Positions 1 to 38,768 of a DNA stretch of 38,768 nucleotides are shown here, one piece after another. This DNA comes from Gammaproteobacteria bacterium. Lineage in GTDB: Bacteria; Pseudomonadota; Gammaproteobacteria; Xanthomonadales; Wenzhouxiangellaceae. Location: contig PWJA01000272.1 in assembly GCA_003560975.1 (NCBI GenBank), positions 1 to 38,768 of the forward strand. The letters are read 5' to 3'. The notes under the pieces were generated by a model. It searched no databases. It saw only the letters and a program-made list of their open reading frames with translations, and had not been told where the DNA came from. Position 1 is the stretch's first letter; each line of letters opens with the position of its first letter. A program made the translations under genes and the position numbers.

Positions 1-43
1 AAGCAACACCTGTTCTGTAAATTTCCCTATCCTTCCATCGGGA

Positions 44-266
44 CTATTGCTCCATCGTGAGGTAGGCCCGGCCGGTCTCCCACTTGTCGGAGATTTCCAT
101 GGCAACTGCCGAGACCAGCCTGGGGCAGCTGGCTTCATTCGGGAACAGTGTTGCCACCCGTGTTCGCCGCTTCAGCTCCTTAGTTTATGCGCTCGACCAT
201 GTTGCTGGTTCGGATGCGTCGACGATGGGCTTCAGCGAAGGCGAACACCGTCAAGACTTCCGGCAC
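44..266 (-). pseudogene. IS256-family transposase, C-terminal remnant with frameshift
   Basis: Reading the minus strand from 266 gives a stretch containing AEAHRRRIRTSNMVERIN, the well-known C-terminal block of IS256/Mutator-type transposases. It stops at a TAA at 182-180. Skipping one base there restores the family sequence: KELKRRTRVATLFPNEAS, then a block ending in TGRAYLTMEQ and a natural TAG at 46-44. So one extra T breaks the frame, and the catalytic N-terminal two thirds are missing because the similarity ends around 266, just before the stop of the next gene at 292. The remnant cannot be active. The right terminal repeat of the element may lie within or beyond bases 1-43 but cannot be defined here. 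Confidence 0.85.
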
Positions 267-291
267 ACCGGGGGGCCTTATCGATCGGCGC

Positions 292-1575
292 TCATGGCCC
301 CGGCGGTGTGACGATCGGGCGGGAGGGGTGGAACCGGGGATAGACAACGAGTGCATCGTAGCGCAGGGCGGCCTCTTGCAGGTCCGCAAGCGCTTCGGTC
401 TTTTCGGCCTTTTGGGTCAACAGCGCGCGGAGCGGTCTCAAGTCGAACACCATGGGGCTGTCTTCGGTGACCCGATCCAGGGCGGGCGCGAGGTGCGGCA
501 GGCGTTCGCGCCAACTGTGGAACGTTCCGTCGGCGTGCACCGCGCCCGCAGCCAGGACCAGTACGTGGAACGATTCACCGCCCTGGGCGAACGCCAGCTC
601 GGCCGCGAAATTCCCGATGTCGTACACGTGCATCGGCGTTCGGCCGCGGCCGGCGTGCACGGAACCCATCTTGATGAGTGCGCGCCGCTCCGGAAGCTGT
701 CCGTCCGGTCCCTGCAGCTGGCGGAGGAAGTTTCGCTTGATCAGTTCGACCCGGGTGGCGTTGTTTTGGTAGTAGCGCCGTTCGGCGAACGCGCGGTAGA
801 TCTCGGCGCTGTGGCGGAGCTGGCTGACGATCCGGGCGCCCTCGCTGTCCGGCTTGGGGAAGGTTGCCGCCAGGGCGGCAAAATCATCCGCCGACGCGGA
901 AAGCAGGAAGGCGCCTGATTGGTCGCCGGTTTGCAGGAAGCGCTCGAGAGCGGCTTTCTCGCGATTCATCAGGTCATCCATCCGGGCCCGCTCGTCCGGT
1001 TCGGAAGACAACTGGGAAAGGCGGTGCAGCAGCAGAAGAGGGCTGCCCAGAAACTCCTGATCGACGCCCCACACTTCGTAGCCCAGGTCCAGAGCGGCGG
1101 CGGCAGTGTGCAGCTCGTCTTTCTGGTCGAGAAACGCGATGCTGAACGGGAACTGCCGCAGCAACGAGACCCCGGCGTCGACATCGTCCTGCGCTACCGC
1201 CTCCATCAGCAGGCGGGTCGATTCAGGGCCGGATTCGACCACGTAGGCCGAATAGCCCGAAGGCTGCAGCGCGTGCAGCAGCGCCGCGGTGAGAAGCGGG
1301 GTCTCCGCGTTGTGGTGGCTCTCACCGATCAGGGTGAACCGCGCCGCCCCGGCGTGCTCGACCAACCACTGCCAGCCGGGCCCGTGCAGCCTGCCTTCCT
1401 CAACGGCAAAGGGACGGCCTTGCCCTTCCAGCACCGCCGCGACTTCGTCCGGTTCGGCGGCCAGGCCGAACGCCACACTCCAGCCGATCGCGGCGATGCT
1501 GACGAGCGCGAGGGTCTTTTGCAGACCGACCCACATCATCCGTTGTTTTCGATCACCTTCCCGAACCTTCGGCAT
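292..1575 (-). CDS. Secreted ChaN/EreA-like (Tiki superfamily-like) protein
   Basis: A protein of 427 aa. The chosen ATG at 1575 follows a GGGAG-type ribosome site; an open frame further upstream overlaps the preceding gene in another phase and is not needed. Residues about 18-40 form a signal peptide ending near GLAAEP. The mature part carries FTLIGESHHNAETP, followed by VVESGPES, the pattern of metal- or catalysis-linked Glu/His in the ChaN-like, erythromycin-esterase-like and TraB/Tiki superfamily. A late KMGSVHAGRG motif also fits this fold. It is the last gene of a leftward operon, 44 bases after the 153-aa secreted protein. The substrate is not predictable: haem binding, ester hydrolysis or proteolysis are all known in related folds. 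The C-terminus abuts the transposase remnant but looks complete. The fold call is moderately sure and the function is unknown. Confidence 0.6.
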   Translation of the reverse strand: MPKVREGDRKQRMMWVGLQKTLALVSIAAIGWSVAFGLAAEPDEVAAVLEGQGRPFAVEEGRLHGPGWQWLVEHAGAARFTLIGESHHNAETPLLTAALLHALQPSGYSAYVVESGPESTRLLMEAVAQDDVDAGVSLLRQFPFSIAFLDQKDELHTAAAALDLGYEVWGVDQEFLGSPLLLLHRLSQLSSEPDERARMDDLMNREKAALERFLQTGDQSGAFLLSASADDFAALAATFPKPDSEGARIVSQLRHSAEIYRAFAERRYYQNNATRVELIKRNFLRQLQGPDGQLPERRALIKMGSVHAGRGRTPMHVYDIGNFAAELAFAQGGESFHVLVLAAGAVHADGTFHSWRERLPHLAPALDRVTEDSPMVFDLRPLRALLTQKAEKTEALADLQEAALRYDALVVYPRFHPSRPIVTPPGP

Positions 1576-1619
1576 CCCTTCTCTCCCTGCGCCGGCGATT
1601 TCCCTGGACGCCCACCAGC

Positions 1620-2081
1620 TTAGCGTCGCACGATGATATACGGATCGCGCGCCGGGCGGCCGGGGTTGGTCGAGTCGATGATGATGTACTTGCAGCCCGG
1701 TTCTTCGGTGCACGCGTTGTCGTCGGCCACGCGCAGCGCGGTCTCGGCGGAGTCGTCGACTTCGAACTGAAAGATCGGGTTGCCGCGCTCGTCGATGAAC
1801 GGGGTCTGGCCGGTGAAAATAACTCTTGAGCGCACGTTGGTGGCAAAGCGGACGGTTTCGCCGACCTTGACTTCCAGCGTTTCGGGCGCGGAGCCGGGCT
1901 CTTGGCGCCGGTTCTGGGGCACCTCGATGCGCACGCCGCACAGGGGCGGGCAGGCCTCGCGCGAGGGGGTTTGATCCAGGTCATCGGCTCCGGGGCGCGG
2001 CTGGGCGTTGGCTGGTCCGGCAAGAATACAGGCCAGCAGGCCCAGAACGGCCAGGGCCGGGTTTTTGATTGTGTTGTTCAA
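1620..2081 (-). CDS. Small secreted protein of unknown function
   Basis: A protein of 153 aa starting at a TTG at 2081, supported by an AAGGAG ribosome site seven bases upstream. The stop TGA of the preceding TPR gene shares two bases with this TTG (TTGA), so translation is probably coupled. Residues 1-26 are a signal peptide with a predicted cut after GPANA. The mature domain has a Cys pair (CPPLCGV) near the N-terminus, a second pair (CTEEPGC) near the C-terminus, and a beta-rich stretch with EVKVGETVRFATN. The last motif recalls cupredoxin-like or other small beta-sandwich domains, but no His/Cys/Met copper site is visible. I do not recognise the family. Periplasmic or surface location is inferred from the signal peptide. 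It belongs to the operon with the TolB-like/TPR and ChaN-like genes. Confidence 0.65.
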   Translation of the reverse strand: MNNTIKNPALAVLGLLACILAGPANAQPRPGADDLDQTPSREACPPLCGVRIEVPQNRRQEPGSAPETLEVKVGETVRFATNVRSRVIFTGQTPFIDERGNPIFQFEVDDSAETALRVADDNACTEEPGCKYIIIDSTNPGRPARDPYIIVRR

Positions 2082-4069
2082 CTGCTTTCTCCTTGGGTAG
2101 TGGGGTGGGCGTTCTGGTGCCGGGCGGCCAGGGCGGCAAAATCAGCGTCGTTCCACGCTGCGGTCAGCCGTGGATCGGCTTGCAGCAGGCTAAACGGCAG
2201 GCCCTTGCCAATGGCCAGATCGAAGGCCTGGATGGCAAGCATTTTCTGTCCGAGCAGGTAGTGGGCAAAACCGGTGGTCAAGAGCACGTTTTCATCCAGA
2301 CCGCCGTAGTCGTCCAGGCCGTCCAGCGCGGCCCTGGCGGCGATCTCGTGGTCCAGCGCGGCCAGGTGCAGCGCCAGCGCGGACCGGGCTTCGTTGTCCT
2401 GCACGTTGATGGCCAGGCGCTCGGTGGCGGTGCGCACCACCGTCCAGTGGTAGGGCTCGGCGTCGGCCTCGCGTCCGGGCTGGGCGCGGATCGACCAGGC
2501 CAGGAACCCCACGGGACGGGGGTCGCCCGGGGCCAGCTCGACGGCGCGCTGAAACATTGCTTCGGCGCGGGCGAATTCGTTGGCGAAAAAGTAGTTGGTG
2601 CCGGCGTTGGAATAGGCCACCGAGTTGGGTTCGTGCCGAATGGACTGGGCGAAGGCGTCGCCGGCTTTCAGAAACTCGGCCCGGGCAAAATAGATGGCGC
2701 CAAGCAGGTTGAACGGGTCGGGGTGGTTGGGGTTCAGGCGGATGGCCTGTTGCACGGCGGCAAAGGCCGGCTCGAAGCGACCGTCAAAGTAAAGAATGGT
2801 GGCCAGCTGGGCGTGGTATCGCCAGTAGGCCGGGTCCAGCTCGATGGCGCGCCGGGTTTGCTGCGCGGCGGCGGCCAGATCGTCGCGACGCAGCAGCGTC
2901 ATGGCCAGTCCGGCGTGGGCTTCGGCGTTGTTGGTCTCGCGCGTCAGCGCGTTGCGGAACGCCTGCTCGGCCAGATCGGGTTCGCCCGTGCCCAGCAGCA
3001 GCGAACCGATGGCGATCTGGGTTTCGGCCAGATCGGGGAAGCGCTGCTCGGTGGTTCGGCAGTGGGCCATTGCGGTTTCGGCCAGCTGCGGATCGCGCAA
3101 TAGTTCGTACTGCTCCCAACGTGCCCGGCACAAGCCGGCCGCGGCCAGGGCAAAATTCGGGTCGGCCTGCAGCGCGTTCTGGAAGTACTCCACGGCCTGG
3201 TTCAGGTTTTGCGTCGAACCGGCCCGGCGCAGCTGATCGCGACCACGCAGGTACTGGTCGTAGGCTTGCGTATTGTTCGTGGCGACGGCCTGGATGCCCG
3301 GCAGCTTGAGCTGCACTTCCATCATGCCGGCGATCGCGCGCGAGATCTGATCCTGCAGCTCGAATACGTCCGTGAGCGCGCCGTCGAAGGTTTCGCTCCA
3401 GACCTGGGTGCCGGAGCGGCCGTCGATCAGGCGGGCGCTGATCCGCAGGCGCGAGCCGGAGCGACGCACGCTGCCTTCCAGCAGCGACTCCACGCCCAGG
3501 CGCTGCGCGGTATCGCGGGCGTCAAGCCCGGCATCGCGCAGCGAGAAACTGGACGTGCGCGCAGCCAGCTGGATCCCGGCGATCTGGGCGAGGCGATCCA
3601 TGATGGCCTCGGAGATGCCGTCGGCAAAGTACTGGTTGTTCTGCTCGGCGCTCAGATCGCTGAACGGCAGCACCGCGATGCTCGACCCCACGACGGGCAG
3701 CTGGCGGTCGCGCTGCAGCAGGACGAAGGCCAGGATCAGGGCCAGCGCGGCGATGATCACGTAGTCGACCCAGCGCCCGCCGACTACCTGCGCGGGCGCG
3801 GCGTCGGTGCCCGCGGCTTCGGTCTTGCGGACGCCTTCGGTGGTCAGGTCGTAAAACCAGGCCAGGGCGAACACCACCGGGGCGCCGAGGATGCCGATGG
3901 CGATCAAGACCAGCATGACCCATGCGGGAGCCCCCAGCGGCGCCAGGGTCACGTCACCCACCTGCAAGACGACCCAGAAACTGACCAGATAGCCACCCAT
4001 CACGCGGAACACGTGGCGGCGCTGGAGTTCACGCACCAGCTCGTTCAGCCCGTAGCTGAGTTTGGTCAT
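2078..4069 (-). CDS. Membrane-anchored TolB-N-like domain protein with TPR repeats
   Basis: A protein of 663 aa. Residues 1-20 are cytoplasmic, two hydrophobic segments lie at about 22-40 and 50-70, and a third at about 102-119 precedes the periplasmic part. Residues about 128-240 match the FlgO/TolB N-terminal-like domain: SIAVLPFSDLSAEQNNQYFA, then LLEGSVRRSGSRLRISARLI. From about 255 to 560 it is a run of tetratricopeptide repeats with the usual alternation of W/L/G/Y/A/F/A/P positions (for example YFQNALQADPNFALAAAG). Proteins of this build are often misnamed adenylate cyclase because of fusions in relatives, but no cyclase domain is present. The role is probably scaffold or regulatory at the inner membrane. 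It is the first gene of a leftward operon with the small secreted protein and the ChaN-like protein. A TATACT hexamer lies about 100 bases upstream. Confidence 0.75.
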   Translation of the reverse strand: MTKLSYGLNELVRELQRRHVFRVMGGYLVSFWVVLQVGDVTLAPLGAPAWVMLVLIAIGILGAPVVFALAWFYDLTTEGVRKTEAAGTDAAPAQVVGGRWVDYVIIAALALILAFVLLQRDRQLPVVGSSIAVLPFSDLSAEQNNQYFADGISEAIMDRLAQIAGIQLAARTSSFSLRDAGLDARDTAQRLGVESLLEGSVRRSGSRLRISARLIDGRSGTQVWSETFDGALTDVFELQDQISRAIAGMMEVQLKLPGIQAVATNNTQAYDQYLRGRDQLRRAGSTQNLNQAVEYFQNALQADPNFALAAAGLCRARWEQYELLRDPQLAETAMAHCRTTEQRFPDLAETQIAIGSLLLGTGEPDLAEQAFRNALTRETNNAEAHAGLAMTLLRRDDLAAAAQQTRRAIELDPAYWRYHAQLATILYFDGRFEPAFAAVQQAIRLNPNHPDPFNLLGAIYFARAEFLKAGDAFAQSIRHEPNSVAYSNAGTNYFFANEFARAEAMFQRAVELAPGDPRPVGFLAWSIRAQPGREADAEPYHWTVVRTATERLAINVQDNEARSALALHLAALDHEIAARAALDGLDDYGGLDENVLLTTGFAHYLLGQKMLAIQAFDLAIGKGLPFSLLQADPRLTAAWNDADFAALAARHQNAHPTTQGESS

Positions 4070-4170
4070 GCCTGGCTGCTCCCGAGAGCAATCGATGCGG
4101 CTGCAGTCCCCCGCCCCGCAGTACTGGGCCGAGACCGACCGGCAACCGCCGATTGGGCCCGCTTCAGCGC

Positions 4171-4176
4171 AGTATA
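4171..4176 (-). promoter_or_regulatory. Candidate -10 element for the TolB-like/TPR operon
   Basis: TATACT on the minus strand, 5 of 6 matches to the sigma-70 -10 consensus, about 100 bases upstream of the start at 4069. The region 17-19 bases further upstream (around 4194-4200) has only a TTTCAC-like sequence, so the -35 is poor. Weak call. Confidence 0.3.
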
Positions 4177-4270
4177 CCGGTGGCCCCGGGAATGTGAAAG
4201 ACAGCGCTTTCGGTCACCGTCTTCTTGAGGGCCATCAAGCTACGGTCGCTGCCTTTTCGGCAATTCCGAA

Positions 4271-7200
4271 CTATCGGCCCAGTTCGGTCGGCAAGGGCGG
4301 CGGTTCGCGGTGGATGTCGTCGCTCCAGTTTTCCAGCATCTCCAGGATTTCGGAGATCGCCGCCTCGAGCTGGGTATCACGACCTTCGTTGGTGGCGACC
4401 GGATCGAGCAGCACTTCGATATCCGGGGCCACGCCTTCGTTTTCGATCGACCAGTGGTTGTCGGTATCCACGAAGCGGAAGTGCGGCACGGTCATGACGC
4501 CGCCATCGATCAGCGGGGGATTTTTGAAGATGCCGATCAGGCCGCCCCAGGTGCGCGTGCCCAGCAGCGGGCCGATGCCCAGTTCGCGGAAGGCATAGGG
4601 CAGGTAATCGCCACCGGAACCGGCGTCCTGGTCGATCATCATGACTTTCGGACCGTGCAGGGCGCCCATGGGCGTGGTCGCCATCAGTCCGTCGCGGTAC
4701 ACCCAGTTCGACAGGTGCGGGCGCGACAACACCTCGACGATGTAGTTGGCCGCCTGGCCGCCACCGTTGGCGCGCTCGTCGATGATGACCGCCTCGCGGT
4801 CGAGCTGGGCGTAGAACATGCGGTTGAAGAAGGTGTAGCCCGGCCCGGCGGTGTTGGGCAGGTAGATGTAGCCGACGCGCCCGTCGGTGGCCTCGTCCAC
4901 GGCCTGACGGTTGGCCTCGATCCAGGCCCACAGGCGCAGGCCGTTTTCGCTGTCGGTCGGCTCGACCAGCACGTCACGCGCGTCTCCACCGTCCGCGCGC
5001 GGACCGATGGTCAGGGTGATCTGCTCATCGACCGTGTTGTGCAGATGCCGGAACAGGTTGTCCTCGGCAGTCAGTTCGCGACCGTTGACGGCCAGGATGT
5101 ATTCACCGGCTTGGGCTTTTGAACCCGGGCGGGCCAGCGGGCCGTGGATGAACGGATTCCAGGCCTCGCCGGAGTAGATGCGGGCAATGCGCCAGCGGTT
5201 CTGGTCGATCTCGAAGTTGGCACCCAGCAGGCCCACGCCGGGGCCGGACTCGCGGTGAACATCGCCGCCGCCGACCCGGTTGTGGCCGGCGTGCAGCTCG
5301 GCGATCATCTGCACCATCAGGTCGTTGAGGTCTTCGCGCCGGCCGACGTGGGCCAGCAGCGGCCGGTACTGCTGGTAGACCGCGTCCCAGTCCAGCCCGT
5401 GCAGGTTGGCGGCGTAGAAGAACTCGCGCTGGAAGCGCCAGCCTTCGTCGAAGATCTGGGCCCACTCGCGCGCCGGATCGATGTCCATGCGCAGATCGGA
5501 CAGGTCCAGGTTTTCCGGTGACAGGCTCGCGCCCACCTCGGCCACGGCCAGGGCGCCGGAGTCACGCTGGATCAGCAGATGCCGCCGACCGGCGGCCATC
5601 AGGTACCCGTTCAGTCCGCTCAGCACCGCCGCGGCCTCGCGCTTTTCCAGGTCAAAGCGCTTGAGCTCGTTGTGGCGTGCGACGGGCTCGCCCGGCTGCT
5701 CGACGGTGGCGCCGGGCTGGACGCGATGCATGTAGAACAGGCTGCCGTCATGGGCGACAAAAAGATCGCCGTAATTGCCCTTGGCGACGGGCAGGGCGAT
5801 CTTGCGCGCCATCAGGCCGTCGAAGTCGATCGGCGGGGCGACCGTTTCCTCGTCGTTGCCGTTGCTGTCGCCGTTGGTTTCATCGGCACCGTTGTCGTCG
5901 CCGTTCGCGCCGACTTCCTCGTCTCCGGTCCGCGGCGCCAGGGGCGATGCGCCGTCGGCCTGGAGCACCAACGCGTACAAGCCGGCCCGGAACGGGCGCT
6001 CCTGGCTGGTCATGTCAAGGCCAAACCGGGTCGGGCCGGCGTTGGTCGAGGCGGCAAAGTACAGGTAGTCCCCGTCCGGGCTGAAGGCCGGGGCGGCCGC
6101 GTCGGCCATGCCGTCGCTGACCGTGTGCGCCTGGCCGCTATCGAAATCATGGATGATGAGGTCGCGCAGGTAGTTCGGTCGGCGCAGGGTGTAGGCCAGG
6201 TAGCGCCCGTCGGGCGAGAAGGCGACGTCGAAACCGCCCTGACGCGGGCTGCGATCGAGTTCGCTGACCTCGCCGGAGGCCAGCTCGATCACGTGCAGGC
6301 GCATGCGGTTGTCTTCGAACACGATGCGGCCCTGCTCGGCATCCCAGGCCTTGAGGGTGTAGAAGTCCGGGCCCAGATCGAACTCGTTCTTCTCACCCAG
6401 GCCCGACTGGTCGGTCACCACCAGGCGCTGGCCTTCCAGCGATTCGACGATCCAGGCGACCTGGTCGCCGGCCGGCGACCACAGCGCGGTGTACTCGCGC
6501 ACCCCGTCGGTTCCGGTCAGATTGCGGGTCGAGCCATGCTCGACCGGCACGGTGAAGACCTCGCCCCGGGCGGTGATGACCGCGCGCTTGCCGTTGGGCG
6601 ACAGGCCGACGTTCTGGATCTGACCGCGAACATCCTTCCAGCCCGGCCGGCGCTGCGGCAGGTCGGGGTTGAGCGAAATCTCCAGGGTTCGCTGGGTCTG
6701 GGTGCCGATATCGAACTCGTGCAGACGCCCGCCCGCCTCGAAGACCACGTGGTTGCCCCGGCGGGCCGCCCAGCGGATGTCCCAGGTTTCCTGGTCGGTC
6801 AGGCGCACCAGTTCTTCGGTGTCCGGGTTGAACAGGAACAGGTTGAAGACCTTGTCGTCGCGGTCGGACAAAAACAGCACGTAGTCGCCGAACCACAGCG
6901 GGTTGATGTCGTTGACCCGTTCACCCGGGATGGTCTGGACCGCACCGCGGGTCGGATCGAGGATGCGGATCGAAGGCGAGGTGCCGCCGCGATACCCGCG
7001 CCAGCCCGCGCTGCCGCCGTAGAGTCCGTTGTAGGCCGGCCCAAAGTCGATGTAGGCCAGACGTTCACCCGACTCGTCCCACTGACCGCGGAAGAAGCGC
7101 GCTTCCATCTGCTTGACCGGCGCACCGCCTTCGACCGAGACGTGGTACAGCTGGGCCGAACGGCCGTGATCGGTCTCGCGGCGCGAGGCAAAGGCCACGG

Positions 7201-7576
7201 CGTCGCCATCGGCGCTCCAGCCCACCGGAATGTCGCTGCCGGGGTGCCAGGTCAGGCGCGTGGGGTTGCCGCCCTCCACGCTGATGACGTACACATTGGT
7301 GCTGCCTTCGTAGTCGGCGGCAAAGGCGATCCGACGCCCGTCGGGCGAGAAATGCGGGTTGTTCTCTTCGGCCGGGCTGGTGGTCAGTCGCCGCGGGTTG
7401 GCGCCGTCGCGGTCGCTGACCCACAGGTCGCCGGCGTAGACAAAGGCCAGATGGTCGGCCGACACGGCCGGCTGGCGCAGCAGATACGTCGGTTCGGCAG
7501 ACAGAGCGCCGGCCAGGGACCAAAGCAGCAGGGCGGTCAGGAGGGAGGTCAGTTTCGCGGGCATTGCTTGACTCAT
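4271..7576 (-). CDS. Tricorn-type S41 peptidase, secreted
   Basis: A protein of 1101 aa starting at ATG 7576. Residues about 5-27 are a signal peptide (ending near GALSAEP), so it acts in the periplasm or outside. Residues about 30-570 form WD40/TolB-like beta-propeller blades with repeated FSPDGRRIAF, WSADGDAVAF and FSPDGRYLAY motifs. A low-complexity acidic D/N/E-rich insert follows at about 590-625. The C-terminal half has a PDZ-like domain (about 785-875) and the S41 core. The likely catalytic residues are His765 (AELHAGHNRV), Ser987 (DAGSGGDYLPY) and Glu1045 (WSIENEGVAPD); VIIDERANGGG precedes the nucleophile loop. Tricorn homologues degrade oligopeptides, and bacterial secreted forms probably process extracellular peptides. 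The gene appears monocistronic; about 200 bases separate it from the next leftward gene and about 160 from the divergent cytochrome b gene. The length is normal for the family. Confidence 0.9.
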   Translation of the reverse strand: MSQAMPAKLTSLLTALLLWSLAGALSAEPTYLLRQPAVSADHLAFVYAGDLWVSDRDGANPRRLTTSPAEENNPHFSPDGRRIAFAADYEGSTNVYVISVEGGNPTRLTWHPGSDIPVGWSADGDAVAFASRRETDHGRSAQLYHVSVEGGAPVKQMEARFFRGQWDESGERLAYIDFGPAYNGLYGGSAGWRGYRGGTSPSIRILDPTRGAVQTIPGERVNDINPLWFGDYVLFLSDRDDKVFNLFLFNPDTEELVRLTDQETWDIRWAARRGNHVVFEAGGRLHEFDIGTQTQRTLEISLNPDLPQRRPGWKDVRGQIQNVGLSPNGKRAVITARGEVFTVPVEHGSTRNLTGTDGVREYTALWSPAGDQVAWIVESLEGQRLVVTDQSGLGEKNEFDLGPDFYTLKAWDAEQGRIVFEDNRMRLHVIELASGEVSELDRSPRQGGFDVAFSPDGRYLAYTLRRPNYLRDLIIHDFDSGQAHTVSDGMADAAAPAFSPDGDYLYFAASTNAGPTRFGLDMTSQERPFRAGLYALVLQADGASPLAPRTGDEEVGANGDDNGADETNGDSNGNDEETVAPPIDFDGLMARKIALPVAKGNYGDLFVAHDGSLFYMHRVQPGATVEQPGEPVARHNELKRFDLEKREAAAVLSGLNGYLMAAGRRHLLIQRDSGALAVAEVGASLSPENLDLSDLRMDIDPAREWAQIFDEGWRFQREFFYAANLHGLDWDAVYQQYRPLLAHVGRREDLNDLMVQMIAELHAGHNRVGGGDVHRESGPGVGLLGANFEIDQNRWRIARIYSGEAWNPFIHGPLARPGSKAQAGEYILAVNGRELTAEDNLFRHLHNTVDEQITLTIGPRADGGDARDVLVEPTDSENGLRLWAWIEANRQAVDEATDGRVGYIYLPNTAGPGYTFFNRMFYAQLDREAVIIDERANGGGQAANYIVEVLSRPHLSNWVYRDGLMATTPMGALHGPKVMMIDQDAGSGGDYLPYAFRELGIGPLLGTRTWGGLIGIFKNPPLIDGGVMTVPHFRFVDTDNHWSIENEGVAPDIEVLLDPVATNEGRDTQLEAAISEILEMLENWSDDIHREPPPLPTELGR

Positions 7577-7737
7577 CGCTGATTCGAAAGACCTCGGAGA
7601 ATAACCGATCGCGGTTGCCCCTCGCCCCTGCCGGTGGTCATGGGCATCGAGAGAAAGGCTCCCCATGGAATGCGGTCCGTGCTTGCCAGTCTTGACCCGG
7701 AGTGGATAAGCTGGAGACTGAATCCTCCCCGGGTTGA

Positions 7738-8427
7738 TTGCTTTTGAAGCCGACCAGCATTCGCGTCTGGGACCTGCCCCTGCGGCTGTTTCACTGGCTG
7801 CTGCTGATCTGTGTCGCGGGTGCGTTGATCTCGGTGCAGATCAAGGCCATGGACTGGCACGGCCGCTTCGGGCTGGCGGTGGTGGGGCTGCTGGCGTTTC
7901 GGCTGGTCTGGGGCCTGATCGGCTCGACCCATGCGCGCTTCTGGGCCTTTGCGCCGGGGCCGAAAACTCTCTCCGACTATGTGCGCGGGCGCTGGCACGG
8001 CCTGGGCCACAACCCGCTGGGCGCGCTGTCGGTGTTTGCCATTCTCGGCGTGCTGGCGTTCCAGTCGATTACCGGGCTGTTCGCCGATGACGTGATTGCC
8101 TACACCGGGCCGCTGCGCCGGGCCGTTTCCGGTGACACCGCCAGCCAGCTGACCGGCTGGCACATGCGCATGGAATACGTGATCTACGGTCTGATCGCGC
8201 TGCACCTGGCCGCCATTGCTTTCCACGAACTGATCAAGCGCGAGCGCCTGGTCAAACCGATGATCACCGGGCGCAGGCAGGTCGAAGCGCGCGATGCACG
8301 CCACGCCCGCGGCGGCGGCTGGGTTGCCTTCCTCCTCGCCGTACTGATCGCGGCCGGCGCCGTGTGGGTAGCCAACGGGGCACTGCTCTCCCCGCCCCCG
8401 CCGCCCCCGCCGGATCTGGGATGGTGA
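7738..8427 (+). CDS. Cytochrome b561-type diheme membrane protein
   Basis: A protein of 229 aa with the family opening IRVWDLPLRLFHWLLL and four transmembrane segments. Candidate haem ligands are His in LFHW and WHGRFGLA on the N-terminal side, and GWHMRMEYV and ALHLAAIAFHEL on the C-terminal side. It belongs to the bacterial cytochrome b561/Ni-Fe hydrogenase b-subunit-like group (COG3658), which passes electrons from quinol to small periplasmic c-type cytochromes. The nearby cytochrome c' gene at 9.0-9.5 kb is a plausible partner by family association. The start is uncertain: TTG at 7738 or TTG at 7744; the latter leaves the family-typical N-terminus, and neither has a strong ribosome site. 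The C-terminus ends in a last transmembrane segment and a run of seven prolines before DLGW, which is unusual and low-complexity. Confidence 0.82.
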   Translation: MLLKPTSIRVWDLPLRLFHWLLLICVAGALISVQIKAMDWHGRFGLAVVGLLAFRLVWGLIGSTHARFWAFAPGPKTLSDYVRGRWHGLGHNPLGALSVFAILGVLAFQSITGLFADDVIAYTGPLRRAVSGDTASQLTGWHMRMEYVIYGLIALHLAAIAFHELIKRERLVKPMITGRRQVEARDARHARGGGWVAFLLAVLIAAGAVWVANGALLSPPPPPPPDLGW

Positions 8428-8466
8428 TTGGCCCACCGGTCACGACGTGCGCGCTATCCTCTGGTC

Positions 8467-9006
8467 ATGTCAATGTCTCGCCCATCCATCCAGTTCACCC
8501 GCCGCACCCCGGAAGAGGACGATCGCCAGCGCCTGGTCTGTGATCGCTGCGGTTTCGTCAATTACGAAAACCCCAAGATCGTGGTCGGCTCGGTGGCCAC
8601 CTGGGAAGACAGGATTCTGCTGTGCCGGCGCGCGATCGACCCGCGCATCGGCTACTGGACCCTGCCGGCCGGCTACCTGGAACAAAACGAGAGCCCGGAA
8701 GCGGGCGCCTTGCGCGAGGCCTGGGAAGAGGCGCGGGCCCGGCTGGAAATCGACCAGCTGCTGGCCACGTACGCCATCACCCGAATCAGCCAGGTGCAGC
8801 TGATCTACCGCTCGCGTCTGCTCACGCCCGACATCGAGGCCGGGCCGGAATCACGCGAGGTCGGCCTGTTCACCTGGGACGAGATTCCGTGGGATGAACT
8901 GGCGTTTCCGTCCGTGCACTGGGCGCTGGAGCATTTCCGACAAACCGCCGACCAGTCGCATTTCGCGCCGCTTGCGCGCAGCGACCACGGCGAAGGCGGT
9001 TTGTAA
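8467..9006 (+). CDS. NUDIX hydrolase with N-terminal zinc-ribbon-like half site
   Basis: A protein of 179 aa; ATG 8467 is preferred, and ATG 8473 is also possible because neither has a clear ribosome site. Residues 25-28 hold CDRC followed by GFVNYENPKIVVGSVA, the opening common to the NADH pyrophosphatase-like and ADP-ribose-type NUDIX group. The NUDIX box is complete: a Gly in AGYLEQN, then E, then LREAWEEARA, fitting GX5EX7REUXEEXGU with the final Gly replaced. It should hydrolyse a nucleoside diphosphate linked to another moiety, using Mg2+. Only one CxxC pair is seen, so a full zinc ribbon is not certain. It lies 39 bases after the cytochrome b561 stop and probably shares its transcript. 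The exact substrate cannot be told from sequence. Confidence 0.85.
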   Translation: MSMSRPSIQFTRRTPEEDDRQRLVCDRCGFVNYENPKIVVGSVATWEDRILLCRRAIDPRIGYWTLPAGYLEQNESPEAGALREAWEEARARLEIDQLLATYAITRISQVQLIYRSRLLTPDIEAGPESREVGLFTWDEIPWDELAFPSVHWALEHFRQTADQSHFAPLARSDHGEGGL

Positions 9007-9015
9007 GAGTCGGAA

Positions 9016-9036
9016 GGCGCGCGCAACGCGCGCGCC
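9016..9036. terminator. Perfect GC hairpin between convergent genes
   Basis: GGCGCGCGC, loop AAC, GCGCGCGCC: a 9-bp perfect stem in the 41-base gap between the stops of the NUDIX gene and the cytochrome c' gene. No T-tract follows on either side, so it is not a classical intrinsic terminator. It could block read-through or stabilise both 3' ends. Confidence 0.5.
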
Positions 9037-9047
9037 GGTGGCCCGAT

Positions 9048-9521
9048 CTATTCCGAGGCGCGGTAGTTGCGGTGACAGGCGCTGCAGGAATCACCGGTGG
9101 CGCGGAACTGGGCCGCGATGGCGTCGATGTCACCGCCTTCGGCCACCTCGGCCAGGGCGGTGGCCTCGCGGATGAAATTGCCGGCGATCTCGCCGACCTT
9201 GTCGAGCTCGTCGAAGAACTCCGGCTTCAGACGGGTCGGCTTCCAGCCGGTGCCTTCGACCGAGGCCGGGCTGTACATCGCGCTCATGCCGGAGTTGGCG
9301 GTGGCGGCAATGGCGTTGGCCCAGGCGCGTACCTGGTCGGCATTGAATTCGACGTCTTGATCGATCACCTGGGCCCGGATCAGGCTCATGTTCCAGCCCA
9401 TGAAGGTGTAGGCCGACTGGCGCGCCTTGATCTGGTCTTCCACACTGGGGCTGGCCAGGGCCAGGCCGGTCAGGCCGACGGCCAGGGTCACGATGGCGAT
9501 CAGCGCGATACGGGTTTTCAT
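9048..9521 (-). CDS. Cytochrome c' (class II c-type cytochrome)
   Basis: A protein of 157 aa starting at ATG 9521, with a GGAG about 13 bases upstream. Residues 1-23 are a signal peptide (ending LALAS). The mature part is a four-helix bundle in predicted pattern, with a single haem-binding CSACH (Cys146, Cys149, His150) placed close to the C-terminus, as in class II cytochromes c and unlike class I. An early RQSAYTFMGWNMSLI segment matches the family's N-terminal helix. Cytochromes c' bind NO or shuttle electrons in the periplasm. The cytochrome b561 gene nearby on the other strand is the family's frequent genomic partner. Haem attachment needs the Ccm system, not in this window. Confidence 0.9.
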   Translation of the reverse strand: MKTRIALIAIVTLAVGLTGLALASPSVEDQIKARQSAYTFMGWNMSLIRAQVIDQDVEFNADQVRAWANAIAATANSGMSAMYSPASVEGTGWKPTRLKPEFFDELDKVGEIAGNFIREATALAEVAEGGDIDAIAAQFRATGDSCSACHRNYRASE

Positions 9522-9631
9522 GCTTGGGGGTACTCCGCTTGGGTTGAGGTGGAGAAGTGTTACCGCAGGTAGTGAAGGCGTCAAGTGACAAGCGAGGCGG
9601 AATCGAGCAGGCGAAGAGGCCGGACAGCAAC

Positions 9632-9663
9632 CAAAAAAAGCCCGGCCACCGAAGTGGCCGGGC
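9632..9663 (-). terminator. Rho-independent terminator of the subtilase gene
   Basis: On the minus strand, GCCCGGCCAC, loop of four (TTCG on the transcript), GTGGCCGGGC, then seven T. It is a 10-bp perfect GC-rich stem with a T-tract, 29 bases after the subtilase stop at 9692. Textbook intrinsic terminator. Confidence 0.9.
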
Positions 9664-9691
9664 CAGATGAGCGTAATTCAGCCTTGAACGA

Positions 9692-11794
9692 TCAGAAGAA
9701 GGCCGTCACGCTGGCCGAACAGGTGCTCGTCCCCGCTTCGCAGACCTGGTAAGTCAAGGACCCGCCGCCACGAATGTTGGTGGCATCGGTATAGGCGCCG
9801 TTGTTGGCAACCGTGGTCAACAAGCTGCCATCGCGGTAGATGTCGACGTTCGCGCCCTCCGCACCGGACCAGGCCAGGTCCGTGCGCCAGCGACCCTGGA
9901 CCTTGTAGCCGTCGGCCGTCAGCGTGATATCACCTGGTTCGGGTTCAGGTTCCGGCTCGGGGATCGCCTCGACGGTTACCAGCTTGCTGGTGCTGTCACT
10001 GGCTCCCTGATCGTCGGTGACCGTCAGGGTGACTGTGTAGTCGCCATCCGCAGCGTACGTATGGCTGACCATGGATCCGCTACCGCTGCTGCCGTCGCCG
10101 AAGCTCCAGCTGTAGGTTTCGACGGTGCCGTCGGAATCGCTGCTGGCGCTGCCGTCGAAGTTGCAGGCCAGTTCGGTGCAGCTGAAGCTGAAGGCGGCGG
10201 TCGGCGGCTGGTTCGGCTCCGGTTCTGGCTCCGGCTCCGGTGCGGGATCGCCGCTGTCGATGCCGAGGTAGTCCAGTGCCGCCCTGGCCTGAACCAGCCC
10301 GAAGCCAAAGCTGTTGTCCCGTCCGGGATCGCCAAGATCTTCGGCGGTGACCTGGAGAACGGTGCGAATATCGGTCGCGCTCAATTCAGGCACGTAGCTC
10401 CAGACCAGCGCAGCGACACCGGCCACGTGCGGAGTTGCCATGGAGGTGCCGTTATAGGTGTCATAGCCGCTCGCCGGCGCAGTCACCGTGGTGGATACCG
10501 ACGCGGTATTTCCCAGCTCGTTGGCTACCAGGATCTGACCATCTTCCTGCGATAGGGAAACGGCCGGGCCGGAGGAGCAGGCGCGCCAGGACGGACCATT
10601 GCAGTCCAGGGTGCCCAGGAAACCGCCTGGCTCATTGTTGTAGATGACCGTCGCGACGGCGCCACCGGCTTCGGCGTTGGCCACCTTCTCGGAAAACGAG
10701 ATGGACCCTCGTTCACACAGGACGACGCGCCCGGACCAGTTACCTGTGGCATCGCACAGGCCACCATTGACCAGGCTGCCGCTGGCCGAACCGCTGGCCG
10801 AACGATCCATCGGGCTGCTGTTGTATTCGCTGCCGGAGACGAGAACGCCCTGGCTACCGTAAGGAACCGTGCTCTCCACGGCCACGCCCGGTGCCGACAA
10901 CTCGACCTGGTCGTTGCGCTGGGAGAAGCTGGCCAGGTTCTTGTTGCTGTCGATGGCGGCCACCGAAACGACGCCCGGGTAAGACGCCGGGTAGCTGTAG
11001 GCAGTGTTGCCGCTGTTGCCGGCGGCGGCGACCGGCAGGACGTTGCGGTTGTTCAGAATGTCGCTCCAGGCGGCATCGGCAGTGGAACTGTAGCTACCGC
11101 CGCCCAGGCTCATATTGATGACCGTAGCGCCAGCATCGGCACACTTGTAGCCGGCATCGACAATGTCGGAACTGTAGGTGTAGCTGCAGGATCCACCGGT
11201 CCAGTTGTCGTCGCCGAAGGTCTTGACGATGTGCAGGCCAACCAGGCCGCTGGGCAGGACGCCGATCACGCCTTCTCCGTTGGAAAGCGCAACGATCGTG
11301 CCGGCGACGTGGGTGCCGTGACCGCAGGAGTCGATGAACGGGTCGCCGCTGCGCGAATCGAAAGTGGCGGTGACGTTGAGGTCCTGGAGATCGCTGTGGC
11401 CGATGTGGTAGCCGGAGTCGATGATGCAGACTTTCTGGTTCGAGGCGTTGACATCGCTGACCAGATCCGCCTGGACCATGGGGATCCCGTAGGGGATTCG
11501 CTCGGCCATCGGGAAGACGCGGCTGTCCGATTCGATGAGAACCACGTTTGGGTTGTTCTGCAGACCGTTCAGCGCCTGAGCGGGCAAGGTGACGGCCACG
11601 GCATTGACGCTGCGATCGGTCAGGTCGACCTTGATCTCGCCGCCGAAGGCCTGGACCGCGGCCTTGCCCTGGCCGGCCGCGCCGGGGGCGAACTGGATGA
11701 TGTAGCGGTTGTCGTCGGCCAGGGCTGCGGTGCTGCCCAGGGCAACACAGATCGCAGCGGCTGCCGCAGGCAGGAAGTATTTCGTGATCGTCAT
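9692..11794 (-). CDS. Secreted subtilisin-like serine protease (S8) with PA and PKD domains
   Basis: A protein of 700 aa. ATG 11794 has a GAGGG ribosome site. Domains in order: signal peptide (1-27, ending ALADD); an inhibitor-I9-like propeptide (about 29-95, YIIQFAPG to VVLIESD); the S8 catalytic domain with Asp126 (CIIDSGYH), His159 ([10 protein letters not shown]), oxyanion Asn260 (AAGNSGN) and Ser451 ([11 protein letters not shown]); a PA-type insertion at about 340-440; a Pro/Glu linker; a PKD domain (about 529-608, WSFGDG motif); a second Pro/Glu linker; and a C-terminal beta domain (about 621-700). The C-terminal domain may be lost on maturation. This is an exported scavenging protease. 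The gene is monocistronic with a strong terminator, and its upstream gap holds a CRP-like site, so cAMP-type control is plausible. Confidence 0.95.
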
Positions 11795-11952
11795 GGAGTT
11801 CCCTCGGTGTGATTGCACGGAATGGGTACTTCGGAACCGGCTGGAATCCTGGTCCGGACTTTTTAACCTGCCGTAACTGACAAGGCAAAGTCAAGTGAAA
11901 ATCATTTTTTATTCACAATCAGCCCTGCACCTTGGAATTTGTGTTCTCAGAC

Positions 11953-11968
11953 CGTGAAATACATCACA
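11953..11968. promoter_or_regulatory. CRP/Clp/Vfr-like binding site
   Basis: CGTGA-AATACA-TCACA, one mismatch to TGTGA-N6-TCACA. It lies in the 280-base gap between the divergent subtilase (start 11794) and selO (start 12075). No convincing -35/-10 pair was identified near it. Binding is a prediction. Confidence 0.5.
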
Positions 11969-12074
11969 GCTTTGCCGCGCTGCCTCCATTCGATCGCCGA
12001 GCGACACGCCCCGACACGGTCGTCTTGACGCATCTGCTAGCTTGAAGCTTGCTTTCTGCGATGTACAGTCCACG

Positions 12075-13559
12075 ATGAACGCGACCGGTCCGCACTTCGA
12101 CAACAGCTACGCTCGTCTGCCCGATGCATTCCACAGCCGCCAGGCGCCGACGCCGGTCGCGCAGCCGGAGTTGATTGCGCTCAACCGCGGGCTGGCCGAG
12201 GAGTTGGGGATCGATCCGGACTGGCTGGCGGGAGAGGACGGCATGGCCATGCTGAGCGGCAATCGTCTGCCGGCCGGAGCGCAACCGATCGCCATGGGCT
12301 ACGCCGGGCACCAGTTCGGCCACTGGGTCCCGCGCCTGGGCGACGGGCGCGCGCTGCTAATCGGCGAGATCGTCGACCGCGAAGGCACGCGGCGCGACGT
12401 CCAGCTGAAGGGCTCCGGACCGACGGCGTTCTCCCGACGCGGCGATGGACGTTCGTCGATCGGCCCGGTGGTGCGCGAATACCTGGCCAGCGAGTTCATG
12501 CATGCGCTCGGAATTCCCACCACCCGCGCCCTGGCCGCCGTCGCTACCGGCGAGCGGGTCATGCGCCAGCAGATCGAGCCGGGCGGCATTTTGTGTCGGG
12601 TCGCCAACAGCCACGTGCGGGTCGGCACGTTCGAATTCTTCGCCCGCAGCAAGCGGGACGACGAAGTCCGTCTCCTGGCCGACTACGTCATCGAGCGCCA
12701 CTACCCGGACTGCCGGGACGCCACGAATCCATACGCCTCCCTGCTCTTGCAGGTCATCGACCGCCAGGCCCGGCTGATTGCCGACTGGCTGCGGGTCGGC
12801 TTCATCCATGGCGTGATGAACACCGACAATTGTTCGGTCGTCGGCGAAACCATAGACTACGGTCCGTTCGGCTTCCTCGATACCTTCGATCAGGCCACGG
12901 TCTACAGCTCCATCGATCAAGGCGGGCGCTATGCCTACAACCAGCAGCCGGCGATCGCTCACTGGAACCTGGCGCGCCTGTGCGAATGCCTGCTGCCCCT
13001 GCTCGATCCGAGCCGGGAGAAGTCGGTCGAGATCGCCAACGAGGTGCTGCAGACCTTTCCGGCCCGCTTCGAGTCGTATTTCCATCCCGGGCTGGCGGCC
13101 AAGATCGGCCTGGATCCCGACCGGGAGGAAAACGCCCGCCTGGCCCTGGACCTGATGGACGCAATGGCCAGCGGCGCGACCGACATGACCCTGGTCTTCC
13201 GCGGTCTGGGCGAACTGCCTGGCGCCGGACCGGACCGGGATGGGCCGGTTCGGGAACTGTTCAGCGACCCCGACCTGTTCGACAGCTGGGCCGCGCGCTG
13301 GCGCCAGCGCGTGGCCGCCGAGGGTCGGGGCGATGCCACGCGACAAGCTGCCATGCAGCAGGTCAACCCGGCCTTCATTCTGCGCAACCATCTCGCCCAG
13401 CAGGCGGTGGATGCGGCCATCGATCGGCTCGACTTCGAGCCGATGCGGCGCCTGCACAAGGTGCTGTCGCGGCCGTTCGACGATCAGCCGGAAGCCGCCG
13501 ACCTGGCCCGGCCGCCGCGGCTGGATGAACGCGTATTGACCACCTTCTGCGGTACCTGA
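12075..13559 (+). CDS. selO: Protein adenylyltransferase SelO (YdiU/UPF0061), Cys form
   Basis: A protein of 494 aa, normal for bacterial SelO. It is a pseudokinase-fold enzyme that transfers AMP from ATP to Ser/Thr/Tyr of target proteins. Visible motifs are YAGHQFGHWVPRLGDGRA; LKGSGPTAFSRRGDGRSSIG (Lys112, and the P-loop-like stretch); GVMNTDN with Asp251; and IDYGPFGFLD with Asp261. The last two match the base and metal-binding Asp of the characterised Pseudomonas SelO. The protein ends in FCGT, so Cys492 is the antepenultimate residue. That is the position of selenocysteine in animal SelO and of Cys in bacterial ones. The ATG at 12075 fits the family N-terminus; no strong ribosome site is seen. 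It is divergent from the subtilase and followed by the GGDEF gene after 73 bases. Confidence 0.95.
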   Translation: MNATGPHFDNSYARLPDAFHSRQAPTPVAQPELIALNRGLAEELGIDPDWLAGEDGMAMLSGNRLPAGAQPIAMGYAGHQFGHWVPRLGDGRALLIGEIVDREGTRRDVQLKGSGPTAFSRRGDGRSSIGPVVREYLASEFMHALGIPTTRALAAVATGERVMRQQIEPGGILCRVANSHVRVGTFEFFARSKRDDEVRLLADYVIERHYPDCRDATNPYASLLLQVIDRQARLIADWLRVGFIHGVMNTDNCSVVGETIDYGPFGFLDTFDQATVYSSIDQGGRYAYNQQPAIAHWNLARLCECLLPLLDPSREKSVEIANEVLQTFPARFESYFHPGLAAKIGLDPDREENARLALDLMDAMASGATDMTLVFRGLGELPGAGPDRDGPVRELFSDPDLFDSWAARWRQRVAAEGRGDATRQAAMQQVNPAFILRNHLAQQAVDAAIDRLDFEPMRRLHKVLSRPFDDQPEAADLARPPRLDERVLTTFCGT

Positions 13560-13632
13560 ATTCCTCGGCAACTCCGCCCGACTGTGGCAGACTGGAGACC
13601 CGCCATCCGGCCGATTCTGCAGGAGCTACCCG

Positions 13633-15441
13633 ATGAGAGCCTTCGCGCTACTGGCCGCTTTGCTGATGTTGAGCGCGGCACCGGTAGCAGTCGAGCCAGG
13701 CGACCGGGCTGAGCAGATGCAGGAGGTCCTGCACCTGCGCTCCGAACAGCCGGAAGCCGCCCTGGACTTGCTGGATCATGTCCTCGGCCAGGACGATCCT
13801 GATCCTGGCGCCGAAACCGACCCGGAAAATCTGGCGGGGCTGTATCGCTTGCGCATCATGCTTTTGCGCGGCCAGGGCAACTATGCCCTGGCCATGACCG
13901 ATGCCGATCGCCTGGGCCAGTTGGCGCAATGGCTCGGCAACGTGAGACTGGAGGCCCAGGCGCTGTTGATGCGCGGCACCATCGAAGCCGAACAGGGCCA
14001 CTACGGCATTGCCATGGAGCAATTCCACAGCGCCCGCCAACTGCTGGAGGGCACCGATCATCTCGAGCAGCTGGCCGTTGTCTACAACGCCATCGGCATG
14101 ACCCACAACTTTGCCGACGACCGGGTTCGGGCGCGCGACTATTTCGAGCTGGCCCTGGCGACCGCCCGACAAGCCGATGACGATTTCCTGATCGCCACCT
14201 ACAAGGGCAACGTGGCGAACGTGCTGGCCGCCATCGAAGGCCCGGACGCCGCCCTGCCGATGCAGCGCAAAGTGCTGGCGATGGGCGAGCGTCTGGGAGA
14301 CGTTTCCATTCGCATCCTCGCCTTGGCCAACATCTGCGATCTGCTGGTCGACAGCGGAGACCTGGATGAGGCCGACCGGGCGTGTCCACACGCCATGGCC
14401 GAAATCGACTCGTTCGGGGGCAGCCGCCTGCGCGCCGGGATACGGCTTGCTGTGGGTAAACTCAGGTCGGCGCAGGACCGACCGGACGAAGCCCTCGAGG
14501 TCTACGAAGATGGCCTTCAGATCGCCCGCGGCGTTGTTCCCACCGTGCATCGCGAGCTGTTGGTGTTGCTGGCCGAAATGCATGACCGTATGGGCCAGCC
14601 AGGCGCTGCCGTCGATCGCTACCGCGAGCTGATTTTGCTGCGCGACGAAAATCTTGAGCGCGATCGCCAGGCCATGGTCGAGGAGCTTGAAGTTCGCTAC
14701 CAGGTCGACCGCAGCGCCGCCGAACTGCAGCTACTTCGCCTCGACGCCGATCTGCAGGCGACCCGGATTCGGCTCCGCAATGCGCTGCTGATCGCCCTGG
14801 CCATCGTTTTGATCATCACCTCCGCAGCCGCGGTCGTGGCGCTGCGCGCTCATCGCCTGCAGTCTCGCCTGCGCGAGCAGCTGGCCGCGCGCAACAACGA
14901 GCTCGAGCAGGCCGTCACCCGGATCAGCAAGCTGGCGCGGCGGGACCCGCTGACCGGACTGCTCAACCGCCGCGCGTTGGAAGAGATGGCCGATCAGGAA
15001 CTGGCCCGCAAGCGACGGTACGGGACACCGCTGAGCCTGCTGATTGCCGACATCGATCATTTCAAGCCGATCAATGACCGCCATGGTCACGCCGTCGGCG
15101 ACGAAATCCTGGAAGGCCTGGGTCGGCGCTTGCGCGAGTCGTTTCGCACATCCGATCTGATTGCCCGCTGGGGCGGCGAGGAGTTTCTCTGCCTGCTTCC
15201 CGACACCTCGCTGGAAAGTGCCGCTGCCGCCATCGAACGCCTTCGAGCCGATCTGAAGAAGCACCCCCTCGAGACCGGGGTCGGCCCTCTGCACATCCGC
15301 CTGACGTTTGGTCTTGTCGAGGTTGAAAACGAGCTTCACGCGGCGATCCTGCGCGCCGACCAGGCCATGTACGAAGGCAAGGCTGCCGGTCGCGACCGTC
15401 TGGTTTCCCGACCCAATCCCGCACAGGAGCCCCATGGATAA
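13633..15441 (+). CDS. TPR sensor-type diguanylate cyclase (GGDEF)
   Basis: A protein of 602 aa; ATG 13633 has a strong AGGAG site. Residues 1-20 are a signal peptide or anchor. Periplasmic TPR-like helices run about 35-335, then a coiled coil about 340-380, a transmembrane segment 383-404, a second short coiled coil 405-432, and a cytoplasmic GGDEF domain 435-595. The active-site motif is GGEEF (514-518), a permitted variant, and an allosteric I-site RTSD (505-508) lies where RxxD is expected, so product inhibition by c-di-GMP is likely. IADIDHFKPIND supplies the metal and nucleotide contacts. The layout suggests that periplasmic binding controls c-di-GMP synthesis. The last 8 bases overlap the start of the MazG-like gene, so the two are probably cotranscribed. 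Confidence 0.93.
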   Translation: MRAFALLAALLMLSAAPVAVEPGDRAEQMQEVLHLRSEQPEAALDLLDHVLGQDDPDPGAETDPENLAGLYRLRIMLLRGQGNYALAMTDADRLGQLAQWLGNVRLEAQALLMRGTIEAEQGHYGIAMEQFHSARQLLEGTDHLEQLAVVYNAIGMTHNFADDRVRARDYFELALATARQADDDFLIATYKGNVANVLAAIEGPDAALPMQRKVLAMGERLGDVSIRILALANICDLLVDSGDLDEADRACPHAMAEIDSFGGSRLRAGIRLAVGKLRSAQDRPDEALEVYEDGLQIARGVVPTVHRELLVLLAEMHDRMGQPGAAVDRYRELILLRDENLERDRQAMVEELEVRYQVDRSAAELQLLRLDADLQATRIRLRNALLIALAIVLIITSAAAVVALRAHRLQSRLREQLAARNNELEQAVTRISKLARRDPLTGLLNRRALEEMADQELARKRRYGTPLSLLIADIDHFKPINDRHGHAVGDEILEGLGRRLRESFRTSDLIARWGGEEFLCLLPDTSLESAAAAIERLRADLKKHPLETGVGPLHIRLTFGLVEVENELHAAILRADQAMYEGKAAGRDRLVSRPNPAQEPHG

Positions 15442-15805
15442 GGACGAACAGGAGTGGCCGGAGCTGGACCGGTTCAAGGAACAGCTCCGGGGTTTTGTCG
15501 AGCAACGCGACTGGGATCAGTTCCAGTCGCCAAAGAACCTGGTCATGGCGCTGGCCGGGGAGGTGGGCGAGCTGGTCGAGCACTTCCAGTGGCTGACCGA
15601 AGAACAGAGCCGGTGCCTCCCGGCGGAAGAACTGGAGGCCGTGGCCATGGAGATGGCCGACATCCAGATCTACCTGGCCAACCTGTCCTCACGCCTGGAC
15701 ATCGCCCTGGGCCCGGCCGTGCAGCGCAAGATGCGGATCAACGCCGACAAGTATCCGGTCGCCAAGGCGAAGGGTCGGGCGACCAAGTACAACCGCCTGG
15801 ACTAG
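15434..15805 (+). CDS. MazG-like nucleotide pyrophosphohydrolase (DCTPP1/RS21-C6 type)
   Basis: A protein of 123 aa with an AGGAG site 4 bases before ATG 15434. The all-alpha NTP-PPase signature is clear: LAGEVGELVEHFQWL and MEMADIQIYLANLSSRL give the EExxE...ExxD metal site. This short single-domain form is like human DCTPP1 and bacterial housecleaning enzymes that hydrolyse (deoxy)NTPs, often modified dCTP, to the NMP and pyrophosphate. It is in the cytoplasm. Overlap with the GGDEF gene stop means translational coupling, though no functional link is known. It faces the hydroquinone reductase gene convergently with a 16-base gap. Confidence 0.9.
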   Translation: MDKDEQEWPELDRFKEQLRGFVEQRDWDQFQSPKNLVMALAGEVGELVEHFQWLTEEQSRCLPAEELEAVAMEMADIQIYLANLSSRLDIALGPAVQRKMRINADKYPVAKAKGRATKYNRLD

Positions 15806-15821
15806 TGGGCCATGCGGCTAA

Positions 15822-16811
15822 TTAGGGAACCGGGAGGCGGGCAGCTCGATCGTGCGGGCGATGGAAGTCCAGCGCCGGGCCGACCGGAACGATGTAGTGC
15901 GGATTGATGGTGTCGTGGCTGCCGTAGTAGTGCATCTTGATCGCGCGCAACTCGACGGTTTCGGCAACGCCCGGCATCTGGTAGAGCTCGCGCAGGTAGT
16001 TCGACAGGTTCGGGTAGTCCTCGATGCGCCGGATGTTGCACTTGAAGTGGCCCACGTAGACCGCGTCGAAGCGGATCAGGGTAGTGAACAGACGCCAGTC
16101 GGCTTCGGTCAGGCGGTCGCCGCACAGATAACGCCGCGCGGACAGACGCTCTTCCAGCCAGTCCAGGGTCTCGAACAGCGGGATCACCGCTTCCTGGTAG
16201 GCCTCCTGGGTGGTCGCAAAGCCTGACTTGTAGACGCCGTTGTTGACGTGGTCGTACACGACCGCGTTGATCTCGTCGATTTCGGCTCTCAGATCCTCGG
16301 GATAGTAGTCCCCCGGCGCGGCGCCGACCGCATCGAACGCCGAATTGAACATGCGGATGATGTCGGCCGATTCGTTGCTGACGATGGTGTTGCGCTGTTT
16401 GTCCCAGACTACGGGAACGGTCACCCGGCCGGAATAATCGGATTTGGCCGCCGTGTAGACCTGGTGCATGAACTCCGCGCCGTGGGCGGGATCGGGGATG
16501 ACCTTGTAGCCGGGCCGAAACGTCCAGCCGTGCTCGCGCATGATCGGGTTGACCACGGAAACGCTGATCATGTCTTCGAGCTTTTTCAGCTTGCGAAAGA
16601 TCAGCGCACGGTGCGCCCACGGGCAGGTATAGGCCACGTACAGGTGATACCGGTCGGGCTCGGCCTTGAAACCGTCGACCCCGTCCGGCCCGGCCTGGCC
16701 ATCCGCGGTGATCCAGTTGCGGAAGGCCGCGGCCGAACGCTCGAAACGACCGCCAGTGGAGTCGGTGTCGTACCACTGATCCTGCCACTGTCCGTCGACC
16801 AGTAATCCCAT
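15822..16811 (-). CDS. yqjG: Glutathionyl-hydroquinone reductase (Xi-class GST, YqjG/PcpF type)
   Basis: A protein of 329 aa, the usual length. ATG 16811 is chosen to match the family start MGLLVDGQW. The catalytic Cys63 sits in AYTCPWAHRA, and WTFRPGYKVIPDP and ESADIIRMFN are family blocks. The C-terminal helical GST domain has CGDRLTEADWRLF and YVGHFKCN. It removes glutathione from glutathionyl-hydroquinones, protecting cells from quinone adducts. It is transcribed separately: the fructosamine-kinase gene ends 79 bases upstream on the same strand, and a palindrome lies in between. The symbol is given by family; the enzyme's real quinone substrates here are unknown. Confidence 0.93.
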   Translation of the reverse strand: MGLLVDGQWQDQWYDTDSTGGRFERSAAAFRNWITADGQAGPDGVDGFKAEPDRYHLYVAYTCPWAHRALIFRKLKKLEDMISVSVVNPIMREHGWTFRPGYKVIPDPAHGAEFMHQVYTAAKSDYSGRVTVPVVWDKQRNTIVSNESADIIRMFNSAFDAVGAAPGDYYPEDLRAEIDEINAVVYDHVNNGVYKSGFATTQEAYQEAVIPLFETLDWLEERLSARRYLCGDRLTEADWRLFTTLIRFDAVYVGHFKCNIRRIEDYPNLSNYLRELYQMPGVAETVELRAIKMHYYGSHDTINPHYIVPVGPALDFHRPHDRAARLPVP

Positions 16812-16841
16812 GATTCGTTTCTCTTGCTTGCGTCCGAATTG

Positions 16842-16855
16842 GTTACAAGTGTAAC
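16842..16855. promoter_or_regulatory. Operator-like palindrome upstream of the hydroquinone reductase
   Basis: GTTACA-AG-TGTAAC, perfect 6-bp arms with a 2-bp spacer, 31 bases before the yqjG-like start. Its size and place suit a dimeric repressor site, but the regulator is not identified. Confidence 0.4.
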
Positions 16856-16890
16856 AATTTTGACGTCGGCGGCCCGAGCGGATCCCGGAT

Positions 16891-17766
16891 TCAGCCCAAC
16901 CCCTGCAGCCGGTCGAGTTCCTGCCGGACCTGGCCGACGTAGGACCCGCCAAACAGATTGGCGTGGTTGAGCACGTGGTAGAGCTGGTACCAGGGTCGTC
17001 GTTTCTGCCAGCCGTCGGGCAGTGGCCAGGCGCTGACGTAGGCGCGAAAGAAGGCCTCGGAAAAACCGCCGAACAACGCCGCCATGGCCAGGTCGCATTC
17101 CCGATCGCCGTAGTGGACGGCCGGATCGAAGATCACCGGCTCATCGGCGGCCAGCGCGGCGGCGTTTCCCGACCACAGATCACCGTGCAGCAGCGCGGTG
17201 GCCGGACGGTGTCCGCCCGCCTGGCGTTCCCAGCTTTTCAAGGCGGCGTCCGGATCGCCGCAGGCCTCGGGATGACGCCGCCGCAAAAGATCGATTTGCG
17301 GGGCCAGGCGCTGGTCGCGAAAAAAGCGGCACCAGTCCTCGTCGAAACGGTTGGACTGGGGGGTCCGGCCGATGTAGTTGGCGCAATGCCAGCCGAAGGC
17401 GGGGCCCGTGGCGCGATGCAGGCTTGCCAGTTGATGACCAAGAGCGGCGTCGGCGACTGCGCTGCGGGCTTGCAGTTCCAGGGATTCCAGGGCCAGCCAG
17501 GCCAGTCCGTCGGTCTCGCCGTGGCCCAGGATGGCGGGAACGCGCACCGCTCCAGCGGCATCCAGGGCACCCAGTCCATCGCGTTCGGCGTTCACCAGGC
17601 CGGCCTGTTCCGCCGGCAGGGTTTTCACGAACGCTCGCTTCGGTCCGGCCCGAAGGAGGGTCGATCGGGCGATGCTGCCGCCGCCGACCGGGTGGCGTTC
17701 GAGCCGGGTCGTTTCCATCCCCAGCTGCGCGGCGATGGTGGCGGCGGTTTCGGGATGCAGGCTCAT
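16891..17766 (-). CDS. Fructosamine kinase family protein (FN3K/YniA-like)
   Basis: A protein of 291 aa with the small-molecule kinase fold. A Gly-rich loop at VGGGSIARS (27-35) precedes Lys48 in AFVKTLP. The catalytic HGDLWSGN (194-201) contains Asp196, and the metal-binding FDPAVHYGDRECDLAM starts near 213. All key residues are present, so it should be active. The family phosphorylates protein-bound fructosamines or ribulosamines to start repair of glycated proteins. It begins 18 bases after the mnmE stop on the same strand and is probably the last gene of the rpmH-rnpA-yidC-mnmE transcript. The ribosome site is weak. Confidence 0.92.
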   Translation of the reverse strand: MSLHPETAATIAAQLGMETTRLERHPVGGGSIARSTLLRAGPKRAFVKTLPAEQAGLVNAERDGLGALDAAGAVRVPAILGHGETDGLAWLALESLELQARSAVADAALGHQLASLHRATGPAFGWHCANYIGRTPQSNRFDEDWCRFFRDQRLAPQIDLLRRRHPEACGDPDAALKSWERQAGGHRPATALLHGDLWSGNAAALAADEPVIFDPAVHYGDRECDLAMAALFGGFSEAFFRAYVSAWPLPDGWQKRRPWYQLYHVLNHANLFGGSYVGQVRQELDRLQGLG

Positions 17767-17784
17767 CGAAAAGGGCTTCGTGGA

Positions 17785-19113
17785 TTATTTGCCGATGCAG
17801 AAACCGGAAAAAATCCGGCCCAGCAGCTCGTCGGCACTCATCGTGCCGGTGATTTCGGCCAGGGCGGACGCGGCGGCGCGCAGTTCCTCGGCGAGCAGTT
17901 CACCCGATCCGCTGGCGGCCAGCTCGTCGCGGCCGCGGCGGACGCACTCCAGCGCCGCGGCGAGCTGATCGACGTGGCGCTGGCGGGCGGAAAATTCGCC
18001 GCCGGATGTTTCGCTCAGGCCCAGCTCGGCCGCGACCTGCTGCTCGAGCAGCGCAAGGCCGTCGCCGGTGGCGGCCGACAACCAGACCTCGCGGCCCCGG
18101 CGACGGGCCGGCAGACCGCTGAGGTCGATCTTGTTGTGAATCCGGAACAGCGGCACGCTGGCAGGCAGACCCGGCGGCGGCTGGGCCTGGTCGGCCGCGC
18201 TGTCGACGACCCAGAAGATCAGGTCGGCGGCCTGCATTTCACGGCGGGCGCGCTTGACGCCTTCGGCCTCGATCCGGTCGCGGGTCTCGCGCAGGCCGGC
18301 GGTGTCGGCCAGGGTCACGGTCAGCCCGGCAATGCTGATCGTTTCCCGCAGCACGTCGCGGGTGGTGCCGGGCGTGGCGGTGACGATGGCGCTGTCGCGC
18401 CGGGCCAGGGCGTTGAGCAGGCTGGATTTGCCGGCGTTGGGCGGGCCGATGATGGCAATGCGCACGCCGTTGTTGAGCAGGCGGCCGCTGTCGGCGCGGG
18501 CCAGCAACTGCTCGAGGCGCTCGATCAAGCCGTCGGTTCGGGCCAGCACCTGCCCGTCGGCCAGGAAATCCACGTCTTCGTCGGGAAAATCCAGCGCCGC
18601 TTCGATCCAGACCCGCAGGTCGACCAGGGCTTCCCCCAGTTCGTCGACGTGCGCGGAAAACTCGCCGTCCAGGCTGCGCCGGGCCGCGCGCGCGGCTTTT
18701 TCGGTGCCCGCGGCAATCAGGTCGGCCACGGCTTCGGCCTGGGTCAGATCCATCCGATCGTTCAGGAAGGCGCGCTGGGAAAACTCGCCGGGACCGGCGC
18801 GGCGGGCGCCGCGGTCGACGCACGCAGTCATCAGCAGCTCCAGGACCACGGGCGATCCGTGGGCGTGCATCTCGACCACGTCCTCGCCGGTAAACGAGGC
18901 CGGCGCCGCGAAACCCAGGATCAGGCCTTCGTCGATGACGCGGCCGGAAGCATCCCGGAACTTGCGCAAGGCGGCCACGCGCACCGGCGGCAAGGACCCG
19001 GCCAGGTGCTCGGCGATGGCGAAACTTTCGGGGCCGGACAGGCGGATCACGCCAACCCCGCCGCGGCCGGGCGGGGTGGCGATGGCGCAGATGGTGTCAG
19101 CCTTCCCGCTCAA
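17785..19113 (-). CDS. mnmE: tRNA uridine-5-carboxymethylaminomethyl modification GTPase MnmE
   Basis: A protein of 442 aa. It opens MSGKADTICAIATPPGRGGV, the conserved MnmE start, from a TTG at 19113. The N-terminal folate-binding domain (1-118) is followed by helices and the inserted GTPase domain: P-loop GPPNAGKS (223-230), switch II DTAG (270-273). The C-terminus ends FCIGK with the conserved Cys440. With MnmG it modifies wobble U34 of tRNAs. The start lies inside the end of yidC (17-base overlap), and the TTG has no clear ribosome site, so translation probably depends on coupling to yidC. Confidence 0.97.
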   Translation of the reverse strand: MSGKADTICAIATPPGRGGVGVIRLSGPESFAIAEHLAGSLPPVRVAALRKFRDASGRVIDEGLILGFAAPASFTGEDVVEMHAHGSPVVLELLMTACVDRGARRAGPGEFSQRAFLNDRMDLTQAEAVADLIAAGTEKAARAARRSLDGEFSAHVDELGEALVDLRVWIEAALDFPDEDVDFLADGQVLARTDGLIERLEQLLARADSGRLLNNGVRIAIIGPPNAGKSSLLNALARRDSAIVTATPGTTRDVLRETISIAGLTVTLADTAGLRETRDRIEAEGVKRARREMQAADLIFWVVDSAADQAQPPPGLPASVPLFRIHNKIDLSGLPARRRGREVWLSAATGDGLALLEQQVAAELGLSETSGGEFSARQRHVDQLAAALECVRRGRDELAASGSGELLAEELRAAASALAEITGTMSADELLGRIFSGFCIGK

Positions 19114-20779
19114 GCCGTTTGAGGATGTACCACTGCTGGGCCAGCGAAACGCCCGCGTTGGTCGCCCAGTACAGCACCAGCCCGGCCGGGAAGAGCGCGA
19201 ACAGGAACGCGAACACCACCGGCAGCCACATCATGAGCTTGCGCTGCATCGGGTCCATGCCCGCCGTCGGCATCAGGCGCTGGGTGATGATCATGAAGAT
19301 CCCGTTGAGCACCGGCAGGATGAAGTAGGGATCCGGACGGCTCAGGTCGGGGACCCAGAGGAACGCGGTCTGGCGCAGCTCGACGGATTCCAGCAGAACC
19401 CAGTACAGGGAGATGAAGATCGGAATCTGGACGAGGATGGGCAAACAGCCGCCGAGCGGGTTCACCTTTTCCTTCTTGTAGATGTCCATCATCGCCTGGC
19501 CGAACTTCTGGCGATCGTCGCCGTAGCGCTCCTTCAGCTGCTGGATGCGCGGCTGCAGCTTGCGCAGTTTGCCCATGGAGCGAAACTGTGCTTCGGTGAG
19601 CTTGTAGAAGACCAGTTTGATCAGCAGGGTCAGGACCACGATCGACCAGCCCCAGTGATTGATCACCGAGTGAATCTTGTCCAGCACCCAGAACAAGGGC
19701 TGGGACAGCACGCGGAACCAGCGGTAGTCGACGGTCAGCACCAGGCCGTCGGCGACTTCGTTCAGGCGGTTCTGAAGCTTCGGTCCGGCATAGAGACGGG
19801 CGGCGAAACTGTGGGAGGTCTGGTCGGCAATCGTGACCTGCGGCGAGGTCGCCGAGACCACGAAGCGCGGCAGGCGGTCATCGGATACGTAGCGAGTCGC
19901 GTAGCGGTGGACCTGCTCTTCGGGCGGAATCCAGGCAGCAAGAAAGTAGTGCTGGATGAAGGCCATCCAGCCGGCCTCGAACGTGTCGCTGTGATTGCGC
20001 GAGCGAATATCGGAAAATGACAGCTTGCGCATGCCGTCGCCCGGGCTGAACCAAGCCGCGCCGCTGTAGCTGAAACGCTCCGGGTTGGTGAACGCCGGCC
20101 CGGCATCGCTGAAATCGGGCTCGGTGCGCTGAAGCTGGATGTAGCGAGCTCCGCGCCATTCCGTGCCGGTGCGGTTGCGGACGTCGAATTCCAGGTCGAT
20201 GACGTAGTCGCCGCGATGGAAAACCCAGGTCGCCACCACCTCCAGGCCCGACTCGTCGCGCCAGGTCAGCGGTACTTCCAGGCGATCGCTGCCGGCGGCG
20301 AGTTCGTAGTGATCGCGCTCGAACTCCCAGCGGCTGGTGTGGTTGGGCGCCGGCAGACCGTCGGCCAGCAGGCCGGCCTGGGCAACGAACAGATCGGGCA
20401 ACTCCTCAACCAGCAGGACGAACGGCTCATCGGGTCGATCGACCTCGACCGGGAAGTCCTTGAGACGCAGATCGACCAGCGTGCCACCGTTGGCGTCGAT
20501 GTCCACCGCCAGCACGTCGGTGACGACTTCGATTCGGCGGCTGGCGCGGATTTCCGAAGGAGCCGGCGTGGCGGGCTCGCCCGACGGCGCTTCCTGCAGG
20601 GTTGGCAACTCGGGCAGATCAGCGGCCTCTCGGGCGCTGCGTTCGGCGGGCAGGTCGGCGGACTCTTCGATGGCATCACCGCGCGGCGGCGGCGGGGCAA
20701 CGTATTCGCGCTGCCACTCCAGGAAGAGCATGAAGCCCACGATGCCCAGCATCAGGATGAAAAAGACTCGAGTATTCAT
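19097..20779 (-). CDS. yidC: Membrane protein insertase YidC
   Basis: A protein of 560 aa. The N-terminal transmembrane anchor (5-21) is followed by a Pro-rich linker with Glu/Ala repeats, the periplasmic P1 beta domain (about 55-345), and the conserved C-terminal five-helix insertase core. The core contains LTEAQFRSMGKLRKLQPRIQ, the cytoplasmic loop KERYGDDRQKFGQAMMDIYK, and GGCLPILVQIPIFISLY. It inserts inner-membrane proteins alone or with SecYEG. The start codon overlaps the rnpA stop (ATGA), giving direct coupling. The yidD gene that usually sits between rnpA and yidC is absent. Confidence 0.98.
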   Translation of the reverse strand: MNTRVFFILMLGIVGFMLFLEWQREYVAPPPPRGDAIEESADLPAERSAREAADLPELPTLQEAPSGEPATPAPSEIRASRRIEVVTDVLAVDIDANGGTLVDLRLKDFPVEVDRPDEPFVLLVEELPDLFVAQAGLLADGLPAPNHTSRWEFERDHYELAAGSDRLEVPLTWRDESGLEVVATWVFHRGDYVIDLEFDVRNRTGTEWRGARYIQLQRTEPDFSDAGPAFTNPERFSYSGAAWFSPGDGMRKLSFSDIRSRNHSDTFEAGWMAFIQHYFLAAWIPPEEQVHRYATRYVSDDRLPRFVVSATSPQVTIADQTSHSFAARLYAGPKLQNRLNEVADGLVLTVDYRWFRVLSQPLFWVLDKIHSVINHWGWSIVVLTLLIKLVFYKLTEAQFRSMGKLRKLQPRIQQLKERYGDDRQKFGQAMMDIYKKEKVNPLGGCLPILVQIPIFISLYWVLLESVELRQTAFLWVPDLSRPDPYFILPVLNGIFMIITQRLMPTAGMDPMQRKLMMWLPVVFAFLFALFPAGLVLYWATNAGVSLAQQWYILKRLEREG

Positions 20780-21114
20780 GGAGTTGAGTTAAAACGCTGC
20801 CATAGTTGTTCCAGCGCCGAGCGCAGGGAGTTTCGGTCGAGTTCGGCGGCAGCCGGGCGGGCCAGAACCACGTAATCCAGCGCCGGAAGCCGAGCGCGTC
20901 GATGACGGAACGTTTCGCGGATCTGGCGTCGAATCCGGTTCCGGATCACCGCCCGGGTCGAGACCCTTCGCGACACGGCCATGCCCAGCCTGGGCTGCTC
21001 CGACGGTGCCGAATGAATCCGGAAATACGCGTTACCGCAAACCTGGCGTGCCTGGAAAACCCGCTTGAACGCCGGCCCGGTCAGCAGGCGCGCCGAGCGC
21101 GGCAGCCCGTGCAC
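20776..21114 (-). CDS. rnpA: Ribonuclease P protein component
   Basis: A protein of 112 aa, basic. The RNR motif block RNRIRRQIRETFR (58-70) and the opening RLLTGPAFKRVF identify RnpA. It binds the RNase P RNA and helps 5' processing of tRNAs. It is 9 bases after rpmH and overlaps yidC by 4 bases. The ATG at 21114 fits the family N-terminus. Confidence 0.97.
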   Translation of the reverse strand: MHGLPRSARLLTGPAFKRVFQARQVCGNAYFRIHSAPSEQPRLGMAVSRRVSTRAVIRNRIRRQIRETFRHRRARLPALDYVVLARPAAAELDRNSLRSALEQLWQRFNSTP

Positions 21115-21123
21115 GCCGATCCG

Positions 21124-21270
21124 TCAGCGGCTGTTGCTCGAAGCCAGACGCTTGCGGCCCTTGGCTCGACGCGCGTTGATGATGGCACGGCCGGAAGCAG
21201 TGGCCATCCGGGCGCGGAATCCATGACGCCGGGCGCGCTTGATTCGGCTGGGTTGAAAAGTGCGTTTCAT
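21124..21270 (-). CDS. rpmH: 50S ribosomal protein L34
   Basis: A protein of 48 aa beginning MKRTFQPS and containing HGFRARMAT and [11 protein letters not shown], the L34 hallmarks. It is slightly longer than the usual 44-46 because of a LASSNSR tail. It is the first gene of the leftward operon and divergent from dnaA, as in most gammaproteobacteria. Confidence 0.98.
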
Positions 21271-21367
21271 GACGATTGTCCTTGGAGCCTTGAGAACTCT
21301 ACAATGTAAGATTGCAACGATGAAGCGCGCCACCAGCAGCAGGGCGCGACAAACCCGCAACAAAAGA

Positions 21368-21413
21368 CGTCAAGCATAGCGTTTCGGCTGGGATCAAGTC
21401 AATGCTTTTGACG
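21368..21413. promoter_or_regulatory. Imperfect inverted repeat in the rpmH-dnaA gap
   Basis: CGTCAAGCAT (21368-21377) and ATGCTTTTGACG (21402-21413) are inverted copies apart from two extra T. They sit between the divergent rpmH and dnaA genes, where dnaA autoregulation usually acts, but they do not resemble DnaA boxes. Confidence 0.25.
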
Positions 21414-21462
21414 CCTGGTCGTTGGGTGGATGGACACCCCGCGGCCCCTGAACTGGAGTGGC

Positions 21463-22794
21463 ATGAGCAATCCGCTAAACCCCGAAACCGATCCCGCCCT
21501 GTGGCAGCAGTGCCTGAGCCGCCTGGAACGCCAGGTTCCTCTCGACGAACTCAACACCTGGCTGCGCCCCCTGCGCGTGCTCGAAAGCGGCGGTGAACGC
21601 TTTCGCCTGAGCGCGCCAAACGACTTCGTGCGCGACCAGGTCGAAAACCACTACCTGGGCATGATCCGGGATTTCCTCGGCGGCCAGGGCTACGACCGGG
21701 CCAAGATCGTCGTCGTCGTCGAGGACGTCCCGAAGCAAGACCGAAAGACCCGGCCGCAGACGGCCAGCGGCGAACGCGTCGGGCTGGATGATCGCTACCA
21801 GTTCGACAATTTCGTCCTCGGCAAATCCAACGAACTCGCCTTTGCTGCGGCCCGCCAGGTGGCCAAGAACCCCGGCACCGTCTACAACCCGCTCCTGCTG
21901 TACGGCTCTACCGGGCTGGGCAAGACCCACCTGCTTCATGCAGCCGGTCAGTTCATCGCCGAAGCCAATCCCTCGGCACGGATTTTGTATCTGCACTCGG
22001 AAAAGTTCGTCTCGGAGATGATCCAGGCCCTGCGCCGGGACAGCATCGACCAGTTCAAGCGGCGCTATCGCTCGGTCGACACGCTGCTGATCGACGACAT
22101 CCAGTTTTTCGCCGGCAAGGATCGCTCCCAGGAAGAATTCTTCCACACGTTCAACAGTCTGTTGGAATCGCGCCAGCAGATCATCCTGACCTGCGACCGC
22201 TACCCGAAGGAAGTGGACGGTATCGAATCGCGCCTGCGCTCCCGGTTCGGCTGGGGATTGACGGTATCGATCGAACCGCCGGATTTCGAGACGCGGGTAG
22301 CGATCCTGCAGAAAAAGGCGGCAGAGCGCGACCTGGATCTGAGCGATCAGGTCGCGTTTCTGATCGCCAAGCGGATGCGCTCGAACGTGCGCGATCTCGA
22401 GGGGGCGCTGAATTCCCTGATCGCCAACGCCCGCTTTTCCGGCCGCATGATCGATCTGGAGTACACGCAGGAAATCCTGCGTGACGTGCTCGCCGTCCAT
22501 GACCGGCTGATCACGATCGAAAACATCCAGAAGACGGTGGCTGATTTTTACAAATTGCGCGTAGCCGACCTGTTGTCCAAACGGCGGACCCGCTCGATTG
22601 CCCGACCGCGGCAAATGGCGATGTTTCTGGCCAAGTCGCTGACCGACCACTCGCTGCCGGAAATCGGCAACGCCTTCGGCGGCCGCGACCATACGACGGT
22701 GCTGCATGGCTGTCGTAAAATCGAGAGTTTGTGCGAGACTGACGGACGGCTGCGCGAGGAGCGGGCGCGATTGATGCGGGAGTTATCCAGTTAA
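21463..22794 (+). CDS. dnaA: Chromosomal replication initiator DnaA
   Basis: A protein of 443 aa from ATG 21463, chosen because a GGAG lies four bases upstream and the family opening [13 protein letters not shown] follows. An in-frame ATG at 21430 is the alternative. Domain I is about 1-85, followed by a short linker. The AAA+ domain III has Walker A GSTGLGKT (148-155) and Walker [10 protein letters not shown] (208-216). Domain IV carries the helix-turn-helix with signature [15 protein letters not shown]. It binds the DnaA boxes just downstream and opens oriC. It is the first gene of the rightward origin cluster. Confidence 0.98.
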
Positions 22795-22818
22795 GGGGGC
22801 CGACAAGCGGTGGTCAAC

Positions 22819-22828
22819 TTGTGGATAA
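22819..22828 (-). promoter_or_regulatory. DnaA box 1
   Basis: TTGTGGATAA, the reverse complement of a perfect TTATCCACA with its next base. Confidence 0.85.
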
Positions 22829-22843
22829 TCGGGGACGAAGAAG

Positions 22844-22853
22844 TTATCCACAA
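22844..22853 (+). promoter_or_regulatory. DnaA box 2
   Basis: TTATCCACAA, perfect consensus, 15 bases from box 1 and facing it. Confidence 0.85.
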
Positions 22854-23044
22854 TCCACTCACAGCATGTCCGGGTGGCTAGTTAGCCAGAAGAAAAACGG
22901 TAACCATTTGAATATAAAATGAAAAAGTCGGTTTCCACAGTATCAACAGCCCCTACTGCTACTGATGTTTTTCTTTTTATAAACAAACAACAGAAACGGA
23001 CGCCGGGTTTTCCCGTCATGAATCAGGACTTGTAAGGAGCCATC

Positions 23045-24142
23045 ATGAAATTCTCGATTCCACGCGAGGCCTTGTTGGCCCCGATCGCCCAGGTCGTCAA
23101 CGTGGTCGAACGCCGGCAGACCTTGCCGGTACTGGCCAACTTCCTGATCGAGGCGGTAGAGGACGGTCTGCGAATCACCGGGACCGATATGGAAGTCGAG
23201 CTGATTGCCAGGGCAAAGGCCGAGGTCGCTCAAACCGGGAGCATCACGGTGCCGGCGCGCAAGCTGGTCGACATCTGTCGGGCCTTGCCGGAAGGGGTGC
23301 AGATCAACGTACAGCTCAACCAGGACAAGCTCGCCCTGCACGCCGGGCGCAGCCGGTTCACCCTGGCCACCCTGCCGGCCAGTGAATTCCCGGCCAGCGA
23401 TCAGGCCGACAGCCTGCAGACCTACCAGATTACCCAGGGCCGTCTGCGCTGGCTGGTGGAGAAGACGAGTTTCGCCATGGCTCACCAGGATGTGCGCCAT
23501 TATCTCAACGGCCTGTTGCTGGAGTTTCGCGAGGGAGCGGTACGGGCCGTGGCCACGGACGGCCATCGTCTTGCCCTGGCCGAAGCCGAGGCGCCGATCA
23601 GCGGCGAGGTGCGCAGCCTGATCGTTCCGCGGAAAGGGGTGCTGGAGCTCAATCGGGTGCTCGAGGACAGCGACGATCCGCTCAACCTGGTCGTGGGCCA
23701 GGGTTTTCTGCGGGTCGATCGGGAGCGAATCGTCATGACCACCAAGCTGATCGATGGTCGATTTCCCGATTACGAGGCGGTCATTCCCATGGCGACGGAC
23801 CAGTCGCTGGTTGCCAATCGGCACACGATCGTCGATGCGCTGCAGCGCGTCGCCATCCTGTCGAACGAGAAGTACCGAGGGGTGCGCCTGGAGATGACGC
23901 CGGGGACGCTGCGCATCGTGGCCCACAATCCCCAGCAGGAAGAGGCGACCGAAGAGATCGAGGCCGAGCATACCTACGAGAGCCTGAAGGTCGGCTTCAA
24001 CGTCAATTACCTGCTCGATGCGCTCGGATCCATTGACGGCGAGAAGGTTCGCCTGGCTTTGCGGGATGCCAATAGCTCGTGTCTGGTCACGGCTACCGAC
24101 AACGAGGCGGTGCGCCAAGTCGTGATGCCGCTCAAGCTCTGA
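23045..24142 (+). CDS. dnaN: DNA polymerase III beta subunit (sliding clamp)
   Basis: A protein of 365 aa with an AAGGAG site before ATG 23045. The opening MKFSIPREALLAPIAQVVNV, the ERRQTLPVLANFL block, PSHRLALAEAE-like ATDGHRLALAEAEAP in the middle domain, and the C-terminal VVMPLKL are all typical. Three clamp domains of about 120 aa each form a ring dimer that holds polymerase III on DNA. It lies directly downstream of oriC and 40 bases before recF. Confidence 0.98.
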   Translation: MKFSIPREALLAPIAQVVNVVERRQTLPVLANFLIEAVEDGLRITGTDMEVELIARAKAEVAQTGSITVPARKLVDICRALPEGVQINVQLNQDKLALHAGRSRFTLATLPASEFPASDQADSLQTYQITQGRLRWLVEKTSFAMAHQDVRHYLNGLLLEFREGAVRAVATDGHRLALAEAEAPISGEVRSLIVPRKGVLELNRVLEDSDDPLNLVVGQGFLRVDRERIVMTTKLIDGRFPDYEAVIPMATDQSLVANRHTIVDALQRVAILSNEKYRGVRLEMTPGTLRIVAHNPQQEEATEEIEAEHTYESLKVGFNVNYLLDALGSIDGEKVRLALRDANSSCLVTATDNEAVRQVVMPLKL

Positions 24143-24182
24143 CGTTTCCCTTTCCGCAACGCGATGAACGGGGCGGGCCGCG

Positions 24183-27660
<3,478 letters not shown>

Positions 27661-27667
27661 CGGCGTT

Positions 27668-27684
27668 CCGGGCCGCGCGCCCGG
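27668..27684. terminator. GC hairpin between convergent gyrB and cmoA
   Basis: CCGGGC-CGCGC-GCCCGG in the 43-base gap between the two stops. No T-tract follows, so terminator function is uncertain. Confidence 0.35.
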
Positions 27685-27703
27685 CGGCTTCTTCGGCGCG
27701 GGG

Positions 27704-28435
27704 TCAGGATTTCCTGATGGCCGCGAAGCAGGCGAAGTTGAGGCACTGAAACCAGTCGATCACCTGGTCGAAGCCAGCTGACTTCAGGCGCTGGTGGTGG
27801 GTTTGGCGATCATCGGCGATCAATACCTTGTCCAGCGCCTGGCGCTTGCGCGCGATTTCCAGATCCGAATAGCCCTCGGCCCGTTTGAAGGCGTGATGAT
27901 GGCGATCCAGCCAGTCCTGTTCCGGCGCCGCAAACGCCAGTTTTTCGGCCAGCAGCAAGACCCCGCCCGGCCGCAGCCCGTCGGCGATGCGCCGGAGCAA
28001 TGCGTCGCGCCGTTTGGGGTCGACGAACTGCAGGGTGAAATACATCAGGACCAGCGATGCATTCTCGATCGGGATCGTGCAGACGTCTTCCTCGATCACC
28101 CGAACGGGCACGATTGAGTTGTCTTCAGCTACGATCGTCTTGCATCGTGCAACCATTTGCGGTGAATTGTCAACGGCCAGAATCTCCACGTCCGGCACCT
28201 GAACGGCGCGTCGCGCAGCCAGCGTGGCGGCCCCCAGCGAGCAGCCGAGGTCGTAGACGCGGCTGTTCGCCACGACCGCATCGCGCACCATCAGCGGGGT
28301 CAGTTCCAGCAGCAAGCGGTATCCCGGAACCGACCGTTCGATCATGTCGGGAAAGACCCGCACCACCGGCTCGGAAAACTCGAACGGCTGTACTTCCGCC
28401 GGGCTTTCCGCGTAGATTTGGTCACGTTCCTCCAT
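27704..28435 (-). CDS. cmoA: Carboxy-S-adenosyl-L-methionine synthase CmoA
   Basis: A protein of 243 aa from ATG 28435, chosen because MEERDQIYAESP aligns with the family start; ATG 28444 is three codons upstream and equally lacks a clear ribosome site. Family blocks are VFPDMIERSVPGY, VYDLGCSLGAATLAARR, AVDNSPQM, ENASLVLMYFTLQFVDP, HHAFKRAEGYSDLEI and WFQCLNFACF. It converts SAM and prephenate to carboxy-SAM, the donor that CmoB uses on tRNA U34. Its partner cmoB is about 9 kb away on the other strand, not adjacent as in E. coli. It is divergent from the next gene with only 8-17 bases between. Confidence 0.95.
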   Translation of the reverse strand: MEERDQIYAESPAEVQPFEFSEPVVRVFPDMIERSVPGYRLLLELTPLMVRDAVVANSRVYDLGCSLGAATLAARRAVQVPDVEILAVDNSPQMVARCKTIVAEDNSIVPVRVIEEDVCTIPIENASLVLMYFTLQFVDPKRRDALLRRIADGLRPGGVLLLAEKLAFAAPEQDWLDRHHHAFKRAEGYSDLEIARKRQALDKVLIADDRQTHHQRLKSAGFDQVIDWFQCLNFACFAAIRKS

Positions 28436-28452
28436 AGAATTCATTTTATGCC

Positions 28453-29115
28453 GTGAAGACCGAGCCGCGCACCGCAGCTTCGATGTTGCTGAGTCTCGGG
28501 CTGTTTGCTCTGGGCTTCGGGATGGCGTGGCTCAACGACTGGCGATTGCACGACGTGATCTGGGGATTCTGGATTACCTCCCTGGCGGTCGGGTACTTGA
28601 TGATCATCGGCATCCTGATTCACCAGGCCCGCCACCAGCAGCGCGATCTGGGCATGAGTATCGGTCAGGTCTGGGGAGGTGCGCTGTTTCTGCTGGCCTT
28701 CTTCAGCTTCCATTTCGGCTTTTTTCACTGGGGCCATGCGCAGTTCCTGACCGCTTTTCTGGACTGGCCGCCGGTGTCCGAGTTTTCTCTTGCGCTGATC
28801 CCCGAAATCCTGGCGCGTTACTGGCCGATCGTGCTCGCGGGACTGCTGTTTCGACTGTCCAATCTTGGCAAGTACATGAAACAGGGCTTCGAGGGTTTGA
28901 GCCGCAAGCAGGACGTGGGGCGCGCAGCCGGCGACGCCATGATGTTGCCCTATGCGGGGGTCATTCGCCTGCACCTGGCCATCTTCGGCCTGTTCGCCGG
29001 GGCCATGATCGGTTTGCCGGAACTGCTGATGTTCGCGCTGGCCTACGCCTGGTTCTTCCTGCCGTTCGATCTATCCGCCGGCAAGGCGGCGGATCGAGGA
29101 ACTCAGCAGGTCTGA
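28453..29115 (+). CDS. Multi-pass membrane protein, DUF6498-like
   Basis: A protein of 220 aa with about five hydrophobic segments (roughly 10-28, 35-55, 72-95, 112-132, 175-205). FFSFHFGFFHWGHAQFL and the end LPEILARYWPIVLAGLLFRL resemble the DUF6498 membrane family of unknown function. The start is uncertain: GTG 28453 sits 8 bases from the divergent cmoA ATG with no ribosome site, and ATG 28483 is an alternative. The last 45 bases overlap the 3' end of the PRPP-synthetase-like gene on the other strand. No function is proposed. Confidence 0.65.
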   Translation: MKTEPRTAASMLLSLGLFALGFGMAWLNDWRLHDVIWGFWITSLAVGYLMIIGILIHQARHQQRDLGMSIGQVWGGALFLLAFFSFHFGFFHWGHAQFLTAFLDWPPVSEFSLALIPEILARYWPIVLAGLLFRLSNLGKYMKQGFEGLSRKQDVGRAAGDAMMLPYAGVIRLHLAIFGLFAGAMIGLPELLMFALAYAWFFLPFDLSAGKAADRGTQQV

Positions 29116-29967
29116 CAGGTCGATCTCGGATTCGCTGGTTGGCACGCTGTTGGTGCAGACCAGCCGGACCACGCCGGCCTGGCGCAAGCGGTCGCGGGCC
29201 TGATCGTCATGCAAACCGTGGACCCCGATGACAATCGGCGCGGCCAGGCCCGCTTCGTTCAGGTGGCGCGCCGCCTGGACGATGGTGGACCCCGAGGAAA
29301 TGATGTCGTCGACCACAACCGGCTGACGCCCCGAGATTGGCTCCAGATCGGGCAGTACCATGCTGACCTCGCGGTCACCGTGGCGCGTTTTGCTGAACAC
29401 TCGCCAGGGCCAGCCGTGCGTCCCGGCGACGGCTCGGATCCACTGCTCGCTCTCCGCGTCCGGTCCGATCAGCACCGGCGCCTCGACGTGGGCCTCGATC
29501 CAGGCGGCGATCGCCGGAGCCGCACTCACCACCGACGATTCGAGGTCGTAAATCTCGTCCAGAGTGGCGTAGCGGTGAAGATGCGGATCCACGGTGACCA
29601 TCCAGTCGAAATGGCCCGATAACCAGCGCGCAAAGCTGCGCGAGGTCAGGGCTTCCCCGGGGCGGAAGCGCTGATCCTGGCGCATGTAGCAAAGATAGGG
29701 ACAGACCAGTCCGACCCGGGTGGCACCCAGGTCGCGGGCCAGGTCGGCGGCAAACAGGACCGCCGGGATGCGCGCATCGGGGTCGTTGAGGGTGGCAACG
29801 AGGATCGCGCTCGTGCCGTGCAGGTCGGAATCGATGCGCAGGTAGCTTTCGCCGTCGGGGAAACGCCGGTACACCAGCGCCTCCCAGGGCAGGTTCAGCC
29901 CTTTGCCCAGCCGCGCGGCCAGGTCTTCGTTGCCCGGCAGAGCGATCAGTCTCCCGGCACGCCTCAC
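29071..29967 (-). CDS. PRPP synthetase homologue, archaeal-like motifs
   Basis: A protein of 298 aa starting at GTG 29967, which overlaps the previous stop (GTGA). It shows the two-lobed PRPP-synthetase fold: FPDGESYLRI, PYLCYMRQDQRFRPGEALTS, the metal-binding TVDPHLHRYATL (in place of the bacterial DLH form), flexible-loop FSKTRHGDREVSM (Lys193, Arg195; KTR as in archaeal enzymes rather than KRR), and the PRPP loop VVVDDIISSGST (217-228). It should convert ribose 5-phosphate and ATP to PRPP and AMP. It is shorter than the housekeeping Prs (about 310-315 aa), so it is likely a second, specialised copy. Last gene of the coupled amidotransferase-nuclease-phosphorylase operon. Confidence 0.88.
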   Translation of the reverse strand: MRRAGRLIALPGNEDLAARLGKGLNLPWEALVYRRFPDGESYLRIDSDLHGTSAILVATLNDPDARIPAVLFAADLARDLGATRVGLVCPYLCYMRQDQRFRPGEALTSRSFARWLSGHFDWMVTVDPHLHRYATLDEIYDLESSVVSAAPAIAAWIEAHVEAPVLIGPDAESEQWIRAVAGTHGWPWRVFSKTRHGDREVSMVLPDLEPISGRQPVVVDDIISSGSTIVQAARHLNEAGLAAPIVIGVHGLHDDQARDRLRQAGVVRLVCTNSVPTSESEIDLSDLLSSSIRRLAGG

Positions 29968-31514
29968 GGCGCTTCCTCCCCGTCCGCCGCAATCGTGATG
30001 ATGTCGCCGTTGCTGCCGGCGAATTCACGCGCGTAGTTGAGCTCGCCCACGGTCTCGGCGTGAATGGTGTAGAGCGGTTGGCCGATCTCGACCGGGTCGC
30101 CCAGGTGTACATGCAGGTCCAGCCCGGCCGCGGCTGCGGCCGGCGCCCCGGCCAGTTTGGCGATGCGGGCCAGGCGGCGATTGTCGAACCGTCGCACCTG
30201 TCCCCTGCGAGCTGCCTCCACGACCACCTGCTGACAAGAAAGCGGAGGCTGGCTGAAGCGACCCTGGGCTTCGCAGATTGCGACGAACTTGGCCAGAGCC
30301 CGCCCGCTGTCGAGCGAACCTGCGGCGAGCGTCTTTCCACGGCCGGGTTCGGCCGCACCGCACAGCTCGAGCAGGGCCCCGGCGAGTTCGATCGAACGCT
30401 CGCGCAGATCGAGCGGCACGTTGGCGGAGTTGTCGAGTACGGCCAGGATATCGCGGGCTTCCAGGGCCGGTCCGATTCCGTTCCCGACCGGCTGGCTGCC
30501 GTCGGTCAGCAGAATCCGGGTCTCGACGCCGAACGCGTTCGCCACGGCCGCCAGCCGTCCGGCCAGTCGCTCGCCGTCGGCCCGGCTGCGGATCTTGGCG
30601 GTGGCTCCGACCGGAACATCCAGGACCAGGTGGCTGGAGCCGGCGGCAATTTTCTTCGACAGCACCGAGGCCACGAGCTGGCCTTCGGCATCGAGATCCA
30701 TTACCCGCGAAATCCGGATCAACACGTCGTCGACCGGGCTCAGGCGCACCGCGCCGCCCCACACCAGGCAGCCGTTTTCCTGTTCGACCACGCGCTGCAT
30801 GTCGTCGAGGTTGAGGTCGACCCGGGTCAGGGTTTCCATGGTGTCGGCCGTGCCGGCCGGGGACGTGATGGCGCGGGAGGAGGTTTTGGGCATCCACAGC
30901 CCGTTGGCGGCCACCATGGCAACGACCAGGGGCGTGGTGCGATGGCCGGGGAGGCCGCCGACGCAGTGCTTGTCGGCAATCGGCGAGCGTTTCCAGCGAA
31001 GACGATCCCCGACCTCGATCATGGCTTCGGTCAGATGCACCAGCTCGGCATCGTCGAGCGGCTGCGTCGCCATGATGGTCAGCAGCATGGCCAGGTGAAT
31101 GTCGGCGTAGCGCCCGGCCGCGACGTCTTCGATGATCGCCCGCATGCTATCGCGGCTGAAGCGCTCACCGAAGATGCGTCCCCGCAGTCCGCCGATGGAC
31201 TGCAGGGGCAGCGGATGGCGCAGATGAATGAGCTCGCCCTCCTCGACACCGAGCAGCTCCCAGGCCGAATCCGACAGGGCGGCCTCGTCGGCTTCCAGCA
31301 GATCGGAGTCGATCTGGTACAGCGTGGCGATGATCTGGCGGTCGCGCGCCTCGAGCTGCACCCGGGCGTGGGCGCTGAAGCCCTCGGAACGGCAGACCGG
31401 GCAGTCGCGACGGGTGATGATCACCGGTTCCTGGTGGGTATCCAGCGCGATCCGGCGCGCCTTGAGATTGTTCGAGGTGCGCGGACCGTTGCCGTTGTCT
31501 TCGGCTCCGGTCAT
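29964..31514 (-). CDS. Archaeal-type nucleoside/NMP phosphorylase (thymidine phosphorylase family)
   Basis: A protein of 516 aa from ATG 31514, which overlaps the nuclease stop (ATGA). The N-terminal domain (about 17-100) is the extra domain of archaeal AMP phosphorylase; it carries a CPVC pair (38-41). The catalytic part has DKHCVGGLPGHRTTPLVV (181-198), KTSSRAITSPAGTADTMETL (210-229), CLVWGGAVRLSPVDD and ASVLSKKIAAGSSH, nearly the archaeal wording and unlike short DeoA. The archaeal enzymes cleave AMP, CMP or UMP with phosphate to base and ribose 1,5-bisphosphate. Whether this one uses NMPs or nucleosides (thymidine) is open. No RuBisCO or ribose-1,5-bisphosphate isomerase lies in the window. 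Confidence 0.9.
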   Translation of the reverse strand: MTGAEDNGNGPRTSNNLKARRIALDTHQEPVIITRRDCPVCRSEGFSAHARVQLEARDRQIIATLYQIDSDLLEADEAALSDSAWELLGVEEGELIHLRHPLPLQSIGGLRGRIFGERFSRDSMRAIIEDVAAGRYADIHLAMLLTIMATQPLDDAELVHLTEAMIEVGDRLRWKRSPIADKHCVGGLPGHRTTPLVVAMVAANGLWMPKTSSRAITSPAGTADTMETLTRVDLNLDDMQRVVEQENGCLVWGGAVRLSPVDDVLIRISRVMDLDAEGQLVASVLSKKIAAGSSHLVLDVPVGATAKIRSRADGERLAGRLAAVANAFGVETRILLTDGSQPVGNGIGPALEARDILAVLDNSANVPLDLRERSIELAGALLELCGAAEPGRGKTLAAGSLDSGRALAKFVAICEAQGRFSQPPLSCQQVVVEAARRGQVRRFDNRRLARIAKLAGAPAAAAAGLDLHVHLGDPVEIGQPLYTIHAETVGELNYAREFAGSNGDIITIAADGEEAP

Positions 31515-32887
31515 GCCAGCTCGTACTCCTGCTCGGGGTCCGGCAGAATGGCCGGCCAGCGCAGCTCCTGTTGAACGCGCTCGGCCAGCGCGGCGGCGGC
31601 ACTGCTCTCGCCGTGGACCACGAACACGGCCTTGGGCGCGCGCGGCAGCTGCCCCAGCCATTCCAGCAGCTCGTCGCTGTCGGCGTGGGCCGAGAGCATG
31701 TCCAGGTTTTCCACACTGGCTCGGACCGGCCAGTCCTCGCCGTGGATCCGAACCTGCTCGGCGCCGTTGAGCAGTTGCTCGCCGCGCGTGCCCCCGGCCT
31801 GGTAACCGGAAAACAGGATCGTGTGGCGGGGATCACCGAGATAGACTTTCAGGTGGTGCAGTACCCGACCTCCGGTTGCCATGCCGCTACCGGCGATGAT
31901 GATCTTGGGCATGGGGTCGTGATCGAGACGGCGCGAGGCCTCGGCGTCGTGCACGTACCGCGGCAGCGCGCAGGCCGCCTCGGCCTCGGCCGGGCTGAGG
32001 TGGTGATCTTCCGGATGGTTGGCGAACACTTCCGTGGCGTTGATGGCCAGCGGGCTGTCCAGAAACACCGGCACCCTGGGAATCCGGCGCGCGTGCTGCA
32101 GGCGGCGAAGGTGGTGCAGGAGGAGCTGGGTCCGGCCCACCGCGAAGGCCGGAACGATGACGGTCCCTCCGCGGCTGACCGTCTCGCGAATGATTCGGGC
32201 CAGACGCTCTTCCGGATCCTCGCGCGAACGCCGCCGATCGCCGTAGGTGGATTCGATGACCACGTAGTCGGCTTCGGGTGGCGCTTGGGGCGGGGCCATG
32301 GTGGCGCTGTCGGACTGGCCCAGATCACCGCTGAACAACACCCGGCTCGATTGGCATTGGACCAGGATGCTGGCCGCACCGAGGATGTGCCCGGCGCGGC
32401 TGAAGGTGGCCGTGATGCCCTCGGCCAGCGCCAGCGGCTGCCCGAACGGGCAGCTCTGGAACTGTTCCAGACAACGGTTGGCGTCGGCCTGGGTATACAA
32501 GGGGCGGGCGGGATGGTGCCGGGTATAGCCGTACCGGTTGGCGCGCGCCGCATCCTTTTCCTGGATGAAGCCCGAATCGGGCAACAGGTAGCGACACAAC
32601 TCACGCGTGGCCCGGGTTGCGTGAATGGGCCCGGTATAGCCATCTCGGCACAAGACCGGCAGAAAGCCGGAATGATCGAGGTGCGCATGGGTCAGGAGCA
32701 CGCCGGACAGCGCGCCGGGATCGAAGCCGGGTTCGGCCCAGTTGCGCAGGCGGAGGTGCTTGAAACCCTGAAAGAGCCCGCAATCGATCAGGACGCGCCG
32801 ATCACCGGCGCGCAGCAGGAACCGCGACCCGGTGACGGTGTCGACGGCGCCGTGAAACCTCAATCGCAGCCCGGGGGAGTCCGACAT
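31511..32887 (-). CDS. MBL-fold beta-CASP nuclease (CPSF/Ysh1-like)
   Basis: A protein of 458 aa. The metallo-beta-lactamase metal site is complete: THAHLDH (His67, His69, Asp71, His72), His167 (AGHILGAAS), Asp188 (SGDLG). The beta-CASP motifs follow: A Glu212 (ESTYGD), B His401 (LSAHAD), C His425 (VVHGES). This matches COG1236-type RNA-processing nucleases such as CPSF-73 and its bacterial relatives, so single-stranded RNA cleavage is the expected reaction. It begins 3 bases after the amidotransferase stop and overlaps the phosphorylase start by 4 bases. The family is common in archaea; the real RNA target here is unknown. Confidence 0.92.
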   Translation of the reverse strand: MSDSPGLRLRFHGAVDTVTGSRFLLRAGDRRVLIDCGLFQGFKHLRLRNWAEPGFDPGALSGVLLTHAHLDHSGFLPVLCRDGYTGPIHATRATRELCRYLLPDSGFIQEKDAARANRYGYTRHHPARPLYTQADANRCLEQFQSCPFGQPLALAEGITATFSRAGHILGAASILVQCQSSRVLFSGDLGQSDSATMAPPQAPPEADYVVIESTYGDRRRSREDPEERLARIIRETVSRGGTVIVPAFAVGRTQLLLHHLRRLQHARRIPRVPVFLDSPLAINATEVFANHPEDHHLSPAEAEAACALPRYVHDAEASRRLDHDPMPKIIIAGSGMATGGRVLHHLKVYLGDPRHTILFSGYQAGGTRGEQLLNGAEQVRIHGEDWPVRASVENLDMLSAHADSDELLEWLGQLPRAPKAVFVVHGESSAAAALAERVQQELRWPAILPDPEQEYELA

Positions 32888-32890
32888 CCT

Positions 32891-33625
32891 TCAGCTGCCC
32901 GCCCGGTCGGCCTGCTCGACCAGCTCGGCGAAGCGCTGCATGACCTGCTTGCCTTCCGGCGTCGGTCGCAGCGATTCCAGCACCCGGTCGGCGTAGATTC
33001 CTTCACCGGTCAGCACCGAGCGCCGCGAGCGGATGTAGCAGTCCATGATGTCGACGTCGAACTCCGGATGAAACTGCAAGCCCCAGCTGCGATTGCCGAA
33101 GTACAGGGCGTGATGATCATCACCCTGCCCACGAGCAATGACCCGCGCTTCCTTCGGCGGCGCCAGCACGGCTTCCACGTGGGTGGTCTGGAAATACCCA
33201 CCCGGCGTGAACGGGCCCAGCAGGGCATCGTTGTGGTCGACGATTTCGACTTCCAGCGAACCCATGCGGCGGCCATGGGGGTTGGGGCCGACCGTTCCGC
33301 CCAGGGCATGGGCCAGCAGCTGATGGCCATAGCAGACGCCGAGCATGGGCAGACCAACCGCGTGCGCGTCGGCCAGCCAGGCGGCGCTTTGTTCCGACCA
33401 CTCGTGGCGGTGCGAGACCATGGCCGGAGAGCCGGTGATGATGGCCCCGGCCAGCCCGTCGCGGGTTGCCGGGAGTCGTTCACCCTGGTGAACGCTGACG
33501 ACGCGAAAATCAAATCGATCCGAACCGATGCTGTTGATGAACCACTGGTCGAAGTCGCCAAAGCGCTCGCCGGCCTCTCGGACGCTCGAACCGGTCTTGA
33601 TGATCAGCAGCGAAGATCTTTGCAT
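32891..33625 (-). CDS. Class I glutamine amidotransferase (GMP synthase-like)
   Basis: A protein of 244 aa. The triad is visible: Cys98 in GVCYGHQLLA, His186 and Glu188 in LQFHPEFD. It is a stand-alone GATase1 domain of the GuaA-amidotransferase-like group (YfeJ type). These release ammonia from glutamine or hydrolyse gamma-glutamyl compounds; no synthase partner is fused or adjacent. It is the first gene of the four-gene leftward operon, 3 bases before the nuclease gene, and divergent from glyQ across about 130 bases. Confidence 0.88.
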   Translation of the reverse strand: MQRSSLLIIKTGSSVREAGERFGDFDQWFINSIGSDRFDFRVVSVHQGERLPATRDGLAGAIITGSPAMVSHRHEWSEQSAAWLADAHAVGLPMLGVCYGHQLLAHALGGTVGPNPHGRRMGSLEVEIVDHNDALLGPFTPGGYFQTTHVEAVLAPPKEARVIARGQGDDHHALYFGNRSWGLQFHPEFDVDIMDCYIRSRRSVLTGEGIYADRVLESLRPTPEGKQVMQRFAELVEQADRAGS

Positions 33626-33707
33626 GCGCCCATGATATTCGCCTGGCCGGCAAAAAAGGGCCCGCAGCGCCGGGTCCCCCGGGCCGATGCGCGTCGGCCA
33701 TGCCCGT

Positions 33708-33713
33708 TATACT
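33708..33713 (+). promoter_or_regulatory. Candidate -10 element for glyQ
   Basis: TATACT, 5 of 6 matches to consensus, 43 bases before the GTG start of glyQ, in the gap between divergent genes. The -35 is not convincing. Confidence 0.4.
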
Positions 33714-33755
33714 GCCGGCTGGTCTCGTCGAAAGCGCTGCAGCGCGAAAACTCTC

Positions 33756-34652
33756 GTGAATTTTCAGGACTTCATTCGCACCCTGGACCGGTACTGGGCA
33801 GACCAGGGCTGCGTTTTGACCGCGCCGCTGGATCTGGAAGTCGGCGCCGGCACGTTTCACCCGGCGACGTTTCTTCGATCGATCGGTCCGGAACCGTGGA
33901 ACGCCGCCTACATCCAGCCGTGTCGACGGCCCACGGATGGTCGCTACGGCGAAAACCCGAACCGCCTGCAGCATTACTACCAGTACCAGGTGGTGATGAA
34001 ACCCTCGCCGCTGAATTTTCAGGAGCTTTATCTGGGCTCGCTGGACGCGGTCGGAATCGACCCCAAGGTCCACGATGTCCGTTTTGTCGAAGACAACTGG
34101 GAGTCGCCTACCCTGGGCGCCTGGGGCCTGGGCTGGGAAGTCTGGCTCAACGGCATGGAAGTGACCCAGTTCACCTATTTCCAGCAGGCCGGCGGGCTGG
34201 AATGCAAGCCGGTCATGGGCGAGATCACCTACGGCCTGGAACGCCTGGCTATGTACCTGCAGGGCGTGGAAAGCGTGTTCGACCTGGTCTGGACCGATGG
34301 GCCGTTCGGGACGGTCACGTATCGCGACGTCTACCATCAAAACGAGGTCGAGCAGTCGACCTACAATTTCGAGCGCGCCGACATCGAAAGCCTGTTTTCC
34401 TGGTTCGACACCTGCGAGGCGCAGGCCCGGTCATTGGTCGAGGCCGACCTGCCGTTGCCGGCCTACGACCAGGTCCTCAAGGCATCGCATACGTTCAACC
34501 TGCTCGATGCCCGCCAGGCGATTTCGGTGACCGAACGCCAGCGCTTCATCCTGCGCGTGCGGGATCTGTCGCGGCTGGTGGCCGAGGCCTATTTCGCTCG
34601 GCGCGAGACGCTCGGCTTCCCCGGGCTGAAGCGGGCGGAGGACGCGGCATGA
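33756..34652 (+). CDS. glyQ: Glycyl-tRNA synthetase alpha subunit
   Basis: A protein of 298 aa from GTG 33756, matching the family start ([18 protein letters not shown]). Class II core blocks are [55 protein letters not shown] and [18 protein letters not shown]. It carries the aminoacylation site of the alpha2beta2 enzyme and needs GlyS. The stop overlaps the glyS start (ATGA). Confidence 0.98.
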
Positions 34653-36757
34653 CCGCCACCACCCAAACAGCCAAACCGCTGCTCGTCGAACTGGGTTGCG
34701 AGGAGTTGCCGGCGCGTCAGCTCGGCCATCAGCTCGAGCTGCTGGGCGAGGGCCTGCACAGTCGCCTCAAAGACGCCGAGCTGCTGGTCGATGACGAAAA
34801 ACCGCCGACCCTGCTGGGCACGCCGCGACGATTGGCCGTCATCATCGATGGCGTGTTGCCGGGACAGGCCGACCGCGAGCTGGAGCGCAAGGGCCCCGCC
34901 GAACGGGCCGCGTTCGACGCCGATGGTCGCCCGACCCGCGCAGCCGAGGGCTTTGCGCGCAGCGTCGGCGTGCCGGTCGATCAGCTCGAGCGGCTGGAAA
35001 ACGAGCAGGGCCGATGGTTGTTTGCCAGAATCCGGCAGCCCGGCCAGGCGCTGAGCGAATTGCTGCCCGACATGCTCGATGCCACGGTCAAGGCCATGGC
35101 CGGGGCCCGCAGCATGCGCTGGTCGGACCGCGCCGAGCGCTTTCTGCGGCCGGTTCGCTGGCTGGTGGTTCTGCACGGGGAAGACGTGGTGCCGGTCAGC
35201 GCCTTCGGGCTGGAGTCCGGCCGCGAGACCCAGGGCCACCGGATACACGCCGCGGGCACGCACTCGGTGCCGGACGTCCACGCCTACGCCGGGACGCTGA
35301 AGCAGGCCTACGTGCAGGTCGATCCGAACAAGCGCCGGCGCGCGATCCGCGCCGGCGCCGAAACCCTGGCCCGCAGCGCCGGTCTGGAAGCGGAAATCGA
35401 CGAAGCCCTGCTCGACGAGGTGGCGGGCTTGACCGAGTGGCCGGTTCCGGTCATCGGCAGTTTTGACGAGCGTTTTCTCGAGGTCCCCGCCGAGGCGCTG
35501 ATTTCGTCCATGGAACAGCACCAGAAATGCTTTCCGATGCGCCACGCAGATGGTCGGCTGGCGGCGCGCTTCATCGCCGTAGCCAACATCGAAAGCCGGA
35601 ATATGGCCGCGATGACGGCCGGTTTCGAGCGGGTCATCCGGCCGCGCCTGGCCGACGCGCGTTTTTTCTTTGAACAGGACCGGCGCGAAACGCTGGAAGC
35701 CCGCTTGCCGCGCCTGGACCGAATCAAGTTCCAGGAAAAGCTGGGTTCGGTTGGAGCCAAGTCCCGGCGGCTGCAGGCGCTTGCCGCAGATTACGCCGGC
35801 TTGCTCGGAGCCGACTTCTCCGTGACCGCGCGTGCCGCGCTGTTGAGCAAGTGCGACCTGGTCACCGAGATGGTCGGCGAGTTTCCGGAGCTGCAGGGCA
35901 TCATGGGGCGCTACTACGCCCTGGCCGATGGTGAGCCGGAAGCCGTCGCGGCCGCGATCGAAAGCCACTATTTGCCGCGCCACGCCGGCGATGCCCTGCC
36001 GACCGATGCGGCCGGCCGGGCATTGGCTCTGGCCGACCGGCTCGACACCCTGGTCGGGGTCTTTTCCGCCGGTCAGAAACCCAAGGGCGGCAAGGATCCA
36101 TTCGCGCTGCGGCGCGCCGCGCTGGGGGTGATCCGCATTCTCGAAGACGCCGGGGCTCGGGTTTCGCTGAGCAAGCTGATCGAGCTGGCCGCCGACCATC
36201 TGGCCGCCGACCTGGCCGACGAGGTTTCGGTCGAACTCGCGTTGCTCAATGAAGTCGAGGAATTCCTGCTCGAACGCCTGCGCTCGCACGCGGCAGAATC
36301 CGGCATCGAAATCAATACCGCTGCCGCCGTTCTGGCCGTGCAGAGCCGGGTCGTCGCCGACTTCCTCGATCGTGCCCGGGCCGTGCAGGACTTTGCCGAC
36401 GACCCGATGGCCGACAGCCTCATTGCCGCCAACAAGCGCATCGCGAACCTGTTGAAGCAGGCCGATGCGGACGTCCCGGGCGAACTGAACCACGCGGCTC
36501 TGGTCGAGGCGGCAGAGCGGGACCTCGCTCGAGCCGTGGAGGACGCCGTCAGCGATCTGGATGCGGCCCTGGAGCAGAGCGACTACCCGCAGGCCCTGGC
36601 CCGGCTGGCGGCCCTGCGTGAGCCGGTCGATCGCTTCTTCGACGAGGTCATGGTGATGTGCGACGACGAGCAGCTGCGTCGCCATCGCCTGAGTCTGCTC
36701 AAGACCCTGCGCGGCCAGTTTCTGCGCGTGGCTGACGTTGCCAGACTGGGTCGCTGA
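34649..36757 (+). CDS. glyS: Glycyl-tRNA synthetase beta subunit
   Basis: A protein of 702 aa, usual length. It opens [15 protein letters not shown] and contains [67 protein letters not shown] and the C-terminal anticodon-binding DALRC-like domain ending in [22 protein letters not shown]-type sequence (only part quoted by key residues). It contributes tRNA recognition. It is coupled to glyQ by a 4-base overlap and to the next gene by a 1-base overlap (TGATG). Confidence 0.98.
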
Positions 36758-37236
36758 TGACCGGCCGGGGCGCGCCGGTTCTCATCCAGCGCGGACTGTT
36801 GCTGGATGCCCAGCGGCGGCTGCCCGACGATGACCGCATCGGCGAGCTGGTGGCCTTCCAGCGCGGGGGTCGGCGCGTACTGGTGCTGGCGCGCCAACCG
36901 GCGCGCTGGCGGCCGACCCGGAATTCGATGGACCAGGATCTCGGCCTGCAGCAGGCCCTGCACCAGGCCGTAGGCCGGGCCGGCGCCGAGCTCGACGGCA
37001 TCCTCTACGTCACCGTCGGCCTGTTCGCCCGACGCCAGGCCCGCCTCGATGAGCTGGTCGAACTGGCCCGGCGCTACCAGATCAAGCCGGCCGAGTTGAT
37101 CGTGGTGGGCGCCGATCCCACCCTGCTCGAAAGCGTGATTCAGTGCGGCGGTCGGGCCCTGGCCGTCGCGGACCACGCGCCGGACGGGGCCAGTCGCCAT
37201 GACTCGCTGAAATCCGCGTTGACGGCCCTGGCCTGA
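36757..37236 (+). CDS. Degenerate HAD-like protein in the gmhB position (putative pseudophosphatase)
   Basis: A protein of 159 aa whose ATG shares a base with the glyS stop. The outline matches GmhB/histidinol-phosphatase-type HAD proteins: an opening beta strand VLIQRGLLLDA, a second strand RRVLVLARQPA, the helix DELVELARRYQIKPAELIVVGAD, and LLESVIQCGGRALAVA. But motif I DxD reads Gln11-Arg-Gly13, the motif II Thr/Ser-Asn region reads ALA-like Ala45-Arg46-Gln47, motif IV GD reads Gly-Ala119, and the GmhB zinc-binding Cys/His loop is replaced by YVTVGLFARRQ. So no catalysis is expected. In P. aeruginosa and relatives gmhB follows glyS near the origin, supporting descent from it. Function unknown; perhaps regulatory or structural. 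Confidence 0.6.
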   Translation: MTGRGAPVLIQRGLLLDAQRRLPDDDRIGELVAFQRGGRRVLVLARQPARWRPTRNSMDQDLGLQQALHQAVGRAGAELDGILYVTVGLFARRQARLDELVELARRYQIKPAELIVVGADPTLLESVIQCGGRALAVADHAPDGASRHDSLKSALTALA

Positions 37237-37251
37237 TCGCCGCGGGCCGGG

Positions 37252-38214
37252 ATGCAATCGTCATCGGCCGCGCCGTGGGCTGATCTGGAGTCGGCGCTGG
37301 CGCGGGCCTTCGACCCCCAGGCCGCACGCCTGGCCGTAGCCGAGCACGTTCGCCACCTGACCCGGCACGGCGATTTCGTCCGCTGGAGTCGGGCTCTGGA
37401 CGCCCTGCCTGCCACGACGACCGGCTGGTCCATCGAACACGGCTGGCTCCGGGCCGGCGCCGGCCAGCCGGACGTCGCTGCCTTGACCGAAACCCTGAAG
37501 GTGCTGAGCCCCTGGCGCAAGGGACCCGTCTGCCTGGACGGAGTGAAGGTGGATACCGAGTGGCGTTCTGACTGGAAATGGGACCGCATCGCGCCGCACG
37601 TGGATCTGGACGGAGCCCGGGTGCTCGATGTCGGGGCCGGAAACGGGTATTTCGGCTGGCGCATGCTGGACGCGGGCGCGGAGTTCGTGCTCGGGTGCGA
37701 TCCGACCCAGCTTTTCGTTCTCCAGCACGCGATGATCCGCCACTTTGCCGGGGCGGCTGCAAACCACCTGCTGGCCCTGCGCCTGGAACAGATGCCGCCC
37801 GGTCTGGGCGACTTCGATGCGGTCTTTTCCATGGGAGTGCTCTATCACCGTCGCGATCCGGCCAGCCATCTGGCCGAACTGGCCGCGCGCCTGCGCCCGG
37901 ACGGTTTGCTGGTGCTGGAGACGCTGGTTGTTCCCGGCGACGGCGAGGAAGTGCTCGTCCCGGCCGGGCGGTACGCCGGCATGCGCAACGTGCACGCGCT
38001 GCCAAGCCTGCCGAGCCTGGTGGCGTGGCTGGAGCAGGCCGGGTTCGCCAGCGCGCGCTGCCTGGATGTTTCCGTGACCACCACCGAAGAGCAACGAACA
38101 ACCGATTGGATGCCGTTCCATTCCCTGGCCGACGTGCTCGACCGCACTTGTCCCGATCGGACCATTGAGGGCCTGCCCCGGCCGCGTCGCGCGGCGCTGA
38201 TCGCGCGCCGCTGA
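37252..38214 (+). CDS. cmoB: tRNA U34 carboxymethyltransferase CmoB
   Basis: A protein of 320 aa, family length. Blocks seen are LSPWRKGPVCLDGVKVDTEW, RSDWKWDRIAPHV, the SAM-site LDVGAGNGYFGWRMLDAGA, GCDPTQLF, FDAVFSMGVLYHRRDP, LVLETLVV, RYAGMRNVHALPS and VSVTTTEEQRTTDWM. It transfers the carboxymethyl group from carboxy-SAM (made by CmoA) to 5-hydroxyuridine at tRNA position 34, giving cmo5U. It starts 15 bases after the HAD-like gene. Its partner cmoA is at 27.7-28.4 kb in this window. Confidence 0.97.
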   Translation: MQSSSAAPWADLESALARAFDPQAARLAVAEHVRHLTRHGDFVRWSRALDALPATTTGWSIEHGWLRAGAGQPDVAALTETLKVLSPWRKGPVCLDGVKVDTEWRSDWKWDRIAPHVDLDGARVLDVGAGNGYFGWRMLDAGAEFVLGCDPTQLFVLQHAMIRHFAGAAANHLLALRLEQMPPGLGDFDAVFSMGVLYHRRDPASHLAELAARLRPDGLLVLETLVVPGDGEEVLVPAGRYAGMRNVHALPSLPSLVAWLEQAGFASARCLDVSVTTTEEQRTTDWMPFHSLADVLDRTCPDRTIEGLPRPRRAALIARR

Positions 38215-38254
38215 TGCGCCGACCGGCGCGCCTTGCTGCTATCCTCCACAGCGC

Positions 38255-38629
38255 ATGCTGAGAGAACTCCTGATCACTGTGCTCGTTGCGGGTATCGTCA
38301 TCGTGGTGGCGCGCATCAAGCGTGCACGCTCGGTTGCCCGCGCGCAGCAACCGCAACAGCGCGTCGAAGAGGAGGCCTGGTACCGCTCCTCGACCGCGAT
38401 CGTCGGCTTTATCTTTGCCGGCATCGTCATCCTGTCCACGGCCGGAGTGACCTGGTTCCGCTACCAGCATGCCAACGAGATTCTGCGCGTCGAGGTGGTC
38501 GACCCGGCCTCCGGCTCGCGCACCGTCTATCAGGTGCGCCGCAAGCACCTCGGCGATCGCGAATTTCGCACGGTGGACGGCCGGCGCATCTCGCTGGGTT
38601 CCGGTGACCGCGTCGAGCGGGTCGATTGA
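38255..38629 (+). CDS. Small membrane protein of unknown function
   Basis: A protein of 124 aa from ATG 38255. A hydrophobic segment at 4-20 (ELLITVLVAGIVIVVARI), a basic linker with a Gln-rich stretch, a second hydrophobic segment at about 47-68 (STAIVGFIFAGIVILSTAGV), and a C-terminal 50-residue soluble part (VYQVRRKHLGDREFRTVDG) that may be periplasmic or cytoplasmic. I do not recognise the family. No clear ribosome site. It follows cmoB after 40 bases. Confidence 0.65.
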   Translation: MLRELLITVLVAGIVIVVARIKRARSVARAQQPQQRVEEEAWYRSSTAIVGFIFAGIVILSTAGVTWFRYQHANEILRVEVVDPASGSRTVYQVRRKHLGDREFRTVDGRRISLGSGDRVERVD

Positions 38630-38650
38630 TTCGGGCCGAACCGTCCCTGA

Positions 38651-38768
38651 TCAGAAAAAGCCCAGGATGCTGCCCATGACGATCACGATCAGCAGCGGCG
38701 TCACGATCCGGGTGAGCCACAGCCAGGCCTTGAAGGCCCAGTCGTGCATCTTGTCGTCCAGTTCTTCC
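38651..38768 (-). CDS. C-terminus of a membrane protein, possibly an NSS-type sodium symporter
   Basis: The last 38 residues of a leftward gene that continues beyond the window, ending at TGA 38653-38651. After an acidic/basic lead (EELDDKMHDW) comes one hydrophobic helix (WLTRIVTPLLIVIVMGSILG) and FF. This resembles the last helix of bacterial neurotransmitter:sodium symporter proteins, where a Trp-rich lead and RYV/IAP-type helix end the chain, but the fragment is too short for certainty. Confidence 0.45.
   Translation of the reverse strand, partial: EELDDKMHDWAFKAWLWLTRIVTPLLIVIVMGSILGFF

Follow-up and report, generated by a model that had tools for sequence, protein, structure and literature searches.

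The window, which is the whole stretch of 38,768 nucleotides analysed here, carries a gene cluster that is widespread in bacteria and mislabelled in databases. It probably cleaves nucleotides to the base and a ribose bearing two phosphates, and feeds this ribose into central metabolism by means of a modified paralogue of a housekeeping enzyme. The real unit of this cluster is a pair of genes, a phosphorylase and a paralogue of PRPP synthetase, and this two-gene core is widely conserved. We favour the explanation that two enzymes handle nucleotide ribose in sequence: the phosphorylase would form ribose 1,5-bisphosphate (R15P) and the paralogue would consume it; as a whole, this explanation is given a probability of about 0.42.

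Gene order, co-occurrence, family placement, a fusion to PhnN and the conservation of a loop are direct observations; from them we infer the two reactions, the way in which they run and what a neighbouring nuclease contributes. In the first step, the phosphorylase would convert a 5'-NMP and phosphate into the free base and R15P. In the second, the paralogue, whose terminal-phosphate loop is changed, would consume R15P, most likely by transferring its C1 phosphate to AMP (R15P + AMP = R5P + ADP), which would amount to PRPP synthetase chemistry in reverse with one phosphate fewer. R5P could then enter the pentose-phosphate pathway, in many hosts via the neighbouring phosphoketolase and acetate kinase, and a beta-CASP enzyme may plausibly provide the NMPs from RNA. 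The steps differ in strength. The conversion of NMP to R15P by the phosphorylase is likely, the action of the paralogue on R15P is somewhat favoured, and the assignment of R5P and ADP as its products is tentative. Still more tentative is the fullest form of the proposal, wherein the paralogue would be an unrecognised R15P:AMP phosphotransferase that stores the energy of the NMP glycosidic bond as ADP, within a second pentose bisphosphate route, a bacterial one that does without the isomerase and ferments the ribose of RNA, via a divergent phosphoketolase in many hosts.

The open-licence literature yielded neither a proposal of this pathway nor a measured activity for a bacterial member of the phosphorylase/paralogue pair. 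If the explanation is true, R15P metabolism would no longer be confined to archaea and to a side reaction of phosphonate use but would belong to mainstream bacterial physiology, and a function would be assigned to two large misnamed families through an enzyme pair that is directly testable.

Architecture of the locus

In its genome of 3.08 Mb, the window makes up contig C16. Positions 29071-33625 hold four tightly packed minus-strand ORFs, whose junctions measure +3, -4 and -4 bases (Table 1), the first being a 3-base gap between the GATase and beta-CASP genes. This layout agrees with an earlier note on this DNA, which had described four leftward genes with these junctions and with ATGA and GTGA overlaps. 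No Rfam match at gathering scores was obtained in the window.

Table 1. Features of the four-gene cluster in the window
Feature	Position	Strand	Remark
Class-I glutamine amidotransferase (GATase, PRK09065), 244 aa	32891-33625	-	Added in the window's family only
Beta-CASP metallo-beta-lactamase nuclease homologue with RMMBL domain, 458 aa	31511-32887	-	Frequent, optional partner
NMP-phosphorylase-like protein, 516 aa	29964-31514	-	NCBIfam PRK04350/TIGR02645; signature PKTSSRAITS at residues 209-218
PRPP-synthetase paralogue, 298 aa, GTG start	29071-29967	-	PRK07199; PPi loop GPDAES; E172 replaces Gly
ATGA stop/start overlap, nuclease-phosphorylase	31511-31514	-	
GTGA stop/start overlap, phosphorylase-PRPPS paralogue	29964-29967	-	

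Conservation of the gene pair and its partners

A survey of 398 Pseudomonadota genomes found the phosphorylase in 45 (44 over the cut-off) and the paralogue in 41 (40 over the cut-off). Both occur in 40 genomes, the phosphorylase alone in 5 and the paralogue alone in 1, and the Fisher p for co-occurrence is 3e-48, a value uncorrected for phylogeny. For the gene neighbourhoods, 133 stretches were fetched, 80 named and 53 others; the named ones are the top 80 among at least 586 matches and hence lean towards the window's protein. The two sets share two loci (L163 = L089 and L207 = L100), and some loci are near-copies. These 133 stretches, with their 80 best of at least 586, hold 115 phosphorylase-paralogue pairs, all 115 on the same strand and 97 separated by 250 bp or less. 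After thinning to 117 loci less than 90% identical, the named part again being drawn from the top 80 among at least 586, the pair is present in 101, on the same strand in all 101 and within 250 bp in 87.

In the named set (top 80 among at least 586 matches), tblastn recovers the PRPPS-like gene in 70/80 stretches, a count that replaces the 67/80 obtained from ORF clustering; the same best 80 cover Alpha-, Beta- and Gammaproteobacteria, Bacteroidota and one Verrucomicrobia MAG, and the closest named relatives among them are Wenzhouxiangella MAGs with 67-79% identity in the phosphorylase. The earlier suggestion that an archaeal-type NMP phosphorylase and a PRPP-synthetase homologue have spread beyond close relatives is therefore borne out.

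Twelve genomes with an unfused phosphorylase and no neighbouring paralogue were checked. Three of them carry the paralogue elsewhere and nine are without it at the cut-off, so that the pairing is strong, not obligate. Among the nine loci, one is truncated by the end of its contig, and several of the genomes are MAGs. Eight of these nine genomes were checked for PhnN with one positive, and two that have neither are 99 and 100% complete; likewise, tblastn for PhnN in the fetched loci of unfused phosphorylases without the paralogue gave no match.

The beta-CASP protein contains MBL, Beta-Casp and RMMBL domains, and the complete set of metal and A-B-C motifs reported for it earlier was found (HAHLDH at 67, AGH at 165, SGD at 186, motif A E212, motif B GRTQ at 251 and motif C SAHAD at 399). 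It stays below the equivalog cut-offs of aCPSF1 (263.8 vs 580 bits) and Cas14 (371 vs 800 bits). With its gene in 58 of the 80 named stretches (best of at least 586 matches) and 30 of the 53 others, the nuclease is a common yet optional partner; of the three-gene core for which the earlier note proposed a neighbourhood search, the phosphorylase-paralogue pair is conserved and the nuclease is optional.

The GATase passes the PRK09065 cut-off (255.1 vs 205 bits) and has the motifs GVCYGHQ and QFHPE. Its gene is found at 9/10 other fetched loci of the window's family, at 0/43 loci outside that family and at 4/80 named loci (top 80 among at least 586 matches), all of Wenzhouxiangella. Its earlier inclusion in the unit does not hold: as a core member it was rejected, being confined to the window's family (9/53 plus 4/80 stretches, the 80 being the best of at least 586), and it is a lineage-specific passenger.

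The phosphorylase and its predicted product

The phosphorylase passes PRK04350 (639.8 vs a cut-off of 434 bits) and TIGR02645 (558.7 vs 434.6), models that NCBI names thymidine phosphorylase and putative thymidine phosphorylase, respectively. Its best solved relative is the AMP phosphorylase of T. kodakarensis (E 1e-89), the best pyrimidine phosphorylase following at 2e-33. In an AlphaFold model with a mean pLDDT of 91.1, residues 15-509 align to residues 1-493 of this archaeal enzyme (4ga5; Z 48.7, 488 residues, 1.7 A), and the thymidine/pyrimidine phosphorylases among the matches listed align only from residue 102-105 onward. On this model, the extra N-terminal domain of archaeal AMP phosphorylase, which the earlier note had claimed, is present.

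A phosphorylase tree of 42 rows, including 24 drawn at random from 67 PRPPS-linked proteins, sets the thymidine phosphorylases apart at 100/100. Together on the opposite side stand the PRPPS-linked type (99/98), a type fused to PhnN (100/100) and the two archaeal rows (92/64), so that comparison with archaeal homologues, as first envisaged, puts these on the PRPPS-linked side. The phosphate-binding stretch PKTSSRA[IV]TS is common to the archaeal and PRPPS-linked phosphorylases and is kept nearly throughout in the PhnN-fused ones. By tree, N-terminal domain and signature, the protein is best classed as an archaeal-type NMP phosphorylase, yet it misses the equivalog cut-off of the NCBI AMP phosphorylase model TIGR03327 (442.3 vs 535 bits).

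The product of the enzyme is indicated by gene fusion. In 4/5 phosphorylase-only survey genomes (G344, G401, G475 and G485), the phosphorylase bears an N-terminal PhnN domain above the cut-off; the fifth (G350), whose match holds a stop, stands outside this count. The same fusion occurs in two plasmid records picked for their phnN label, and the PhnN domains of the fused proteins score 164-185 vs a cut-off of 156 bits. Uptake systems or their binding proteins adjoin the fused genes. In addition, nadC, the product of which is a PRPP user, lies in 4/4 fetched PhnN-fused stretches and beside both plasmid fusion genes. PhnN is described as phosphorylating R15P to PRPP (PMC9700705). The fusion of an R15P kinase to the phosphorylase is strong indirect evidence that this type of phosphorylase makes R15P, which supports the product proposed earlier, and it also means that R15P can be routed to PRPP. 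PhnN occupies the place of the paralogue as an N-terminal fusion, although it is a kinase of another protein family with PRPP as its product.

In agreement with the absence noted near the locus, no R15P isomerase over the TIGR00511 cut-off was found in any of the 45 phosphorylase genomes, that of the window and 44 others; weaker matches in 23/45 (139-187 bits vs the cut-off of 314) were taken for MtnA. PhnN is over the cut-off in 9/40 paralogue genomes, and the remaining 31/40 are without PhnN and without R15P isomerase above the cut-offs. R15P hence needs another consumer, for which the linked paralogue is the natural candidate. RuBisCO PF00016 matches were found in 22/45 phosphorylase genomes, the RuBisCO-like one in the window's genome reaching only 52.7 bits over a partial range.

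The module reads best as a bacterial form of the archaeal NMP shunt that does without the isomerase. It resembles the T. kodakarensis TK0352 NMP (AMP) phosphorylase of the pentose bisphosphate pathway in its predicted fold with the N-terminal domain, in the signature PKTSSRAxTS and in the presumed R15P product, and differs from that pathway in having a PRPP-synthetase paralogue in place of the isomerase.

The PRPP-synthetase paralogue

The paralogue passes the PRK07199 cut-off (371.5 vs 322 bits) and is similar to PRPP synthetase in its fold (3mbi, Z 34.6) and its catalytic residues. The motifs FPDGE, RQD, DPH, KTR and DDIISSG are all present, including the KTR and DPH reported earlier; the supposed distinctiveness of DPH in place of DLH is lost, as PH also stands at this position in 2/3 archaeal PRPP synthetases compared. 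All 13 nameable catalytic residues, which bind ATP, metal or R5P, are kept (F36, D38, E40, R96, Q97, D98, H129, D170, K193, R195, D220, D221 and T228).

The paralogue differs from PRPP synthetase in the PPi loop, where D-x-G-G/A has become D-x-E-S. Position 172, which follows the metal-binding Asp170, is Glu in 62/62 aligned paralogues and Gly in 30/30 class I and 3/3 archaeal enzymes. R132 (62/62 aligned paralogues) and W176 (98%) are typical of the paralogue subfamily and nearly as specific to it as E172. The motif GPD-x-E-[SA] occurs in 112/112 paralogues whose match is of sufficient length; 108 of these are distinct. This altered loop, the most distinctive feature of the protein, had been missed in the earlier note.

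The PPi loop of PRPP synthetase cradles the transferred pyrophosphate, and the loop altered in the paralogue is presumably the one that contacts the terminal phosphate. With the room for this phosphate lost, the reaction PRPP + AMP = R5P + ATP would become R15P + AMP = R5P + ADP. In the E. coli enzyme, Asp170 is reported to bind R5P via magnesium, and ADP and R5P bind together in the active site (PMC9232217).

Two product options for the paralogue are live, PRPP or R5P + ADP, and we lean to the latter. The main rival to our explanation, in line with the earlier note and of distinctly lower probability, is that the phosphorylase makes R15P from NMP and the paralogue then makes PRPP, either from R15P or, as an ordinary PRPP synthetase, from R5P, for nucleotide or cofactor synthesis. 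The retention of every nameable canonical catalytic residue agrees with such a route, as does the occurrence of PhnN, fused to the phosphorylase beside nadC, in genomes devoid of the paralogue. However, formation of PRPP from R15P would require transfer onto the C1 phosphate, a geometry that would be unlike that of PRPP synthetase, and the loop is altered throughout. A canonical PRPP synthetase is already there, having been found separately in 40/40 sampled genomes, 9 of which carry the module, and on C135 of the window's genome. Moreover, no phosphoribosyltransferase was seen among the subset of neighbours of PRPPS-linked loci that were annotated by profile; the only case, nadC, accompanies the PhnN-fused type. 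The loop change, the separate canonical enzyme and the phosphoketolase, acetate kinase and GAPDH neighbours described below fit R5P and sugar catabolism better than PRPP.

It is improbable that the paralogue is a catalytically dead regulatory partner of the canonical PRPP synthetase. Such a role could account for the altered loop, and a 2026 preprint on PRPS classes (PMC13252144), the new classes of which may include the paralogue subfamily, describes frequent PRPS pseudoenzymes among eukaryotes; against it, the flexible-loop, metal and K-x-R residues are kept, and the paralogue is linked to the phosphorylase, not to prs.

Neighbouring genes and oxygen regulation

Genes of sugar catabolism recur around the pair. 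A phosphoketolase homologue was found in 22/80 named and 8/53 other stretches, acetate kinase in 9/80 and 5/53, and type-II GAPDH, in part as one near-identical cluster, in 11/80 and 2/53, each 80 being the best of at least 586 matches; in the thinned 117 loci, whose named part has the same origin (top 80 among at least 586), they number 24, 11 and 6, respectively. Only 62/398 genomes hold a phosphoketolase at all, and its genome-wide enrichment with the module is modest (12/40 vs 48/352, p 0.011). The neighbouring phosphoketolase is mostly of a divergent kind, far under the NCBI cut-offs. It was rejected as an obligate partner, being absent from the window's genome.

On an annotated Agrobacterium plasmid, a P-type ATPase gene is followed by those of the PRPPS paralogue, a phosphoketolase homologue that bears an epimerase label, an MBL protein and the phosphorylase. 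In phosphorylase-free genomes, the divergent phosphoketolase has a beta-CASP gene beside it on the opposite strand at 7/9 fetched loci, one of them in two pieces. A table of genes from anoxia-responsive regulons includes both the phosphoketolase PA3613 and the MBL-superfamily protein PA3614 of P. aeruginosa (PMC8575079).

The B. diazoefficiens genes bll3117-bll3116-bll3115 correspond by annotation to a thymidine phosphorylase family protein, a ribose-phosphate pyrophosphokinase and an MBL protein, in a gene order unlike that of the window. They form a predicted operon with a FixK2 motif before bll3117, and bll3115 and bll3117 are FixK2-dependent (PMC9104804); all three proteins are up in micro-oxia (PMC6515984). 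The passages on the operon in these two papers give no function for it. A phosphoketolase and an acetate/propionate-family kinase also stand in the table of FixK2-dependent genes, and the proposed route, if true, would offer a possible explanation for their presence there together with the operon (PMC9104804).

Oxygen regulation of the module is known only from these Bradyrhizobium papers. As a general property it was rejected, exact FNR-type boxes at the operon start occurring in 3/126 loci vs 1.27 expected, with none in the window. Looser FNR-type sites (9-10/10 matches) occur in 9/54 loci vs about 5 expected from the whole-locus rate, and likewise none of them is in the window.

Phosphorylases are reversible, and the same genes and residues would also serve a synthetic direction, in which the paralogue would convert R5P and ADP to R15P and the phosphorylase would couple this to a base, as a salvage independent of PRPP. 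This is improbable, as the nuclease, phosphoketolase, acetate kinase and GAPDH neighbours indicate breakdown, and the rise of the Bradyrhizobium operon products in micro-oxia (PMC6515984) would hardly suggest a growth demand.

Many plasmid records label the protein 'thymidine phosphorylase family protein', a name that is very improbably correct. It would imply a phosphorylase of thymidine or pyrimidine nucleosides whose companion genes are merely co-expressed, but the protein falls under the cut-offs of all four matched true thymidine/pyrimidine phosphorylase models of NCBIfam (196.6 vs 269, 180.4 vs 409, 142.2 vs 570.7 and 133.9 vs 559 bits), the window's genome has a separate match of canonical thymidine-phosphorylase kind on C209, as well as one of TrpD kind on C110 (both named by score and length), the phosphate-binding stretch differs throughout, with PKTSSRAITS where thymidine phosphorylases read PMISGRGLGH, and the T. 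kodakarensis enzyme is reported to have once borne the same misannotation (PMC8376864).

Fusion proteins and related gene clusters

The archaeal-type phosphorylase also occurs fused to the ribose 1,5-bisphosphate kinase PhnN, and in two plasmid records (L212, L213) such proteins are labelled solely as 'phnN'. The genes of these fusions lie near nadC and uptake genes, and together they could possibly constitute a nucleotide or NaMN salvage route to PRPP. Clusters that share one gene order, with phosphorylases >99% identical, are present in Pseudomonas rhodesiae and several Burkholderiales (loci L196, L199, L200, L201, L203, and L204). They carry DUF6629, 2-hydroxyacid dehydrogenase, UbiB-like kinase, type-II GAPDH, and MgtC genes beside the phosphorylase, and perhaps represent a recently moved island or contamination.

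The divergent phosphoketolase family, which includes a homologue in L214, falls short of the NCBI phosphoketolase cut-offs by a wide margin, and its substrate may therefore differ. The family also adjoins a beta-CASP gene on opposite strands in loci (L118, L119, L120, L122, L124, L125, and L126) from which both the phosphorylase and the PRPP-synthetase (PRPPS) paralogue are missing (seven of the nine fetched loci with divergent phosphoketolase in genomes that lack the phosphorylase).

In the window, the PRPPS paralogue gene and a DUF6498 membrane-protein gene lie tail-to-tail, with an overlap of 45 bases at their 3' ends. The window's genome also contains a partial RuBisCO-like match (52.7 bits).

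Locations of the features discussed
Feature	Location	Strand
DUF6498 membrane-protein gene	window 28453-29115	+
PRPPS paralogue gene	window 29071-29967	-
RuBisCO-like match	G000:C176:24274-24765	
PhnN-phosphorylase fusion proteins	L096, L097, L098, L099; L212:5242-7392; L213:5224-7347	
Phosphoketolase homologue, annotated 'xylulose 5-phosphate 3-epimerase'	L214:4287-6656
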